Assembly (NCBI RefSeq): GCF_014062315.1
Contig: NZ_JACGLT010000019.1
Location: 1-64,000, forward strand
Reading direction: 5' to 3'
DNA from: Gelidibacter maritimus
Lineage (GTDB): Bacteria > Bacteroidota > Bacteroidia > Flavobacteriales > Flavobacteriaceae
DNA: 64,000 nt
Notes under the pieces: generated by a model
Seen by the model: only the letters and a program-made list of their open reading frames with translations
Databases searched by the model: none
What the model was told of the DNA's origin: nothing
Translations under genes and position numbers: made by a program
Shown here: positions 1 to 64,000 of the stretch, piece after piece
Layout of the letters: every line of letters starts with the position of its first letter
Numbering within the stretch: position 1 is the stretch's first letter

Positions 1-22
1 GGATCAAGTCAAAAAGTTGTGG
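1..22. repeat. Left terminal inverted repeat of the IS
   Basis: Matches the reverse complement of 1406-1428: 13 bases are identical (10-22) and the outer part matches partly around TCAA. It lies 10 bases beyond the transposase stop codon. Confidence 0.75.
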
Positions 23-32
23 GATTTTAGGA

Positions 33-1025
33 TTATGCATAAATTGTTGTAAGTCTGTACAGGAAGAATTCCATGTTTCTAACCCCTCTGAACTGCGCTC
101 TAAAAGCTTTTATTTTTGCATTGAACGATTCTGCAGAAGCGTTGGTACTTCTGTTGTCAAAATAGTTCAGTATATTTTGATAATGGATTGACATGGTTCT
201 GGAGATGGTATTAAAGCTTTTAAATGCCGCCTGTCTCACTTTTTCATCCCACTTTGCCAATCTTATGAGAGCCGATGTCTTGTCCTTTGTGTTGTTGAAT
301 ATCCAGGAAAGGTTCTGACATAATTTATATGCTTTTTCCAGATCGGGATAGCGTGCAAAGAGTATTGCTGCCCTTTTTTGTTGATTATCAGTCCACTTAC
401 TGCTTGCTTTGTAAAGTAGATATCTGCTCCTGGCCAATAACTGTTTTAACGTATCCTCATTGGGCAATAACTCCGGAGTGTATTTTGTGGATTTGGTCCT
501 GGCGTTTTCAATGGCGTCATTTTCAGCATCCAGTGCTTCCCACCTGTGCTTGATCCTGATCTCCTGCAGTGCCTCCAGTGCCAGTTTCTGGACATGGAAA
601 CGGTCTATGACCAAGGTTGCCTCGGGGAATGATCTTCTAACGATCAGACCCATGTTCCCGGCCATGTCCAAGGTGACTTCCCTGACCGTTCTTCTTTGTT
701 TTAAAGGGATCTGCTGCAATACCCTTATAACATCCTCTGCCTTGGTGCCCCTGACCATGGCCACTATGGCCCCCTTTTTTCCCTGGGCGTTTTTATTGGT
801 CACTATGGTATATAGTTCTCCATTGGAAAAAGCGGTCTCATCAAGGGATAGGTAGCCTCCAAGGTTTTGTGGGAAGAGGAGCCATTGCTTTGCATGCGCT
901 TTCTGGTCCCAGGTCTTAAAATCGCTTAGATAGTCCTTGTACTGCCTTTGCAGGTTCCTGGGACTGACGCCATAGAACTTGGCAACAAGCGATGTGCTCG
1001 AGGCATTGTTACTGACGGATCTGTT
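33..1025 (-). CDS. ISAon1-type transposase, catalytic (DDE) part
   Basis: Catalytic half of the transposase. The frame is open from just after a TAA at 1026-1028 down to the TAA at 33-35, about 330 codons. The first obvious start (GTG at 803) is inside conserved sequence, because the frame upstream still reads family-like sequence (LSLDETAFSNGELYTI just before that GTG). The protein is therefore probably made as a fusion with the upstream short ORF. The likely DDE residues are Asp in TLDMAGN, Asp in VIDRFHV and Glu in NASAESFNAKIK, the ISL3 pattern. It overlaps the upstream ORF by about 17 bases in the +1 frame at a T6A4 run (1024-1033). A low-level internal start is an alternative. Confidence 0.85.
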   Translation of the reverse strand, partial: NRSVSNNASSTSLVAKFYGVSPRNLQRQYKDYLSDFKTWDQKAHAKQWLLFPQNLGGYLSLDETAFSNGELYTIVTNKNAQGKKGAIVAMVRGTKAEDVIRVLQQIPLKQRRTVREVTLDMAGNMGLIVRRSFPEATLVIDRFHVQKLALEALQEIRIKHRWEALDAENDAIENARTKSTKYTPELLPNEDTLKQLLARSRYLLYKASSKWTDNQQKRAAILFARYPDLEKAYKLCQNLSWIFNNTKDKTSALIRLAKWDEKVRQAAFKSFNTISRTMSIHYQNILNYFDNRSTNASAESFNAKIKAFRAQFRGVRNMEFFLYRLTTIYA

Positions 1026-1383
1026 TTAAAAAAGTAGCAAACTCACTAGTGATCCTAGTTCCTTTTGCTACCAATTGCCAATCTCTGGTTACCACTGTAC
1101 CCGTGTCCCGGTCAACCCATCTGCGACGTATGATGTGCAGAAAGACGTTCTTTCCACGTATAGGAAAATCCTGAACCGTGGCCTCAGGGAAGAATCCTTT
1201 GGAATGAAGCCTAATGCCACTGTGTCCCTCGGGGACGGTGTTCAGTTCCGTAAAATAAAAGTGGAGCTCTTCGCCTTTGACCTCGTGTTTTTTAAGATCA
1301 AAATAGGTCACAAGAACTTCGGGGAGTAATAAATTGGCAATAGATAATAGTGAATCTGAGGACATAGAAAATTTTTGTTCCAA
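1009..1383 (-). CDS. ISAon1-type transposase, N-terminal region protein
   Basis: A 124-residue protein starting at TTG (1383); an ATG lies a few codons in. It matches the short N-terminal protein annotated beside ISAon1-type transposases and presumably holds the DNA-binding part that precedes the ISL3-type catalytic domain. It ends with a TAA 15 bases inside the downstream catalytic frame. Its last codons run over T6A4, a plausible place for programmed frameshifting or transcriptional slippage to fuse the two parts. It sits 22 bases inside the right inverted repeat. Confidence 0.75.
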   Translation of the reverse strand: MEQKFSMSSDSLLSIANLLLPEVLVTYFDLKKHEVKGEELHFYFTELNTVPEGHSGIRLHSKGFFPEATVQDFPIRGKNVFLHIIRRRWVDRDTGTVVTRDWQLVAKGTRITSEFATFLKQIRQ

Positions 1384-1405
1384 AGTTCTTTTATTTTTCC
1401 TTACT

Positions 1406-1428
1406 CCACAACTTTTTGTGTTGACCCC
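1406..1428. repeat. Right terminal inverted repeat of the IS
   Basis: Reverse complement of the left end at 1-22 (CCACAACTTTTTG core plus partial match in GTTGACC). It marks the right boundary of the element, upstream of the transposase start. Confidence 0.75.
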
Positions 1429-1783
1429 CTTTAATGAGCAACAACTCCCATCTCAGGATCAACGAATTTAATCCTGCCACCCTATAAACCGGACAATAGG
1501 ACAAACTAAAACACTGTTAATTGTATAATTATCAGTGTTTTTTTGTTTTTAGTGGTATCACTTGATATCATATAATATCAACTAAATGGTGTACAATTCG
1601 GTGAACACTTTCTTGCCAAAATTGTCGTGGATTGAAAGGACTTTAAAAACGATTTGACTTTTGTCTTTGTGAAGTTGAAAGTATAGAAATTGAAGATTCT
1701 GATAATTTAAGACCTAATTACTTCGGAAAGAATTTTCATACGAACGTTAATAGATAAAGGTTCAAATCAAAGGCTATTGTTCT
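1429..1783. other. Intergenic region beside the IS
   Basis: About 355 bases without a credible gene. One terminator-like hairpin is visible on the plus strand: AAAACACTG (1508-1516) pairs with CAGTGTTTT (1533-1541) and is followed by more T. The gene it served, if any, is not in the window. Nothing else was recognised. Confidence 0.5.
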
Positions 1784-2335
1784 CTAAAAGTATTCCTTCA
1801 GTCTATTCACAAAGCCTTTAGGTCGTATTCTAAATTCATCTTCCAGCTCCTGCATGGTTTTATCTGCATCATTGATTTTATTGAAAACCTTAGCTCTAAT
1901 TAAGTAGATTGATGGAATAATTATAGCCATAATTGGTAAAAGGTACACTAAATCAAATTCATCCAAAGTTGTATCCTGATAAATGGCTACAATCACTTGG
2001 TAAATGTACATTACGATTGGAACTAGTAAAGCATGATACCACCAATGACGGCAGGTAAAGAACCAAACAGTTAGAAAAAGAAGTGTAATTAATTTGCCGG
2101 TTAACATCCACATGGCTGTTTGGGCATTTTCATAATAGCCGCTGTGGTAAGTAAATAAGAATGTTTCCCAATCAGCTGTAGGAGGTACGTAATTGTATAA
2201 GTAAAATAGAAAGGGAGATCCAGCGATAAAAGTCGCTAGGATACTCCCTAAAAAGAATCTCTTTTTTATACTATTTTTATCCTCCAGCTGGGATTTTGAT
2301 AGAAGATCTTTTAATTTCAGTTGTCGTTTGTCCAT
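1784..2335 (-). CDS. Conserved hypothetical membrane protein (about four TM helices)
   Basis: A 183-residue protein with a charged N-terminus, hydrophobic stretches near residues 27-48, 73-92, 98-117 and 128-147, and a charged C-terminal tail rich in Glu and Arg. No enzymatic motif was recognised; it looks like an inner-membrane protein of unknown function. The ATG at 2335 lies inside a small ORF that reads another frame (2277-2420), so the two overlap by 59 bases and are probably co-transcribed and translationally coupled. It is followed by the IS, so any former downstream partner may have been displaced. Confidence 0.7.
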   Translation of the reverse strand: MDKRQLKLKDLLSKSQLEDKNSIKKRFFLGSILATFIAGSPFLFYLYNYVPPTADWETFLFTYHSGYYENAQTAMWMLTGKLITLLFLTVWFFTCRHWWYHALLVPIVMYIYQVIVAIYQDTTLDEFDLVYLLPIMAIIIPSIYLIRAKVFNKINDADKTMQELEDEFRIRPKGFVNRLKEYF

Positions 2336-2420
2336 CTAAATTGATAAGATTTGAAGCTTGTGCAGTGAACAACGCACCACCGAAGATTGCTAAGGCAATC
2401 ATGTACTTTTTTGTTTTCAT
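2277..2420 (-). CDS. Small secreted protein (47 aa), unknown function
   Basis: ATG at 2418-2420, TAA at 2277-2279. The product begins MKTKKYMIALAIFGG and continues through a hydrophobic core to AQAS, a convincing signal peptide with a cleavage-like A-x-A, leaving a mature peptide of only about 25 residues that ends KIPAGG. It precedes and overlaps the membrane protein gene (start 2335) in a different frame, an arrangement typical of translational coupling. A TAnnTTTG box lies at 2451-2458. No family was recognised with certainty; coding status rests on the signal peptide and gene order. Confidence 0.6.
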   Translation of the reverse strand: MKTKKYMIALAIFGGALFTAQASNLINLDGQTTTEIKRSSIKIPAGG

Positions 2421-2450
2421 AATTCAAGGGATTTAATTAATTAATTATTC

Positions 2451-2458
2451 CAAATGTA
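2451..2458 (-). promoter_or_regulatory. Bacteroidota -7 box (TACATTTG)
   Basis: Perfect TAnnTTTG on the minus strand, about 30 bases upstream of the ATG at 2420. No TTG-type -33 element at the usual spacing was found, so the call rests on the -7 box alone. Confidence 0.4.
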
Positions 2459-2577
2459 CCATCAACACTATATAAATCGTGTTAACCAAATGTTAAAACT
2501 AATCCCTAAAATCGCTTGAGCATTACGGTTTTCCCGTACTCTTCAAAATTGACGCGGGCTGTGGTTGCACTAATTAT

Positions 2578-3030
2578 TCAATTTATTTTCTGCTTTTTTG
2601 CTTTTTGTTTGGTTAAATTAGTATTGGTGCACAATTTTAGACTCCTTGTGCCATCTAAATTTAATTTTATTTCAATCGTATTGAATATTTCAGGAAGTAA
2701 ATTCCCCAATTTCTCAGGCCATTCAATAAAAATCCATTGGTCATTAAATAAAAACTCTTCTATTCCAAAATTCAGAGCCTCTTCTTCGTCCTTTATTCTG
2801 TACAAATCAAAATGATAGATCAAGCCGTCGTTGATTTCATATTCGTTAACAATTGAAAATGTCGGACTGCTCACATTCATTGTACTACCTAATTGTTGTG
2901 AAAGCGCTTTTATTAAGGTGGTTTTACCTACGCCCATATCGCCATAAAATAAAAGCGTCTTGGATGTGGTTTCTTGTAATATGGCACTTGCAACAGATTC
3001 AATTTCTTCAACAGAATACTTGAACGTCAT
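2578..3030 (-). CDS. tsaE: tRNA threonylcarbamoyladenosine biosynthesis ATPase TsaE
   Basis: ATPase subunit of the TsaB/TsaD/TsaE complex, which places threonylcarbamoyl on A37 of ANN-decoding tRNAs in the cytoplasm. The Walker A motif GDMGVGKTT is at about residues 30-38. The family signatures SPTFSIVNEYE and YHFDLYRI follow, then the FIEWPE motif. Length (150 residues from ATG 3030) fits the family; a TTG nine bases upstream is an alternative start. It lies next to porX on the same strand, a common flavobacterial arrangement, with 102 bases between them. A Lys-rich tail (residues about 141-150) is typical of the AT-rich lineage. Confidence 0.95.
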   Translation of the reverse strand: MTFKYSVEEIESVASAILQETTSKTLLFYGDMGVGKTTLIKALSQQLGSTMNVSSPTFSIVNEYEINDGLIYHFDLYRIKDEEEALNFGIEEFLFNDQWIFIEWPEKLGNLLPEIFNTIEIKLNLDGTRSLKLCTNTNLTKQKAKKQKIN

Positions 3031-3132
3031 AATTAGCAAAGATGAATTGGTTTAGGAGGCAATATTACGCATAAAATTCGACAAAAACTAAATAAAATGG
3101 TATTTCATCGGGTTTTTAGGTAATACATAGAT

Positions 3133-4686
3133 TTATTTTGGGTTTAGAACTACAAACGGAATAATCATTTCTTCTAACGAAACACCACCATGTTGATAGG
3201 TATTCCTGAAATAACTTACATAGTGATTGTAGTTATTCGGGTAAGCCAAAAACAGATCACCTTTAGCAAAAATAAATGAACTGCTCATGGTTATGGAGGG
3301 TAGGTGTACGGTTTTTGGATCTTTAACCACAAATACATCTTTTGCTTCATAAGACAGACTGCGTCCAGTTTTATAGCGCAAATTCAAACTGGTATCTCTA
3401 TCGCCTATGACTTTTGTAGGGTTGTTTACATTAATTGTGCCGTGGTCTGTGGTTAAAATCAACTTAAAGCCCATCTGCTGTGCCTTTTGAATCATTTCCA
3501 ATAATGGCGAGTTTTTAAACCAACTTACCGTAAGAGAGCGGTAAGCTTTGTCATTTGATGCTAGCTCTTTAACCACATCCATTTCTGTTTTGGAGTGTGA
3601 AAGCATGTCCACAAAATTATAAACAATCACGGATAAATCGTTGTTTTTTAATGTTTTGAAATTTTCGACCAGTTTTTTTCCGGTTTGAAGATTCGTGATT
3701 TTGTGATATTCAGTTTTTAAATTCTGCAGTCCTAAACGCTTTAGCTGTGCCTCTAAAAATTCGGCCTCATAAAGATTTTTTCCACCATCATCTACATCAT
3801 TTTTCCAATATTCTGGATGGCGTTTTTCCATCTCACTTGGCATTAATCCTGAAAAAATGGCATTACGGGCATATTGTGTGGCCGTTGGCAATATACTATA
3901 AAAGGAGCTTTCTGATGTTTTTTTGTAATAATTGCTCGCAATTGGTTCAAAAGCCTTCCATTGATCATATCGCAAATTGTCAATAACAATTAATAAGGTG
4001 GGCTGCTTGTCACTTAATTCGGGTACTATTTTCTTTTTAAACAGGGTATGTGACATGACGGGTGCATCGGCATTATGATCAAACCATTCTGTATAATTTT
4101 TCTCAATGAATTTTCCAAACTGAGCATTGGCCTCGGTTTTTTGAGACTCCAAAATTTCAGTCATGCCTACATCTTCAATGTCTTCCAGTTGTAGTTCCCA
4201 ATAAATTAATTTCTGATATAAATCTGACCACTCTTCATAACTGTTGACCATAGACATATCCATGGCAATTTTTCGGAATTCCTGCTGGTAATTGGACGTT
4301 GTTTTTTCCGAAACCAATCTGGAATGGTCCAAGTTCTTTTTTAAGCTCAATAGAATTTGATTGGGGTTCACCGGTTTTATAAGATAATCCGCAATTTTAT
4401 TCCCGATGGCTTCTTCCATTATATATTCTTCCTCGCTTTTGGTAATCATTACTACAGGCAAATTGGCGCGGCGTTCCTTAATTTCATTCAGTGTTTCCAG
4501 ACCCGTTAAACCTGGCATGTTTTCATCTAAAAAAACAATGTCAAAATTGGTGTCATCTATGATCTCTAAAGCTTCTGTACCACTTTTGCAAGAGGTGACA
4601 TTGTAATTCTTTTTCTCTAAAAACAATATATGGGGTTTTAGTAAATCAATTTCGTCGTCAACCCAAAGAATATTTATGTGGTTCAT
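3133..4686 (-). CDS. porX: PorX, response regulator of type IX secretion with PglZ domain
   Basis: Full-length PorX of 517 residues. Residues 1 to about 125 are a CheY-like receiver with the acidic pair near residues 10-12, phospho-acceptor Asp54 (FLDENMPG), and a Lys in YLIKPV. The rest is an alkaline-phosphatase-superfamily PglZ-type domain, with metal-site-like segments LLIVIDNLRYDQW, YNFVDMLSH and LTTDHGT. In Bacteroidota, PorX works with the kinase PorY and the sigma factor SigP to control T9SS genes; porY is not in the window. The gene is divergent from an HD phosphohydrolase with only 23 bases between start codons and sits upstream of tsaE. Confidence 0.95.
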   Translation of the reverse strand: MNHINILWVDDEIDLLKPHILFLEKKNYNVTSCKSGTEALEIIDDTNFDIVFLDENMPGLTGLETLNEIKERRANLPVVMITKSEEEYIMEEAIGNKIADYLIKPVNPNQILLSLKKNLDHSRLVSEKTTSNYQQEFRKIAMDMSMVNSYEEWSDLYQKLIYWELQLEDIEDVGMTEILESQKTEANAQFGKFIEKNYTEWFDHNADAPVMSHTLFKKKIVPELSDKQPTLLIVIDNLRYDQWKAFEPIASNYYKKTSESSFYSILPTATQYARNAIFSGLMPSEMEKRHPEYWKNDVDDGGKNLYEAEFLEAQLKRLGLQNLKTEYHKITNLQTGKKLVENFKTLKNNDLSVIVYNFVDMLSHSKTEMDVVKELASNDKAYRSLTVSWFKNSPLLEMIQKAQQMGFKLILTTDHGTINVNNPTKVIGDRDTSLNLRYKTGRSLSYEAKDVFVVKDPKTVHLPSITMSSSFIFAKGDLFLAYPNNYNHYVSYFRNTYQHGGVSLEEMIIPFVVLNPK

Positions 4687-4687
4687 G

Positions 4688-4695
4688 TATATTTG
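4688..4695 (+). promoter_or_regulatory. Bacteroidota -7 box (TATATTTG) for the HD gene
   Basis: Perfect TAnnTTTG in the 23-base gap between the divergent starts of porX (4686) and the HD gene (4710). The matching -33 region would have to lie inside the porX coding start, so the two promoters overlap. Confidence 0.45.
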
Positions 4696-4709
4696 TTTAA
4701 ATTATATTA

Positions 4710-5951
4710 ATGATTAAAAACTTAAGTTTGGATAAAGTAAACAAACTCAAAATATTTAACGACCCAATTTACGGATTTATTACCATACCCAATTCGTTAA
4801 TCTTCGATTTGATTGCCCATAAATACTTTCAAAGGCTGCGTCGGATTTCTCAAATGGGGATGTCTTATTTGGTTTACCCTGGAGCTCACCATACAAGATT
4901 TCATCACGCCATGGGCTGTATGCATTTAATGCAAAAGGCGGTCAATGTGCTTCGATTTAAGGGGGTTGACATTTCTGAAGCCGAAGAAAACGGTTTATTG
5001 ATTGCCATTCTACTTCACGATATTGGCCACGGGCCGTTTAGTCATGCCATGGAACATAGTATTGTTACAGGAATTTCCCATGAGACAATTTCGCTGCTAT
5101 TCATGGAAAAGTTGAATGAGGAATTTAACGGAAGTTTAACGCTCGCCATCCAAATATTTAAAGGGGAATACCATCGAAATTTTATGGGGCAGTTAATTTC
5201 GAGCCAATTGGACATGGATCGTGCGGATTATTTAAAGCGTGATAGTTTTTACACAGGAGTGGCAGAAGGGAACATTAATGCGGAGCGATTAATAACCATG
5301 CTCAACGTGGTAAATGATGAGCTGGTGGTTGAAGAAAAAGGAATATATAGTGTTGAAAAATTTCTGGTAGCAAGACGATTGATGTATTGGCAAGTCTATT
5401 TGCATAAAACAAGTGTAGTGGCCGAACAGTTGTTGATGCGTGTTTTAAAACGTGCCAAGGAGCTCACCCAAAGCGGAAGAGATCTAAAAGCGAGTAGGGC
5501 CTTGTCTTATTTCTTAAACAACGAAATCAACAACTCAAACTTTACAACAGATACTTTAGAAGTTTTCGCCCAATTGGATGATTACGATATTGTATCTAGT
5601 ATGAAAGAATGGCAATACCATGACGATTTTGTACTAAAAAATCTGTGTGACATGATCATCAACAGAGATTTGCTGAAGGTGAAACTAAAAAACAAGAAAC
5701 GCAAATTGGACAGCGTGACAGTCCATAAAGAAAACCTGATGCAACGTTATGATATAAGTGAAGAAGAAGCCGATTACTTTGTGTTTACGGGCGAAATTTC
5801 CAACCAAGCCTATCAGCTAAAAACCCAGACGATAAACATTTTACATAAATCAGGAAAGATTCAAGATATCGTAAAGGCCTCCGACCAATTGAACTTAAAA
5901 GCACTTTCAAAACCCGTGACCAAATATTATATCTGTTATCCGAAGCGATAG
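4710..5951 (+). CDS. HD-domain phosphohydrolase (dGTPase-like)
   Basis: A 413-residue cytoplasmic HD-superfamily protein. The metal site is visible as His in HHTRFHHAMG (about residues 60-68), the HD doublet in LLHDIGHGPFSH (103-104) and Asp in LDMDRADYLKRDSFYTG. The last motif resembles the dGTP triphosphohydrolase/SAMHD1-like subgroup, so a nucleotide substrate is plausible but unproven. The C-terminal half (after about 250) is the helical extension common in this subgroup. The gene is divergent from porX and upstream of the lpx block, but a 206-base gap separates it from lpxD, so it is probably its own transcription unit. Confidence 0.85.
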   Translation: MIKNLSLDKVNKLKIFNDPIYGFITIPNSLIFDLIAHKYFQRLRRISQMGMSYLVYPGAHHTRFHHAMGCMHLMQKAVNVLRFKGVDISEAEENGLLIAILLHDIGHGPFSHAMEHSIVTGISHETISLLFMEKLNEEFNGSLTLAIQIFKGEYHRNFMGQLISSQLDMDRADYLKRDSFYTGVAEGNINAERLITMLNVVNDELVVEEKGIYSVEKFLVARRLMYWQVYLHKTSVVAEQLLMRVLKRAKELTQSGRDLKASRALSYFLNNEINNSNFTTDTLEVFAQLDDYDIVSSMKEWQYHDDFVLKNLCDMIINRDLLKVKLKNKKRKLDSVTVHKENLMQRYDISEEEADYFVFTGEISNQAYQLKTQTINILHKSGKIQDIVKASDQLNLKALSKPVTKYYICYPKR

Positions 5952-6143
5952 GAATAAGGATTTAGGGATATTTAAATATAATAAAGTGTTGTTTAAAGCA
6001 CAACAGCGTGATTGATAGTGAATGTTTTAAGGTTCAGGATGCAACGCTGTAAAACCAGATGAGAACATTTAGCTCTGTTATCGGTTATACCGGGCTAATC
6101 GAAGTAACTTTACAGTAAATAACATTATATGGTACATTTTTTC

Positions 6144-6151
6144 TATTTTTG
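6144..6151 (+). promoter_or_regulatory. Bacteroidota -7 box (TATTTTTG) for lpxD
   Basis: Perfect TAnnTTTG ending only six bases before the lpxD ATG at 6158. If used, transcription would start at or next to the start codon and the message would be leaderless or nearly so. No clear -33 TTG was found at the expected distance. Confidence 0.4.
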
Positions 6152-6157
6152 CGGTTG

Positions 6158-7171
6158 ATGAAATTTACAGCATTACAAATAGCAGAAATTTTAGAAGGCG
6201 AAATCATCGGTAATCCCGATGTTAAAGTCTCGAAACTTTCAAAGATCGAAGAGGGTACTGAGGGGTCGTTGACCTTTATGGCTAACCCTAAGTACAAGGC
6301 GCATATCTATTCTACAAAAGCATCGATAACTATTGTCAACAAAACTTTTGAAGCAGAACACGCCATTACCACCACACTCATAAAAGTTGATGATGCTTAC
6401 AAGTCGTTTTCAAAACTTCTGGAGTATTATAATCAAGGAAAACTCAATAAGTTTGGTGTTGAACAGCCGTCTCATATTGCCAAGACCACAGTATATGGCG
6501 AAGACGTGTATATTGGTGCATTTACTTATATTGGAGAAAATGTAACCATAGGAGACAATGTAAAGATATTTCCAAATTGTTATATTGGCGATAACGTAAA
6601 AATTGATGATAATTCGGTTTTATATGCCGGTGCTAAAGTATACTCTGATTGTGTTATTGGCAAAAATTGCGTCATTAATTCAGGTGCCATCATTGGTGCC
6701 GATGGTTTTGGTTTTTCACCAAATGACAAGGGAGAGTATGCCAAAGTGCCACAAACGGGCAATGTCATTCTAGAAGACTATGTAGATATTGGTGCAGCTA
6801 CCACAATTGATAGAGCAACATTAGGATCGACAAAAATTAGAAAAGGAGTTAAATTGGATAATCAAATCCAAGTGGCCCATAATGTTGAAATTGGGAGAAA
6901 CACCGTTATTGCCGCACAAACAGGAATTGCAGGGTCCACTAAAATAGGTGAAAATTGCATTATTGGTGGACAAGTTGGTATTGTAGGTCATATTATCATT
7001 GGAAATAATGTAAAAATACAGGCGCAATCGGGAATTGGGAGAAATGTTAAGGATGATGAAGTGCTTCAAGGTTCACCGGCATTCGCTTATGCAGATTACA
7101 ATAAATCTTACGTGTATTTTAAAAAACTGCCTAAAATCATGAAAGAAATTAATAAAATTGATAAAAAATAA
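6158..7171 (+). CDS. lpxD: UDP-3-O-acylglucosamine N-acyltransferase LpxD
   Basis: Third enzyme of lipid A synthesis: transfers a 3-hydroxyacyl chain from ACP to the amino group of UDP-3-O-acyl-glucosamine. The protein has the N-terminal uridine-binding domain (about residues 1-100) and then the left-handed beta helix of hexapeptide repeats. The catalytic His lies in [12 protein letters not shown]. The start is ATG 6158, giving [12 protein letters not shown] as in the family; a TTG at 6149 is in frame but less likely. Length is 337 residues. It abuts lpxC/fabZ with no gap (stop 7171, start 7172), so the two are co-translated. Confidence 0.95.
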
Positions 7172-8578
7172 ATGGGAATAGTTAAGACAGACATCAAGCA
7201 GAAAACCATCCAGAAGAAAGTTTCTTTAAAGGGTGTTGGATTGCATACAGGTAACGATGTAACACTGACATTTTCACCTGCGCCAGTAAATTCTGGATTC
7301 GCTTTTAAACGTATGGATCTTGAGGGAACACCTGTCATTGAGGCCATAGCAAGCTTTGTTACCAATACACAACGTGGCACGCGATTAGAAAAAAATGGCG
7401 TTGTCATTCAGACATCTGAACATGTATTGGCAGCACTTGTAGGCATGGATATCGATAATGTTATGATAGAAATCGATGCTTCAGAACCTCCAATTATGGA
7501 TGGCTCATCTAAATTTTTCGTACAGGCACTTGAAGAAGCAGGTATTGAAGAACAAGATGAATTTAGAGAAGAATACGTTGTGACTGACGTAGTCTCTTAT
7601 ATTGACCAAGAGTCTGGCAGCGAAATTATTATTATGCCGGCCAATGAATATCAGGTAACTACTATGGTCGATTTTGGAACTAAAATTTTAGGAACCCAAA
7701 ACGCAACCTTAAATACCATTCACGATTTTAAAGAAGATATTTCAAATGCGAGAACCTTTAGTTTCTTGCACGAAATAGAAATGCTATTGGAGCATGGACT
7801 CATTAAAGGTGGCGATTTAAATAACGCTATTGTTTATGTGGATAAGGAATTATCGCAAGAAACCATGGAAAAGTTAAGAGTCGCTTTTAAAAAGGACGCC
7901 ATTGCGGTCAAGCCAAACGGTATCCTCGATAACTTAACCTTGCACCATCCCAACGAGGCGGCACGACATAAATTGTTGGACGTGATTGGCGATTTGGCAC
8001 TGATAGGTATTCCTCTGAGAGGAAAAGTCATTGCCAACAAACCTGGACATTTTATAAACACCCAGTTTGCCAGAAAAATGTTCAATATGATCAGAAATGA
8101 AAGAAGAAGTAATGTGCCTGTGGTCGATTTGAATCAGGAGCCTTTAATGGACATCAATCAGATTATGGATATGTTGCCGCACCGACAACCGTTTCTATTG
8201 ATTGATAAGATATTTGAATTGACAGATTCTGGGGTTATTGGAGTCAAAAATGTAACAATGAACGAACCGTTTTTTGCAGGACATTTCCCTGGAGCACCAG
8301 TTATGCCAGGCGTTTTAATTGTAGAAGCAATGGCGCAAACTGGAGGAATTCTTGTATTGAGCACCGTTCCTGATCCGGAAAATTACTTGACATTCTTCAT
8401 GAAAATTGATAAGGTAAAATTCAAACAGAAAGTGGTTCCAGGAGATACTTTGATCTTTAAATGTGATTTGATTACTCCTATCAGAAGAGGTATTTGTCAC
8501 ATGCAAGGCTATGCTTATGCCAATGGAAAACTATGTGCAGAGGCGGAATTGATGGCGCAAATTTCAAAAATTAAATAG
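7172..8578 (+). CDS. lpxC/fabZ: Bifunctional LpxC deacetylase / FabZ dehydratase
   Basis: Fusion of UDP-3-O-acyl-GlcNAc deacetylase (LpxC, about residues 1-310) and 3-hydroxyacyl-ACP dehydratase (FabZ, about 320-468), a Bacteroidota hallmark. The LpxC zinc site shows as SEHVLAAL near residue 85 and HHPNEAARHKLLDVIGD near 260-275. FabZ shows LPHRQPFLLIDKI and the catalytic segment FFAGHFPGAPVMPGVLIVEA with His and Glu. One gene thus couples the committed lipid A step to the fatty acid elongation step that competes for the same hydroxyacyl-ACP. It directly follows lpxD and is 86 bases before lpxA. Confidence 0.97.
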   Translation: MGIVKTDIKQKTIQKKVSLKGVGLHTGNDVTLTFSPAPVNSGFAFKRMDLEGTPVIEAIASFVTNTQRGTRLEKNGVVIQTSEHVLAALVGMDIDNVMIEIDASEPPIMDGSSKFFVQALEEAGIEEQDEFREEYVVTDVVSYIDQESGSEIIIMPANEYQVTTMVDFGTKILGTQNATLNTIHDFKEDISNARTFSFLHEIEMLLEHGLIKGGDLNNAIVYVDKELSQETMEKLRVAFKKDAIAVKPNGILDNLTLHHPNEAARHKLLDVIGDLALIGIPLRGKVIANKPGHFINTQFARKMFNMIRNERRSNVPVVDLNQEPLMDINQIMDMLPHRQPFLLIDKIFELTDSGVIGVKNVTMNEPFFAGHFPGAPVMPGVLIVEAMAQTGGILVLSTVPDPENYLTFFMKIDKVKFKQKVVPGDTLIFKCDLITPIRRGICHMQGYAYANGKLCAEAELMAQISKIK

Positions 8579-8664
8579 GAGAGAGCAACCATTTAAATTA
8601 TCGATTAAAATTAGACTAATTGATTTGTCAATTAAAAGAATATAAAAAAAATAAACAAAAGGAA

Positions 8665-9450
8665 ATGAACCAGCCATTAGCATACGTACATCCTGGAGCC
8701 AAAATAGCAAAAAATGTTGTGATTGATCCGTTTACAACCATACACAACAATGTGATCATTGGTGATGGAACTTGGATTGGGAGTAACGTAACGATTATGG
8801 AAGGGGCTCGCATTGGAAAAAACTGTAATATTTTTCCCGGAGCAGTGATTTCCGCGGTTCCACAAGATTTAAAATTTAAAGACGAAGATACTATTACCGA
8901 AATTGGTAATAATGTCACCATTAGAGAATGTGTCACGATCAATAGAGGGACTTCCGACAGGATGAAAACCGTCATTGGAGATAATTGTTTGATCATGGCC
9001 TATTGCCATATTGCCCACGATTGCATTATTGGTAATAATTGTATTTTCTCAAATAATAGCACACTTGCCGGACATATTACAGTTGGCGATTATGTAGTTT
9101 TGGCCGGAATGACCGCAGTACATCAATTTTGTTCTATAGGTAACCACGCTTTTGTAACTGGTGGATCCTTAGTGCGTAAAGATGTGCCGCCTTTTGTAAA
9201 AGCGGCAAGAGAACCTTTGTCTTACGTAGGCATTAATTCGGTAGGCTTAAGACGGCGTGGGTTTTCTTCCGATAAAATCAGAGAGATACAAAATATCTAC
9301 CGTATTCTTTATCAAAAAAACTACAACAATACCCAAGCTTCTGAAATCATTGAGGCTGAAATGGAAGCTACTCCAGAGCGTGATGAAATCCTACAGTTCA
9401 TCAAAAACTCTCATAGGGGCATCATGAAGGGTTATTTTAAATCAAATTAA
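8665..9450 (+). CDS. lpxA: UDP-N-acetylglucosamine acyltransferase LpxA
   Basis: First lipid A enzyme: adds a 3-hydroxyacyl chain to the 3-OH of UDP-GlcNAc. The 261-residue product is a hexapeptide-repeat beta helix with the catalytic His in MAYCHIAHDC (about His118, equivalent to E. coli His125) and the C-terminal helical domain with GLRRRGFS. ATG 8665 was chosen because it gives the family N-terminus (MNQPLAYVHPGA) after an A-rich leader with GGAA; an in-frame start at 8620 would add a non-conserved Lys-rich stretch. It lies third in the lpx block and precedes efp. Confidence 0.95.
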   Translation: MNQPLAYVHPGAKIAKNVVIDPFTTIHNNVIIGDGTWIGSNVTIMEGARIGKNCNIFPGAVISAVPQDLKFKDEDTITEIGNNVTIRECVTINRGTSDRMKTVIGDNCLIMAYCHIAHDCIIGNNCIFSNNSTLAGHITVGDYVVLAGMTAVHQFCSIGNHAFVTGGSLVRKDVPPFVKAAREPLSYVGINSVGLRRRGFSSDKIREIQNIYRILYQKNYNNTQASEIIEAEMEATPERDEILQFIKNSHRGIMKGYFKSN

Positions 9451-9470
9451 ATATTAATTTTTAAAAGGCG

Positions 9471-9485
9471 TCCACTTTCGTGGGA
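9471..9485 (+). repeat. Short CCAC-TTTC-GTGG hairpin ahead of efp
   Basis: CCAC (9472-9475) pairs with GTGG (9480-9483) over a four-base loop, with a flanking T-G wobble. It ends eight bases before the efp ATG. Similar palindromes lie ahead of the starts near 13332 and 16527. Whether it has a role in translation or is a dispersed repeat is unknown. Confidence 0.4.
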
Positions 9486-9491
9486 AATATT

Positions 9492-10058
9492 ATGGCAACA
9501 ACATCAGACATAAGAAATGGATTGTGCATCAGGTACAATAACGATATTTATAAAATTGTAGAGTTTTTACATGTAAAACCTGGTAAAGGTCCAGCGTTTG
9601 TAAGAACTAAGATGAAAAGTGTAACCAGTGGAAAAGTCTTAGAAAATACATTTTCAGCAGGGCATAAAATTGACGAAGTCCGTGTAGAAACACATAAATT
9701 TCAGTTTTTATACCATGATGGTGAATTTTATCACTTTATGAATCAGGAAGACTATACGCAAATCCGACTTTTGGAAGCGGCTTTGGATAGACCTGACTTA
9801 ATGAAAGAAGGCGAAATTGTTACCATCTTAATCAACACTGAAGATGGTATGCCGTTATCAGTGGAGATGCCGGCAAATGTGGTTTTAGAGGTAACGGCTA
9901 CTGAACCAGGAGTTAAAGGCAATACCGCTACAAATGCAACAAAACCGGCAACTGTTGAGACAGGTGCAGAAGTCAATGTGCCGTTGTTTATAAATGAAGG
10001 CGATAAAATCCGCATAGAAACAGAAAAAGGAACTTACAAAGAGCGTATCAAAGAGTAG
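9492..10058 (+). CDS. efp: Translation elongation factor P
   Basis: EF-P enters the ribosomal E site and relieves stalling at polyproline. The 188-residue protein has the N-terminal KOW-like domain with the loop VKPGKGPAFVR; the modifiable-position Lys is about residue 32 (equivalent to E. coli Lys34). Two OB domains follow, ending in GDKIRIETEKGTYKERIKE. ATG 9492 gives the standard MATTSDIRNG start; a GTG at 9480 lies inside a hairpin and is unlikely. No EpmA/EpmB homologue is in the window, so any modification pathway cannot be judged. Confidence 0.96.
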   Translation: MATTSDIRNGLCIRYNNDIYKIVEFLHVKPGKGPAFVRTKMKSVTSGKVLENTFSAGHKIDEVRVETHKFQFLYHDGEFYHFMNQEDYTQIRLLEAALDRPDLMKEGEIVTILINTEDGMPLSVEMPANVVLEVTATEPGVKGNTATNATKPATVETGAEVNVPLFINEGDKIRIETEKGTYKERIKE

Positions 10059-10123
10059 GTTTCAACCAACAGTCTATAGTTGAAAATTGGTCTGCCGCTT
10101 AATCATAAATTAAATAATCGTAA

Positions 10124-11059
10124 ATGAAGTTTCCCAAACCACATACGTTAAAACAAATTGCAGAAATCATCAATACCGCATACGTCGGATCTGATGATTT
10201 TCCTGTGTTGGGGATGAATGAGATTCATGTCGTGGAGCCGGGTGACATCGTATTTGTGGACCATCCAAAATACTATGATAAGGCCTTAAAATCTGACGCC
10301 ACTATTATATTGATCAATAAGGAAGTAGAATGTCCCGAAGGGAAAGCGCTACTTGTCAGCGATGATCCCTTCCGAGATTTCAATAAACTGACCCAATATT
10401 TTAAGCCTTTTAAAAGTGCAAATCAGAGCATATCAGACTCCGCTAAAATTGGAAAAAACACCATTATTCAGCCCAATTGTTTTATTGGTCATAACGTGGT
10501 TATTGGTGACGATTGCTTGATCCATCCGAATGTTATTATTTACGATGATGCTATAATTGGCAATAATGTGACAATCCACTCCGGTACTGTTTTAGGGGCC
10601 AGTGCGTTCTATTATAAGAAGCGTCCTGAAGGATTTGATCAATTGATTTCTGGCGGACGTGTGGTAGTCAAGGACAACGTACATATTGGGGCGCTTTGCA
10701 CTATTGATAGAGGGGTAACCGGGGATACAATTATTGGTGAAGGCTCTAAATTGGACAACCAAATTCAAATTGGTCACGACACCATTATTGGAAAAAAATG
10801 CTTGATTGCTTCTCAAGTCGGAATTGCAGGGTGTGTCATAATTGAAGATGAAGTCACTATATGGGGGCAAGTCGGCAGTACCAGTGCCATTACAATTGGC
10901 AGTAAAGCCATCATCCATGCACAAGCTGGAATCAGTAAATCTTTGGAAGGTGGTAAAGTCTATTGGGGAACGCCCGCACAAGAAGCAAAAGCAGAGTTAA
11001 AGGACAAAGCTTATGTTAAAAGAATTCCTCAAATTATTGAACAATTAAAAACCAAATAA
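10124..11059 (+). CDS. Second LpxD-like N-acyltransferase
   Basis: A 311-residue paralogue of LpxD with an N-terminal uridine-binding-like domain ([13 protein letters not shown]...) and a left-handed beta helix. The catalytic-type His is kept in [12 protein letters not shown]. It is shorter than the LpxD at 6158 and diverges in the last helix repeats. Flavobacteria commonly carry this second copy after efp. It may use a different acyl chain length, UDP-sugar or step, but the sequence does not say which. Its stop codon overlaps the ATG of the next gene (11059), so the two are translationally coupled. Confidence 0.8.
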
Positions 11060-11466
11060 TGTCACCAAAACAAATAGTGAAAAGCTTTTACGAATCAGAT
11101 CTGGCTAATGATAGCGCAGTAATTGACTCTTATCTTCACAAAGATTGCTTGTTGCACTGGAATAGTAGCACAGGATATCAAGTTTTTGACTACGATGGAT
11201 TAGATCGATTTTTTAAAAATATTAGGGTCGCTTATCATTCCGTTAGACCTCAAATTAGTCATTTGCTACAAGACGAAAACCAAGTTACCATAAGATACAC
11301 CCTGTTTGCAAGTACCATTGAAGATCCTGATAATGAAGTGGCTTTGGCTAACTTTATCAGCATCTGGGAAGTAAAGGACAATTTACTTTATAGAGGTTAT
11401 GAAATCAGCCAAGTGGCCGATGATAATATTGAAAGTTACAAATCATTTTCAGAAATAAAAGTTTAA
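11059..11466 (+). CDS. NTF2-like / SnoaL-like protein
   Basis: A 135-residue protein of the small alpha+beta barrel type: SPKQIVKSFYESDLAND at the start, aromatic residues around a putative cavity (LLHWNSSTGYQVFDYDG) and a final strand with ISIWEVKDNLLYRGYEIS. No catalytic residues can be assigned. The start overlaps the stop of the LpxD-like gene, which suggests a linked role, perhaps in envelope lipid metabolism, but that is inference. Confidence 0.7.
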   Translation: MSPKQIVKSFYESDLANDSAVIDSYLHKDCLLHWNSSTGYQVFDYDGLDRFFKNIRVAYHSVRPQISHLLQDENQVTIRYTLFASTIEDPDNEVALANFISIWEVKDNLLYRGYEISQVADDNIESYKSFSEIKV

Positions 11467-11496
11467 CAAAGGCTTCATAAATGCTGTTAAAAGGAT

Positions 11497-11504
11497 TACT
11501 TTTG
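11497..11504 (+). promoter_or_regulatory. Bacteroidota -7 box (TACTTTTG) for sucD
   Basis: Perfect TAnnTTTG 30 bases upstream of the sucD ATG, in a 68-base gap after the preceding gene. No convincing -33 element at the usual spacing. Confidence 0.45.
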
Positions 11505-11534
11505 CGAAGTCTTAAAATTTAAAATATAATATAA

Positions 11535-12407
11535 ATGAGCGTTTTAGTAAATAAAGATTCAAAGATAATAGTTCAGGGCTTTACAGGTAGTGAAGGTAGT
11601 TTTCATGCTGAACAAATGATAGAATACGGAACTAACGTTGTTGGGGGTGTAACGCCTGGCAAAGGTGGACAAGTCCATTTGGACAGACCAGTTTTCAATA
11701 CTGTTGAAGACGCAGTTAAGGAAGCCAAAGCTGACACTTCTATTATTTTTGTACCACCTGCTTTTGCTGCAGATGCCATTATGGAAGCTGCAGATGCTGG
11801 TATTAAAGTTATTATATGCATTACAGAAGGAATTCCGGTGGCCGATATGATTAAGGCTGCCAATTATATTAAATCTAAAGACTGTCGCTTAATTGGTCCA
11901 AACTGTCCTGGTGTAATTACACCAGGCGAAGCTAAGGTAGGGATTATGCCAGGTTTTGTTTTCAAAAAAGGTAAAGTTGGTATTGTTTCTAAGTCAGGAA
12001 CCTTGACATATGAAGCTGCCGACCAAGTGGTCAAGCAAGGCCTCGGGATAACAACAGCTATCGGGATTGGTGGCGACCCAATTATCGGAACTACTACAAA
12101 ACAAGCTGTTGAATTACTGATCAACGATCCGGAAACAGAATGTGTAGTGATGATTGGTGAAATTGGAGGACAATTGGAAGCTGACGCAGCACATTGGTAT
12201 AAAGAGAGTGGTAGCAAGAAGCCTATTATTGGTTTTATTGCTGGAGAAACTGCGCCTGCAGGACGTACGATGGGCCATGCCGGTGCCATTGTAGGAGGAA
12301 GTGATGATACTGCACAAGCCAAAAAGAAAATTATGAGAGCTTGCGGAATTCACGTTGTGGATTCTCCTGCCGAAATTGGTAAAAAAGTTGCCGAAGTAAT
12401 GGCTTAA
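11535..12407 (+). CDS. sucD: Succinyl-CoA synthetase alpha subunit SucD
   Basis: CoA-binding, phospho-histidine subunit of the TCA-cycle enzyme that converts succinyl-CoA to succinate with nucleotide triphosphate formation. The 290-residue protein has the N-terminal Rossmann fold ([14 protein letters not shown]), [20 protein letters not shown] and the active-site His in GHAGAIVGG near residue 250. The beta subunit gene sucC is not adjacent, so the subunits are encoded apart, as in many Bacteroidota. The gene has its own -7 box and a downstream hairpin terminator, so it is probably monocistronic. Confidence 0.96.
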
Positions 12408-12428
12408 TTACCAAATAATACATTTTAG

Positions 12429-12456
12429 AAACCTCGCAATTTTGTGGGGTTTTTTT
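12429..12456 (+). terminator. Rho-independent terminator after sucD
   Basis: AAACCTCGCA pairs with TGTGGGGTTT (one mismatch, one wobble) over a four-base loop and is followed by a run of seven T. It begins 22 bases after the sucD stop. Confidence 0.75.
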
Positions 12457-12557
12457 ATTTCAAACAGCATCTTATCCTTATATTTGATAAGAGAATTAAC
12501 AACCGCAGTCGGATGCCAGAATACAAAAATGGTATGGACTATTAAAAATTTATACGT

Positions 12558-13304
12558 ATGAAGTTATTGGAAGGAAAAACAGCAATCATTACAGGAGCGA
12601 GTAGAGGTATCGGTAAAGGTATTGCGCAAGCTTTTGCGGCACATGGTGCTAATGTAGCCTTTACATATAGTTCTTCTGTTGAATCAGCAAAAGCTTTGGA
12701 AGAAGAATTGAATGCAATGGGAATTAAAGCCAAGGGCTACCAAAGTAACGCCGCAGATTTTAATGAATCCCAAAAATTAGTGGATGACGTATTGACCGAT
12801 TTTGAATCCATTGATGTTTTAGTCAATAATGCTGGTATCACAAAAGATAACTTATTAATGCGCTTAACTGAAGAAGATTTTGATAAGGTTATTGAGGTCA
12901 ACTTAAAATCCGTTTTTAATATGACCAAGGCTGTACAACGTACCATGCTAAAGCAGCGTAAAGGCTCCATCATCAATATGAGTTCCGTTGTAGGTGTAAA
13001 AGGCAATGCCGGTCAAACTAATTATGCCGCTTCTAAAGCGGGAATTATCGGATTTTCAAAGTCGGTGGCCTTAGAGTTGGGGTCTCGTAATATTAGAAGC
13101 AATGTGGTTGCACCAGGGTTTATAGAAACTGAAATGACGGCTAAATTAGATGAAGCTACAGTAAAAGGTTGGAGAGCAGCAATTCCGTTAAAACGTGGTG
13201 GAACACCAGAGGACATTGCAAATACGTGTGTGTTCTTAGCAAGCGATTTAAGTGCGTATATCACCGGACAGACAATCAATGTGGATGGTGGAATGCTAAC
13301 TTAG
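12558..13304 (+). CDS. fabG: 3-oxoacyl-ACP reductase FabG
   Basis: Short-chain dehydrogenase that reduces 3-oxoacyl-ACP with NADPH in fatty acid elongation. The 248-residue protein shows GASRGIGKGIA (cofactor site, residues about 13-23), NNAG, catalytic Ser in INMSSVVG, YAASK with the catalytic Tyr and Lys, and the C-terminal ITGQTINVDGGM typical of FabG. It is close to the lpx/fabZ block, which fits the shared hydroxyacyl-ACP pool. The length is standard. Confidence 0.9.
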   Translation: MKLLEGKTAIITGASRGIGKGIAQAFAAHGANVAFTYSSSVESAKALEEELNAMGIKAKGYQSNAADFNESQKLVDDVLTDFESIDVLVNNAGITKDNLLMRLTEEDFDKVIEVNLKSVFNMTKAVQRTMLKQRKGSIINMSSVVGVKGNAGQTNYAASKAGIIGFSKSVALELGSRNIRSNVVAPGFIETEMTAKLDEATVKGWRAAIPLKRGGTPEDIANTCVFLASDLSAYITGQTINVDGGMLT

Positions 13305-13309
13305 ATCAT

Positions 13310-13327
13310 TTCCCATCAAAGTGGGAA
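13310..13327 (+). repeat. TTCCCA-N6-TGGGAA hairpin
   Basis: Six-base-pair palindrome immediately after fabG and just upstream of the next gene. No T run follows, so it does not look like a standard terminator. It belongs to the same group of short palindromes as those at 9471 and 16507. Confidence 0.4.
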
Positions 13328-13352
13328 TTGGATGATTGTAACTTCGCATTTA

Positions 13353-15386
13353 ATGCAGACAGAAACCATTTTATACATCATATTAGCTGGAATTATAGCG
13401 CTTTCATTAGCGCTTTTTCAGTATATGTATAAGACAAAAAAACGCAAGAGAGTCGATTTTCTATTAGTGTTTTTAAGATTTATAACCCTGTTTTCTGTTT
13501 TTCTGCTACTGATCAATCCCAAATTTGATAGCACTACTTATTTCAATGAAAAACCGAACTTGCTTATTGCGGTCGATAATTCAGAATCGGTAAAATATTT
13601 GGATCAAGATCAAAAGACGAGAGAATTAGTTGTGCTTTTACAACAGAATAAAGCTTTAAATGAACGGTTCGATATCGCCTTTTTTAGCTTTGGGAAGACT
13701 ATCAATAGCTTGGACAATTTGAGTTTTGACGAAAAACAAACGAATCCTACTGTTGTTTTTGATCAGTTTTCTCAAGTTTATGGAAATGCCATTGCACCTC
13801 TAATTCTAATTTCAGATGGTAATCAGACGTATGGCAATGACTATGAATTTGCCGCCCAAAATTATAAGCAGGCTGTCTATCCTGTTATATTGGGAGATAC
13901 CACCCAGTATACTGATTTGAAGATTGAACAGCTCAACGTTAATAAATATGCTTATTTAAAGAACAAGTTTCCCGTAGAAATTATTGCAGTTTACAATGGG
14001 TCGGAGGAAGTAAGCACTCAATTGACCGTAAGCTCTGGAAACACCATAGTTTATTCTGAGAACTTGACATTTAACCACGAGCAATCCAGCCGACTTGTCA
14101 ACATGAGTCTACCAGCTAATAGCCCAGGAGTGCACAGCTACAAAGCGGAGTTGAAACCCCTGTCCAACGAGAAAAACACCGTCAACAATATAAAAAACTT
14201 TGCTGTAGAGGTCATTGACAGAAAAACCCATGTGGCTATAATCTCTGATATTATGCATCCTGATTTAGGAGCATTAAAAAAGGCAATCGAAAGTAATGAG
14301 CAACGGCAAGCCTCCATTATAAAACCTTCTGATTTCACTAATCTATCTGATGACTTTCAACAAGTTATCATATATCAACCAAATCAAAACTTTAAGGAAG
14401 TGTATAGTGAAATTGAGTTATTAAACCTAAACACATTTACTATTTTAGGCACTCAAACCAATTGGTTGGAGTTCAATAAGCTCCAACCATATATGCAGCA
14501 AACAGTGACCAATCAGTATGAGGATTTCCAACCGTCATTAAATTCCAATTACAGTGTTTTTATTATTGACGATCTCAATTTTTCTGATTTTCCACCCTTA
14601 CAAACTGAGTTTGGTGCCACAACCTTTTCATTGCCCATTGAGACTATTTTATATAAAACAGTTAGTGGTATTCAACTTAAAGAACCTTTATTATACACTT
14701 ACGAAGTTGATCAAAAAAGAGCGGCCGTTTTAAATGGTGAAGGTGTCTGGCGTTGGAGGGCGCAAAGCTATTTAGATGAGCAATCGTTTCATGATTTTGA
14801 TAACTTTATAGGAAAAATTGTTCAATATTTAGATTCAGGACAACAGCGGTCTCGATTAAATATCTCTTATGAGTCATTTTATAATGGCACTGACAATGTA
14901 ATCCTTACCGCGCAGTTTTTTAATAAAACTTATGAGTTTGATGACACAGCAAATTTGGAGATTACAGTTAAAAATAAAGAAAACGAACAATCCCAAACAG
15001 TTCCCTTCATCTTAAAACAAACCAACTTCCAAGTGGATTTAAGTGGTTTGGAGGCTGGTGATTATGAATTCACAGTCAAAACACAGCATGAAAATATATC
15101 CCAATCGGGTGAGTTTAAGATTTTAGAATATAATGTGGAACAGCAATTTCTAAATGCAAACGTCTCAAAACTTCAAAACTTGGCCAATCAAAACCAGGGT
15201 GTCTCTTATTTTATTGACGATATCGATGCGCTTGTACCGCAGTTATTAAACGATGAAAGGTTTGTGACCATCCAAAAAAGCATTAAAAAAGTTGTACCTT
15301 TGCTCGATTGGAAATTTCTACTAGCTTTTATTGCGTTGAGCCTTAGTGCAGAATGGTTTATTAGAAAATACAACGGATTAATTTAA
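13353..15386 (+). CDS. VWA-like membrane-anchored protein
   Basis: About 677 residues, with two N-terminal membrane helices (about residues 5-23 and 36-52), a large outside region and a C-terminal helix (LLAFIALSLSAEWFI). Just after the second helix is LLIAVDNSESV, a MIDAS-like DxSxS as in von Willebrand A domains; Asp and Ser residues suitable for metal binding are present. The remainder has beta-rich, CARDB/Ig-like stretches. Related flavobacterial proteins are annotated only as VWA-domain proteins; a role in cell-surface interactions is a guess. ATG 13353 gives a compact N-terminus; ATG 13332 adds seven residues and is also possible. Confidence 0.7.
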   Translation: MQTETILYIILAGIIALSLALFQYMYKTKKRKRVDFLLVFLRFITLFSVFLLLINPKFDSTTYFNEKPNLLIAVDNSESVKYLDQDQKTRELVVLLQQNKALNERFDIAFFSFGKTINSLDNLSFDEKQTNPTVVFDQFSQVYGNAIAPLILISDGNQTYGNDYEFAAQNYKQAVYPVILGDTTQYTDLKIEQLNVNKYAYLKNKFPVEIIAVYNGSEEVSTQLTVSSGNTIVYSENLTFNHEQSSRLVNMSLPANSPGVHSYKAELKPLSNEKNTVNNIKNFAVEVIDRKTHVAIISDIMHPDLGALKKAIESNEQRQASIIKPSDFTNLSDDFQQVIIYQPNQNFKEVYSEIELLNLNTFTILGTQTNWLEFNKLQPYMQQTVTNQYEDFQPSLNSNYSVFIIDDLNFSDFPPLQTEFGATTFSLPIETILYKTVSGIQLKEPLLYTYEVDQKRAAVLNGEGVWRWRAQSYLDEQSFHDFDNFIGKIVQYLDSGQQRSRLNISYESFYNGTDNVILTAQFFNKTYEFDDTANLEITVKNKENEQSQTVPFILKQTNFQVDLSGLEAGDYEFTVKTQHENISQSGEFKILEYNVEQQFLNANVSKLQNLANQNQGVSYFIDDIDALVPQLLNDERFVTIQKSIKKVVPLLDWKFLLAFIALSLSAEWFIRKYNGLI

Positions 15387-15407
15387 CGAAAAAACTATTT
15401 ATTATTT

Positions 15408-16223
15408 ATGGAAAGATTACCTAAAGTTGCAATACCTGCAATTATTGCAGCCATTGTTTTAATTATAATTCTCGCCAAATCAGCGGTGACGGTAGAGTCA
15501 GGGCAGGCAGGCGTATTATATAAAACCTTCGGAGGCGGAGTAGTTACTGATGAACCAGTGCTTGGAGAAGGATTTCATATTATAGCGCCTTGGAACAAAG
15601 TATTTATTTATGAAGTAAGACAACAAGAAATTTTAGATAAAATGAGTGTCCTATCCTCAAACGGATTGGATATTAAATTGGAAGCATCCGTTTGGTTCCA
15701 ACCAGCCTATCAAAACTTAGGAAAATTACACCAAGAAAAAGGGGAAATGTACAAAGAGCGTATCTTGCTCCCGGCCATTCGTTCCGCTGCAAGAAGTGTT
15801 GTGGGTAGATATACGCCTGAGCAGTTGTACTCCAGTAAGCGTGATGCCATTCAGCAGGAAATCTTTGAAGAGACCCAAAAATTTGTAGAAGATCAATACA
15901 TCCAATTGAATGAGGTTTTGGTGCGAGATGTAACCTTGCCACCAACAATCAAAGATGCGATAGAGCGTAAATTGAGACAAGAACAAGAGTCCTTGGAATA
16001 TGAGTTTAGATTGGTTACGGCATCTAAAGAAGCTGAAAAAGTTATCATCGAGGCACAAGGTAAAGCAGATGCCAACAAAATTTTGAGTGCCTCTTTAACA
16101 GAGAAAATCCTTCAAGATAAAGGTATTGAAGCTACAGTAAAGTTGTCTGAATCTAATAATAGCAAAGTGATTGTTATTGGTTCAGGAGATTCCGGATTGC
16201 CCATTATATTAGGAAACCAGTAA
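15408..16223 (+). CDS. Prohibitin-like SPFH-domain membrane protein
   Basis: A 271-residue SPFH/PHB protein with one N-terminal membrane helix (about residues 8-27), then VESGQAGVLYKTFGG, the core domain and a long charged coiled coil (about 165-230: REQESLEYEFRL onward) ending in a Gly-rich tail. It resembles mitochondrial prohibitin and bacterial HflC/HflK-type scaffolds that form large rings in the membrane and modulate proteases or lipid domains. No protease gene is adjacent. It lies 21 bases after the VWA-like gene and is probably in the same transcript. Confidence 0.88.
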   Translation: MERLPKVAIPAIIAAIVLIIILAKSAVTVESGQAGVLYKTFGGGVVTDEPVLGEGFHIIAPWNKVFIYEVRQQEILDKMSVLSSNGLDIKLEASVWFQPAYQNLGKLHQEKGEMYKERILLPAIRSAARSVVGRYTPEQLYSSKRDAIQQEIFEETQKFVEDQYIQLNEVLVRDVTLPPTIKDAIERKLRQEQESLEYEFRLVTASKEAEKVIIEAQGKADANKILSASLTEKILQDKGIEATVKLSESNNSKVIVIGSGDSGLPIILGNQ

Positions 16224-16314
16224 TGCATACTGGAATGCGTGTTTAAAAATTTTTAATAGAAGTATTAGGATTGTAAGATTATTTTTTAAATATTTGTAAA
16301 ACACAAAATAAGAC

Positions 16315-16371
16315 ATGAACTTTATTCAATCACATCATCACCATCATCATATTTGCACTCAAGCGAACTAA
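16315..16371 (+). CDS. hisL: His operon leader peptide (18 aa, six consecutive His)
   Basis: ATG AAC TTT ATT CAA TCA is followed by six His codons (16333-16350), then ATT TGC ACT CAA GCG AAC TAA. Six adjacent His codons in an 18-residue ORF, 156 bases upstream of hisG and just before a strong terminator hairpin, identify a leader peptide for transcription attenuation. When charged His-tRNA is scarce, ribosomes would stall on the His run. The gene is too short for routine gene callers. The name hisL is given by role, not by sequence homology to enterobacterial HisL. Confidence 0.9.
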   Translation: MNFIQSHHHHHHICTQAN

Positions 16372-16393
16372 GGATGTATTGAATAAAATCAAG
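16321..16393 (+). promoter_or_regulatory. Anti-attenuator pairing segments of the his leader
   Basis: TTTATTCAAT (16321-16330), inside the leader peptide just before the His codons, is perfectly complementary to ATTGAATAAA (16378-16387). The second segment overlaps AAATCAAG (16386-16393), an exact copy of AAATCAAG in the right arm of the terminator (16415-16422). The terminator's left arm could therefore pair with either copy. A ribosome stalled on the His codons would cover the first segment and free the upstream copy, favouring read-through. The pairing is seen in the sequence; the switch is inferred. Confidence 0.65.
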
Positions 16394-16399
16394 ATATTT

Positions 16400-16432
16400 A
16401 AAAACCGTTTGAGTAAATCAAGCGGTTTTTTC
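16400..16432 (+). terminator. His operon attenuator (rho-independent terminator)
   Basis: AAAACCGTTTGA (16401-16412) pairs with TCAAGCGGTTTT (16418-16429) through 12 base pairs with one wobble, over a five-base loop, and ends in a T run. It lies between the His-rich leader peptide and hisG, which is the classical attenuator position. Confidence 0.9.
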
Positions 16433-16506
16433 ATTTCTGCAAAAGCGGGAATTTTACTCCAAATAGATTTACTCCGACAAAACTTAAGTTTAATTAAAAA
16501 AGACAG

Positions 16507-16518
16507 CCACTCCCGTGG
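16507..16518 (+). repeat. CCAC-TCCC-GTGG hairpin ahead of hisG
   Basis: Four-base-pair stem with a four-base loop ending eight bases before the hisG ATG. A related imperfect palindrome TTCTGC-AAAA-GCGGGAA is at 16435-16451. Similar in form to the hairpin before efp. Confidence 0.35.
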
Positions 16519-16526
16519 ACACTAAG

Positions 16527-17384
16527 ATGAGTAAATTGAAAATAGCAGTACAGAAATCAGGTCGTTTGCACGACGATTCCATGAAAATCCTCAAGGACGT
16601 AGGGATTTCAATAGACAATGGTAAAGATCAGCTTAAAGCCTCAGCCAAAAACTTTCCTTTGGAGGTATTTTATCTTCGTAATGGGGATATTCCACAATAT
16701 TTACGCGATGGCGTTGTAGATGCGGCTATTATCGGTGAGAATATTTTGGTGGAAAAAGGCGCAGATATTTCCGTTGTAGAAAAATTAGGTTTCTCCACAT
16801 GTAAAGTGTCCATAGCGGTTCCAAATTCGTTTAAGTATAGCGGTATCAGGGACCTGGATGGCAAACGGATTGCCACATCTTACCCGAATACCGTTCAGAA
16901 GTTTCTGGATCAGCATACCATTGATGCCCAATTGCATATTATCAACGGTTCGGTTGAAATTGCACCAAATATCGGTCTTGCTGATGCTATTGTCGATATC
17001 GTTTCAAGCGGAAGTACCTTGTTTAAGAATAATCTAAAAGAAGTAGAGGTGTTGTTGACATCTGAAGCGGTTTTAGCGGCATCACCTTTGATTTCCGTTG
17101 AGAACGAAGCAGTCTTAAAACGATTGCAATTTCGATTTCAATCGGTACTCAAAGGTCGACAGTCTAAATATGTACTTTTAAATGCACCAAACGATAAACT
17201 TGATAAAATTATAAGCGTTCTCCCTGGAATGCGTAGTCCGACCGTGTTGCCTTTGGCACAAGAGGGTTGGAGCTCCATACACTCGGTCATCAATAAGCAT
17301 GAGTTTTGGGAAGTTATTGACGAATTAAAAGCCAATGGTGCCGAAGGGATTTTAGTTTGCCCTATTGAAAACATGGTTATTTAA
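16527..17384 (+). CDS. hisG: ATP phosphoribosyltransferase HisG (long form)
   Basis: First and feedback-controlled step of histidine synthesis: joins ATP and PRPP to phosphoribosyl-ATP. At 285 residues it is the long form, with a C-terminal regulatory domain (about 215-285) that needs no HisZ partner. Visible landmarks are KSGRLHDDSMKIL near the start, GENILVE and the PRPP-site-like DIVSSGSTL. ATG 16527 was chosen over an in-frame GTG at 16515 that sits inside a hairpin. It is the first gene after the attenuator. Confidence 0.96.
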   Translation: MSKLKIAVQKSGRLHDDSMKILKDVGISIDNGKDQLKASAKNFPLEVFYLRNGDIPQYLRDGVVDAAIIGENILVEKGADISVVEKLGFSTCKVSIAVPNSFKYSGIRDLDGKRIATSYPNTVQKFLDQHTIDAQLHIINGSVEIAPNIGLADAIVDIVSSGSTLFKNNLKEVEVLLTSEAVLAASPLISVENEAVLKRLQFRFQSVLKGRQSKYVLLNAPNDKLDKIISVLPGMRSPTVLPLAQEGWSSIHSVINKHEFWEVIDELKANGAEGILVCPIENMVI

Positions 17385-17429
17385 GTTATATCGTTACTAT
17401 ATATTCGGAAGTATTAAAAATAATTAAGA

Positions 17430-18716
17430 ATGCAAATCATAAAAAACCCAAATAGAGCCTCTTGGTCAGAGCTTATTAAAAGACCAACGCAATCTATTGA
17501 AACCATTGAAGACACCGTTGTTCAGATTTTTGATGATGTGAAAAGAAATGGTGACGTCGCCATCCAAAAATACACTGCGCTTTTTGATGGTATAGATACT
17601 ATAATAACTGAAGCCTCAGAAAATGAAATAAATGCGGCTTCCCAAAATATACCAGAGGAATTAAAAGAAGCCATTAAGATGGCCAAACAGAATATTGAAA
17701 CCTTCCATAGATCGCAAAAAACAGATAAGATTGAAGTTGAAACCATGCCAGGTGTTCAATGCTGGCAGGAAAAACGAGCGATTGAAACAATTGGTCTATA
17801 TATTCCCGGTGGTACTGCCCCTTTGTTCTCTACAGTATTAATGCTTGCTGCCCCAGCACAAATTGCAGGTTGCAAGGAGATAGTCCTTTGTACACCACCA
17901 AATAAGCAGGGCGCTATAGCTGATGAAATTCTATACACTGCACAGTTATGTGGCGTGAGTAAAATTTATAAGGTGGGCGGAATTCAAGCTATTGCTGCCC
18001 TGACCTTTGGAACTGAAACCATCCCTAAAGTTTATAAGATTTTTGGTCCAGGCAATCAATTTGTCACGGTGGCTAAACAATTGGCCACCAAGTACGGGGT
18101 GGCTATCGATATGCCTGCCGGCCCAAGTGAGCTGTTGGTTTATGCTGATGATGGGGCGAATGCTGCCTACGTGGCCTCTGACTTACTGAGCCAAGCGGAA
18201 CATGGAGCCGATAGCCAAGTGATCCTCGTTTCAAATTCGGAAGCCTTAATATCAAAAGTGGAAATTCAAATCGCAGAGCAAATTGCCGATTTGCCCAGGA
18301 ATGAAATCGCGAAAAAGGCCATTGAGAATTCGAAGTTGATCTATATTCCAAACAGTCAAGAAGCTTTAGAATTCATAAACGATTATGGTCCGGAACATTT
18401 TATTGTATGTGCAAAGAACGAATCGCACTTTGTATCGGGCATTACAAATGCGGGCTCTGTTTTTATTGGGGACTATACACCGGAAAGTGCTGGTGACTAC
18501 GCTTCCGGGACCAATCATACCTTGCCAACCAATGGCTTCAGTAAAGCTTATTCAGGCGTTAACTTGGATAGCTTTATGAAAAGCATGACCTTTCAGAAAA
18601 TAACCAAACAAGGGCTGCGGAATATTGGAACCACCATAGAACTGATGGCTGCAGCCGAAGGTTTGCAAGCTCATAAAAACGCCGTATCCATCCGATTAAA
18701 AGACATCAACTCATGA
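17430..18716 (+). CDS. hisD: Histidinol dehydrogenase HisD
   Basis: Zinc enzyme for the last two oxidations, histidinol to histidine. The 428-residue protein shows GLYIPGGTAPLFSTVLML, KVGGIQAIAALTFGTE, IFGPGNQFV, the metal-site region AEHGADSQVIL, YGPEHFIV and the C-terminal ASGTNHTLPTNG. The length matches the family. The gene overlaps hisC by four bases (ATGA), so translation is coupled. Confidence 0.97.
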   Translation: MQIIKNPNRASWSELIKRPTQSIETIEDTVVQIFDDVKRNGDVAIQKYTALFDGIDTIITEASENEINAASQNIPEELKEAIKMAKQNIETFHRSQKTDKIEVETMPGVQCWQEKRAIETIGLYIPGGTAPLFSTVLMLAAPAQIAGCKEIVLCTPPNKQGAIADEILYTAQLCGVSKIYKVGGIQAIAALTFGTETIPKVYKIFGPGNQFVTVAKQLATKYGVAIDMPAGPSELLVYADDGANAAYVASDLLSQAEHGADSQVILVSNSEALISKVEIQIAEQIADLPRNEIAKKAIENSKLIYIPNSQEALEFINDYGPEHFIVCAKNESHFVSGITNAGSVFIGDYTPESAGDYASGTNHTLPTNGFSKAYSGVNLDSFMKSMTFQKITKQGLRNIGTTIELMAAAEGLQAHKNAVSIRLKDINS

Positions 18717-19750
18717 CCATTCAAAATCTAATAAGACCTGCTATAAAAGCCTTGAAACCATATTCTTCAGCGCGTGATGAATTCCAGGGCAATACTGACA
18801 ATTTAACTTTTCTTGATGCGAATGAAAATCCGTTTGACAATGGGGTCAATCGTTACCCTGACCCACAACAAGGCAAATTAAAAGCCTTGATTTCTCAAAT
18901 AAAAGATGTTCCAACAGAAAATATTCTATTAGGGAATGGCAGTGATGAAGTTTTGGATTTGCTCATCAGAATGTTCTGTGAGCCCAATCAAGATAATATT
19001 CTGATTCTTCCACCCACCTATGGCATGTACGAAGTATTGGCTAATGTTAATGCGGTAGAAACCCTTAAAATCAATCTTTCGGAAGAAACTTTCCAACCTA
19101 AGACTGAGGAGATATTAGCGGTTGCCAATGCAAACAGTAAAATTCTGTTCTTATGCTCGCCCAATAACCCCTCTGGCAACAACCTTGAAACCTTATCAAT
19201 AGAGTTGCTATTGAAAAACTTTAAGGGTATTGTGGTAATTGATGAGGCCTATATCGATTTTTCAACTGAAGAAAGTTGGCTTTCAAGATTGAACGAATTC
19301 CCAAATCTTGTGGTGACCCAAACCTTGTCAAAGGCTTTCGGAATGGCAGGGATTCGTTTGGGAATGTGTTTTGCTTCTGCAGAAATAATAGCCACTTTAA
19401 ACAAAATAAAACCGCCTTACAATATTAACCAACTGACCCAGGAAAAAGCCATTGAAGGTCTCCGTGATAGAGGTCGTATAAAATCTCAAATTGACTGTCT
19501 TACAGAACAAAGGAACGCTTTAGTTAAAGTGTTAAAAGAGGTGAAGTTTGTTAAAATAATCTATCCATCTGAAGCTAATTTTATTATGGTTAAGGTAGAT
19601 GATGCCAATAAGCGTTATCAGCAATTAATTGAAAATGGTATTGTCATTCGCAATAGAACAACACAACCCTTATGTGAAAATTGTTTACGTCTTACCGTTG
19701 GAACCGTAGAAGAAAATAAGAAACTCATTGAAAATTTAAAAAAACTATAA
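18713..19750 (+). CDS. hisC: Histidinol-phosphate aminotransferase HisC
   Basis: PLP enzyme converting imidazole-acetol phosphate and glutamate to histidinol phosphate. The 345-residue protein has the NENPFDN start region, GNGSDEVLDLLI, CSPNNPSGN, VIDEAYIDF and the PLP-binding Lys in TLSKAFGMAGIRLG. It starts inside the end of hisD and is followed after 12 bases by hisB. Confidence 0.96.
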   Translation: MTIQNLIRPAIKALKPYSSARDEFQGNTDNLTFLDANENPFDNGVNRYPDPQQGKLKALISQIKDVPTENILLGNGSDEVLDLLIRMFCEPNQDNILILPPTYGMYEVLANVNAVETLKINLSEETFQPKTEEILAVANANSKILFLCSPNNPSGNNLETLSIELLLKNFKGIVVIDEAYIDFSTEESWLSRLNEFPNLVVTQTLSKAFGMAGIRLGMCFASAEIIATLNKIKPPYNINQLTQEKAIEGLRDRGRIKSQIDCLTEQRNALVKVLKEVKFVKIIYPSEANFIMVKVDDANKRYQQLIENGIVIRNRTTQPLCENCLRLTVGTVEENKKLIENLKKL

Positions 19751-19762
19751 AGATTGAACCTG

Positions 19763-20887
19763 ATGAAAAAAGTATTATTTATTGATCGTGATGGCACCAT
19801 CATTATTGAACCGAAAGATTATCAAATTGATAGTTTTGATAAGCTTTTGTTCTATCCCAAAGTATTTAAATATTTGGGGAAAATTGCGAAAGAATTGGAT
19901 TATGAAATCGTTATGGTGACCAATCAAGATGGTTTGGGAACAGACTCATTTCCAGAAGACACCTTTTGGCCAGTGCACAATTTTATGTTAGAAACATTCA
20001 AGTCTGAAGGCATTGAGTTTAAGGAACAATTTATTGATAGAACATTTGATGAGGACAATGCAGATACACGCAAGCCCAGAACGGGTTTATTGAAACAATA
20101 CTTTTCTTATGCCTATAATTTGGAAAACTCGTTCGTTATTGGCGACCGACTGACGGATGTTGAGCTGGCAAAAAACTTAGGCTCTAAAGCGATATTTATA
20201 AACAATCCCAATTCTGATTTTATTGATGCCGATCAGGAGGCACTGAACGATTATATTGCGTTGGAAACTAAAGATTGGAAGGAGATTTACAGCTTTTTAA
20301 AAACTGAAGATCGGACCGCCAGTCTTGAGCGCAATACCAATGAAACCGAAATCGCCATCAATTTAAACCTTGACGGAACAGGAATAAGCAACATTAGTAC
20401 AGGGATTGCTTTTTTTGATCACATGTTGGACCAAATAGCGCGACATGGCCAATTGGATTTGGATATTAAGGTAAAGGGCGATTTGGAGGTGGATGAACAC
20501 CATACTATAGAAGATACGGGGATTGCTTTGGGCGAAGTGTTTGCCAAGGCTTTAGGCAATAAGTTGGGAGTAGAGCGTTACGGTTTTTGTTTGCCAATGG
20601 ACGATTGCTTAGCACAAGTGGCCATTGATTTTGGAGGTAGGAATTGGTTGGTATGGGATGCAGAATTTAAACGGGAAATGATCGGAAAGATGCCAACGGA
20701 AATGTTCTTTCACTTTTTTAAATCGTTTACCGATGGTGCCAGATGCAACTTGAATATCAAGGCAGAAGGTGACAATGAACACCATAAGATTGAAGCCATT
20801 TTCAAAGCGTTCGCAAAATCCATAAAGATGGCCATTAAGCGTGATCTGGAAAAAATGATTTTACCATCGACAAAAGGATTATTGTAG
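19763..20887 (+). CDS. hisB: Bifunctional histidinol-phosphatase / IGP dehydratase HisB
   Basis: Two-domain enzyme. The N-terminal HAD phosphatase (about residues 1-165) has DRDGTI with the nucleophile Asp, VTNQDG and [11 protein letters not shown]. The C-terminal imidazoleglycerol-phosphate dehydratase (about 180-374) has [27 protein letters not shown] and [13 protein letters not shown] with the manganese-binding His clusters. It covers steps 7 and 9 of the pathway. ATG 19763 fits the family start [11 protein letters not shown]; a TTG nine bases earlier is in frame. Confidence 0.96.
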
Positions 20888-20955
20888 AAGTCTCAACTTT
20901 CAAATGCCAAGTCTAATTGATTGAATTTAGTATTTGAATCTTTAAATTATTGGTC

Positions 20956-21537
20956 ATGAATATTGTATTAATAGACTATGGCGCAGGCAATACCAAAAGT
21001 GTTCAATTTGCATGTAATCGCTTGGGTTACGATCCTATAGTGAGTAGTCGGGCAGAAATCATTAAGGCAGCTGATAAGGTCATTTTTCCCGGTGTTGGCC
21101 ACGCCAGCAATGCAATGTCAAGACTTCAAACATCTGGATTGGATCTTTTAATTCCGACCTTGAAACAACCCGTATTAGGTATATGTTTAGGCATGCAATT
21201 ACTGTGTAATGCCACCGAAGAAGGTGCCACCAAAGGCTTGGGCATTTTTGATGTTCAGGTAAAACGGTTTTCAGACGAAGTAAAAGTCCCACAAATGGGT
21301 TGGAATAAGATTTCCAATTTAAAAACAAATTTATTTATGGGTCTTAGAAATAATGCCTATATGTATCTTGTGCACAGTTATTATGCAGAATTGTGTGATG
21401 ATACTATAGCGCAAACCCATTACGGGGTGACATATAGTTCTGCATTAAAGAAAAATAATTTTTATGGCGTCCAATTCCATCCTGAAAAGAGCAGTTTGGA
21501 GGGTGAGCATGTGTTGAGAAATTTCCTCAATTTATGA
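20956..21537 (+). CDS. hisH: Imidazole glycerol phosphate synthase, glutaminase HisH
   Basis: Class I glutamine amidotransferase that feeds ammonia to HisF. The 193-residue protein shows IDYGAGNTKS, the oxyanion-strand FPGVGHA, the nucleophile Cys in LGICLGMQLL and the His/Glu pair in QFHPEKS. ATG 20956 gives the normal start MNIVLIDYG; a TTG six bases upstream is in frame. It sits between hisB and hisA in standard operon order. Confidence 0.96.
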   Translation: MNIVLIDYGAGNTKSVQFACNRLGYDPIVSSRAEIIKAADKVIFPGVGHASNAMSRLQTSGLDLLIPTLKQPVLGICLGMQLLCNATEEGATKGLGIFDVQVKRFSDEVKVPQMGWNKISNLKTNLFMGLRNNAYMYLVHSYYAELCDDTIAQTHYGVTYSSALKKNNFYGVQFHPEKSSLEGEHVLRNFLNL

Positions 21538-21579
21538 AACCGTCAATGAAAAATCAATAATTGTAAATCGTAAAATATT

Positions 21580-22314
21580 ATGAGGATTATTCCAGCAATA
21601 GATATTATAGATGGCAAATGTGTGCGTTTGACCAAAGGTGATTATAACACCAAAAAGATATATAACGAAAACCCTTTAGAAGTTGCCAAGCAGTTTGAGG
21701 CTGCCGGAATTGAATATTTGCATTTGGTCGATTTGGATGGTGCCAAGGCAAAACATATCGTTAATTATAAAATCTTGGAGCAGATAGCTTCAAAAACAAA
21801 CTTGAAGATTGATTTTGGTGGAGGTCTAAAGTCAGATGAAGACCTTCATATTGCTTTCAATTCAGGGGCCAAACAAATTACTGGTGGCAGTATTGCGGTC
21901 AACGATTACCAGATGTTTGAGTCGTGGTTGGAGAAGTATGGCTCAACCAAAATTATTTTAGGTGCTGATTGTATGGACCGAAAAATTGCGATAAGTGGTT
22001 GGCAAGAGCAAAGTAGCTTAGAAGTGATTCCTTTTATAAAAAACTATCAAAGAAAAAATGTGCAATACGTTATCTGTACTGATATTTCAAAAGATGGGAT
22101 GCTAGAAGGACCGTCATTTGATCTGTATCGAGAAATTATAGAAGAGTGTTCAAACAGCAGTACTGATCAATCTATAAAGCTGATTGCATCTGGAGGTATA
22201 TCGCAAATTGATGAACTGCCAAAACTAAAGGATTTAGGCTGTGAAGGGGTTATTATTGGTAAGGCCATTTATGAAAACAGGATCAGCTTAAAAGAATTGG
22301 AAGAATTTTATTAG
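21580..22314 (+). CDS. hisA: Phosphoribosylformimino-AICAR-P isomerase HisA
   Basis: TIM-barrel Amadori isomerase of step 4. The 244-residue protein starts [20 protein letters not shown], with the catalytic-type Asp in PAIDI, and shows [36 protein letters not shown] (second catalytic Asp) and ASGGIS with a phosphate-binding loop. It is a paralogue of HisF. A 205-base gap with a hairpin separates it from hisF. Confidence 0.96.
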
Positions 22315-22324
22315 TGACAGTCTT

Positions 22325-22356
22325 TTTTGAAGAAACTGCAAAACAATTCTTCAAAA
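22325..22356 (+). other. Intra-operon hairpin between hisA and hisF
   Basis: TTTTGAAGAA (22325-22334) pairs perfectly with TTCTTCAAAA (22347-22356) over a 12-base loop. No T run follows, so it is not a classical terminator. The hisA-hisF gap (22315-22519) is the longest inside the operon; the hairpin may affect processing or relative expression, which is inference. Confidence 0.45.
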
Positions 22357-22519
22357 CAGAGGGTTGAACTAATCCGGCTTAAGATAATTATTGGAATAAC
22401 GAAATCTTGGACAGCAACGAATGCGAAGTTGCAAGGCAATTTTTATATAAGTTTGAAATTATAAAATCATTACATAACTAATTTACATTAATTAAAACGC
22501 TGCAATTGTAGCAAATACT

Positions 22520-23275
22520 ATGCTCACAAAACGAATCATACCTTGTTTAGATATAAAAAACGGTCGCACTGTTAAAGGTGTAAATTTTGTTAACCTTATT
22601 GACGCTGGAGATCCTGTTGCACTGGCAAAGCAATATGCTGAAAAAGGTGCGGATGAATTGGTGTTTCTTGATATTTCAGCCACTTTAGAAGGGCGTAAAA
22701 CCACATTGGAGATGGTTCTTAAAGTTGCAGAACAGGTTAATATTCCATTTACAGTCGGCGGTGGTATTTCGTCAGTAGAAGATGTTGATCTTCTCCTAAA
22801 GTCTGGTGCAGATAAGGTCTCGATCAATTCTTCTGCCGTAAAACGTCCAGAACTTATTAACGAACTTGCCGATAAATTTGGGAGCCAGTGTGTGGTGGTT
22901 GCCATTGACGCTAAACAAATAGACAATCAGTGGATTGTACATTTGGCTGGTGGTAGTATTCCAACCGAATTGGATTTATTTGAATGGGCTAAAGAGGTTG
23001 AAACTCGTGGTGCCGGCGAAATATTATTTACCTCCATGGATCATGATGGTACAAAAGATGGATTTGCCAATGAATCACTTTCGAAATTGTCAACCACCTT
23101 GAATATTCCGATTATTGCTTCTGGTGGCGCAGGTACTATTCAGCATTTTGTAGACACTTTTCAGATTGGAAAATCGGATGCTGCGCTTGCGGCCAGTGTA
23201 TTTCATTTTGGTGAAATCGAAATCGAAGATTTGAAAGAAGCACTAAAGAAAAATAATATTGAAGTAAGAATTTAA
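22520..23275 (+). CDS. hisF: Imidazole glycerol phosphate synthase, cyclase HisF
   Basis: TIM-barrel cyclase that, with HisH, makes imidazole-glycerol phosphate and AICAR. The 251-residue protein begins [20 protein letters not shown] with the catalytic Asp in CLDI, and shows [37 protein letters not shown] with the second Asp, and ASGGAGT. The length is standard. Confidence 0.97.
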
Positions 23276-23372
23276 GACTTGAACTCAAAATGTCCTTCCA
23301 AAGAATAGGCGTTGTGATGTTTTTTAGAGAAGCTCTATTAAATATTAAGAAGTCGTACAAAACAAAATAACA

Positions 23373-23966
23373 ATGAACTTAAAATTTAATTCAGAAGGTT
23401 TAATTCCTGCCATTATTCAAGATGCCACTACTAAAAATGTCCTGATGTTAGGCTATATGAATGAAGAGGCGTTTCAGAAAACCCAGGAAACCAAAAAAGT
23501 GACGTTTTATAGCAGAAGCAAGCAACGTTTATGGACTAAAGGTGAAGAGAGTGGTAATTTTTTGAATTTGGTAGATGTTAAGGTGGACTGTGATGATGAC
23601 ACACTATTGGTACAGGTGGATCCGGTAGGCCCAACCTGTCATAAAGGATCGGACACTTGTTGGGGTGAGGATAATTCGTCCAATTTTGGATTCATTTCCA
23701 AATTGGAACAGACCATACTGGAACGTCGTTCAAACGCAAAACCTGAGGACTCTTATGTTGCCTCACTTTTCTCAAAAGGCATCAACAAATTGGCTCAAAA
23801 GCTAGGCGAGGAGGCGGTGGAAGTCGTCATTGAAGCCAAAGATAATAACAATGAGCTATTTTTGAACGAGAGTGCCGATTTACTATTTCATTACCTAATG
23901 CTACTTCAGGCCAAAGGCTTTACATTGGAGGCTATTGAATCCGTTCTTAAAAATCGGGAAAAATAA
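23373..23966 (+). CDS. hisIE: Bifunctional PR-AMP cyclohydrolase / PR-ATP pyrophosphatase HisIE
   Basis: Fusion of HisI (about residues 1-105) and HisE (about 110-197), steps 3 and 2. HisI shows LMLGYMNEEAF, FYSRSKQRLWTKGEESGN, the metal-binding region DCDDDTLLVQV and GPTCHKGSDTCW. HisE shows KLAQKLGEEAVEVVIEAKD and ESADLLFHYLMLL. It is the last gene of the operon; no strong terminator was seen in the 136 bases that follow. Confidence 0.96.
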   Translation: MNLKFNSEGLIPAIIQDATTKNVLMLGYMNEEAFQKTQETKKVTFYSRSKQRLWTKGEESGNFLNLVDVKVDCDDDTLLVQVDPVGPTCHKGSDTCWGEDNSSNFGFISKLEQTILERRSNAKPEDSYVASLFSKGINKLAQKLGEEAVEVVIEAKDNNNELFLNESADLLFHYLMLLQAKGFTLEAIESVLKNREK

Positions 23967-24102
23967 TAGGACTCAATTTTTACTCAAAATAGTTTAATTG
24001 ACAAAAGTTAATTAATATCTGAATGCTTAGTTGCCAAATGAAACTTGAAAGATGTTTTCCAACTAATTCTTAAATTCGTTCAATTGTCAATAACTTTGAG
24101 AA

Positions 24103-24894
24103 ATGGATAAAAATTATTTTTACCTTATTACCATTCAATATTTGGGTTTTCGCTATCACGGTTGGCAAAAACAGCCCAATTTAAAAACGGTGCATTTGGT
24201 AATTGACAAAACGCTAAATTATGTCTTTAAAGGGGATAAGAAGTTTAAAAGCTTAGCCGCTGGTAGGACTGATGCTATGGTGTCTGCCAATGAAACAGCA
24301 TTTGAATTATTTATGGAAGACCCTATTGAAGACTTTGTTGGGTTTCTCGAACAATTCAACTATTATCTACCTCAGGATGTCCGTGCATTGGCGATGAGAG
24401 CAGTGGACAAGGATTTTAATGTCATCCAAAATGCGAAGCTTAAAGAATATGTTTACCTGTTTGCCCATGGTCAAAAATCGCACCCATTCTGCGCTTCCAT
24501 AATGACCACTTTTAGAGATGTCTTGGATATTGAGCTGATGAAAAAAGGTGCCAAACTTTATGAAGGCACACATAATTTCAAGGCCTTCTGTTCAAGAGTT
24601 TCTGAAAAAGGGATGTATCAGAGAACGATTGATTCTTGTGAGATCATCGAAAATACTATGTTTAATGCTAATTTTTTTCCCAAAGAATCCTTTCTGTTCA
24701 AAGTTAAGGCTGAGGGCTTTGGGTATAATCAAATTAGAGGTATGATGGGTAGCCTTGTTAGGCTCGGCAAAAATGATTTTACCTTAGATGATATTGCAAA
24801 AAGTCTATTACCAGATAGTACAGCTGTTATGGAATATATTGCACCAGCCTCCGGGCTGATATTGAACACCTTGGAATTTGATTATGAGGTATAA
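24103..24894 (+). CDS. TruA-family tRNA pseudouridine synthase-like protein
   Basis: A 263-residue TruA-fold protein: YLITIQYLGFRYHGWQKQPN near the start, the catalytic Asp in AAGRTDAMVSA (about residue 53), a TFRD segment and FKVKAEGFGYNQIRGMMGSL at the C-terminus. Standard TruA has GRTDAGVHA; here the residues after the catalytic Asp are AMVSA, so substrate choice may differ from the classical positions 38-40. It follows the his operon but has its own 136-base leader. Activity as a pseudouridine synthase is likely, the target uncertain. Confidence 0.8.
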   Translation: MDKNYFYLITIQYLGFRYHGWQKQPNLKTVHLVIDKTLNYVFKGDKKFKSLAAGRTDAMVSANETAFELFMEDPIEDFVGFLEQFNYYLPQDVRALAMRAVDKDFNVIQNAKLKEYVYLFAHGQKSHPFCASIMTTFRDVLDIELMKKGAKLYEGTHNFKAFCSRVSEKGMYQRTIDSCEIIENTMFNANFFPKESFLFKVKAEGFGYNQIRGMMGSLVRLGKNDFTLDDIAKSLLPDSTAVMEYIAPASGLILNTLEFDYEV

Positions 24895-24991
24895 CACAAC
24901 ATAGACTATGTGCTAATTCTAAAATATTTATATCAAAGAATTTACGCTCAAAAACTTCCCAGGATGTATCTTGAACACTTTAGAATGTAAG

Positions 24992-25411
24992 CTATATCAG
25001 CCATTTTCTTGCAATGGCACGTTTTGAAAACCATACCAAAAATACCGCGATTACTATGCTAGTTAGCGGCAAAAAGATATCTCTTGGATTGATCTCCGTC
25101 AATACATAAAATTGTTGGGCACCCACTGCAAGAAAAGAAATGATAAATAAGGTGTAGGCCCAACGTTTACGGAGCAACCAAGAAATTGCTGCAAACAAGC
25201 CAGCAAATACAGCGATAGCAAATATGGAAACATACCATATTGGAAGATCGTCATATAGGTTATGTTGTGCTTGAGAAAACTGTGTGCGTTGCTCTGTGGT
25301 AACAAAGGCTTGCATAACATAATTATACACGCCAAAGAGGTTCCAAAGCAAGGCTATGATGCCCACAATCCAAAAGTAAACAGGTGGTTTCTTAGAAGAA
25401 GTTAAATTCAT
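24992..25411 (-). CDS. Hypothetical four-helix membrane protein
   Basis: A 139-residue protein with hydrophobic segments at about 11-33, 58-80, 86-104 and 110-130. Similar flavobacterial proteins are sometimes labelled as sugar transporters, but the length and sequence give no real support for transport. No conserved catalytic residue stands out. It is a single gene pointing towards the end of the TruA-like gene. Confidence 0.65.
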   Translation of the reverse strand: MNLTSSKKPPVYFWIVGIIALLWNLFGVYNYVMQAFVTTEQRTQFSQAQHNLYDDLPIWYVSIFAIAVFAGLFAAISWLLRKRWAYTLFIISFLAVGAQQFYVLTEINPRDIFLPLTSIVIAVFLVWFSKRAIARKWLI

Positions 25412-25500
25412 AAATTGTTGGTATTTGAAGGTTAAAGACGCAACAATTTATGAATTATTTATTTATTAACAGTCATGTAACAGGACTTTGGTAGAAAGTT

Positions 25501-25728
25501 TTAGTTTTCGTCTACCACATGAAGTACGGGCGTTTTATTCACCCATTTACCATTTTTGGATTCTCCTAAGATGTACACTTCCTTGGTCTGTTCGTATTCT
25601 TTGATGGTACGAAGCATATGCTCTTTGGTATCTCTATGGATTTTAATCCCTGTTGCTTTACCTTTGTTTCTAATTTCTATATAGAAGCCGTCTCTAAATT
25701 TGATCGGTCTTGTAGGTGGTCTTCCCAT
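25501..25728 (-). CDS. Conserved flavobacterial hypothetical protein (75 aa)
   Basis: Small, basic, soluble protein beginning MGRPPTRPIKFRDGFYIEIR and containing GIKIHRDTKEHMLRTIKEY. The N-terminal GRPP block looks like a short nucleic-acid-contacting arm, but this is inference. Small proteins with this start recur in flavobacterial genomes without assigned function. No operon partner: the gene upstream is divergent and the one downstream is a membrane protein 90 bases away. Confidence 0.65.
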   Translation of the reverse strand: MGRPPTRPIKFRDGFYIEIRNKGKATGIKIHRDTKEHMLRTIKEYEQTKEVYILGESKNGKWVNKTPVLHVVDEN

Positions 25729-25930
25729 TTATTTAAACTATTTGAAGGGTTTAATTCGCATATTAAACAAAATTATGTCAAAAAGCAAGCCCTTAATTAA
25801 ACTTTTCAAAGATAGAATGCTTTTACCTTATTTACCCTATAGCTTGATAGTAATTTTATATTCTTTAATTGAGCCGTGCTATATAAAAAAGTTTTATTTT
25901 TAAAGCATTGATGGCCACAAGAAGACTTGA

Positions 25931-27001
25931 ATGAAATCTAAAAAGAAAAGAAAATCCTATAAAACAGTCAATCGTTCACCCGGTACGGTTTATTATAAAG
26001 GTAAGAAACAGTCAACAGTTACTGATGTTGAAATTATCAATTATACCAAGGAGGAATATCACAAAATTGAAACGCAAAATGTAGCTGACGCATTTCATTA
26101 TAAAAATAATAATCAAGTTACTTGGGTAAATGTCAACGGGCTGAACAATACTTCGGAAATTGAAAAACTGGGCACTCATTATGGACTGCATCCCTTGACT
26201 TTGGAGGATATTGTAAACACAACCCACCGTCCTAAATTGGATGAGTTTGACAATTATCTGTTTGTCATTTTAAAGATGCTTTATTTTAAGAATGAGAATG
26301 ACCTCGTCTATGAGCAGGTCAGTATGGTTGTAGGAGAGCAATTTGTATTGACGTTTCAAGAAGCTGACGGCGATGTCTTTAATGATTTAAGAGAGCGGAT
26401 TTCTTCTGATTTGGGTCGCATCCGAAGTTTGGGTTCTGATTATTTGATGTACGCTATTATTGATGCCGTAGTAGATCATTATTTAACGGTTATTGAGGTT
26501 TTTGGAGATAAAATTGAAGACATTGAAGATCGTGTTTTTGAAGCCGATTCTGATGATAATAAAACAGCAACCACCATACAAGAGTTAAAGCGTGAAATTT
26601 TGAAAATACGACGCTCAGTACTTCCATTACGAGAGGTTATAAACCGTCTTGATAAAATTGAGAATCCTATAATTGACGAAAAAACTCATAACTATTTAAG
26701 AGATTTATATGATCATATTGTTCAGGTCAATGAGAGTATTGAGGTTTATCGGGAAATGGTCTGGAGTTTATTGGACATGTACATGACCATCATTAGCAAC
26801 AAAATGAATGAAGTCATGAAAGTCCTGACTATTATGGCGACTATTTTTATTCCCTTAACTTTTATTGCGGGTATTTATGGGATGAATTTTGAAAATATGC
26901 CAGAACTGCAATATAAATACAGTTATTTTATACTTATCGGTGTCATGATTTTTATATTTTTAATGATGCTGATTTATTTCAGAAAAAAGAAATGGCTTTA
27001 A
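25931..27001 (+). CDS. corA: Magnesium/cobalt transporter CorA
   Basis: A 356-residue CorA-family channel. A large N-terminal cytoplasmic domain is followed by two C-terminal helices (about 300-320 and 330-350). The selectivity motif GMN is present in IAGIYGMNFENMPEL. The extended first 40 residues are rich in Lys. It imports Mg2+ (also Co2+, Ni2+) across the inner membrane. It is followed by an MscS-type channel on the same strand after 150 bases. Confidence 0.93.
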   Translation: MKSKKKRKSYKTVNRSPGTVYYKGKKQSTVTDVEIINYTKEEYHKIETQNVADAFHYKNNNQVTWVNVNGLNNTSEIEKLGTHYGLHPLTLEDIVNTTHRPKLDEFDNYLFVILKMLYFKNENDLVYEQVSMVVGEQFVLTFQEADGDVFNDLRERISSDLGRIRSLGSDYLMYAIIDAVVDHYLTVIEVFGDKIEDIEDRVFEADSDDNKTATTIQELKREILKIRRSVLPLREVINRLDKIENPIIDEKTHNYLRDLYDHIVQVNESIEVYREMVWSLLDMYMTIISNKMNEVMKVLTIMATIFIPLTFIAGIYGMNFENMPELQYKYSYFILIGVMIFIFLMMLIYFRKKKWL

Positions 27002-27151
27002 GGCCTTGACATTATCAAGAACTTTGGAACTTGTCCAATTTGCATAGAAGGAAAATCCCTTAGTAATAAATCAGAAATTGCCGTCTCAATCCGGTAAATC
27101 CAAAAGTGGTAAATTCCGATGATTGAATTAATTTTAAAAACCAATAACACT

Positions 27152-28045
27152 ATGAAAGACCAATTAGACAAATCTCTTAACTTACTAATTGAAAAGCTTT
27201 TGGGGTGGATGAACACTATAATTGAGAATCTTCCAAACTTTATCTTGGCGCTTCTTGTGCTTTTGATTGCTTATTATTTGGCGAGATATATCAGTAAACT
27301 TACTTTAAGACTTATAGGAAATCGGGTTAAGCAGAAGTCGGTGAGTAGTATTATTGCAAGGTTGGTCACCGTGGTGATTGTCATGTTGGGGCTGTTTTTA
27401 GCCTTGGTTATTTTAAATCTTTCGCAGACACTCACTTCATTGATCACTGGTGCCGGGGTTTTAGGATTAGTCGTCGGTTTGGCCTTACAAGGCACATTGT
27501 CAAATATTATTTCAGGAATCGTTATTTCATTTAGGGACAAGATTCAGATAGGAAACTGGATCGAAACTAATGGGTTTACCGGTGAAATTATGGAAATCAA
27601 TTTAAAAAATCTGACCCTAAAGGAGTCGGATAATAATATGGTAATGATTCCCAATAAGCTCATTTTGGACAACCCTATGAAAAACTATTCCCTGACATCA
27701 TTTATAAGAGTGGATGTATCCTGTGGCGTAGGCTATGAATCTGATTTAGAATTTGTTGAAAAACTGACTAAGGACACTTTGGAAAAAACTTTTGAAAAAA
27801 TAGATGAGAGCAAACCTGTAGAATTCTTCTTTACAGAGTTCGGAGACAGTTCCATAAATTTTAGATGCCGTTTCTGGATTGAAGGCACTAAAAGTGTTCA
27901 CGCACTTAATGCTACAAATAGAGCAATTATCGCCATAAAAAAAGCTTTTGATGCTGAAGGTATCAACATCCCATTTCCAATCAGGACCTTACAGTTTGAC
28001 AATAAATTGGCCCTGGAAAAAAACACATCTAAAAAAGACACTTAG
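27152..28045 (+). CDS. MscS-family mechanosensitive channel (1 of 3)
   Basis: About 297 residues: an N-terminal amphipathic stretch, membrane helices near 24-45, 68-90 and 95-115, and the pore-lining TM3 with Gly/Ala-rich GLVVGLALQGTLSNIISGIVI. The beta domain follows with GNWIETNGFTGEIMEINLKN and VMIPNKLILDNP, and a C-terminal alpha/beta domain. It would release solutes on osmotic downshock. ATG 27152 was chosen; ATG 27119 would add 11 residues. Two more MscS-family genes occur within the next 10 kb. Confidence 0.9.
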   Translation: MKDQLDKSLNLLIEKLLGWMNTIIENLPNFILALLVLLIAYYLARYISKLTLRLIGNRVKQKSVSSIIARLVTVVIVMLGLFLALVILNLSQTLTSLITGAGVLGLVVGLALQGTLSNIISGIVISFRDKIQIGNWIETNGFTGEIMEINLKNLTLKESDNNMVMIPNKLILDNPMKNYSLTSFIRVDVSCGVGYESDLEFVEKLTKDTLEKTFEKIDESKPVEFFFTEFGDSSINFRCRFWIEGTKSVHALNATNRAIIAIKKAFDAEGINIPFPIRTLQFDNKLALEKNTSKKDT

Positions 28046-28126
28046 TTTTTGGGTTATAGAAGCGCTTTATATTCCTGATTTATCTGGACTTTTTTGTATG
28101 TTTAAAAAATAAAATAACTGTTATAA

Positions 28127-28810
28127 ATGACTGCACCTACTGCATTCTCTAACAATTTGTTGGAGTTTCTCAAACTTTTAAAAGAAAATAACGATAGAGA
28201 TTGGTTCAATGAACATAAGAAAGAATTCAAAAAACTTGAGGTTGATGCCAAACGCAACTTTAACGTGTTATTTGAAGCTTTAAACGTACATGACGACTTA
28301 GACCGCCTCAAGAACTTTAGAATTTATAGAGATGTGCGGTTTTCAAAGAACAAAGCTCCCTATAAAACTCATTTTAGCGGTTCTTTTTATAGAAGAAAAC
28401 CAGCCTTAAGAGGCAGCTATTATCTCCATATTCAGCCTAATAATAAATCTTTCATTGCCGTTGGGTTTTGGGACCCTTCCAAGGAAGATTTGATGCGGAT
28501 TAGAAAAGAGTTTGAAATTGATGATGAAGAAATTAGAGCTATCATTAATGATGAAAATTTTAGAGCAATTTGGGGTGATATGGTGGGAGAGGAGTTGAAA
28601 ACGGCACCGAGAGGTTTTGACAAAGAACATAAAGCCATCGATCTTATTCGTAAAAAACAATTTCTTTTCACGAAAAATTATACCGATAAAGAAGTAGTCT
28701 CTCCAAATTTCATAGTGGAGGTCAATGCGTCATTTAAAGCAGTAAGGCCTTATCTTGATTATATGAGCAGCGTATTGACCACCAATATTAACGGAGAACC
28801 ACTTATATAA
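28127..28810 (+). CDS. DUF2461 family protein
   Basis: A 227-residue soluble protein of the DUF2461/TIGR02453 family, recognised by LEFLKLLKENNDRDWFNEHKKEF near the start, FRIYRDVRFSKNKAPYKTHF and YYLHIQPNNKSFIAVGFWDP. The biochemical role of the family is unknown. The gene ends eight bases inside the end of the convergent Gre-like gene. Confidence 0.85.
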   Translation: MTAPTAFSNNLLEFLKLLKENNDRDWFNEHKKEFKKLEVDAKRNFNVLFEALNVHDDLDRLKNFRIYRDVRFSKNKAPYKTHFSGSFYRRKPALRGSYYLHIQPNNKSFIAVGFWDPSKEDLMRIRKEFEIDDEEIRAIINDENFRAIWGDMVGEELKTAPRGFDKEHKAIDLIRKKQFLFTKNYTDKEVVSPNFIVEVNASFKAVRPYLDYMSSVLTTNINGEPLI

Positions 28811-29246
28811 CCTCAGTGATGGTAAAGGTATTGCCATTAAACTCCACTTGATCTCCCTTAACTTTATTTAATAAGAGCATGCCAATCGGTGAGCCTGATG
28901 AAATAGCAAAGACACTGATAGACTCGGTTTCAATTTTTCCAGCACTTATAGAGATGAAAAAGTTGGTGGTGGTTGTTTTAACCAAACTCCCCAACATCAC
29001 TTTTTCAGAAGCCCTATTTGGACTGATGATCTTTAAACCCTCCAGCATTTTTTGTGCATCTGTAAGATATTGAGAGTTCTTCTCAAGGTCATTAAAGAGT
29101 TTGCCGTTGCCAGAATCATCCTCATCACCACTTTTATCATTGCTATCTATGGCGTCCTTGATGGTCTCAATTTCGTTTTTATAATTGGCAATGCGCTTGT
29201 TGGCATATTCAAAACAAGCTTGCAGAACATCATTTTTTATTTTCAT
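28803..29246 (-). CDS. GreA/GreB-like protein
   Basis: A 147-residue protein with an N-terminal charged coiled-coil-like half (about 1-75, with the acidic segment DKSGDEDDSGN in the middle) and a C-terminal domain ending in SSGSPIGMLLLNKVKGDQVEFNGNTFTITEVI, which matches the FKBP-like C-domain of Gre factors. It may bind RNA polymerase through the secondary channel. It is shorter and more divergent than GreA, so a distinct regulatory role is possible. Its start overlaps the stop of the upstream gene (ATGA). Confidence 0.7.
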   Translation of the reverse strand: MKIKNDVLQACFEYANKRIANYKNEIETIKDAIDSNDKSGDEDDSGNGKLFNDLEKNSQYLTDAQKMLEGLKIISPNRASEKVMLGSLVKTTTTNFFISISAGKIETESISVFAISSGSPIGMLLLNKVKGDQVEFNGNTFTITEVI

Positions 29247-29656
29247 ATAACTTTCGCCATTTGAGGCTGAAATAATTGGATGTGACTAATAAGACGCTCT
29301 TTTACAAGATGCATCATGCGCTTGTTCAATGCAGATGAATTTTGGATATAAATAGCATACTCTTCAATTGTAAATTGACCAATGATCATACCTTTAAGTG
29401 AGTTTCTGAACTTCATGTCCTTATGAATGGCGTTTTCAATATAGTCTAATTGTTTCGGCAAAGATAGCTCGTAAAATACATTTTTGTGCTTGTCAATGTA
29501 ATTTTTAAAAACTTCAATTAAAAGTTCGTTTTGAAGCAAGAGTAAAGGTCTTAAAGTTGCGTTTTGAAAATACTCTTCACTGCTCATGGTATCATGTATT
29601 ATAGCAGTAGGAATAATGGGTCTCATCTGGATCAAATCGTCAGTTCTATTTTTCAT
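29243..29656 (-). CDS. Conserved flavobacterial protein (often mislabelled glyoxalase)
   Basis: A 137-residue protein from ATG 29656 (MKNRTDDLIQMRPIIPTAI). It is helical and has no glyoxalase/VOC motif visible; the conserved blocks are SSEEYFQNATLRPLLLLQNELL, FRNSLKGMIIGQFTIEEY and SALNKRMMHLVKERL. The frame extends upstream to 29779, but the extra 41 residues are not family-like. It is translationally coupled to the Gre-like gene by a four-base overlap, which suggests a shared role. Confidence 0.7.
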   Translation of the reverse strand: MKNRTDDLIQMRPIIPTAIIHDTMSSEEYFQNATLRPLLLLQNELLIEVFKNYIDKHKNVFYELSLPKQLDYIENAIHKDMKFRNSLKGMIIGQFTIEEYAIYIQNSSALNKRMMHLVKERLISHIQLFQPQMAKVI

Positions 29657-29822
29657 AACTTTATATTTCCTTAAACTTATGCATATTGCTTTGTATAAAG
29701 AACAGAGTGCTGAGATGTTGTTAACCAGGTTATCAACAAATACCCATTTTGAGGGAGGTTTTGAACGGCTTTTAACCATGATTGGAGTATCTTTGAGTAT
29801 TAAATGAACAAATCTGAGCCTT

Positions 29823-30710
29823 ATGCAATTTGGTCGTGTTGATCATACAAAACAAGTAAATTTCTCTCTGCCCGTTGATCATTTGGATACTTCTGTAGTG
29901 CTTCTTAATTGCACAAACAAAGAACTGCCAAAAATTTTTGTAGGTTGCTCCCAATGGAGTCCATCCAAATTAAAAGGCTTTTATCCTCCAGGCACAAAGG
30001 ATGCCTTGACCTATTATGCCACACAATTCAATTCGGTTGAGCTCAACGCCACCTTTTATCGTATTTTCTCACCAGAAACCTTTGCAACATGGTATCAAAA
30101 AACGCCTATTGGTTTTAAGTTTTTTCCTAAACTATATCAAGATATAAGCCATTGGAAACGTTTGAATGGTGTTCAAGAGGTAATTGACGATTTTTTGTAT
30201 AGTGCGACAAACCTCAAGGAAAAATTAGGAACTATATTCCTACAATTGCCCGCAAACTTTTCGCCCAAGGATTTTGAGAGGGTGGAAGCTTTTATAAAAT
30301 CATGGCCAATAGAAATTCCGCTTGCCATTGAGTTTAGACATACAGATTGGTATAATGATGCCTCAATAGCCAATCGTTTATTTGATTTGTTGGAAACCTA
30401 TAACATTTCAAATATCATTGTGGATACTGCCGGGAGACGGGATTTGTTACACATACGATTAACCAATTGCTCTGTTTTTGTCAGGTTTGTGGGTACCAAT
30501 CTCGAAATTGACTATTTACGATTGGATGAATGGGTGGAACGTCTTAAACAATGGAAACAGCAAGGCATTAAGGAGATCAATTTTTTTGTACATCAAGACA
30601 TAGAAAAAGAATCGCCATTGCTGGCGGCGTATTTTATTAACAGAATAAATGCCGAGTTGGGAATGGACTTACAAATTCCTTACAAAGAGCAAAATCTGAA
30701 GTTGTTTTAA
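29823..30710 (+). CDS. DUF72 family protein
   Basis: A 295-residue TIM-barrel-like protein of the DUF72 (YecE) family: FVGCSQWSPSKLKGFYPPG, YYATQFNSVELNATFYRI, WYQKTPIGFKFFPKL and FLQLPANFSPK are its hallmark segments, with IEFRHTDWYND later. Biochemical function of the family is not settled. It is a single gene, divergent from the gene at 29656. Confidence 0.88.
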   Translation: MQFGRVDHTKQVNFSLPVDHLDTSVVLLNCTNKELPKIFVGCSQWSPSKLKGFYPPGTKDALTYYATQFNSVELNATFYRIFSPETFATWYQKTPIGFKFFPKLYQDISHWKRLNGVQEVIDDFLYSATNLKEKLGTIFLQLPANFSPKDFERVEAFIKSWPIEIPLAIEFRHTDWYNDASIANRLFDLLETYNISNIIVDTAGRRDLLHIRLTNCSVFVRFVGTNLEIDYLRLDEWVERLKQWKQQGIKEINFFVHQDIEKESPLLAAYFINRINAELGMDLQIPYKEQNLKLF

Positions 30711-30813
30711 AACTAAACTGCTTGATGGAAATTTGCTAAGAATGAATAAAATACAGATGTTTTAAGCAACCTCAGATAATTTAGCCTACTGGTGGATATA
30801 AAAGTCAATAACT

Positions 30814-31200
30814 ATGAAGTTTCAAACACAAAAATGGGTAAAACCACAAGATCTAAACCCCAATGGGACCTTATTTGGAGGTCTGCTTTTGGCTTGGATT
30901 GATGAAGAAGCGGCTTTATATGCTGCCATCCAATTGGACAACACGAGGGTTGTAACAAAATTTATCTCTGAAATTAATTTTATGAGTTCAGCCAAGCAAG
31001 GTGATATCATAGAAATAGGGATGCAAATTGTTAAACTAGGAACCTCTTCCTTGACTTTAAAATGTGAAGCGAGAAACATGATGACCAAGGCTAAAATCTT
31101 GACCGTAGATAATATTGTAATGATCAATTTAGACGAATTTGGTAAGCCCGCACCCCATGGTAAAACAAAGCTTGAGTTTGTGGGTGACCGACTCATTTAG
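30814..31200 (+). CDS. Acyl-CoA thioesterase (YciA-like hotdog)
   Basis: A 128-residue hotdog-fold protein. DLNPNGTLFGGLLLAWIDEEAAL is the helix-and-Asp signature of YciA/BFIT-type thioesterases and SEINFMSSAKQGDIIEI the following strand. It would hydrolyse medium- to long-chain acyl-CoA in the cytoplasm. The length is short but complete for a single hotdog domain. Confidence 0.87.
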   Translation: MKFQTQKWVKPQDLNPNGTLFGGLLLAWIDEEAALYAAIQLDNTRVVTKFISEINFMSSAKQGDIIEIGMQIVKLGTSSLTLKCEARNMMTKAKILTVDNIVMINLDEFGKPAPHGKTKLEFVGDRLI

Positions 31201-31302
31201 AAATGCGACTTTGTATTTAATTAACAAATAATGGGAAATCGTTAACAACCTACGTGTAGCAATATTCGTATATTTAATAGAATCAATTTAAAACTTATCA
31301 CA

Positions 31303-31785
31303 ATGAAAAAAATAGGAATTACTCTGTTTATGGCGGCACTCTTGGTGTCCTGTTCATTATCTAAGATAGAAAAATCTGCAAGAAATACTATCGATGGAAA
31401 TTGGGTGCTCAACTCTGTTACCTATGACGAACCAGGAGTCTTTAACACGATCTTGTTTGAAGACGCCACAGCTTCTTGTTTCACTGATAGCCAGTGGTTT
31501 TTTAGATCTAACAACAGCACAGGCACATATACCATTATAGATACCGATTGCTCAACAGGAGTCAGATATTTCAGATGGGCTGCCAATGAGATTGGCAAGG
31601 ATACTGGTGATTTTGAATTCACTCTAAAATTTACCGATGAGAAAAAGAATGACCTCGAGGATAAAACAGGATATAGAATGAAAATGAAATACTTGGACGC
31701 TAATTCTATGCAGATTACACAAACAATTCAATTTGAAGGAAAACCTTTTAATATCAATTTAAACTTTACAAGAACAACTTTATAA
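31303..31785 (+). CDS. Lipocalin-like lipoprotein
   Basis: A 160-residue protein with a type II signal peptide: MKKIGITLFMAALLVSCS, lipobox LVSC with Cys17. The mature part has IDGNWVLNSVTYDE, a start typical of flavobacterial lipocalin-like domains, followed by alternating beta strands. It probably resides in the outer membrane. It lies 10 bases before an OmpA-family lipoprotein gene, so the two form an operon of envelope proteins. Confidence 0.82.
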   Translation: MKKIGITLFMAALLVSCSLSKIEKSARNTIDGNWVLNSVTYDEPGVFNTILFEDATASCFTDSQWFFRSNNSTGTYTIIDTDCSTGVRYFRWAANEIGKDTGDFEFTLKFTDEKKNDLEDKTGYRMKMKYLDANSMQITQTIQFEGKPFNINLNFTRTTL

Positions 31786-31795
31786 AATCTTAATT

Positions 31796-32488
31796 ATGAA
31801 AAATATAATAAAAACAATAGTATTATTCGTTATGGTTACAGCTATGGTTAGTTGTGATGCTACGAGAAATGCAAACAATAAACAAAAAGGAACCGTCATT
31901 GGTGCTGGTAGTGGTGCCGTAATTGGTGGCGTTATAGGCAATAATGTTGGTAGTAAAAACAACTCAGCCTTGGGCGCTATTATTGGTGCCGTTGTAGGTG
32001 GGGTTGCTGGTAATTATATTGGCGATCGGATGGATAGACAAGCCGAGCGTATTGAAGAAGAAATTCCAGGAGCTCAAGTAGAGCGTGTAGGAGAAGGGAT
32101 AAATGTTGTTTTTGATGAGAGTAGCGGTGTTTATTTTGATACCAACAAGTACAATATCAATGCTGCATCTTCCGCAACTTTGACAAAATTAGCAGGTATT
32201 TTTAAAGAATACCCAGATACCGATATTTTAGTTGAAGGCCATACAGACAGTACAGGTCCAGATGCATTTAATATGACGCTTTCTAAACAACGTGCTCAAT
32301 CAGTAACGTCGTATTTATCTAATCAGGGTATTTCGTCAGGTCGTTTTACGACAAATTGGTATGGTCCGAACCAACCTAAGTATGATAATTCAACCGTAGA
32401 GGGACGAGCTAAAAACAGACGTGTTGAATTGGCAATTATCGCTAGTGAGGAATTGAAAAAAGAAGCAAGAGAAAAAGCTGGCAATTAA
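31796..32488 (+). CDS. OmpA-family lipoprotein with glycine zipper (YiaD-like)
   Basis: A 230-residue lipoprotein: signal peptide with lipobox-like MVSC (Cys about residue 20), a Gly-rich zipper (about 34-80: GAGSGAVIGGVIGNNVG, IGAVVGGVAGNYIGD) and a C-terminal OmpA peptidoglycan-binding domain (about 105-220) with VEGHTDSTGPDAFNMTLSKQRA and GRAKNRRVELAI. It links the outer membrane to peptidoglycan. It is the last gene before a strong terminator. Confidence 0.92.
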   Translation: MKNIIKTIVLFVMVTAMVSCDATRNANNKQKGTVIGAGSGAVIGGVIGNNVGSKNNSALGAIIGAVVGGVAGNYIGDRMDRQAERIEEEIPGAQVERVGEGINVVFDESSGVYFDTNKYNINAASSATLTKLAGIFKEYPDTDILVEGHTDSTGPDAFNMTLSKQRAQSVTSYLSNQGISSGRFTTNWYGPNQPKYDNSTVEGRAKNRRVELAIIASEELKKEAREKAGN

Positions 32489-32506
32489 AACTGGCTATTT
32501 AAAGCT

Positions 32507-32550
32507 AAAAACGCAGTCTTATTGAAATTAATAAGACTGCGTTTTTTTTT
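32507..32550 (+). terminator. Strong rho-independent terminator
   Basis: A perfect 16-base-pair stem (AAAACGCAGTCTTATT with its complement AATAAGACTGCGTTTT) and a short loop followed by a T run. It ends the lipocalin/OmpA operon and may also serve the convergent MscS gene. Confidence 0.92.
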
Positions 32551-32552
32551 GC

Positions 32553-33803
32553 CTAATTTTTAGGAGCTTCTAAAATTGTTGGTGTCAATTCAAATAATTC
32601 CAAATCAAAGTATTTTATGGAAGAGAATATATGATCAAAAATATCAGACATGATAGATTCATAATTGACCCAGTTAATATCATTGCTAAACGCATAAATT
32701 TCTAAAGGGATTCCTTGAGAAGTTGGCTGGAGTTGTCTCACCATTAAGCTCATGTCTTTATGAATGCCAGGGTGACGCTCTATATATGTTTGTAAATAAA
32801 TTCTAAAAACACCCAAGTTGGTCAGGTTACGACCGTTTACCAATGATGACTGATCTACATTATTTACGCGATTGTACTCTGCAAGTTCTTTTTGTTTATC
32901 CTCCAGATATTGGGTAATTAGCTGAATCATTTTTAAGTTTTCAATCTCGTCATCTGAAAGAAAATGTATGCTTTTTGATTTGATCAAAATAGATCTTTTA
33001 ATACGTCGTCCTCCTGACGACTGCATTCCTCTCCAATTTTTATATGACTCAGAAATAATTGCATACGTTGGAATGGTGGTGATGGTCTTGTCAAAATTCT
33101 GAACCTGCACCGTGGAAAGATTAATTTCAATAACGTCGCCATCTGCACCAAATTTTTCCATAGTAATCCAATCTCCAATACGCAAAGTATCATTGATAGC
33201 TACTTGAATACTGGCAACAAACCCTAAAATGGTATCCTTAAAAATCAACAACAGAACCGCTGATGCGGCACCAATGGTGGTAAAGAATTTTAAGAATGAT
33301 AAATCGATTAAAACCGCAAGACTTGAAGCCACGCCAATAGTCCATACAAAAAGCATGACTACCTGTATATAGCTATCAATTGGTTTGTCTCTTAAGCGTG
33401 GTAAGGTTTTGAAATACGATTCTAAGGTGCGCAGCACACTCCGTAATATCCAAATTGTCAGTAAAATACCGTAGAGCTTTAGCAGCACGACGAGTCCAGC
33501 CTCAATCTTAGGGTAATCTGCAAATACTAAAGGGAATAATTTTATGGTGATGATTAGCGGCACCAAATGCGCGATATTTCGCGGCGCTTTATGGCTCACC
33601 AACAAATCGTCAAATTCGGTTTTTGAGCGTGAAGCAAATTTGGTAAAACTTTTAACCAAGATAATTCTTGCTAAAGTATCTGAGATGTATATGATAATGC
33701 ACAGAATGACCAATAATGTGATCATATTCAAAAACTTGGCCCAATCATCGGTCAATCCAAAGTCATTAAAATAATCGTAAAAAAAATGATTCGATAAAAA
33801 CAT
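32553..33803 (-). CDS. MscS-family channel, large form (2 of 3)
   Basis: A 416-residue channel with extra N-terminal helices (about 22-45, 70-90, 95-118, 143-165) ahead of the MscS core: FFTTIGAASAVLLLIFKDTILGFVASIQV pore helix, then RIGDWITMEKFGADGDVIEINL, VQNFDKTITTIPTYAII and a long C-terminal domain. It resembles the YbdG/YnaI-like group, which gates at higher thresholds or for other signals. Its stop is close to the terminator shared with the OmpA operon. The ATG overlaps the end of the DUF3817 gene by one base. Confidence 0.88.
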   Translation of the reverse strand: MFLSNHFFYDYFNDFGLTDDWAKFLNMITLLVILCIIIYISDTLARIILVKSFTKFASRSKTEFDDLLVSHKAPRNIAHLVPLIITIKLFPLVFADYPKIEAGLVVLLKLYGILLTIWILRSVLRTLESYFKTLPRLRDKPIDSYIQVVMLFVWTIGVASSLAVLIDLSFLKFFTTIGAASAVLLLIFKDTILGFVASIQVAINDTLRIGDWITMEKFGADGDVIEINLSTVQVQNFDKTITTIPTYAIISESYKNWRGMQSSGGRRIKRSILIKSKSIHFLSDDEIENLKMIQLITQYLEDKQKELAEYNRVNNVDQSSLVNGRNLTNLGVFRIYLQTYIERHPGIHKDMSLMVRQLQPTSQGIPLEIYAFSNDINWVNYESIMSDIFDHIFSSIKYFDLELFELTPTILEAPKN

Positions 33804-34099
33804 TATACCGCGGTTTTTAAATATCGCTTCTCAATATAAAACGTTGCAAACGGGAGTAATGATGCCAATAAAACAATGCCCAAAGTCTTAAAAGACCACT
33901 TTAATTTTGCACCCACCAACAAGGCCAAGAGAACATAAGCTATAAATAATAAACCATGGGTCATTCCGATGGGATAGAGTAGCGTTTGATATATTTCAGA
34001 ATAAAATGGTTTAACCAGTAACATGTTGGCAAACAAGACCAAATAGGAGATGCCTTCTAAAATGGCAACAATTTTGAAGCTTTTAATTAGTGTAAACAT
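33803..34099 (-). CDS. DUF3817 membrane protein
   Basis: A 98-residue protein with three helices (about 8-28, 42-63, 72-90). The N-terminal IVAILEGISYLVLFANMLL and MTHGLLFIAYVLL are typical of DUF3817. Function unknown. It precedes and touches the MscS gene, so the pair is co-translated. Confidence 0.85.
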   Translation of the reverse strand: MFTLIKSFKIVAILEGISYLVLFANMLLVKPFYSEIYQTLLYPIGMTHGLLFIAYVLLALLVGAKLKWSFKTLGIVLLASLLPFATFYIEKRYLKTAV

Positions 34100-34214
34100 G
34101 GATTCTTAAATTTTATGCAAAAATACCCATGATATCCTGTATAAGCTACTTTTTCAGCGAGTTTTTTATTGGAGCGGACAGATTGAAATCATTGAACCGT
34201 TAGTCCGATGCTGT

Positions 34215-34664
34215 TTAATTGTGGTAGAGCCATTCTAAATGATCACCATTCTGAAGAGATTGATTGCAAACAAACCCGTTTTTTAAATAGAAATGATGAA
34301 GCTGTTCTTCTTCTGTGAGCAGGAAATAGTGTTGTTCGGGATTTTTAGACTGCAATTGGTTTAACCAAAAACTTCCCAAACTTTTATTGCGATGCGATTC
34401 CGAGATCAAGATAAATCCGAGATACAGATAACCTTTATCAAACCAAGCTTTGGCTTCGGTTTCAAAATATTCAAAATGTGGTGGCGATTTATAAAAAACA
34501 ATACCACCTCCAACAATGCCAATATCACCTTCAATGATATAAATTTTGGAATCGATTTTATAATCGTCCCAGAACGGAACAATTTCATCTTGCCAATCCT
34601 GCGGTAGGGTCTGAAAGAATAGCTGCGGATTGTTTTCTAATTCTCTAAACTTAAAATTTTCCAT
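34215..34664 (-). CDS. GNAT-family acetyltransferase
   Basis: A 149-residue GNAT protein. The acetyl-CoA-binding region is SESHRNKSLGSFWLNQLQ, followed by the beta5 region YFLLTEEEQLHHFYLKNGF, a typical C-terminal block. The substrate is unknown. It follows an ATP-grasp ligase gene after six bases on the same strand; the two probably act on the same small molecule or peptide. Confidence 0.8.
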   Translation of the reverse strand: MENFKFRELENNPQLFFQTLPQDWQDEIVPFWDDYKIDSKIYIIEGDIGIVGGGIVFYKSPPHFEYFETEAKAWFDKGYLYLGFILISESHRNKSLGSFWLNQLQSKNPEQHYFLLTEEEQLHHFYLKNGFVCNQSLQNGDHLEWLYHN

Positions 34665-34670
34665 TGCTAA

Positions 34671-35993
34671 TTATAACAAACCCCAAGACCATAATCTGTC
34701 TGAATCTTCAAACCATCTATCGCCAATATCTGTTCTATAGTAGCCATTATTGACAATAATGGAGTGAATTCTGTTGTTCATCGCTTTTTGGGCATCGCGC
34801 ATGGTTATACCAGTGCCAGATACCAAAAGTGCGATTCCGGTATTGCCGGTTATCAACCATTCGTCATTTACCTTTTTGAGATGCATAGGATGGATGCCCT
34901 CTTTCATGTCTTTTCTAAACACAACAACGGCATCTTTTGAAAATAGTTCGAAGGTCTTTTTATCATCATAAGGAAAAGGCGGTACCACTATAAATGCACC
35001 TACTTGAAATCCTTTTTTTGTGGCAATTTTAAAGTTCTGTCCAGAGGCCACTTTATATAACATTTCGCCAATAGGCTCTGTGATTCCCGCGCGCTGGATG
35101 AATATTTGAGGATACCCAAAACGGGAGGTAAATTCCAAGGGATAAATACCATTGCCGTTAACGATGCAGTTGATATCAATATGACCAATGAATTTATGCT
35201 CGGATAAGGTGGGTTCAAATTTCTTTAAGGTGGCATCAAAGATAGGGGACTGGTTGACCCAAAACATACTTGAGCCCATCTCTCCCGTTGACACACCCAA
35301 CTCTTTTGGAAACAGTTTTTTATGCTCAAAAGTAATATTAATGGGTTTTAAAAACTCCTTACCGTTAAAAAATGCAGATACGGAAATCTCTACACCCTTT
35401 ACTTTTTTCTGTAGTTGAAAATTCCCGAAATCATCGCCCCACGATTTGTCGTAAGCCTTTAAGACTCGAATCACGTCCAAGCCTTCATCATCACTGCCTA
35501 CAAATAATAATTGTTTTAGTTCTTGAGTTTCACCGGAAGGCTTAATAACATAGGCATCAGGGTGTTTTTCAACATGGGCAATGGCCTCTTGGAAGCTTAC
35601 GAATTCTTCAAAAGGCAAGGTTTTTATCTTATGTTTTTGCAACTCTTTCTGGCCGAAACTCCGGTCCAATTCAAGAAGGTCAGTATATTCACTGCCGCCA
35701 AAGACAATTTTTCCTGAAGCTCTCAATTCGGCGCATTCCTTTCCATAACCCGTATAGTCAAATATGATTATATCCGCCCAATCAACATGGTTTCTCCATG
35801 TCTTTATTTTTTTGACAAATCCAGTCCCAATCTCTCGTGATGGTTTGTCTTCAATATATAATTTAACGGCATTGCCGTCATTTTGGATGGTATAGGCTAT
35901 ATCTAAAATTTCTCCCCAACGGGAAATAAATAGAAAGTTTTTTGGTAAGCTGTTCTGCTTTTTCAAGATGTCCTTTGATGAATTTGATAACAC
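34671..35993 (-). CDS. ATP-grasp ligase (PurD-like, unknown substrate)
   Basis: A 440-residue ATP-grasp protein distantly like phosphoribosylamine-glycine ligase: an N-terminal pre-grasp region, LQKHKIKTLPFEEF and YVIKPSGET as the ATP-grasp core, FIGHIDINCIVN and LEFTSRFGYPQ as the metal/ATP-binding carboxylate strands. It would activate a carboxylate and join it to an amine. True PurD is usually with other pur genes; this copy stands alone with a GNAT, so it probably has another substrate. The GTG at 35993 overlaps a TAATTTTG box (35993-36000), so the real start may be a little downstream. Confidence 0.72.
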   Translation of the reverse strand: MLSNSSKDILKKQNSLPKNFLFISRWGEILDIAYTIQNDGNAVKLYIEDKPSREIGTGFVKKIKTWRNHVDWADIIIFDYTGYGKECAELRASGKIVFGGSEYTDLLELDRSFGQKELQKHKIKTLPFEEFVSFQEAIAHVEKHPDAYVIKPSGETQELKQLLFVGSDDEGLDVIRVLKAYDKSWGDDFGNFQLQKKVKGVEISVSAFFNGKEFLKPINITFEHKKLFPKELGVSTGEMGSSMFWVNQSPIFDATLKKFEPTLSEHKFIGHIDINCIVNGNGIYPLEFTSRFGYPQIFIQRAGITEPIGEMLYKVASGQNFKIATKKGFQVGAFIVVPPFPYDDKKTFELFSKDAVVVFRKDMKEGIHPMHLKKVNDEWLITGNTGIALLVSGTGITMRDAQKAMNNRIHSIIVNNGYYRTDIGDRWFEDSDRLWSWGLL

Positions 35994-36032
35994 AAAATTA
36001 GTTGTTTTTTTGATTCGATAATATATTCAAAT

Positions 36033-36067
36033 AAAAAAAGACCGTTATTTCTAACGGCCTTTTTTCG
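36033..36067 (-). terminator. Terminator after the OmpA-family gene
   Basis: Inverted repeat around AACGG/CCGTT with one mismatch in an otherwise 14-bp stem; on the minus strand it ends in seven T. It lies between the OmpA gene (stop 36091) and the ATP-grasp gene and could work in both directions. Confidence 0.8.
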
Positions 36068-36090
36068 GATTAATTAATCAACTTGAAATG

Positions 36091-36924
36091 TTAGTCATTC
36101 GAGCCCATTAATGCAAAGAATTTGTCTAAATTTGGAAGAATTACAATGCGCGTTCTTCTGTTTTTAGCTCTATTATCATTAGTGTCGTTATCAGCAAGAG
36201 GTTTGAAAGAACTTCTTCCTGAAGCAATCAATTTCTCAGGTGCAACACCATAATCATCTATTAATTTTCTAACTACTGAAGTAGCACGTAAAACACTTAA
36301 ATCCCAGTTATCGGCAATTTTGCTTGTTCTAATGCTTCTAGAATCAGTATGGCCTTCGACCATAACTTCAACACTTGGTTCAGAGTTGATGACATTGGCT
36401 AATTTTTGCAAAATATCATTCGCCTTGTTGCTCACTCTATAACTCGCAGTGTTGAACAACATCTTATCTGATATTGAGATCATAACGACGGTTTCGTTAA
36501 TGTCAATAGAAATGTCTTCATCTTCATCAAGATTGCTGCTGTCCATAGACTTGTTTAAGTTGTAGGACAATGCAAGATTCATAGAGTCTTTTAAGGTTTT
36601 TGCCTCAGCAAGTTTAGAAGGGTCTACGTTTCGCAATGTTTCACGCATGGCCTTTTTAGTATCATTGGAAATCACTGCAACATTGTCAACATTTACCAGC
36701 ATGGCATCATTCTGTTCTGTAAGAGAATTGATTTTTTTGTTGTAGTTGTCAACTCTTGCTTGAATGGCTGCAAATTTATTTTCAAGATCCTCCTTTTCAA
36801 CTTTAGTTTTTTGGAGTTCACTTTTAATTTGCCCGTTTTCCACTTCTAAAGCGACATATTTCTTTTTAGAAACACATGACGAAATCATGACAGCAAGTAT
36901 TAATGCAATTGAAATTTTTTTCAT
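36091..36924 (-). CDS. OmpA-family lipoprotein with coiled coil
   Basis: A 277-residue protein with a type II signal peptide (MKKISIALILAVMISSCVS, Cys17), a coiled coil (about 25-75, heptad-like KSELQKTKVEKEDLENKF), and a C-terminal OmpA domain (about 145-260) with VEGHTDSRSIRTSK and NRAKNRRTRIVI. It would be anchored in the outer membrane and bind peptidoglycan. It is flanked by its own terminator. Confidence 0.92.
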   Translation of the reverse strand: MKKISIALILAVMISSCVSKKKYVALEVENGQIKSELQKTKVEKEDLENKFAAIQARVDNYNKKINSLTEQNDAMLVNVDNVAVISNDTKKAMRETLRNVDPSKLAEAKTLKDSMNLALSYNLNKSMDSSNLDEDEDISIDINETVVMISISDKMLFNTASYRVSNKANDILQKLANVINSEPSVEVMVEGHTDSRSIRTSKIADNWDLSVLRATSVVRKLIDDYGVAPEKLIASGRSSFKPLADNDTNDNRAKNRRTRIVILPNLDKFFALMGSND

Positions 36925-37165
36925 AATATTAATTTAATGGTTTAGTATATGTACGAGTATTCGCGGTTTATAGATGTTAGCTACGCGAAGTTTTTAGATT
37001 AATTTAACGTTAATTGGTTTCTGAAACTACATTAGGTAGGCCTGATATAATCTCCCACATAAAAGTGAATGTGCTTTTGATGTGAAAACAATATCAGTTC
37101 TATATCTATGTTTTTGTGGAATGACCATAGAACGTTTTTAAAGTTTATAATTTCTTTCATAAGTA

Positions 37166-38077
37166 TTATTTATTTTTCCTGTTCTCAGAATCATCGTTTT
37201 TTTCCAGACGAATAGGGAAGCCTCTTTCACCACCATACAATTTTATTTCTTGAATATCTGCCGGTAGGTAGTACCCATCTTTTTCTAGGGCTTCTTTCAC
37301 ATTTCTTACAACATTTCCTTTTGTAATCATAGCCATCCTTCTAAAATCGGTGGTGTCTACCCAAAAGAAAACCTTCAAATTCACAGTACTTGTGGCCAGT
37401 TCATCTTCAATCACAAAATTCTCATGTTCGTCATCTTCTATAACTTTAGGCTCCTTTCGCAAAGTTTCCAATATGGTTTTCTTGGCACCTTGTATATTGT
37501 CTTCGTAAGCTATTCCGATAATAAAACTCCATCTAAAAAATCCATCTTCTGTATAGTTTGTAACCGGTTTCCTGAGCACATCACTGTTGGGGATATAAAC
37601 ATCCTTTCCATCAAAGGTTTTTAATTTGGTGTACCTAAACTCAAGGTTTTTCACCTTTCCAAAGTCATCGCCAATTTCAACAGTATCATTAACATCAAAC
37701 GGTCGGTTAAACGCCAGAATAACCCCAGCTATGAAATTTTCACCAATATCTTTAAAAGCAAATCCAAAAACTATGGCACTTGCTCCTGCAGCTGTTAAAA
37801 TGGCAGTGGCAATACCACCCATGCCTGCAGCTCTTAATGCAATCATTACTACAAAAATAATCAGTACATACCTTATGGCCTGACCCAGAAATTTACTCAT
37901 TAAAGGATCATGAGTCCTTGCGTCAATACGTCTTCTTGCAAATTGTCCAATCCATTTGGCGATTAAAAAACCTAAGGCAATAATGAGAACACCTATACCA
38001 ATACCCGGTAATTGATGAATCAGGCCATTGTAAAAATTGGTGATTGATTCTGAAATGGTTACTGTATTGTCTTGCAT
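37166..38077 (-). CDS. MscS-family channel, small form (3 of 3)
   Basis: A 303-residue channel close to the E. coli MscS design: three helices (about 22-42, 68-88, 92-118), pore segment GGIATAILTAAGASAIVFGF followed by AFKDIGENFIAGVILAFNRPF, then DTVEIGDDFGKVKNLEFRYT and VYIPNSDVLRKPVTNY. The C-terminus carries a charged tail. It lies 52 bases after a small acidic protein gene on the same strand. Confidence 0.92.
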   Translation of the reverse strand: MQDNTVTISESITNFYNGLIHQLPGIGIGVLIIALGFLIAKWIGQFARRRIDARTHDPLMSKFLGQAIRYVLIIFVVMIALRAAGMGGIATAILTAAGASAIVFGFAFKDIGENFIAGVILAFNRPFDVNDTVEIGDDFGKVKNLEFRYTKLKTFDGKDVYIPNSDVLRKPVTNYTEDGFFRWSFIIGIAYEDNIQGAKKTILETLRKEPKVIEDDEHENFVIEDELATSTVNLKVFFWVDTTDFRRMAMITKGNVVRNVKEALEKDGYYLPADIQEIKLYGGERGFPIRLEKNDDSENRKNK

Positions 38078-38128
38078 ATAGTGTGGATTGACCTGTACTG
38101 ATAATATTTAAATGATTATTATGTTTAA

Positions 38129-38431
38129 CTATCTATCATTTCCATTTTCTTCCAAGGCATCATTATCCGTTCCCCCTTGACTGTAGAGTTGATTCTCTTC
38201 ATCCTTCAATTTTTTTCTTGATCGATCCTCAGGTAAAGTGCGCCCGGGAATGTCCAGATCTTCTCCCTCAAAATCAACGGGATGCGATCTATGATTGTCA
38301 TCCAATTCTAAATCATCACCGCCATCGGTTCTTAAGTTCTTCTGTTTTTCCCCCAACAAATCCTTATCGTGCTCTGAGATATTTGAGTCGTACTTCTGTT
38401 CTTTATGTTCTTCTTTTTTATCTGATGCCAT
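38129..38431 (-). CDS. Highly charged, probably disordered small protein
   Basis: A 100-residue protein made almost only of charged and polar residues (Asp, Glu, Lys, Asn) with short motifs such as SHPVDFEGEDLDIPGR near the middle. No hydrophobic core, so it is likely intrinsically disordered and soluble. It resembles short flavobacterial hypotheticals; function unknown. It is followed by the MscS gene. Confidence 0.6.
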   Translation of the reverse strand: MASDKKEEHKEQKYDSNISEHDKDLLGEKQKNLRTDGGDDLELDDNHRSHPVDFEGEDLDIPGRTLPEDRSRKKLKDEENQLYSQGGTDNDALEENGNDR

Positions 38432-38790
38432 GATATGCGTTTTTAAAATTTAACTTGAAATTTAAATGTACGTCTAATATCAACCTGCTTTTAACGGATT
38501 TGAAACTAATGTTGATGCAAATAGAAACAGTGTCATATAACTGAAGAACGTGCTTTGCAGATGGGTTCATATTAAATTGTGTAGGAGCAAAGATTACCTA
38601 TATGTTATTGTATTTTTGAGAAAACAGATGAATCAGCAATCACTTATTTGTGGTTCAGCTCAACCAAAGCTTCGAGGCTCTGAGGCGTTTTAGAGTTGAT
38701 GCCCAAAAGTGTTTAACACTCTAAGGCTACTGATTTTATTGCATCTGGAAAGTATTTTATACCTAAACTTATTCAATTTAAATTATACCA
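38432..38790. other. Regulatory region ahead of the OYE operon
   Basis: About 360 bases without a gene. A perfect odd-length palindrome AGTGTTTAACACT lies at 38708-38720, 70 bases before the OYE start, and could be an operator. No strong -7 box was found. Nothing else was recognised. Confidence 0.45.
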
Positions 38791-39909
38791 ATGTCAAAAC
38801 AACCTTTACTGAATACATATATAATGGGCGACTTAAACTTGTCCAATCGAGTGGTTATGGCGCCAATGACGCGCAGTCGTGCCGCGAACAAGAACAAAGT
38901 GCCAACGGAAGATTTGCACGTGGTATACTACACCCAAAGAGCCACGGCAGGATTGATAATTACTGAAGGCTCACAAGTTTCAAAAGATGCTGTTGGCTAT
39001 ATCCATACCCCCGGAATCCATTCGCAAGAACAGGTTGAAGGTTGGAAAAAGGTAACCAAATCGGTACATGATGCTGGTGGACGCATTTTTATTCAACTAT
39101 GGCATGTTGGACGAATGTCACATCCAGACTTCCATGACGGGAACCTACCGTTGGCTCCATCGGCAATCAATCCCAATTCAAAGTCCTATACACCAGATGG
39201 CTTTAAAGATACGGTTACCCCTAAGGCAATGACCTTAGAGGACATCAAAATTACTATTAATGATTTCCAGAACGCCGCTAAGAATGCTGTTGAGGCTGGG
39301 TTTGATGGTGTGGAGATCCATTCGTCCAATGGTTATTTATTCCATCAATTTTTTAATGGAACAAGCAATCATCGTCAAGATCAATATGGTGGCAGTATAG
39401 AAAACAGAGCACGCTTTTTCTTTGAAACCTTAGATGCTATTAAGCAGGTCATTCCTCAAAATAGAATAGGTGTGCGTTTTAATCCATCACTTCATAATAT
39501 ATTCGGAATGACGATTGATAAGGATACGATACCAACTTTTGATTATATTATTGAGACCTTGGACAAAGATTATGATTTGGCATATATTCATTTGTCAGAA
39601 CCTTTTAACGACGTCTCTAAGGTAGCTTTTGCAGAGCCTTACATTGCAAAGCGTTACCGTTCAAAATACAAAGGTACTTTAATGATCAGTACAGGGTTTG
39701 ATCAGGAATCTGGCAATAAAGTCATTGCAGACGGATATGCCGATTTAGTTTCTTTTGCTAAACTTTATATTTCCAATCCTGATCTGGTGGGACGCTTCAG
39801 GGAAAACTTGGAAACAACAGCTTGGGATACAGCCACTTTTTATACTCGAGGAAAAGATGGCTATACCACATACGACGCAAAATCTCGAGATTTAATTCCA
39901 AATTCATAA
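38791..39909 (+). CDS. Old Yellow Enzyme-type alkene reductase
   Basis: A 372-residue FMN-dependent OYE-family enzyme. It shows RVVMAPMTRSRA, LWHVGRMSHPD, FDGVEIHSSNGYLFHQFF with the substrate-binding His, and QYGGSIENRARFFFE. It reduces activated C=C bonds of enals, quinones or nitro compounds with NAD(P)H. It is the first gene of a run with an aldehyde dehydrogenase (three bases after its stop) and an OsmC protein, which suggests electrophile detoxification. Confidence 0.93.
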   Translation: MSKQPLLNTYIMGDLNLSNRVVMAPMTRSRAANKNKVPTEDLHVVYYTQRATAGLIITEGSQVSKDAVGYIHTPGIHSQEQVEGWKKVTKSVHDAGGRIFIQLWHVGRMSHPDFHDGNLPLAPSAINPNSKSYTPDGFKDTVTPKAMTLEDIKITINDFQNAAKNAVEAGFDGVEIHSSNGYLFHQFFNGTSNHRQDQYGGSIENRARFFFETLDAIKQVIPQNRIGVRFNPSLHNIFGMTIDKDTIPTFDYIIETLDKDYDLAYIHLSEPFNDVSKVAFAEPYIAKRYRSKYKGTLMISTGFDQESGNKVIADGYADLVSFAKLYISNPDLVGRFRENLETTAWDTATFYTRGKDGYTTYDAKSRDLIPNS

Positions 39910-39912
39910 ATT

Positions 39913-41313
39913 ATGAGCACAACAGATAAACAAAAAGAATTTACAACTATAAATCCGACTTCTGAAGAGGAAATAAAGACCTATACCTATATGACAGATG
40001 AGGAGGCCGAAAACGCCGTCAAAAAATGTCATGAAGCTTATTTAAAATGGCGACATACACCCATTGAAGAACGAGCAGAAATCATTAAAGCCATTGGCGA
40101 GGAATTGGTATCTCAAAAAGATAAATTCGCTACCTTGATGACGGATGAAATGGGCAAGCTCCTTAGGCAAAGCCATCAGGAGATTGAGCTTTGTAAAGGA
40201 ATCTGCGATTTTACAGCCACCGAGGGCTTGAACGTTTTAAAAAACGAAGAACGTGAATTGCCAGATGGCGGCAAGGGCATCATTACCTATTCTCCAATTG
40301 GCGTTATTTACGGGATCCAACCATGGAATTTTCCGGCCTATCAGGTGATCCGTTATTCTATTGCCAATTTAATGGCAGGAAATGGGATTTTACTCAAGCA
40401 CGCCAAAAACGTTACGGGATCAGCATTATTATTAAAAGAAATTTATGAAAAGGCTGGTCTTCCGAAAGATTTATTTACTGTTTTGATTATTGATCATGAC
40501 CAATCTGATACAATCATCGAAAACGAATTGGTACGGGGCGTCACTTTAACAGGAAGCTCTGAAGCTGGTAAAATCATTGCCAAGAAAGCGGGTGGTGTTT
40601 TAAAGAAAACCGTCCTGGAGTTGGGTAGTAATGATGCGTACTTGATTTTGGAAGACGCTGATATAGCTATGGCAGCCAAAACCTGCGTTCAAGGTCGTGT
40701 TTATAATAACGGAGAAACTTGTGTTTCGGCCAAACGTTTTATAGTGACAGAGAAGGTTTATGACGAATTCAAATCCGCCTTTGTTGAAGGCATGAAAACC
40801 ATTGTGACGGGAGATCCCAAAGAAAAATCATCAAAAATGGGGCCTCTGGCACGTAAGGATTTGCGCGAAAAGCTTCATGATCAAGTCGAGAAAAGTGTCC
40901 AGAAAGGAGCTAAAATCATATTAGGAGGCACCCTGCCAAATGGGAAAGGTTATTTCTATCCTGCTACAATCCTGGACAACGTTCAACCAGGACAGCCGGC
41001 TTATGATGATGAACTATTTGGTCCTGTAGCTTCTCTTATTAAAGCCAAAGACGATGAAGACGCCATGCGAATTGCCAATGACAGTAAGTTTGGATTAGGG
41101 GGTGGTATTTTCTCCAATGATCAAGACAAAGCCATCCAATTGGCACAGAATCATTTTGATACGGGAATGGTCAATATTAATTCTTTCGGGTTGGCGCGAC
41201 CAAATATGCCGTTTGGAGGTGTCAAGAATTCAGGTTACGGAAGAGAACATGGAGGTTTTGGACTCCGTGAGTTTATAAATGCAAAATCCATTTTCGTTCC
41301 GAAGAAAAAATAG
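39913..41313 (+). CDS. NAD(P)-dependent aldehyde dehydrogenase (SSADH-like)
   Basis: A 466-residue ALDH. Landmarks: QPWNFPAYQVIRY, the Rossmann segment TGSSEAGKII, the general base Glu in VLELGSNDAY, the catalytic Cys in NNGETCVSAKRF, and PFGGVKNSGYGREHG. It is closest in design to succinate-semialdehyde dehydrogenases, although the actual aldehyde is not set by the sequence. The gene sits in one transcript with the OYE reductase and OsmC genes. Confidence 0.92.
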   Translation: MSTTDKQKEFTTINPTSEEEIKTYTYMTDEEAENAVKKCHEAYLKWRHTPIEERAEIIKAIGEELVSQKDKFATLMTDEMGKLLRQSHQEIELCKGICDFTATEGLNVLKNEERELPDGGKGIITYSPIGVIYGIQPWNFPAYQVIRYSIANLMAGNGILLKHAKNVTGSALLLKEIYEKAGLPKDLFTVLIIDHDQSDTIIENELVRGVTLTGSSEAGKIIAKKAGGVLKKTVLELGSNDAYLILEDADIAMAAKTCVQGRVYNNGETCVSAKRFIVTEKVYDEFKSAFVEGMKTIVTGDPKEKSSKMGPLARKDLREKLHDQVEKSVQKGAKIILGGTLPNGKGYFYPATILDNVQPGQPAYDDELFGPVASLIKAKDDEDAMRIANDSKFGLGGGIFSNDQDKAIQLAQNHFDTGMVNINSFGLARPNMPFGGVKNSGYGREHGGFGLREFINAKSIFVPKKK

Positions 41314-41395
41314 ATAAAAACATCTCATACGTTAGGGTATGATTATCTCAATCAGACACAAACGTATTTATATATTAACTTTAAAAATAAGAATT

Positions 41396-41815
41396 ATGAA
41401 ATTTAACAGAACAGCAAGCGCTCACTGGGAAGGTGGCGGAAAAGACGGTAAAGGCTCTCTAACTACTGAGAGTGGTGTTTTACAAAAATCGCCTTATGCC
41501 TTCAAAACACGTTTTGAAGATGCGGTTGGGACCAATCCAGAAGAGTTGATTGGCGCAGCCCATGCAGGTTGCTTTACAATGCAATTGAGTTTTTTCTTGG
41601 TAGAAAAAGGATTCACTGCAGAATCTTTAGATACCAATGCAAGAGTTTTTTTTGAAGACGGCAGCATCCCGAAAATCGAGTTGGAACTCAATGGGAAAGT
41701 GCCAGGGATGGAAGAAAGTAAATTCAAGGAGATTGCCAACAAAGCAAAAGAAAACTGTCCGGTATCAAAATTATTAGATGCTGAGATCACCTTAAAAACA
41801 ACTTTTGATAGTTAA
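41396..41815 (+). CDS. OsmC-family peroxiredoxin
   Basis: A 139-residue OsmC-type thiol peroxidase that reduces organic hydroperoxides. The two conserved cysteines are in AAHAGCFTMQL and AKENCPVSKLL. ATG 41396 gives the family start MKFNRTASAHWEG; the frame extends upstream to 41339 without family-like residues. It is the last gene of the OYE/ALDH run and is followed by a hairpin terminator. Confidence 0.93.
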   Translation: MKFNRTASAHWEGGGKDGKGSLTTESGVLQKSPYAFKTRFEDAVGTNPEELIGAAHAGCFTMQLSFFLVEKGFTAESLDTNARVFFEDGSIPKIELELNGKVPGMEESKFKEIANKAKENCPVSKLLDAEITLKTTFDS

Positions 41816-41895
41816 ACAATTAAATGCCAGCTTATAGTTTGTGATTGATAGAACCTTTCTAAAACCTTAAGTAGAATAAATGAAATATTAAGCTT

Positions 41896-41925
41896 AAAAG
41901 AGATCTTCAAGGGTCTCTTTTCTTA
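41896..41925 (+). terminator. Terminator after osmC
   Basis: AAAAGAGA (41896-41903) pairs with TCTCTTTT (41914-41921) over a 10-base loop and a T-rich tail. It directly abuts the next promoter box. Confidence 0.75.
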
Positions 41926-41931
41926 TTTTTG
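41924..41931 (+). promoter_or_regulatory. Bacteroidota -7 box (TATTTTTG) for the EamA gene
   Basis: Perfect TAnnTTTG 39 bases before the ATG at 41971. It overlaps the tail of the osmC terminator, so the -33 region would lie inside the hairpin. Confidence 0.45.
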
Positions 41932-41970
41932 CACATTCCTTCTATATAAGCGCTTAGCACAAAACAACCA

Positions 41971-42888
41971 ATGAGCAGTTCAAAAAACACCCTTTTTATC
42001 GTCCTTGCATTTTTCTCAATTTATGTAATATGGGGGTCTACCTATTTATTGAACAAAATTGCGGTCACGGAGTTGCCTCCGTTCATGTTGGCTTCTATCC
42101 GATTTACAACGGCAGGACTTCTTATTTTTATCATCGCCAAATTGATGGGCAAATCTTTGAGCATTACAAAAAAACAATTGGTAAATGTTTTTATTGCCGG
42201 ATTCTTGTTTTTAACTATAGGTAATGGAGTAGTGGTTTGGGCCTTGAAGTATGTGGATAGCGGATTTGCAGCTTTGGAAATATCGGCACAGCCGTTAGTT
42301 GTATTGATTTTAATGCGCATTTTTCAAGGAAAAAAAATTAAGGCCATGTCGGTATTAGGGGTAATCTTAGGCATTATAGGCATTTATTTGTTGGTCAGTC
42401 AAAACGAAGTGGTCAGTAAAGAAGGTTCTATTACCGGAATGATCATGATCTTTTTTTGTATGGTAAGTTGGGCTTCAGGGAGTTTATTTGTTGGAAACGC
42501 CGATTTACCTACCAACTATTTCGTTAATACAGGCTATCAAATGGTCGCAGGAGGTTTGATGCTGGTTATTGGAAGCTTAATATTTGGCGAAACATGGAGT
42601 TTGCCAAATACATGGAGTGAAGAGGTGCAGTGGTCAATGGTAATACTTATAGTTTTTGGAAGTATTGTAGCTTTTACGTCCTTTAATTTTCTTCTGAAGA
42701 AAGTCTCACCGGATAAGGTGGCAACCTCAACTTACGTCAACCCAATAATCGCATTGTTATTGGGGTGGTATTTCTTGGAAGAAGTTATCACTACACAATC
42801 CGTTGTGGCTGCCATTGTTTTGTTGACCGGTGTGTATTTTATCAATACAAAAAAGAAATTGGTCATTTTTGCCAGGTTTCGTAAGTAG
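41971..42888 (+). CDS. EamA-family (DMT) exporter
   Basis: A 305-residue protein with about ten membrane helices in two EamA repeats; the N-terminal FFSIYVIWGSTYLLNKI and MLASIRFTTAGLLIF are typical. It likely exports amino acids or metabolites. The next gene, 25 bases on, is a threonine/serine dehydratase-like enzyme, so an amino acid substrate is plausible, but that is inference. Confidence 0.9.
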   Translation: MSSSKNTLFIVLAFFSIYVIWGSTYLLNKIAVTELPPFMLASIRFTTAGLLIFIIAKLMGKSLSITKKQLVNVFIAGFLFLTIGNGVVVWALKYVDSGFAALEISAQPLVVLILMRIFQGKKIKAMSVLGVILGIIGIYLLVSQNEVVSKEGSITGMIMIFFCMVSWASGSLFVGNADLPTNYFVNTGYQMVAGGLMLVIGSLIFGETWSLPNTWSEEVQWSMVILIVFGSIVAFTSFNFLLKKVSPDKVATSTYVNPIIALLLGWYFLEEVITTQSVVAAIVLLTGVYFINTKKKLVIFARFRK

Positions 42889-42913
42889 ATTTTAAATATC
42901 TTTAGGTTCTGAT

Positions 42914-43852
42914 ATGTATAAACAAACGCTTTTAGAAACAAGACAACGGATTTCTTCTTTTGTCCATAACACGCCAGTGCTCACATCGCACTTATTAGAC
43001 GACAAGTCGGGTGCAAAATTATTTTTTAAATGTGAGAACTTTCAGAAAATGGGAGCCTTTAAAATGCGTGGGGCTACCAATGCCATTATACAACTTTCCA
43101 AAGAGCAACAGGAGCGAGGCGTAGTAACCCATTCTTCAGGAAATTTCGCTCAAGCCTTATCCTTAGCTGCAAAAAATTTGGGAGTCAACGCCTATATTGT
43201 TATGCCCGATAACGCACCTAAGGTTAAGGAAGATGCTGTTTTGGGATATGGTGGAAACATAACCAAATGCGAATCAAACATTCAGGCAAGGGAAGAGGCT
43301 GCAACTCAAATTGTTTCTGAAAAAGGCGCAACTTTTATACATCCATCCAATGATTTGAACGTCATCTTAGGGAATGCCACAGCCGGTATGGAGCTTTTAG
43401 AAGCACATCCTGATTTGAATTGTGTTTTAACTCCGGTTGGAGGTGGCGGACTATTAGCTGGCACAGCTTTGGCAGCCCATTATTTCGGAACACAATGTAA
43501 AGCCATTGGAGGGGAACCGATGTTAGTGGATGATGCTTTTAGATCTTTACAATCTGGAAAAATTGAAACTAACACCACAGGTAATACTATTGCCGATGGA
43601 TTGCGCACACATTTGGGCGATATCAACTTTCCAATCTTACAACAGTACGTGGACCATATCATTCGCGTAGAGGAAGATGAGATTATCAAGGCTATGAGGC
43701 TACTTTGGGAGCGTTTAAAGATTGTGGTTGAACCATCAAGTGCTGTCGCATTTGCCGCAATATTGAAAAACAAGGCCTATTTCAAAGGAAAAAAGGTGGG
43801 AGTTATACTTTCTGGAGGTAATGTGGATTTGGACACTTTGAGATTTTCTTGA
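42914..43852 (+). CDS. Threonine dehydratase / serine racemase-like PLP enzyme
   Basis: A 312-residue fold-type II PLP enzyme. The PLP-binding Lys lies in GAFKMRGATNAI (about residue 50), the Gly-rich phosphate loop is GGGGLLAGTAL and SSGNFAQALSLAAK binds substrate. It lacks the C-terminal ACT-like regulatory domain of biosynthetic IlvA, so it resembles catabolic dehydratases or serine racemases. It follows the exporter gene on the same strand. Confidence 0.88.
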   Translation: MYKQTLLETRQRISSFVHNTPVLTSHLLDDKSGAKLFFKCENFQKMGAFKMRGATNAIIQLSKEQQERGVVTHSSGNFAQALSLAAKNLGVNAYIVMPDNAPKVKEDAVLGYGGNITKCESNIQAREEAATQIVSEKGATFIHPSNDLNVILGNATAGMELLEAHPDLNCVLTPVGGGGLLAGTALAAHYFGTQCKAIGGEPMLVDDAFRSLQSGKIETNTTGNTIADGLRTHLGDINFPILQQYVDHIIRVEEDEIIKAMRLLWERLKIVVEPSSAVAFAAILKNKAYFKGKKVGVILSGGNVDLDTLRFS

Positions 43853-43869
43853 ATCAACCTACCATTTAT

Positions 43870-43884
43870 CGTCAAAATTTGACG
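43870..43884. promoter_or_regulatory. Near-perfect palindrome CGTCAAA-A-TTTGACG
   Basis: Seven-base arms with one central base, 18 bases after the dehydratase stop and about 110 bases upstream of the next start. The loop is too small for an RNA hairpin, so a protein-binding site is more likely than a terminator. Confidence 0.3.
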
Positions 43885-43993
43885 TTGGTATAAGCCACTT
43901 ACCTTTTAACGTTTATATTGAGCGTTTGTATATTTTTTTTTACTTCAGGGACACAATCATTTAGTTTTGAATGAATTAATAAATGTTCCTCCC

Positions 43994-44617
43994 ATGATAA
44001 AATTAGTTTATATACTGTCGGTTGTATTGATTTTAAGCGGCTTTCATACCGTTAAAGCACAAGATAAATTTGAAGAGCTTCCTGAAGATTTTCATACCCG
44101 TCATGCCATTTATGATTACTCTGAAGATGTATTGAGCAATACCGATTCCATTCCAGATTTCGCAACGAAATCCAATCCTTTGAAAATTACAGGTACCGTT
44201 TTTTTAGGTGATGGTGTGACACCTGCCAAAGACGTTATCCTATATATCAATCAAGCTGATGATAATGGCAGTTACGAATTAAAAAAACATCATAATAAGC
44301 GTTATGTTTATCATAGAGGTTGGGTTAAAACCAATGCCGACGGGAAATACACTTTTTACACTTTTGTTCCAGGTAAGGAAAGACGTAGCAATGACTTTAA
44401 AAAAATTCACTTGGTAATTAAAGAGCCAAATAATGTTGAGATTGAAGGATTCGATTTGATATTTGACAACGATCCGCTTTTGACAAAATCCTGCCGTAGA
44501 AAAATTGCTCGAAATGGATTAGACAATATCCTAAAACCTGAAAAGAAAGATTCAATTTCTGTGGCTACCAAAAACATCATCCTTAAGCGTCAAAGCATGG
44601 ACTTTGCAAAGAAATAA
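43994..44617 (+). CDS. Secreted protein with intradiol-dioxygenase-like fold
   Basis: About 207 residues with a signal peptide ending in HTVKAQ. The middle part, KITGTVFLGDGVTPAKDVIL and RGWVKTNADGKYTFYTFVPG, matches the beta core of intradiol ring-cleavage dioxygenases, and IHLVIKEP corresponds to the region that holds metal-binding His residues. Only part of the usual two-Tyr two-His set is present: the Tyr after the PG turn and one His of HxH are missing. It may be a non-catalytic transthyretin-like domain. ATG 43994 was chosen; 43967 adds nine residues before the signal peptide. Confidence 0.7.
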   Translation: MIKLVYILSVVLILSGFHTVKAQDKFEELPEDFHTRHAIYDYSEDVLSNTDSIPDFATKSNPLKITGTVFLGDGVTPAKDVILYINQADDNGSYELKKHHNKRYVYHRGWVKTNADGKYTFYTFVPGKERRSNDFKKIHLVIKEPNNVEIEGFDLIFDNDPLLTKSCRRKIARNGLDNILKPEKKDSISVATKNIILKRQSMDFAKK

Positions 44618-44714
44618 GCAGTAGGGTCTGATCATTAATAATCCTTGAACAATCTCGCAACCTTAAATAGAAATGGACCTTTGAGACAACCCTATGAAAT
44701 GGTAGAATGATCCA

Positions 44715-44745
44715 TAAAAAATCCCGCTAATTGCGGGATTTTCTT
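44715..44745. terminator. Bidirectional rho-independent terminator
   Basis: AAAATCCCGC and GCGGGATTTT form a perfect 10-bp stem with a four-to-five-base loop and T/A-rich flanks. It lies between the convergent secreted-protein and YtxH genes. Confidence 0.88.
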
Positions 44746-44766
44746 TAATTTATGTTTTTAAAAAAA

Positions 44767-45024
44767 TTAATTTTTCATGGCATTTACCTCTTCTTGGATG
44801 TCTGAAACTTCCTTTTTGGCTCCAGTTTTCAATTCGTCCAATTTAGTCTTGACGGTCGATTCGACCTCAGTATACGTATCTTTTACGCGCTGGCCGACTT
44901 CGTTAACCTTACCGTGCAATTCTTCCTTTTGTTCTGGAGATAAATTTTTATATTTCCACCAGGCAAATACACCTGCTCCAATTCCTAATAAGGCCAAAAG
45001 ACCTTTTCCTTGTTGTTTTTTCAT
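44767..45024 (-). CDS. YtxH-domain small membrane protein
   Basis: An 85-residue protein with one N-terminal helix (GLLALLGIGAGVFAWWKY) and a long amphipathic, Lys/Glu-rich helical tail (about 30-85), the layout of YtxH-domain stress proteins. It is probably anchored in the inner membrane. Upstream is a 400-base non-coding stretch with a notable palindrome. Confidence 0.8.
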   Translation of the reverse strand: MKKQQGKGLLALLGIGAGVFAWWKYKNLSPEQKEELHGKVNEVGQRVKDTYTEVESTVKTKLDELKTGAKKEVSDIQEEVNAMKN

Positions 45025-45151
45025 ATTGTTTGATTTGTATTAAAGATAAGAAATTTTAAAAGCAATTCAGTTGTTCTCCTGCCTATTGTGATAACTTTAA
45101 TACGGTATTATGATAATATTAATAGTTCTAAAGTGTTCAGTGGATTTCAAG

Positions 45152-45182
45152 TTGTATTCGCGCGAATACAACGCGAATACAA
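45152..45182. promoter_or_regulatory. 20-bp perfect palindrome with phased third half-site
   Basis: TTGTATTCGCGCGAATACAA at 45152-45171 equals its own reverse complement. The half-site CGCGAATACAA is then repeated exactly at 45172-45182, 11 bases further, one helical turn. This is a typical operator layout for a dimeric regulator. It lies 128 bases upstream of the YtxH start and 246 bases upstream of the gene at 45428. A weaker palindrome TAATACGGTATTA is at 45098-45110. The rest of the 45025-45427 gap shows nothing else. Confidence 0.6.
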
Positions 45183-45427
45183 ACAAATACTAAATGGTAT
45201 ACAGCACCAAATTTTTATTTTGAACCTATTTTTTTAGAACGGCTTTCTGCATATCTTTTAAGTCTTTTGAGAGTATTGACTTTATTAATAAATACGTTTT
45301 CCACCAATGGATATCAAGGCTCTATGCGACCTGCTTTCCTATTCCTTGCCAGTTTACAATACGTTAAAATTTCATAAAATCCTTGACATTAAAACCTTAA
45401 AATCTTAAATTATAGAAAAACAGAATT

Positions 45428-45787
45428 ATGAAAACTTTATTAACCTTACTTTTTGTCGTGGCTACAAACTTTGTTCTTGCTCAGTACCCCAAAGCTAGTG
45501 TCACTGATATCAACGTCAAAGAACGTGCGGATAATATTACCGCTCAATATAATGAGCATTTGGGCCTAACTGGAGTACAAATCCCTCTGTTTAAAAACAA
45601 GGTAGCTCACTATTTGGTTTTGGCCGATGAGATTAAGAGAGACCATGATGGTAGAGAAGAATTGGATGCCTTAGTTGAGATGCAAGCTAATGAAACCTTG
45701 GCTATGAACGATATTTTAACTTTATACCAATACCGACTCTACAAAAAAATAAAGCCGGAAATACAACCTCTCAAAATGATAGAGTGA
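45428..45787 (+). CDS. Small secreted helical protein (119 aa)
   Basis: Signal peptide MKTLLTLLFVVATNFVLAQ, then a mature helical protein. The segments ITAQYNEHLGLTGVQIPLFKNKV and ETLAMNDILTLYQYRLYKKIKPEI resemble in pattern the LTxxQ repeats of Spy/CpxP-like periplasmic chaperones, but the match is weak. No annotated family can be claimed. It stands alone with a long upstream region. Confidence 0.65.
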   Translation: MKTLLTLLFVVATNFVLAQYPKASVTDINVKERADNITAQYNEHLGLTGVQIPLFKNKVAHYLVLADEIKRDHDGREELDALVEMQANETLAMNDILTLYQYRLYKKIKPEIQPLKMIE

Positions 45788-45835
45788 TATCATATTCTAA
45801 TTTAAGATTGTGTTTTCCAAACGGGAAATTGAATA

Positions 45836-46702
45836 TTAGCTTGTTTTAAATTCAACCAGATGAATTGTTGCTGAACCACCGGCTGCTTCATTGGAGATAT
45901 ATAGTTCACCATCCGTACTAAAGGTCATCCCTTCTGGCTGAGGAAAATTGATTTCATCTAGCTTGAGCACAGTCTTCAGAGCCCCTTGTTGATCTAAGAT
46001 CATTAATTTAGGATTCTTGCCTTCCAACACATAAATATCTTTGGTTATTGGATGTACGGCAATTTCAGAAGGATTGAAAGTCTTACGCAGCTTCTTGCTT
46101 CTATATTTACTTAAAGCGTCTGCATTCAAATCAATTTTATAGGTTGGCGCATCTAAGTCTACACTTTTGTCAGTCATTGATATTTTATAGATGCCCTTAA
46201 AACTGTCGTCGGAATCCTTGTCTTTTGGAGCTGTCAGCAGTGAACTATCATTGGGAGAATAAACCAACGATTCCATATTATGGGAGGATTTGAAACCGGT
46301 TTCATGTGCACTGATCGTCCTGTTGGCTTCTCTCCAATTGTTTATTTCATATAATAATCCATCACTTCGCATCACAAATAAATCGATTTTATTAAGCGCA
46401 ATGCCTTCATAATCGCCATTTCCGGCAAAAGGTATTTCTTCTTTAATTGAACTTTCATAAAGATCATACACATAAATAATTCCATTCTCATCCTGTACAC
46501 AGGCTAAAGTATTATCATCAACCCAAACAATGCCACTAACCTCATCTAAGGCATCTGGCAATTCCCAGGTTTCCAAAATGGTATAATTGTCCATGCCTTT
46601 GGTGATTTCAGCATTGGCTTGATTGACTTTATAAAAGCCTACAATGGCAATGCCGACTAAAATGGCGATAAAAAGACCTATAAAAAGACTGGATTTTTTC
46701 AT
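45836..46702 (-). CDS. SdiA-regulated/YjiK-like beta-propeller protein
   Basis: About 288 residues with one N-terminal membrane segment (residues 5-24) followed by an exported beta-propeller-like domain: ALDEVSGIVWVDDNTLACVQDE, GNGDYEGIAL, NMESLVYSPND and PQPEGMTFSTDGELYISNE are the YjiK/SdiA-regulated signatures, with Glu residues that may bind calcium. Function is unknown. ATG 46702 (MKKSSLFIGLF) was chosen over 46747. It lies 95 bases after a histidine kinase gene on the same strand. Confidence 0.8.
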   Translation of the reverse strand: MKKSSLFIGLFIAILVGIAIVGFYKVNQANAEITKGMDNYTILETWELPDALDEVSGIVWVDDNTLACVQDENGIIYVYDLYESSIKEEIPFAGNGDYEGIALNKIDLFVMRSDGLLYEINNWREANRTISAHETGFKSSHNMESLVYSPNDSSLLTAPKDKDSDDSFKGIYKISMTDKSVDLDAPTYKIDLNADALSKYRSKKLRKTFNPSEIAVHPITKDIYVLEGKNPKLMILDQQGALKTVLKLDEINFPQPEGMTFSTDGELYISNEAAGGSATIHLVEFKTS

Positions 46703-46797
46703 AAAATAATTTTCTATTCCAAAGGTCTGTTTTAAATCTGAAAACAATTGGGAATAGGAGGGGTATAACCTTTATTTAATAATGTTTTAACGACTAT

Positions 46798-48063
46798 TTA
46801 AGAAAATGTTAGTTTAAAGATGTGTTGTTCAGAATAAGAATAAGTTAATTCAATACCATACTTTTCTGAAATGGCCTTGGCAATGGCTAAGCCAAGTCCC
46901 GTTGATTTGTTGTCACTACTTAATTTCTTAAACCTTGAAAATATAATGTCGCTATCCAAGGGTTTTGCACTGCCAAAATTGCTTATAGAGATTGTTTTTG
47001 TTTGAATCTTTACAGTTACCGTGTTGTTCTGTTGACCGTGGACAATAGAATTTTTGATAAGATTGTTCAGCAGAATCACCGCAAGATCCTTATTCATTCG
47101 GAATGTGAGTTTTGAAACTGATTCCAGTTGTAAGTCGATATTTTTATGAGCTGCAAGATCTTGAAAATCGCCAATAACTTCAGCGGTCAATTGATTAAAA
47201 TCGATGCGTTCCTCATCGACAAATTGCCTGTTTTCAATTTTAGACAGTAGAAGTAGAGACTTATTTAATCGGGTCAACCGACCAAGGTTGTCTAAAACCG
47301 ATGCCATCGTCTTAACATTGTCTTCAGGGAGATTGCTATTTTCAAGAAACAATTCCAATTTATTAATGCTTATGGCGAGTGGGGTTTGCAATTCGTGCGA
47401 GGCATTTTCTATAAAATGTTGTTGTTCTAAGTACCGCGCTCTACTTTGGTCAATTAGTGTTGTAATGGATGCATTGAGTAGCCTAAACTCCTCAATATTA
47501 GTGGGCATAGTGGTAATCTGATCGTTTTTTTCTATTCTGAAATCGCGCAATTGCCACATTAAGTTATGAAAGGGTTTCCAAATCTTTTTAAGCATTAAAT
47601 TATTTAAAATAACAATAGCAATCATGAGCGACACATACAGAACAATGAGATACACTACCAAATCCTGAATCAAATCATCCTCTTCTACCATTGAGGTTAT
47701 AAATTTGACCTTGTAATAGTGGTCGTTATAAGCCAATTTGGTTTCATAGATTCGAACGGGTTCAAAGTCCTGCTCATTGAGCATATACATCAAAGTATCT
47801 GAATTACGATCTTCAAATTTCTCATATTGTTGTTTGGAAATGGGGGTGATGGCATGGTTCCAAAGGTCAAGATCATTGTGTTGGAGTATTTCAGGATTGG
47901 TAGGCAACTTTTGCAACAACAATACTTTTTGATTTTCAAGGCCGTCATCTAAGCTGTCATAGATTTCATCCAACATGGCATAATAAAAAATGACAGCCCA
48001 AACGGTAATCAATGGAACTAAAAGGATGGCGAGATATTTGGACGTATAGTTGAGGAGTTTCAT
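46798..48063 (-). CDS. Sensor histidine kinase
   Basis: A 421-residue membrane kinase: helix 1 (about 10-30), an outside sensor region (about 31-135), helix 2 (about 136-157), a short linker and the kinase core with His223 in the H box (ENASHELQTPLA), N box LLNNLIKNSIVHG and G box GLGLAIAKAI. It partners the response regulator just upstream; their ORFs overlap by one base. The sensor region is unusually rich in charged residues, so the ligand is not obvious. Confidence 0.93.
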   Translation of the reverse strand: MKLLNYTSKYLAILLVPLITVWAVIFYYAMLDEIYDSLDDGLENQKVLLLQKLPTNPEILQHNDLDLWNHAITPISKQQYEKFEDRNSDTLMYMLNEQDFEPVRIYETKLAYNDHYYKVKFITSMVEEDDLIQDLVVYLIVLYVSLMIAIVILNNLMLKKIWKPFHNLMWQLRDFRIEKNDQITTMPTNIEEFRLLNASITTLIDQSRARYLEQQHFIENASHELQTPLAISINKLELFLENSNLPEDNVKTMASVLDNLGRLTRLNKSLLLLSKIENRQFVDEERIDFNQLTAEVIGDFQDLAAHKNIDLQLESVSKLTFRMNKDLAVILLNNLIKNSIVHGQQNNTVTVKIQTKTISISNFGSAKPLDSDIIFSRFKKLSSDNKSTGLGLAIAKAISEKYGIELTYSYSEQHIFKLTFS

Positions 48064-48734
48064 CAGACAGTTTCAAGTTTGTAACCTACACCATATACTG
48101 CTTCAATGTTGATGGTGGCCTGTTCAAGTTTTTTTCGAAGGTTCTTGATTTGCGAATAAATAAAATCAAAACTATCGGATTGGTCTATATGATCGCCCCA
48201 AACGTGTTCTGCTAAGGCCGATTTGGTCACTAATCTGGTTTTGTTCGTAATGAGATACATTAAAATATCGTATTCCTTCCGGTTGAGAACAACCTCATGA
48301 TCATTGATGGTTACATACCTATTTTCAGGTTGTATGGATACATTGCCAATATGGATATACGAATTGCCATCAAAATGACGCCGTCTTAAAACAGCCTTGA
48401 CACGGGCATGCAATTCGGCCATGTGGAAGGGCTTTGGTAAATAATCATCAGCACCCAAATTAAGACCTTCCAATCGGTCGTCAAGAGAATCTTTTGCTGA
48501 TACAATTATGACGCCTTCATCCTTTCCCTTAGATTTCAATTCTTTTAAAAGTTCAAGCCCATTGCCATCGGGCAGTGTAATGTCCAATAATATACAATCG
48601 TAATCATAAACAGCAATTTTTTCAAGTGCAGAAGTGTAGTCAGATGCAGATTCGACAATATAATGCTCGCGCTTTAAAGTTTGAGCCATATTCTCGAGCA
48701 TCTCAGGTTCGTCTTCTATAATCAACAGTTTCAT
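48063..48734 (-). CDS. OmpR-family response regulator
   Basis: A 223-residue two-domain regulator: receiver (1-120) with Asp51 as phospho-acceptor in LLDITLPDGNG and a Lys in YLPKPFH, then a winged-helix DNA-binding domain (about 128-223) with LNRKEYDILMYLITN and GYKLETV. It precedes the kinase gene and is divergent from a PepSY-like protein gene (294 bases away), a frequent target of such systems in Bacteroidota. Confidence 0.94.
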   Translation of the reverse strand: MKLLIIEDEPEMLENMAQTLKREHYIVESASDYTSALEKIAVYDYDCILLDITLPDGNGLELLKELKSKGKDEGVIIVSAKDSLDDRLEGLNLGADDYLPKPFHMAELHARVKAVLRRRHFDGNSYIHIGNVSIQPENRYVTINDHEVVLNRKEYDILMYLITNKTRLVTKSALAEHVWGDHIDQSDSFDFIYSQIKNLRKKLEQATINIEAVYGVGYKLETV

Positions 48735-48837
48735 CTAAGGCAATTTTATACAATTGTAATACTGAAATCTAAAATCATTTAGGAATCCTTCTAAAATAAA
48801 GAAAAAAGAACGCCGATAAAGATTTTAGCCAAGTTTT

Positions 48838-48875
48838 ATTCCCACAAAGGGATTTTAATATCCTGAGGTTCTTGA
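48838..48875. repeat. REP-like dispersed element, copy 1
   Basis: 38 bases that match 32 of 38 at 58893-58930. It holds CCC-ACAAA-GGG and the stem-loop GGAT-TTTAAT-ATCC, followed by the tail GAGGTTCTTGA. In the other copy the stem is GGGT/ACCC, a compensatory pair change. Confidence 0.6.
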
Positions 48876-49027
48876 GGCCGGCAATTGGTACTATATCATT
48901 ATAATACGAGTTGGAAGTGAAATATTAAAATACACGGTTTTTACAAAAACTTAACACTTAGCGCCACAAAATTCCTAATTCGTTACAGTTTTGTGAGCTT
49001 TCTTTGTATCAAATAAAAAAACTAATA

Positions 49028-49471
49028 ATGATGAAAAATTTAAAAATAGCCGCACTATTATTGTTCGCAACTGCAACAATAAGTGCACAGGATTTAAAAA
49101 CTGATGAAGTACCAACAAATTTACAAACCATTTTTAGCAACTCCTACAGTAATGTTGCAGATGTGGAATGGGAAAAGAAAGGGGACCACTATAAGGTTGA
49201 ATTTGAGGTCAACAGCCTGGAGCATGATATTTGGTATGATGCAGATGGAAATGTTGCTAAATCTAAAGTTGAAATTTTAGAAAGCGAATTGCCATCCGCT
49301 GTTGCTTCTGCTGTGAAGACTAAATATGCGGATTATAAAGTTGATTCTGTAGAGGTCCATGAAGAAGGCGGAAAAACAACTTATGAAGTAGAAATTGAAA
49401 AAGGGTGGACTAAAGAACGAAAGCTTATTGTTGATGCTTCAGGTAAAATATTGAGTGATATAGAAGATTAA
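49028..49471 (+). CDS. PepSY-like periplasmic protein
   Basis: About 147 residues: signal peptide MMKNLKIAALLLFATATISAQ, then a duplicated PepSY-like (DUF2874) unit, first around VADVEWEKKGDHYKVEFEV and again around YKVDSVEVHEEGGKTTYEVEI, each ending with a D-x-D/G turn (WYDADGNV, IVDASGKIL). Such proteins bind or sense small ligands in the periplasm and are often under the control of a neighbouring two-component system, as the divergent pair here suggests. It ends before a hairpin terminator. Confidence 0.87.
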   Translation: MMKNLKIAALLLFATATISAQDLKTDEVPTNLQTIFSNSYSNVADVEWEKKGDHYKVEFEVNSLEHDIWYDADGNVAKSKVEILESELPSAVASAVKTKYADYKVDSVEVHEEGGKTTYEVEIEKGWTKERKLIVDASGKILSDIED

Positions 49472-49498
49472 TTTCTTTTAGTCACATGGATTAATGGT

Positions 49499-49534
49499 AA
49501 AGGGACTGAAACTTGTTTTCGGTCCTTTTTTATT
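49499..49534 (+). terminator. Terminator after the PepSY-like gene
   Basis: AAAGGGACTGAAA pairs imperfectly with TTTTCGGTCCTTT and is followed by a T run (six T). Confidence 0.75.
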
Positions 49535-49696
49535 TTTAAAATGACGGATTTTGGCACCCAATATTTACCCTAAGATGATTAGTTTTTATGAACGTTATTC
49601 CAAATAATACTTTAGCGGTATCCTTGTTAATTCATTTTGAATAGAATATCCACGGACACCGCTAAAATTTTGCTTTTTAAATTCCGGAAATGAAGG

Positions 49697-49846
49697 TTAT
49701 TCAGTGGTGTCTGAATCCTCTTTTTTCTTACCACTCATCATAAAGTTTATGAGAATGCCCACCAAAGTGACACAAACTATAGCAAAAATGACAATCATAA
49801 AGACACCGTTATTCCAATTGGCATCTAAAAATAAAGGTTGATACAT
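49697..49846 (-). CDS. Small single-helix membrane protein (49 aa)
   Basis: ATG at 49844-49846 and TAA at 49697-49699. The product begins MYQPLFLDANWNNG and has one strong membrane helix (about residues 16-36) and a charged tail SGKKKEDSDTTE. The composition (short outside part, helix, Lys-rich inner tail) is typical of real small membrane proteins, not of random ORFs. No family was recognised. It is encoded opposite to both neighbours. Confidence 0.6.
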   Translation of the reverse strand: MYQPLFLDANWNNGVFMIVIFAIVCVTLVGILINFMMSGKKKEDSDTTE

Positions 49847-50015
49847 GGTTATTCTGTTTTGGTTTTTGGTAAAATTATAGTATAAAGGTATTAAAAAACA
49901 TGATTATTATCAGTAATAGATGGGGTTTTTAAATCCTGTTGCGATATTTGTCATAAAATAGTGATGATCAATTGAAAATTCATTTTAAATCACATTTTTT
50001 GATTTGGAAATTGTA

Positions 50016-50023
50016 TAATTTTG
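50016..50023 (+). promoter_or_regulatory. Bacteroidota -7 box (TAATTTTG)
   Basis: Perfect TAnnTTTG 23 bases before the ATG of the secreted coiled-coil protein. No -33 element at the usual spacing. Confidence 0.45.
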
Positions 50024-50046
50024 CAGATCGATAAATAGCATCTAAA

Positions 50047-50430
50047 ATGAAAGCAATTCCTGTACTGATCTTGTTGTTGGTTTCAATAACATCAGTAGCC
50101 CAAATTGATTATAAAAAACAATTGGACAGCTTGACCATTGTCCACAAAGTATGCACTATAGAAAAGAGTGTTCGGAACCATCGTGTCAAGTTGGATCAGT
50201 TGAAAAAGCAGAAACAGACTTTAAACACCCAGCTGTCAGAGATACAGGGATTTAAACTTGGTCGTACCGACGCTGAAAGAGAAGAGCAATTATCTGAAAT
50301 TAACCTCTTAATAGAAGCAAACACCACTGCCCTTACAGCCGCTGGGGTGCAATTGACTACCCTGATTAATGAGCTTGTCTTAGCAAACGAAGATGTTAAA
50401 GCCTTACAGAACCATAACATGATCGACTAA
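50047..50430 (+). CDS. Small secreted coiled-coil protein
   Basis: A 127-residue protein with signal peptide (MKAIPVLILLLVSITSVAQ) and a helical mature part with heptad-like repeats (KLDQLKKQKQTLNTQLSEIQG) that is probably a coiled coil. No enzymatic motif. Function unknown. Confidence 0.65.
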   Translation: MKAIPVLILLLVSITSVAQIDYKKQLDSLTIVHKVCTIEKSVRNHRVKLDQLKKQKQTLNTQLSEIQGFKLGRTDAEREEQLSEINLLIEANTTALTAAGVQLTTLINELVLANEDVKALQNHNMID

Positions 50431-50800
50431 GGGTTTTCAAGACCATTTCCTTAGAATCACAGAAACTTAGCTTGAGTTTGTAAGTTCATCCTTTGCAGCT
50501 ACTCATGAATGTTTTATAAAAGTGTGTTTATCACTTTTCTGAAAGCTGCGCAAATTTAATGCGAAAGTCAGTTTTTAATTTTTCCAAAACGCCTATCGTA
50601 CAGATTGCTTACCAAAAGTGGATTTGAAAGCTTAAGTCATATTAATCGGATGTTTAACTCTCTAACGTGAATGTCCAAGAAGTTTATGGTCCAATCTTAT
50701 TCTCAGTAGTGATTCTTAATATTCCAAAGCCGTTTATTGGCGGTAATTGGAGTGAGATCTGAAGCTGTTAACTATGACTTAAGCTTTTTTTAAAATCTAT
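50431..50800. other. Intergenic region, nothing coding
   Basis: About 370 bases. A weak hairpin AAAAGTG (50518-50524) / CACTTTT (50532-50538) may be a terminator for the gene at 50047. No other signal or ORF was recognised. Confidence 0.4.
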
Positions 50801-51028
50801 CTACGATCCTGGTTTTGGAGGTAAAGCGAAGGCCACTGCGTCATGTTCAAAATGGTTGCGGTGTGACCCATCGCAAAAAGGCTTATTTGCTGATAAGCCG
50901 CATCTGCAAAGTGAAACGACATCACGACCACCAAGGTCATAGGCATTTCCATCTTTATCGACAATTTCAAAATCGCCTTTTATTCTCAGTGAACCGTTGT
51001 TATTGACTTTTAAAGTTGTTTTGCTCAT
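50801..51028 (-). CDS. CDGSH iron-sulfur domain protein
   Basis: A 75-residue protein with one CDGSH motif: C-x-C at Cys41 and Cys43, then FCDGSH with Cys52 and His56. These residues hold a [2Fe-2S] cluster. Roles in redox sensing or cluster transfer are known for the family. It is a single small gene with long flanks. Confidence 0.93.
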   Translation of the reverse strand: MSKTTLKVNNNGSLRIKGDFEIVDKDGNAYDLGGRDVVSLCRCGLSANKPFCDGSHRNHFEHDAVAFALPPKPGS

Positions 51029-51298
51029 AGGATGATTATTATTGATTATTTGTTTTTTAAATGTAAGCTTATCGAAAATTTATTAAAGACGCTATCAATG
51101 CAAACTCCGATAAATTCTGATAATAGGCTAAACTACACTAAGTTTTTGAATAACGAAATTTGAATTTGGACTCGAATTGTTAAAGTTATAGCTAAAGGAT
51201 TAACATAGTGATAACAGCACAACTGAAATTAATGCTGTAATTTCGTCTTTATGACCGCTTTTGAGGTCAATTCTTACAAAATTATAATACCATATCAC

Positions 51299-52318
51299 AT
51301 GAAATCCAACCCGGTTGTATATTCCATTTTAGAACTTGCCTTAGTTTCAGAAGGGCATAGTCTCAAACAGACCTTTAACAATTCGCTCAAGTTAGCTCAA
51401 AAAGCTGAGGAATTTGGCTATACACGTTTTTGGTTGGCAGAACATCATAATGCCGTCAATATTGGTAGTAGTGCCACCTCGGTGCTTATTGGATATATTG
51501 CTGAAGGCACAAAATCCATGCGGGTAGGTTCTGGTGGAATTATGTTGCCCAACCACTCACCATTGATAGTTTCCGAACAATTTGGCACCTTAGGGTCATT
51601 GTATCCCAACCGTATCGATTTAGGATTAGGAAGAGCCCCAGGAACGGATAGAGAAACAGCTCAAGCCATTCGCTCCGATTTTATGCAAGCTGCACATTCG
51701 TTTCCAAGAGATGTAGAGGATATCCAACAGTATTTTTCCGTAGATAATGCCAGCTCTAAAATTAGAGCCACCGTCGCTGAAGGGGTAGAGGTTCCCATTT
51801 ATATTTTAGGATCCAGTACCGATAGTGCCCATTTAGCGGCAAGTAAAGGTCTGCCTTATGCCTTTGCCAGCCACTTTGCCACTATTCATTTGGAAGCGGC
51901 GACAGCGATTTATCGAGAGAAATTCCAGCCTTCAGATACGTTAAAAGCACCTTATGTGATGGCAGGTGTCAATATTATCATCGCCGATACCGACGAAGAG
52001 GCTGAAAGTTATGCCACCTCATTAATCCGAATGTTTTTGGGCATTTTTACCGGTAACCGGGAATATATGCAGCCACCAACGGCCATGACCCAAGAGTTTA
52101 GGGAAATTATGGCACATCCTCAGGTGCACCAAATGTTGAAGTATTCCTTTGTTGGGAGTAAAGCCACGGTAAAAGCCCAAGTAAAGGACTTTTTAGAAAA
52201 AACCAAAGCGGATGAACTAATCGCAGTAACCAATATTTATGATGTCAACCATCGGATCCGATCCTATGAACTGTTTGCAGAAATTATGGACGAATTGAAT
52301 GCGGAAACTGCGGTATAA
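51299..52318 (+). CDS. Luciferase-like (LLM class) flavin oxidoreductase
   Basis: A 339-residue F420/FMN-type TIM-barrel monooxygenase-like protein with FWLAEHHN, VGSGGIMLPNHSPLIVSEQFGTL (split by the family), RIDLGLGRAPGTD and IYILGSSTDSA. The substrate is unknown. ATG 51299 gives the family N-terminus; the frame extends upstream to 51251 without support. It lies 11 bases before a CIA30-family gene. Confidence 0.88.
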   Translation: MKSNPVVYSILELALVSEGHSLKQTFNNSLKLAQKAEEFGYTRFWLAEHHNAVNIGSSATSVLIGYIAEGTKSMRVGSGGIMLPNHSPLIVSEQFGTLGSLYPNRIDLGLGRAPGTDRETAQAIRSDFMQAAHSFPRDVEDIQQYFSVDNASSKIRATVAEGVEVPIYILGSSTDSAHLAASKGLPYAFASHFATIHLEAATAIYREKFQPSDTLKAPYVMAGVNIIIADTDEEAESYATSLIRMFLGIFTGNREYMQPPTAMTQEFREIMAHPQVHQMLKYSFVGSKATVKAQVKDFLEKTKADELIAVTNIYDVNHRIRSYELFAEIMDELNAETAV

Positions 52319-52329
52319 TTTTATTGACA

Positions 52330-52824
52330 ATGACAAACGATTCTTTGATTTTTGATTTTCAAGCGCAACAAAACACAACTCAGTGGCTGGTGATCAATGA
52401 TGGCGTTATGGGCGGACTTTCGAAAGGGAGCATAGCAATGAATGAAGCAGGTAACGGGCTTTTTTCAGGTTTTGTCACTACCGAGAATAACGGTGGCTTT
52501 TCTTCCGTCAAATATGCTGTTTCTAAAAGAGATGTATCACATTTTGATGCTGTAAAAATAAGAGTCAAAGGCGATGGTAAAATCTATCAATTTCGGATCA
52601 AATCAGACCAAACAAAGGAGTACTCCTATGTTAGCGAATTCAAAACTTCGGGCGATTTTGAAACAATAACGCTTCCATTTGCCGACTTTTACGCAAGTTT
52701 TAGGGGCAATAAACTTGGGATTCCAAATTATAACGGAAAACGGATAGAAGAAGTAAGGTTCCTAATCGCTAATAAAAAGGATGAGGATTTCGCTTTGGAA
52801 ATTGAACGGATATGGTTGGGATGA
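52330..52824 (+). CDS. CIA30-family protein
   Basis: About 164 residues with the CIA30 (NDUFAF1-like) jelly-roll signature: WLVINDGVMGGLSKGS near the start, FSGFVTTENNGGFSSVKY, then IRVKGDGKIYQFRIKSD and VRFLIANKKDEDFALEIERIW. Mitochondrial CIA30 helps assemble complex I; bacterial homologues have no fixed role. ATG 52330 was chosen over a TTG six bases earlier. It is probably co-transcribed with the flavin oxidoreductase. Confidence 0.85.
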   Translation: MTNDSLIFDFQAQQNTTQWLVINDGVMGGLSKGSIAMNEAGNGLFSGFVTTENNGGFSSVKYAVSKRDVSHFDAVKIRVKGDGKIYQFRIKSDQTKEYSYVSEFKTSGDFETITLPFADFYASFRGNKLGIPNYNGKRIEEVRFLIANKKDEDFALEIERIWLG

Positions 52825-52968
52825 TGGTTTGCATTTTAATGAATTGGACGTCTTTTGCGGCTCTCAATCTGGATAACCGGTAATTTTTAGAGACTGATTT
52901 TCCGGTCATCTTTACTTTCCATTGCGCATAAATCAATCAAATGGTGTTATTCCCTGCCTAACTGTGGT

Positions 52969-52976
52969 TATCTTTG
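52969..52976 (+). promoter_or_regulatory. Bacteroidota -7 box (TATCTTTG)
   Basis: Perfect TAnnTTTG 15 bases before the first helicase ATG. It begins a two-gene helicase transcript. Confidence 0.45.
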
Positions 52977-52991
52977 CGCAAAATATAATTT

Positions 52992-54335
52992 ATGACGCCA
53001 CAGTTTTCAGAATTAGGAATCAATGAGTCCCTCCAAAAAAGTTTAACCGATTTGCAGATGTCTGTCCCTACAGATATCCAAGTCAAGACCATTCCTGTCA
53101 TCCTCAATCAAAAAGATGATGTAGTAGTAATGGCTAAGACCGGCACCGGAAAAACGGCGGCCTTTGGTTTACCCTTGCTGCAATTAGTTGATGTTTCAAA
53201 TGTTCATGTCCAGACGCTAATTTTAGCACCAACGAGAGAATTGGGACAACAGATTCATAATAACTTAGTCGCTTTTGCCTCAGATAGCCCCGAAGTTTTC
53301 ATTGCCTCGTTATGTGGCGGTATCCCCATAAAACCTCAAATAGAACGCTTGAAATCACCAACACATATTGTGGTGGCTACGCCAGGGCGTCTGGTCGATT
53401 TAATGACTCGTGGCGCCATCGATATCAAAAATATTCAGTATTTAGTTTTGGACGAGGCGGATGAAATGGTCAGTGCCCTAAAAGATGAAGTGGATGTGAT
53501 TATTAAAGCCATTCCAAAATCAAGACGCACCTTACTTTTTACGGCAACCATGCCAGGAACCATTAAACAATTGGTCCAGAATTATATGTCAAAACATGTG
53601 ATTCAAATTGAAGCTGATATGTCAACATTAGGGCACCAGGGCATTGATCACCAATATGTCGTGGTAGAGCCAATTGAAAAATTGGAGGTGTTGCTTCATT
53701 TTCTAAGCTCCAAGGAAGGCGAGCGTGGTATTATATTTTGTAAAACCAAAGCAGCGGTCAATAAGTTGGCCAAAAACTTGGCTATCAATAAATTTTCGTC
53801 CGGTGCACTTCATGGCAGTTTGACCCAAGGCATTCGCGACCGAATTATGGAGCAGTTCCGGGAAGGCTATATTGATATCTTAGTGGCAACCGATTTGGCA
53901 GCGCGTGGCATTGACGTCAAGGAAATAGCTTATGTGGTCAATTATCATTTGCCAGACACCTATGAGGCCTATGTCCATAGAAGTGGGCGTACGGCAAGGG
54001 CAGGAGCAAAGGGGTTATCACTGACCATACTACAACAAGAAGAAGTTGAGGATATTGCCGATTTTGAAGATGAACTGGGAATTGTTTTTAAGGAATTCAG
54101 AAAAGCGGATGCTCAGAGTATAGAAGAAAATAACGCCCTCTTATGGGCCAGAAAAATATTTAAGACCAAACCCAATCGGGAGGTTTCGGAAGATTTTAAA
54201 TCCAAGATCAAGACCATCTTTCACCACTTGACAAAGGATGAATTGGTGGATAAAATTCTCGCTAACTACTTGGCCCAAACCCGTACGGAATCCTCTAAAC
54301 AGGAAGATTCCAAGAAACGTAAAAAGAATAAATAA
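52992..54335 (+). CDS. DEAD-box RNA helicase 1
   Basis: A 447-residue DEAD-box helicase. Motif I AKTGTGKT (about 48-55), PTRELGQQ, motif II DEADEM, motif III-like FTATMP, motif V ATDLAARGID and motif VI HRSGRTARAG are all present. The C-terminal 70 residues are Lys-rich (ending KKRKKNK), a likely RNA-contacting tail. It is followed after two bases by a second helicase gene. Confidence 0.95.
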   Translation: MTPQFSELGINESLQKSLTDLQMSVPTDIQVKTIPVILNQKDDVVVMAKTGTGKTAAFGLPLLQLVDVSNVHVQTLILAPTRELGQQIHNNLVAFASDSPEVFIASLCGGIPIKPQIERLKSPTHIVVATPGRLVDLMTRGAIDIKNIQYLVLDEADEMVSALKDEVDVIIKAIPKSRRTLLFTATMPGTIKQLVQNYMSKHVIQIEADMSTLGHQGIDHQYVVVEPIEKLEVLLHFLSSKEGERGIIFCKTKAAVNKLAKNLAINKFSSGALHGSLTQGIRDRIMEQFREGYIDILVATDLAARGIDVKEIAYVVNYHLPDTYEAYVHRSGRTARAGAKGLSLTILQQEEVEDIADFEDELGIVFKEFRKADAQSIEENNALLWARKIFKTKPNREVSEDFKSKIKTIFHHLTKDELVDKILANYLAQTRTESSKQEDSKKRKKNK

Positions 54336-54337
54336 AC

Positions 54338-55651
54338 ATGGCAAAACGCATCAAGGACCAACAGGATATTTTAGATAAGTTAAATATTCAAAGCTTGCAT
54401 CGCATGCAAAAGGAAGCCATCGCAGTGATTGGGGAAGCCACGAATACCATTTTACTATCCCCAACAGGAACAGGTAAGACCTTAGCTTTTTTATTACCGC
54501 TATTGGAGATTTTAGATCCCACCAATACCGAAATGCAGGCGCTCATCATCGTGCCATCCCGTGAACTGGCTATTCAAATTGAACAAGTGGCCCGAGATAT
54601 GGGGTCTGGATTTAAAGTGAATGCTGTTTATGGTGGCCGACCAATGTCAAAGGACAAAATTGAGATCAAGCATACCCCAGCAATATTGATCGGAACGCCC
54701 GGTCGCATCTTGGACCACTTTGAGGCGAATCGGTTTTCAAAAGCAAGTATTAGAACGCTTATTTTGGACGAGTTTGACAAATCGTTGGAAGACGGCTTTG
54801 AAGACGAAATGAAACGGATTATTGGTCAATTGCCTAGTATTAACAAACGCATTCTTACTTCTGCAACAAGGTTGGAAAAGATTCCAGGATTTGTCCGCTT
54901 GGACAAGCCGGTCACCGTTGATTATTTGAGCGAAAAACGAAAATCGACCTTAGTCATCAAAACCGTCGTCTCTCAAAAGCCGAACAAGCTCCCTTCGTTG
55001 TTGGAATTGCTGCATCATATTGGCAACCATCAAGGTATTATCTTCTGTAATTTTAGAGAGAGTATTGATCAAGTGAGTCACTTTTTAAAACGCAACAATA
55101 TTAGCCACTCAACCTTTTCAGGAGGCATGGAGCAGCAGGACCGAGAGCGCTCACTCATTACGTTTAGGAACGGAACGAGTCAAATTCTTCTGGCAACCGA
55201 TTTGGCTGCACGAGGTATCGATATTCCGGAGCTCGGCTTTATCATCCATTACGAGCTGCCTAAACATCAGGAAGAGTTTATCCATAGAAACGGAAGAACA
55301 GCTCGTGTCAACGCTAAAGGCACAGCTTATGTATTAAAAGGCAGCGACGAACAGTTGCCTGAATTCATCAAGGAGTCGAAACCCTACAAAACATCTACCA
55401 AAGCCCCAAAAGCAGCTCCATTATGGGAAACCTTATTTATTTCTGGCGGACGGAAGGACAAGATTTCTAAAGGCGATATTGTCGGTCTTTTCATGAAACA
55501 AGGTGGTCTCACTCAAGAGCAATTGGGTACTATCGAACTTAAACAGGATTGCGCCTTTGTTGCCGTCCCGATTAAGGAAGCCAAGCGCATTGTCAAAACC
55601 TTGGACAACACACGCTTAAAAAAGAAAAAAGTACGGATTAGGGTGCTTTAG
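54338..55651 (+). CDS. DEAD-box RNA helicase 2 (DEFD, DbpA-like C-domain)
   Basis: A 437-residue helicase with motif I SPTGTGKT (about 41-48), PSRELAIQ, motif II DEFDKS (Phe in place of Ala), SATRLE, ATDLAARGIDIP and HRNGRTARV. The C-terminal region (about 360-437) ends in CAFVAVPIKEAKRIVKTL and KKKKVRIRVL, as in the DbpA RNA-binding domain that contacts 23S rRNA. A role in ribosome assembly is inferred. Confidence 0.93.
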   Translation: MAKRIKDQQDILDKLNIQSLHRMQKEAIAVIGEATNTILLSPTGTGKTLAFLLPLLEILDPTNTEMQALIIVPSRELAIQIEQVARDMGSGFKVNAVYGGRPMSKDKIEIKHTPAILIGTPGRILDHFEANRFSKASIRTLILDEFDKSLEDGFEDEMKRIIGQLPSINKRILTSATRLEKIPGFVRLDKPVTVDYLSEKRKSTLVIKTVVSQKPNKLPSLLELLHHIGNHQGIIFCNFRESIDQVSHFLKRNNISHSTFSGGMEQQDRERSLITFRNGTSQILLATDLAARGIDIPELGFIIHYELPKHQEEFIHRNGRTARVNAKGTAYVLKGSDEQLPEFIKESKPYKTSTKAPKAAPLWETLFISGGRKDKISKGDIVGLFMKQGGLTQEQLGTIELKQDCAFVAVPIKEAKRIVKTLDNTRLKKKKVRIRVL

Positions 55652-55831
55652 ATGTAGCAAAAAATTAAGAGGGTTTTAGACATGGATTGCACTGATTACA
55701 CTGAAGGTGTTAGCATTATTTACATTTTCGCGCTAGACCTATTCTGTATCACAAATTCTACGGTTTTTTAGTTCATTTAATTCGTGAAATGAATGGGTAG
55801 CAATGACGCAACTATCCGTGAAATTCCCTGA

Positions 55832-55849
55832 TCCCGATTGCTGTCGGGA
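55832..55849. repeat. 18-bp palindrome-like repeat, copy 1
   Basis: TCCCGATTGCTGTCGGGA; 16 of 18 bases match the reverse complement of 62612-62629. Nearby sequence (CACTGATTACACTGA at about 55689, and GTGAAATGAATGGGTAG) resembles the 95-bp array at 62.3-62.9 kb. The 55652-55886 gap has no credible gene. Confidence 0.5.
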
Positions 55850-55886
55850 CCTGTCTAAACAAAACAGTTCTACTTAAAACGCTCCT

Positions 55887-56627
55887 CTATTTTTTAACGG
55901 GAACCACTTTCAACTGAATGACCCCCAAAGCATTCAAAACGCGTATAATCTGATAAGTCATGTCAACTTCATACCATTTCACACCAAAGTTTGCGCGACT
56001 TGCAAATTTATGATGGTTATTATGATAGCCTTCGCCCATCATTAAAAAGTCAAAACGAAAGAGGTTCTTACTTGTATTTTTCATTTGGTAATTGACATAG
56101 CCATAAATATGGCCAAACCAGTTAATGATAACGCCGTGGATAGGAGCCATCATAAAGGTGATAGGTAACAACAACCATTGCCACCAAGCGGTTGCAAAAT
56201 AAACAAAGACCAACACATAAAGTGCCATCCATAGGATGCGTGAAAAACGCGAGCTTGCAAATTTATCGAATGCCTCCCATTGCGGTACGTTCTTAGTAAA
56301 GCGCTGATCAACTTCTACCCGTTGTTTGTTGATATCTTGGTAGATGTTTTTAGTTTTCCACATCATCGCAAACATATTAGGGTCATGTGATGGCGAGTGT
56401 GGATCTTGTTCAGTATCCGTATAGGCATGGTGCATACGGTGCATCACGCCATACCCATAAGCACTTAAATAACTTGAGCCTTGAAAAATCCAGGTAAGCA
56501 CAAAGGTAATTCGCTCCATGGTTTTAGACATGGTAAACACCTGATGTGCCGCGTAACGATGTAAAAAGAAGGATTGAAAAAATAGGCCCCCATACCAGAG
56601 GACAATAACAAATAGGACTATAATCAT
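55887..56627 (-). CDS. Membrane fatty acid (acyl-CoA) desaturase
   Basis: A 246-residue membrane desaturase with the three diiron His boxes: HRYAAH (23-28), HRMHH (63-67) and HNNHH (about 203-207). Hydrophobic segments surround them. It introduces a double bond into acyl chains, commonly for membrane fluidity in cold-adapted flavobacteria. ATG 56627 was chosen; the frame extends upstream to 56669. It follows the Crp/Fnr gene by 65 bases on the same strand, so joint transcription is likely. Confidence 0.92.
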   Translation of the reverse strand: MIIVLFVIVLWYGGLFFQSFFLHRYAAHQVFTMSKTMERITFVLTWIFQGSSYLSAYGYGVMHRMHHAYTDTEQDPHSPSHDPNMFAMMWKTKNIYQDINKQRVEVDQRFTKNVPQWEAFDKFASSRFSRILWMALYVLVFVYFATAWWQWLLLPITFMMAPIHGVIINWFGHIYGYVNYQMKNTSKNLFRFDFLMMGEGYHNNHHKFASRANFGVKWYEVDMTYQIIRVLNALGVIQLKVVPVKK

Positions 56628-56692
56628 AGTTTTTTTTACAAAGATAATGGGATAACTACTGACAAACAATGAACCTAAGTCAAGTAATGCCT

Positions 56693-57262
56693 CTACAATC
56701 GCCTTCTAATTCTGCTCAAAGCCTGTGCGGTTACCCCAATATAAGAGCTGATATACTTGAGTGGGATAATTTTTATGAGTTCAGGACGTTCTTTAAAGAG
56801 CTTTAAATAACGTTCCTCCGCAGACAGATTCAATAAGTGCTGCTCGCGTTTGGACTTGATTAAGAACAGACGTTCGGCCGCCAATCTTCCAATAAGATTT
56901 CCAATTTCAGTAGTTTTATAAACAGCTTGCAAATCGTCATAAGTAATGCTTAACAATGTGGTTTCTGTCAACGCCTCCAGTTCGTATGCTGATGGTTGTT
57001 GGGTTAAGAACGAATCGTAAGCGCTGATAAACTGGTCCTTAAAACTAAATCCAAAGGTGATTTCCTTTTCTGAGTTTTCCTTGGGAATATATAAGCGCAC
57101 CACACCAGATTCAATAAATGAAATGTGATTTTCAATTTCGTTCAGTTTGAGAAAAACCGATTTTTTAGGAATGACCCGACGCTGTAATTTTGAAGTGAAA
57201 AAATCCCAGTCCGATTGAGAGATGGTAGCTATTTGATCTAAATACGCTTTTATTTGTTGCAT
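56693..57262 (-). CDS. Crp/Fnr-family transcriptional regulator
   Basis: A 189-residue regulator with an N-terminal cyclic-nucleotide-binding-like beta roll (about 20-120: FLKLNEIENHISFIESGVVRLYIP) and a short C-terminal helix-turn-helix (KYISSYIGVTAQALSRIRRRL). No Cys cluster for an Fe-S centre is visible, so it is not an oxygen-sensing Fnr of the classical type. It is upstream of the desaturase gene and may control it. Confidence 0.88.
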   Translation of the reverse strand: MQQIKAYLDQIATISQSDWDFFTSKLQRRVIPKKSVFLKLNEIENHISFIESGVVRLYIPKENSEKEITFGFSFKDQFISAYDSFLTQQPSAYELEALTETTLLSITYDDLQAVYKTTEIGNLIGRLAAERLFLIKSKREQHLLNLSAEERYLKLFKERPELIKIIPLKYISSYIGVTAQALSRIRRRL

Positions 57263-57331
57263 GCAAATCTTGTGACCCTAATAAATGAGGTGGCAAAGAT
57301 ATTGCTCTTTTGGTTTAAAATCAAATCTATT

Positions 57332-57730
57332 ACACAGAGATACACGGAGGTTTCACGGAGGTACACGGAGAATTATGGAACATTGAACAAAACATCCGTT
57401 CAAACGAAGGAACTTATTCTATCTGGAACTTAAAATTAGAAAGAACAACCTAATTGGTATTTGGTTATTTATTTTTTTTGAATTTTATCATTTGCGTGAA
57501 ATATGACACAGAGATACACGGAGGTTTCACGGAGGTACACGGAGAATTATGGAACCTGAATAGAACATCCGTTCAAACGAAGGAAACTTATTCTATTTAG
57601 AACTTAAAATTAGAAAGAACAATCTAATTGGTATTTGGTTATTCTTTTGTAATTTTATCATTTGCGTGAAATATGACACAGAGATACACGGAGGCTTCAC
57701 GGAGGTACACGGAGAATTATGGAATCAAAC
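57332..57730. repeat. Tandem array of about 170-bp units (2.3 copies)
   Basis: Units start at 57332, 57506 and 57676 (periods 174 and 170). Each begins ACACAGAGATACACGGAGG, with an inner ACGGAGG repeat, and continues to GTGAAATATG. The third copy is cut short by the small ORF at 57733. The units differ by a few substitutions and indels. Confidence 0.85.
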
Positions 57731-57732
57731 TC

Positions 57733-57900
57733 ATGAATAGAAATCAAATCATCGGCATTGCCATTTTCAGTGTTGGCATGGCAATTTACTTTATCAGTGA
57801 AAACCAAATCATCGGAACGATTTCAGGCATTATATGCGCTATTGGCTTGGCCTATATGTTGAAAATAATGCCGTTTTCAAAACGAAATGTTAACAAATAA
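57733..57900 (+). CDS. Small two-helix membrane protein (55 aa)
   Basis: ATG 57733 gives MNRNQIIGIAIFSVG; two hydrophobic segments (about 5-22 and 26-44) and a Lys-rich tail. The frame is open upstream into the tandem repeat, but that part is repeat-derived and not a real N-terminus. Function unknown; it may be expressed from a promoter in the last repeat unit. Confidence 0.6.
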   Translation: MNRNQIIGIAIFSVGMAIYFISENQIIGTISGIICAIGLAYMLKIMPFSKRNVNK

Positions 57901-58034
57901 TTCGAAATGATTCCCATACATGGACGTTCTTACTCTTCAGACAAGCGATTAAATCAGCTCTGAAAGAGACGATTATAATTTTGAACAATTAAGTCAATAC
58001 ATTTAACCATCAATAATTGCAAAAGGTTTCAAAC

Positions 58035-58068
58035 AAAAAAAGGCCGTCCTTATCAGACAACCTTTTCT
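58035..58068 (-). terminator. Terminator of the DJ-1/PfpI operon
   Basis: AAAAAAGG..GTC pairs with GAC..CCTTTT around an internal loop; on the minus strand seven T follow. It lies 20 bases after the stop of the DJ-1/PfpI gene and could act in both directions. Confidence 0.75.
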
Positions 58069-58087
58069 AATCATAAAATATTGAGGG

Positions 58088-58894
58088 TTATTTCAAACTT
58101 CCCAACAATTTCTCCGCAACCAACTCAGAAGATGCTGGATTTTGACCTGTGATTAAGTTCCCGTCTTGTAAGACATAGGGTGCCCAATCCTCTTTTTTGG
58201 AATATACAGCCCCATTCTTTTTCAACATGTCTTCCACTAAAAATGGAACGACCTCTGTTAATTGCACTGCTGCTTCTTCGGTATTTGTAAATCCTGTAAC
58301 GTTCTTGCCTTTTACCAGAGGATTGCCCTGGGCATCCTTAACATCTTTTAATGCAGCAGGAGCGTGACATACAAAAGCAATCGGTTTGTTCTGACTGTTG
58401 AACATTTCGATTAAAGCAATAGAAACACTATCGTTAGCTAAATCCCACAACGGCCCGTGTCCGCCAGGATAAAATACAGCGTCAAAATCGTCGGGATTCA
58501 TATCCGATAATATTTTCGTGTTGGCTATTTTCTCCTTGGCTTCTGCATCAATATCAAATCGCTTGGTCGCATCGGTAGCAGCATCGGGTGTGTCACTGCT
58601 CGGATCTATGGGTGCAGCACCTCCTTTTGGGGTGGCAACGGTTATCTGCGCCCCTTTATCCAATAATGTGTAATAGGGGCTTGCAAATTCTTCAACCCAA
58701 AATCCTGTTTTCTTTCCTGTATCTCCCAATTTATCGTGAGATGTCAATACAAATAATATCTTCATTTCTTTTTCGTTTTTAATGTCAGTTTTTTCTTCTG
58801 AAACGCTTTCAGTGGAATTTAGATGTTTCACATTTTTACAACTTGATACGATCATCATAGTGAGCATAAATGCAATTGCTTTTAATGGTTTCAT
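58088..58894 (-). CDS. DJ-1/PfpI-family lipoprotein (Hsp31-like)
   Basis: About 268 residues. The N-terminus is a type II signal peptide (MKPLKAIAFMLTMMIVSSCK, lipobox VSSC), so the protein is exported and lipid-anchored, unusual for the family. The DJ-1 domain shows FYPGGHGPLWD, the nucleophile Cys in IAFVCHAPAAL and a GF.NTEE segment. Hsp31-like members act as glyoxalase III or chaperones on carbonyl damage. ATG 58894 was chosen over a GTG six bases upstream that falls inside a palindrome. It is the last gene of a run with two carbonyl-active dehydrogenases. Confidence 0.85.
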   Translation of the reverse strand: MKPLKAIAFMLTMMIVSSCKNVKHLNSTESVSEEKTDIKNEKEMKILFVLTSHDKLGDTGKKTGFWVEEFASPYYTLLDKGAQITVATPKGGAAPIDPSSDTPDAATDATKRFDIDAEAKEKIANTKILSDMNPDDFDAVFYPGGHGPLWDLANDSVSIALIEMFNSQNKPIAFVCHAPAALKDVKDAQGNPLVKGKNVTGFTNTEEAAVQLTEVVPFLVEDMLKKNGAVYSKKEDWAPYVLQDGNLITGQNPASSELVAEKLLGSLK

Positions 58895-58930
58895 TCCCAC
58901 CAGTGGGTTTTAATACCCCGAGGTTCTTGA
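58893..58930. repeat. REP-like dispersed element, copy 2
   Basis: 32 of 38 bases match 48838-48875. It holds CCCAC-CA-GTGGG and GGGT-TTTAAT-ACCC, then GAGGTTCTTGA. It lies between the iron alcohol dehydrogenase stop and the DJ-1/PfpI start, overlapping the latter by two bases. Confidence 0.6.
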
Positions 58931-58938
58931 TTTTATAA

Positions 58939-60099
58939 TCAATACGCCATCTTCACAACCTCTTCAACCATATCTGGGGTTAAAGATTTATGCTCGCCCA
59001 AGCCTAACCATTCGCGCTCTGTAAAACGTTTTGAAATGGTTTCAGCTGTTCCTTCATAAGCTTTGGTGTAATCCGATAATTTGGTATCGATGCCCAAGTC
59101 GTGAAAAAATGCCACTGTTTTATCTATGGCCGCACGGGCTTTATCATCGGTACTGCCTTCGGTAATATGCCATACACGTTCGGCATATTGCGCCAATTTA
59201 TCTTTTTTCGCTTCGAAATTGAATTTGTAGTGGCTAGGAGCAATTACCGCTAAGGTCCGGGCATGATCAATATCAAACATAGCCGTTAATTCGTGCCCGA
59301 TGGCATGTACGGCCCAGTCGCCAGGAACTCCCTTTTGAATGAGTCCATTTAGAGCCATCGTACAGCTCCACATAAAATCAGAAGCGGCTTTGTAATCTGT
59401 AGGGTCTTTTATCACCTGTGGTGCCACCTCAATTAGAGTCTGCAGAATACTTTCTGCAAAGCGGTCCTGTAATTTAGCATCTATGGGATAGGTCATATAT
59501 TGCTCTAAAACGTGGGTAAAAGCGTCGGTTAGACCATTGGCCAATTGACGTTCTGGAATGGAAGTAATAACCTGTGGATCCAATATGGAGAACACTGGAA
59601 ATAATCCAGGTCCGCCCATAGACAATTTTTCTTTGGTTTCCTTTCTCGTAATCACCGCACCAGAGTTCATTTCAGAACCTGTTGCTGGTAAGGTCAAGAC
59701 GGTGCCAAAAGGCATGCCTTTTTCAGTTTTGATGTTCTTGGCTAAAATATCCCAAGGCGTATCACCTTCAAAAAGCGCGGCCGCCGATAGAAACTTGGTG
59801 CCGTCAATAACGGAACCTCCACCAACAGCTAATAAATAGGTGATGTTTTGTTCTTTGATCACTTCTAAGGCCTGCATTAAAACGGCGTACTCCGGATTGG
59901 CAGGAATGCCACCAAATTCGATGATCTCCATATTAACCAAAGCGGATTTCACTTGATCGTAAATCCCGTTTTTCTTAATACTGCCACCGCCATAAAGCAT
60001 GAGGACTTTAGCGTCTTTAGGAATTTCATTTGATAATTTCTCTATACTACCCTTGCCAAAAATAATTTTAGTCGGGTTTTTAAATTCAAAGTTATTCAT
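58939..60099 (-). CDS. Iron-containing alcohol dehydrogenase (YqhD/BdhA-like)
   Basis: A 386-residue group III alcohol dehydrogenase. The cofactor motif GGGSVIDGTKF is near residue 95, and metal ligands are seen in LTDAFTHVLEQYM (Asp, His) and AIGHELTAMFDIDHARTLAVI (His, His). YqhD/BdhA-type enzymes reduce aldehydes such as glyoxal, acrolein or butyraldehyde with NADPH. It lies 21 bases after the zinc-type reductase gene and upstream of the DJ-1/PfpI gene, consistent with carbonyl detoxification. Confidence 0.92.
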   Translation of the reverse strand: MNNFEFKNPTKIIFGKGSIEKLSNEIPKDAKVLMLYGGGSIKKNGIYDQVKSALVNMEIIEFGGIPANPEYAVLMQALEVIKEQNITYLLAVGGGSVIDGTKFLSAAALFEGDTPWDILAKNIKTEKGMPFGTVLTLPATGSEMNSGAVITRKETKEKLSMGGPGLFPVFSILDPQVITSIPERQLANGLTDAFTHVLEQYMTYPIDAKLQDRFAESILQTLIEVAPQVIKDPTDYKAASDFMWSCTMALNGLIQKGVPGDWAVHAIGHELTAMFDIDHARTLAVIAPSHYKFNFEAKKDKLAQYAERVWHITEGSTDDKARAAIDKTVAFFHDLGIDTKLSDYTKAYEGTAETISKRFTEREWLGLGEHKSLTPDMVEEVVKMAY

Positions 60100-60120
60100 G
60101 TGTTTGTTTTAGTTGCTGAT

Positions 60121-61119
60121 TTATATTTTAACGACCATTTTCCCGGTGTTTTTGCCTTCGAATAAATCCATAAAGGCTTGTGGGATATTTTCAAAACCTT
60201 CTACTACAGTTTCGGAGTAAGCCAGTTTTCCTGCAGCCAACCATTCTGCCAACTGCTGCATGGCTTCTGGAAATTTTTCTTCAAAATCTGAAACAATAAA
60301 GCCTTGCATTAAAGCACTGTTTTTAACTAAAAATGGTTGTACGCTGATGCTTTTAGGGAGTTCTGTATTGTTGTATACCGAAATGGCTCCACAATTGATA
60401 ATCCGCGCAAATTGATTGATATTAAATAATACCGCATCCGAGATTGACCCGCCTACATTATCAAAATAAATATCTATTCCGTTTGGTGCTGCTTTGGCAA
60501 TGTCTGCTTTAATATCTTCAGTGGTGTTATAATTGATCCCAGAATCAAAGCCAAATTTGCTTTTTAGCAGTTCAACCTTTTCGTCGGTACCAGCAATGCC
60601 AATCACTTTAAGGCCAAGGTTCTTGGCAATTTGCCCTACAACACTTCCAACCGCACCGGCAGCTCCTGAAACAATGAGCGTTTCGCCTGCCTTAGGTTTC
60701 CCAATCTGGGTGAGTCCTAAATAGGCTGTCAATCCCGTCATGCCCAAAACACCTAAATAGGCACTTAAAGGCGCTTTCTCACCATCTACCTTCATAAGTC
60801 CTTTTCCAGAGGATATTTGCTGGGTTTTCCAATCCAACATGCCCATAACAAATTCCCCTTCCTTAAAGTTGTCGTTTTTGGAAGCGGTCACTTTGGCAAC
60901 CACACCAGAATATATAGGTTTGTTGAGTTCAAAAGGCGCAGCGTACGATTTGGCATCGCTCATGCGACCTCTTAAATACGGATCGACAGAAACGTAGACG
61001 GTATCTAAAAGTATTTCGCCTTCTTTTGGTGTTAATGTGGTGTCTTCTTTTACAAATTCAAAATCTGAATGCGTAGGACTTCCTTTTGGTCGGTTTTTTA
61101 ATAAAATAGTCTGTATCAT
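60121..61119 (-). CDS. NADP-dependent MDR oxidoreductase (CurA-like)
   Basis: A 332-residue medium-chain reductase without structural zinc Cys: VDPYLRGRMSD near the start, then the Rossmann segment ETLIVSGAAGAVGSVVGQIAK, IDIYFDNVGG and a C-terminal MDLFEGKNTGKMVVKI. It resembles leukotriene B4 12-hydroxydehydrogenase/CurA alkenal reductases that reduce C=C of enones. ATG 61119 was chosen; the frame extends upstream to 61167. It starts the presumed detoxification operon, with a TetR regulator 480 bases upstream on the same strand. Confidence 0.9.
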   Translation of the reverse strand: MIQTILLKNRPKGSPTHSDFEFVKEDTTLTPKEGEILLDTVYVSVDPYLRGRMSDAKSYAAPFELNKPIYSGVVAKVTASKNDNFKEGEFVMGMLDWKTQQISSGKGLMKVDGEKAPLSAYLGVLGMTGLTAYLGLTQIGKPKAGETLIVSGAAGAVGSVVGQIAKNLGLKVIGIAGTDEKVELLKSKFGFDSGINYNTTEDIKADIAKAAPNGIDIYFDNVGGSISDAVLFNINQFARIINCGAISVYNNTELPKSISVQPFLVKNSALMQGFIVSDFEEKFPEAMQQLAEWLAAGKLAYSETVVEGFENIPQAFMDLFEGKNTGKMVVKI

Positions 61120-61598
61120 TTTTGTATGTTTTATATGTGTTATCATTGGTGTCCAATAAAGAATCAAGATTGCTTGCTTCGACTGCGCTGCACAGGACGC
61201 TGCTAGTCCATATGGCTATGGGGTGATTGTAACTAATTGATAAACAATCTGCTTATAAAATAAAACTATTCTCTCTTGCGCTATAAAGTCATTTTCAATA
61301 AAGCAAGGTGGTTATTTAAAATCTTCTTGAATCATTTATATTTACATGCCCCATCAACTTGTTGCAATTTTTAATCGGACACTACTTATTTTTTATTGTT
61401 TATTTTTATTGTCATTGTAACTTTAATTAACTACGTCTAATTAGTTATTATAAAGCACATTGTAATTCATATTTTACAGTCTTGATTTAAATTTCAATTC
61501 CTCTTGAATCTTGATTATAGGTTCATAATTCTACTTTATTAAAACCCAGGCGATCTCAAGTCTTTCGTCTTTATTCCAAAAACAAAGTGTTCTTAAAA
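61120..61598. other. Intergenic region ahead of the MDR operon
   Basis: About 480 bases between the TetR gene and the MDR reductase gene. The sequence is AT-rich with no ORF of note and no copy of the TGAACGTTCA site found upstream of tetR. Nothing else was recognised. Confidence 0.45.
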
Positions 61599-62177
61599 CT
61601 ATTTTCTAATACTACTCCAAGCCGCTTCATAAGCTTGTTCAATTTGTTTTTTATCCAATTTAAATGTCCCACGTTTCTGTGCCATCATTAAAAACGACAG
61701 CGGATTGATGGCATAAGCATATAAAAGATAATCGGATATCGGTTTAATGATGCCTTCCTCTTTTCCGCGTTTCCAGAGATCGAGTAGGGGTTGTAAATGT
61801 TTAATCCCTTCTTGTAAGCTGGGCTCGTCAATTATGGGGGTATTGTCACACTGCGACAAAAACATGGCACTTTCAGAAGCGTTGAGTTTGAAATCGGCAA
61901 TGCGTTTCCAGATGTGTTCGAAACCTTCTTCAACGGACATACTTTCTTCATAATCCTTAAAAGCATAGGCTGTGTATTGTGCTTTGACGTCGATATAGGT
62001 CTTATTGACTAAATCCTGTTTATTTTCGAAATACAGGTAGATGGTCGCTGGGGAAACATTGGCCATTTTAGCAATTTTGCTCATAGGCGTCGCATGGAAT
62101 CCTGAATTATTGACCAAAGTGATGGTTGCGTCAATAAGCGCATTACGTTTGTCTATACTTTTTTGAAGTTTGGCCAT
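61599..62177 (-). CDS. TetR/AcrR-family regulator
   Basis: A 192-residue regulator with the N-terminal helix-turn-helix (about 8-55: NNSGFHATPMSKIAKMANVSPATIYLYFENKQDL) and a helical ligand-binding C-domain. A -7 box and a palindrome TGAACGTTCA lie just upstream, a classic autoregulation set-up. It precedes the carbonyl-detoxification genes, but a direct link is inference. Confidence 0.92.
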   Translation of the reverse strand: MAKLQKSIDKRNALIDATITLVNNSGFHATPMSKIAKMANVSPATIYLYFENKQDLVNKTYIDVKAQYTAYAFKDYEESMSVEEGFEHIWKRIADFKLNASESAMFLSQCDNTPIIDEPSLQEGIKHLQPLLDLWKRGKEEGIIKPISDYLLYAYAINPLSFLMMAQKRGTFKLDKKQIEQAYEAAWSSIRK

Positions 62178-62195
62178 TACTATTTAATTTGAGTA

Positions 62196-62203
62196 CAAAG
62201 ATA
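62196..62203 (-). promoter_or_regulatory. Bacteroidota -7 box (TATCTTTG) for the TetR gene
   Basis: Perfect TAnnTTTG on the minus strand, 18 bases before the TetR ATG. The operator-like palindrome starts 10 bases upstream of it, in the spacer position. Confidence 0.5.
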
Positions 62204-62213
62204 CAAATAAAAG

Positions 62214-62223
62214 TGAACGTTCA
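62214..62223. promoter_or_regulatory. TetR-type operator TGAACGTTCA
   Basis: Perfect 10-bp palindrome between the expected -33 and -7 positions of the TetR promoter. TetR dimers commonly bind such sites. Binding here would block RNA polymerase. Confidence 0.55.
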
Positions 62224-62332
62224 TTCTTTTTTAACAGAGCTTTGGGAGTTATAGAGTGGAGGTGTAGGAAAACGCAGTATTTAGGAAGAGCGAAGCTATG
62301 TTATCGGGAGAGATTTAAAAATACAGGGAGAT

Positions 62333-62940
62333 TTGACGGATTGTCACTGATTCCTTTTAAATCTGATGTGGTTGAAAAATGGGATTCTATCCATTTCATG
62401 AATTTATTCGGTTTATAAGACACTGATTACACGTATTATCACAGATTCTCTTTAAACTTGATGTGGCTGAAAATGTGGTTCTATCCATTTGAAGAATTTA
62501 AACGGTTTATAAGACACTGATTACACGGATTGTCACTGATTTCTTTTAAATCTGATGTGGTTGAAATTGGATTCTATCTATTTCACGGATTTAAAAGTTT
62601 CATATGACGCTTCCTGATAGCAATCGGGATCACGGATTGTCACTGATTCCTTTTATATCTGATGTGGCTGAAAATGGGATTCTATCCATTTCATGAATTT
62701 AAACGGTTTATAAGACACTGATTACACGGATTGTCACTGATTCCTTTTAAATCTGATGTGGCTGAAAATGGGGTTCTATCCATTTCATGAATTTAAACGG
62801 TTTATAAGACACTGATTACACAGATTGTCACTGATTCCTTTAAAATTGATGCCGCTGATAATGCGTTTCTATCTATTTCACGGATTTAAAAGTTTTATAA
62901 GACACTGATTGCACAGATTGTCACAGATTACTTTTAAACG
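62333..62940. repeat. Tandem array of about 95-bp units (seven copies)
   Basis: Copies begin near 62337, 62432, 62526, 62633, 62727, 62820 and 62915, with a core GGATTGTCACTGATTC and a second core TTCTATCCATTTCATGAATT. Spacing is 93-95 bases except between copies 3 and 4 (107), where an 18-bp palindrome-like piece (62612-62629) is inserted. Units differ by scattered substitutions. No ORF runs through the array, so it is intergenic. Confidence 0.85.
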
Positions 62941-63144
62941 TGTCTAAATTGAGAAAGCGACAAATGATATTAAGACAAGACTGTAAAAATATAATAGTAT
63001 AGTCATAGTTCAGTGTTTTTAATCTATGTTTGACCTTAGAGATAAATATTGATTATTTTATAGATAGTCACACCCTTAGTATTGTGAAATAACAGGAGTA
63101 TAATAACATAAAGTTTGTTATTTGTTTTCAAACATCTCAAATCA

Positions 63145-64000
63145 ATGATTGCATCAGATACTTTAGTGACTTATATGTGGATTCTTTTGGCCGTTTATGC
63201 CGCCGTCATTTTATTTTTCGTGGTGAGAGGCGCCCGTAAAAATAAAGACATTAAAGATTATGCAGTTGGAAATATTGGCTTTCCATCATGGGTGGTCGGC
63301 TTATCCTTAGCAGCATCTATGACCAGCGCTGCCACATTTATCATAAATCCGGGATTCATTGCACTTTATGGTATTTCTGGCGTTATTTCCTTTGCCTTGG
63401 TATTGCCTTTAGCCGCATTTATTTCGTTGATCGTGTTTACAAAAGGTTTTGCGCGACAAGGGAAGGCAGTCAAAGCCACCACCATGGCACAATGGATAGG
63501 GAAGCGTTACGAAAGTAAAAATTACGCCATCTTCTTTGCCTTTGTTGCCCTTTTATTGATGACGTTTATTGTCTTGATCAATGTGGGACTCACACAGGTC
63601 ATCTCCAAATCGCTTAATGCCGATCCGTTTTATGTTTTAATGGGCATCACAGCTTTTGTTTTTGGCTATATGATGTTTGGTGGTGCCAATTCCATGGTTT
63701 ACACCAACACCATCCAGGCTATTATCATGTGTATCGTTGCCTTGATCTTGATTGGTTCTGGTGCGGAATATTTCACCGATGGGATTAGCGGTTTTATAGC
63801 AAATCTGAACGCCATAGATCCCAATTTGACCCAACCCACCAATCCGTCAAGTTTTATTTTTCGCGATTATTTTGAAATTATTGTCACACAAATTGTAATT
63901 GGTGTGGCTATCGTCTGTCAGCCGCACATCATCACTAAATCATTATTGTTAAAAGATTCAAGTAAGATCAATACCTATTTGTTTAGCGGGATTGCGTTTA
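63145..64000 (+). CDS. Sodium:solute symporter (SSS family), partial
   Basis: The ATG at 63145 opens a frame that runs to the end of the window without a stop, giving 285 codons so far. The product starts MIASDTLVTYMWILLAVYAA and shows many membrane helices, with SSS-typical VGLSLAASMTSAATFI and the sodium-site-like GGANSMVYTNTIQAII. It would import an organic solute with Na+. The C-terminal half lies outside the window. The gene is preceded by the 95-bp repeat array. Confidence 0.88.
   Translation, partial: MIASDTLVTYMWILLAVYAAVILFFVVRGARKNKDIKDYAVGNIGFPSWVVGLSLAASMTSAATFIINPGFIALYGISGVISFALVLPLAAFISLIVFTKGFARQGKAVKATTMAQWIGKRYESKNYAIFFAFVALLLMTFIVLINVGLTQVISKSLNADPFYVLMGITAFVFGYMMFGGANSMVYTNTIQAIIMCIVALILIGSGAEYFTDGISGFIANLNAIDPNLTQPTNPSSFIFRDYFEIIVTQIVIGVAIVCQPHIITKSLLLKDSSKINTYLFSGIAF

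Follow-up and report, generated by a model that had tools for sequence, protein, structure and literature searches.

Probable ribosome-mediated attenuation of the his operon in Flavobacteriaceae and a conserved pairing element between its terminator and hisG

Introduction

The his operon within the window, a 64,000 nt stretch of the Gelidibacter maritimus genome, is preceded by a leader whose His codons, terminator and competing antiterminator make its reading as a ribosome-mediated attenuator well supported by comparative sequence data. Between the terminator and hisG lies a further element (termed segment 6), additional to the features named in an earlier sequence-only reading of this DNA, which is predicted to pair with the inner arm and loop of the terminator hairpin and, alternatively, with the start of hisG.

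The his attenuator of E. coli and Salmonella (Rfam His_leader) carries a leader with His codons and overlapping antiterminator and terminator structures before hisG. The leader in the window shares this anatomy, but it has no Rfam match and differs in sequence and in helix layout. We know of no counterpart of segment 6 in the E. coli or Salmonella attenuator.

Leader attenuators in Bacteroidota have precedents. For Flavobacterium psychrophilum, the accessible text of PMC9723704 gives strong hints that amino-acid operons are attenuated through leader peptides, and it describes a structured and conserved 5′ element ahead of hisG that matches no Rfam family. That element resembles the present one in being structured and in preceding hisG; helices, an antiterminator and a post-terminator element are not described for it in the accessible text. 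The Bacteroid-trp leader, RF01692, is a Bacteroidota leader as well, according to the accessible part of PMC2864571. The attenuator put forward in the sequence-only reading is supported, and as a Bacteroidota case it was partly anticipated by these two. As far as the accessible text of these sources goes, leader-peptide attenuation in flavobacteria and a structured hisG 5′ element are already in print, and what is new here is the conserved 3:6 pairing. In their accessible text, PMC9413887 treats his regulation in Gram-positive bacteria and does not contain the word 'Bacteroidetes', and PMC8305728, on his gene organisation in this superphylum, uses the word 'attenuation' once, for E. coli and Salmonella. 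Among literature listings, with subscription papers mostly outside their scope, we recognized no his leader described as having an anti-start element after its terminator.

Experimental procedures

HisG homologues were found in 9 of 9 genomes of the genus, 123 of 149 of the family, 73 of 118 of the order and 128 of 148 of the phylum, the order and phylum draws including genomes of the family. Upstream DNA was collected for 180 loci, or 176 once the duplicates L101, L104, L105 and L112 had been excluded from later counts. Family loci represent 90 of the 123 hisG-bearing genomes (30 plus 60 of the 93 others), the other 33 lying outside the sample; the order and phylum hisG matches were sampled as a subset of loci. 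Besides the four duplicates, the second set (L098–L180) holds 15 further loci of the same family, and the kinship split was applied to all counts. A leader was defined as an ATG ORF of 8–40 codons with at least three His in seven codons, at most 300 bp upstream of hisG. Its comparison with shuffles and control stretches omits two loci with less than 300 bp upstream from each group.

Alignment A1 (104 rows) retains 104 of 108 candidates; L017, L066 and L106 were removed by hand, together with one identical row. Alignment A2 (51 rows) holds 51 of 85 loci preselected for strong 3:6 pairing and short spacing, and the covariation of 3:6 and of segment 6 with the hisG start (6:start) is conditional on this choice. 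Free of the preselection are the 143-locus 3:6 count, the own-partner test, the out-of-sample sites found with covariance model R1, which runs from leader to terminator, and the named-genome set. Ribosome states were modelled by folding RNA up to the terminator loop, a co-transcriptional cut, with the ribosome footprint masked.

Results

A complete his operon at 16527–23966 (hisG, D, C, B, H, A, F and IE, assigned with NCBIfam) follows the terminator, just as the sequence-only reading had proposed (Table 1). The label 'flavobacterium' used there is valid at the family level, the closest named relatives of HisG being those of Gelidibacter salicanalis (92% identity) and G. algens (91%), both Flavobacteriaceae. 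Directly 3′ of the operon, at 24103–24894, is truA (hisT), whose product modifies tRNA and influences his attenuation in Salmonella. The gene 5′ of the leader (15408–16223) encodes an HflC/HflK-like (SPFH) membrane protein, with weak NCBIfam matches below the cut-off. An Rfam scan of the window at gathering score gave no match, including to the proteobacterial His_leader, Bacteroid-trp RF01692 and the T-box.

Table 1. Leader elements and his genes in the window
Feature	Position	Strand	Remarks
−7-like promoter element AATATTTG	16289..16296	+	5/6 letters of flavobacterial consensus TAnnTTTG; 18 nt 5′ of leader ATG
Leader peptide ORF MNFIQSHHHHHHICTQAN	16315..16371	+	Kept in 9/9 genus and 98/101 further family loci
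Segment 1 (TTTATTCAAT)	16321..16330	+	Predicted to pair with 16378–16387
Six adjacent His codons (CAT CAT CAC CAT CAT CAT)	16333..16350	+	
Segment 2 (ACTCAAGCG)	16357..16365	+	5′ strand of predicted antiterminator
Nested hairpin	16372..16399	+	Predicted within antiterminator upon His stalling
Segment 1′ (ATTGAATAAA)	16378..16387	+	Partner of segment 1
Intrinsic terminator hairpin	16400..16430	+	T run 16426–16431; 99.5% of alignment cells paired
Segment 3 (CGTTTGAGT)	16406..16414	+	Partner of segment 2; also in terminator 5′ arm and loop
Segment 3L (GTTTGAGTAAATC)	16407..16419	+	Inner arm, loop and first 3′ arm bases; partner of segment 6
Segment 6 (GATTTACTCCGAC)	16466..16478	+	3′ of terminator; predicted to pair with 3L or hisG start
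hisG start region ATGAGTAAATT	16527..16537	+	Alternative partner of segment 6
hisG	16527..17384	+	NCBIfam TIGR00070
hisD	17430..18716	+	NCBIfam
hisC	18713..19750	+	NCBIfam
hisB (bifunctional)	19763..20887	+	NCBIfam
hisH	20956..21537	+	NCBIfam
hisA	21580..22314	+	NCBIfam
hisF	22520..23275	+	NCBIfam
hisIE	23373..23966	+	NCBIfam

The leader ORF consists of 18 codons, six of them adjacent His codons, and TAA, as originally read; the range then assigned to the attenuator (16315–16432) is correct, but it stops short of segment 6. The window contains a single run of six CAY codons, 100 dinucleotide shuffles contain none, and the leader RNA folds with z = −5.4 relative to 200 shuffles. His-rich leaders lie 5′ of hisG in 9 of 9 loci of the genus and 98 of 101 further loci of the family, in 28 of 30 from other families of the order, in 15 of 16 from other orders of the class and in 8 of 16 from other classes of the phylum, compared with 1 of 172 loci overall on the antisense strand. 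For the first locus set, the leader was found in 92 of 95 loci, as against 1 of 95 antisense strands, 0.95% of shuffles and 1 of 84 control stretches taken farther upstream; the corresponding background in the second set was 2.0% of shuffles and 0 of 57 control stretches. The named-genome set, which overlaps in species with the other sets, has the leader in 80 of 80 loci. Close relatives that keep the hairpin and lose the His run had been named as evidence against attenuation, and we looked for them in the genus, where both features are retained in 9 of 9 genomes.

The leader-lacking loci of the family (L070, L072 and L087) contain weaker His clusters by eye. The leader is absent from L151 and L152, which belong to very small (0.6 Mb) genomes of the order, and from a number of loci in other classes (L136, L138 and L140 among them). 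In one other family of the class (L162–L166), His-rich leaders stand before hisG with no terminator in two loci and with 5–6 pairs in three; these leaders without a convincing terminator may be a purely translational version.

Within the window's own genome, model R1 finds a single strong site (120 bits; runner-up 27 bits), and there is no sign of a second operon with a leader of this type. By eye, none of 16 ilvD upstream regions revealed a His-type leader in the genus, and the sequence before ilvD looks coding in most of its members. When R1 was applied to 20 of the 26 family genomes without a hisG match, 17 of the 20 matched at E ≤ 1, mostly weakly. The one strong match (6e-12, genome G034, minus strand of contig C11; L197) is a relic, in which the his operon has apparently been deleted from about hisG codon 26 to a C-terminal end that is hisIE-like by eye, and in which leader and terminator persist.

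Agreement with the −7-like promoter consensus at 5 or more of its 6 letters is weak evidence alone, being found at 108 of 108 loci and in 68% of shuffles; its spacing clusters at 14–20 nt, most frequently 17–19 nt, upstream of the leader ATG. Such spacing would imply a very short 5′ UTR from the putative transcription start site. The 20 nt before the ATG of 108 Flavobacteriaceae leaders are mostly A-rich, with A at −3 in 61% (the window has G) and a Shine-Dalgarno-like 4-mer in 4 of 108.

A terminator hairpin does follow the leader, as had been described; its stem (16400–16412/16418–16430) has 13 pairs, including one G–T, rather than the 12 first counted, with a 5 nt loop, and is followed by T. 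A lenient finder that accepts stems from 5 pairs places a terminator between leader and hisG in 155 of 161 leader loci, and 149 have at least 8 pairs. The 3′ part of the leader binds the 5′ arm of the terminator (2:3 pairing) better than shuffles at p ≤ 0.05 in 126 of these 155 loci (genus 9/9, family 81/99, order 22/28, class 8/12, phylum 6/7).

Alignment A1 has 93.4% of 2:3 cells paired, with a covariation of 0.156 as compared with 0.102 for shuffled alignments (none of 500 reached it) and no more than 0.077 for slid ones. The outermost pair is AU in 32 rows, UA in 19 and GC in 9. In the 11 rows with C in place of T in arm 3, the partner base of segment 2 is always G and that of arm 4 is G in 10, such that a single position tracks two partners. 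Outside the family, and also in other orders, 2:3 is kept with wholly different letters, as in GGTAAGC/GCTTACC (L131, L137) and AGCCGG/CCGGCT (L171); different letters are also used in L149 (CACCACGGC/GCTGTGGTG). At segment 2, selection acts on the RNA and not on the peptide, because CTCAAGCG or a near form is retained in another reading frame in L065, L074, L081 and L088, and because a Gln codon (CAA/CAG) has become a stop codon in L007, L017, L053 and L079, where G–U pairing is still possible. The leader is, by these sequence features, a short ORF rich in codons for the product of the pathway, set with a terminator before the first gene and equipped with a covarying antiterminator predicted to exclude that terminator.

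Helix 1:1′ comprises ten perfect pairs around the window's His codons. It reaches significance in all 9 loci of the genus and in 42 of 99 of the family, but in only 4 of 47 beyond the family; in the alignment, 70.9% of its cells are paired and 10 of 10 pairs have a double change. These comparisons bear out the helix in part. For the window, the ribosome model predicts the antiterminator with a probability of 0.98 when the ribosome is on the first His codon, 0.0 when it is at the stop codon and 0.33 without a ribosome, in which state helix 1:1′ has a probability of 0.65. Of the 149 locus models, 148 form the antiterminator when stalled, a figure made less striking because pairing with segment 3 persists in 48% of models after segment 2 is shuffled; 127 of the 148 also avoid the antiterminator once the ribosome is at the stop codon. 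With no ribosome, 50 of 149 models adopt it. As an account of antitermination, folding of the entire leader to equilibrium was considered and rejected, because the terminator then prevails whatever the position of the ribosome; the choice must therefore be kinetic.

The pairing between segments 3L and 6 is better than shuffles in 107 of the 143 loci with sufficient spacing (p ≤ 0.05), and in 102 at p ≤ 0.01; in the window itself, p = 0.01. By kinship it passes p ≤ 0.05 in 9 of 9 loci of the genus, 73 of 92 of the family and 24 of 28 of the order. Apart from loci found with R1, those sampled from other orders lack it (class 0/7, phylum 1/7). The named-genome set passes p ≤ 0.05 in 73 of 78 loci. 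Over 120 loci, segment 6 pairs with its own partner at −15.2 kcal/mol, compared with −10.2 kcal/mol for partners taken from loci that differ in sequence.

Covariation points the same way. In the 51 rows chosen for strong 3:6 pairing, 95.2% of 3:6 cells are paired and covariation is 0.382, as against 0.192 for shuffled and at most 0.071 for slid alignments. Loop positions of 3:6 vary (AU 21, UA 17, CG 7 and UG 5 at one; AU 23 and CG 20 at another); they fall outside the terminator stem, and for the most part outside 2:3 as well, and therefore neither helix explains them. A search with R1, which ends at the terminator, matched 13 of 197 genomes and gave six sites of 47 to 102 bits in other orders of the class. 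Five of the six carry segment 6 at 14–16 nt from hisG, a pairing equalled by none of 300 shuffles, and the sixth (L256) has no segment 6. We regard the 3:6 pairing as well supported; at the level of sequence it is shown, as are the leader and helices 2:3 and 3:4. A reading of the 3/6 inverted repeat as a DNA operator was set aside, since both arms change together through several letter classes.

Segment 6 ends 13–17 nt from the hisG ATG in 63 of 102 loci with 3:6 at or below −12 kcal/mol. The distance in the window's genus is about 40–48 nt, with a small predicted hairpin between in two examples; a small hairpin of the window, CCACTCCCGTGG, lies there at 16507–16518, and a similar one is predicted in L002. 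The motif TTTACTC occurs twice in the terminator–hisG interval of the window, at 16453–16459 and 16468–16474, and just the second is counted in segment 6.

Complementarity of segment 6 to the hisG start (6:start) reaches p ≤ 0.05 in 72 of 128 loci and in 47 of 78 loci of the named-genome set; for the window, p = 0.05. Significant 6:start pairing is seen in 72 of 105 loci that have 3:6 and in 0 of 23 that lack it, a co-occurrence that is not independent as both pairings share segment 6; in some loci with 3:6, such as L334, it is not significant. In alignment A2, preselected for strong 3:6, covariation of 6:start is weak (82.1% of cells paired, 81.0% when shuffled) because the coding sequence hardly varies. 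Double-change cells number 17, compared with 10.8 in shuffles (4 of 500 as high), and hisG codon changes are matched in segment 6 (AAATT/GATTT and AAACT/GGTTT; AU 23, GC 10). The three letters after GAG are the same in the terminator loop and the hisG start in 46 of 92 loci, whereas permutation gives a mean of 35.8 and a maximum of 44.

Forced folds indicate how the start could respond. The first ten bases of hisG have a median unpaired probability of 0.22 over 101 loci when 3:4 is forced and 0.57 when 3:6 is forced, and a control with shuffled intergenic sequence under 3:4 gives 0.49. Forcing 3:6 opens the start further than forcing 3:4 does in 97 of 101 models, by more than 0.2 in 67. The most stable predicted full-length fold combines 3:4 with 6:start, the 3:6 fold being less stable by a median of 5.3 kcal/mol. 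Taken together, the sequence comparisons bear out 6:start in part.

Discussion

We propose the following sequence of events. (a) When histidine is scarce, the ribosome would stall on the His codons and cover segment 1, leaving segment 2 free to pair with segment 3; terminator 3:4 would then be blocked and RNA polymerase would read through. (b) When histidine is plentiful, a ribosome at the stop codon would cover segment 2, such that 3:4 forms and transcription ends. We consider these two steps, together with the reality of the 3:6 pairing, to be quite likely. (c) With no ribosome, helix 1:1′ would restrain segment 2, most clearly in the window's genus.

Segment 6 lies 3′ of the terminator and so has no influence on the polymerase that makes the decision. 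(d) In read-through RNA, it would take the loop bases left free by segment 2 as a toehold and proceed to 3:6, whereas on a transcript whose terminator has folded and whose polymerase has escaped, it would remain available for the hisG start. The 3:6 state would leave hisG open and the 3:4 state would leave it closed, a translational backstop that would mask the region of the start codon itself, in bacteria that initiate without Shine-Dalgarno pairing. A dual attenuator calls for an alternative pairing able to relieve the hairpin that would block the start, and the covarying 3:6 helix would provide it. What happens in cells, the order in which the toehold would act and any effect on translation are our inference. 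Step (d) as a whole, the second translational tier, is a tentative proposal that falls somewhat short of probable. In its fullest form the arrangement may be a leak-proof attenuator, in which the inner arm and loop of the terminator imitate the hisG start, 3L sets both read-through and the translation of escaped transcripts, and segment 6 arbitrates; we advance this idea with almost, but not quite, enough confidence to call it likely.

It is distinctly possible, if not what we expect, that the attenuator has a single tier, with steps (a) to (c) holding and 3:6 merely keeping read-through mRNA free of the terminator or setting its stability while hisG translation is untouched. That 6:start does not accompany every 3:6 helix (72 of 105 loci) and barely covaries would fit such a leader, but the end of segment 6 at 13–17 nt 5′ of the hisG ATG in most strongly pairing loci (63 of 102) points to initiation, and the opening of the start differs by state in 97 of 101 models. 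The same tight spacing could mean instead that 3:6 aids translation, its helix ending about 15 nt upstream to open the A-rich initiation region or serving as a loading site, with no sequestration of the start; this is unlikely in our judgment, as it accounts neither for segment 6 being complementary to the hisG start (72 of 128 loci) nor for the matched codon changes AAATT/GATTT and AAACT/GGTTT. Released leader RNA might also act in trans as a small RNA, pairing through its terminator loop with segment 6 on the his mRNA and so controlling hisG translation. Hairpin loops are a usual seed of small RNAs, and 3:6 spans the loop and lies shortly 5′ of the start codon; the account in cis needs no extra step, however, and the stem of the released hairpin takes up 8 of the 13 3L bases in the window, which makes action in trans doubtful indeed. 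Finally, that the His ORF is a chance frame and the terminator serves the upstream gene or control by a protein is favoured by the shortness of the peptide, but is very improbable, being largely refuted by the conservation of the leader and the covarying 2:3 helix in a window that matches no known RNA family.

The two-tier arrangement proposed here has relatives among known systems. In B. subtilis, the TRAP-controlled trp leader regulates both transcription and translation from one leader, as we suggest for the his leader, but it is sensed by a protein and not by a ribosome. According to the accessible text on B. subtilis vmlR (PMC9226507) and tlrB (PMC6851288), ribosome stalling governs termination and the read-through RNA has a second, translational lock, which in vmlR a pairing within the read-through RNA would break (PMC9226507). 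As described there, these leaders are antibiotic sensors that sequester a Shine-Dalgarno sequence, whereas the his leader would sense an amino acid and mask the start codon region itself.

The trp leaders offer a comparison from within the phylum. Like the his leader of the window, Bacteroid-trp (RF01692) is a leader attenuator in Bacteroidota, but it carries Trp codons, and trpE follows soon after the terminator with no room seen by eye for segment 6. Of nine loci compared with it, RF01692 matches two, both 5′ of trpE: L236, in the window's genome, and L227, in a family genome. At L227–L231, L233, L234, L236, L237 and L240–L243, trpE has before it a Trp-rich leader (TGGTGGTGG) and what by eye is a terminator; from this group L236 and L227 were run against Rfam, and both match RF01692.

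A His leader with the anatomy of an attenuator is nearly universal before hisG in the sampled Flavobacteriaceae and common in Bacteroidota, and having no Rfam match, it is a candidate for a new Rfam family. Bacteroidota ribosomes operate without Shine-Dalgarno pairing, according to the accessible text of PMC9976891 and PMC6847099, and the wide distribution of His leaders implies that ribosome and polymerase are closely coupled at leaders in this group. The 3:6 pairing offers a concrete, testable case of a single RNA switch that may govern both termination and initiation. If true, the leak-proof arrangement would fit bacteria that lack Shine-Dalgarno pairing.
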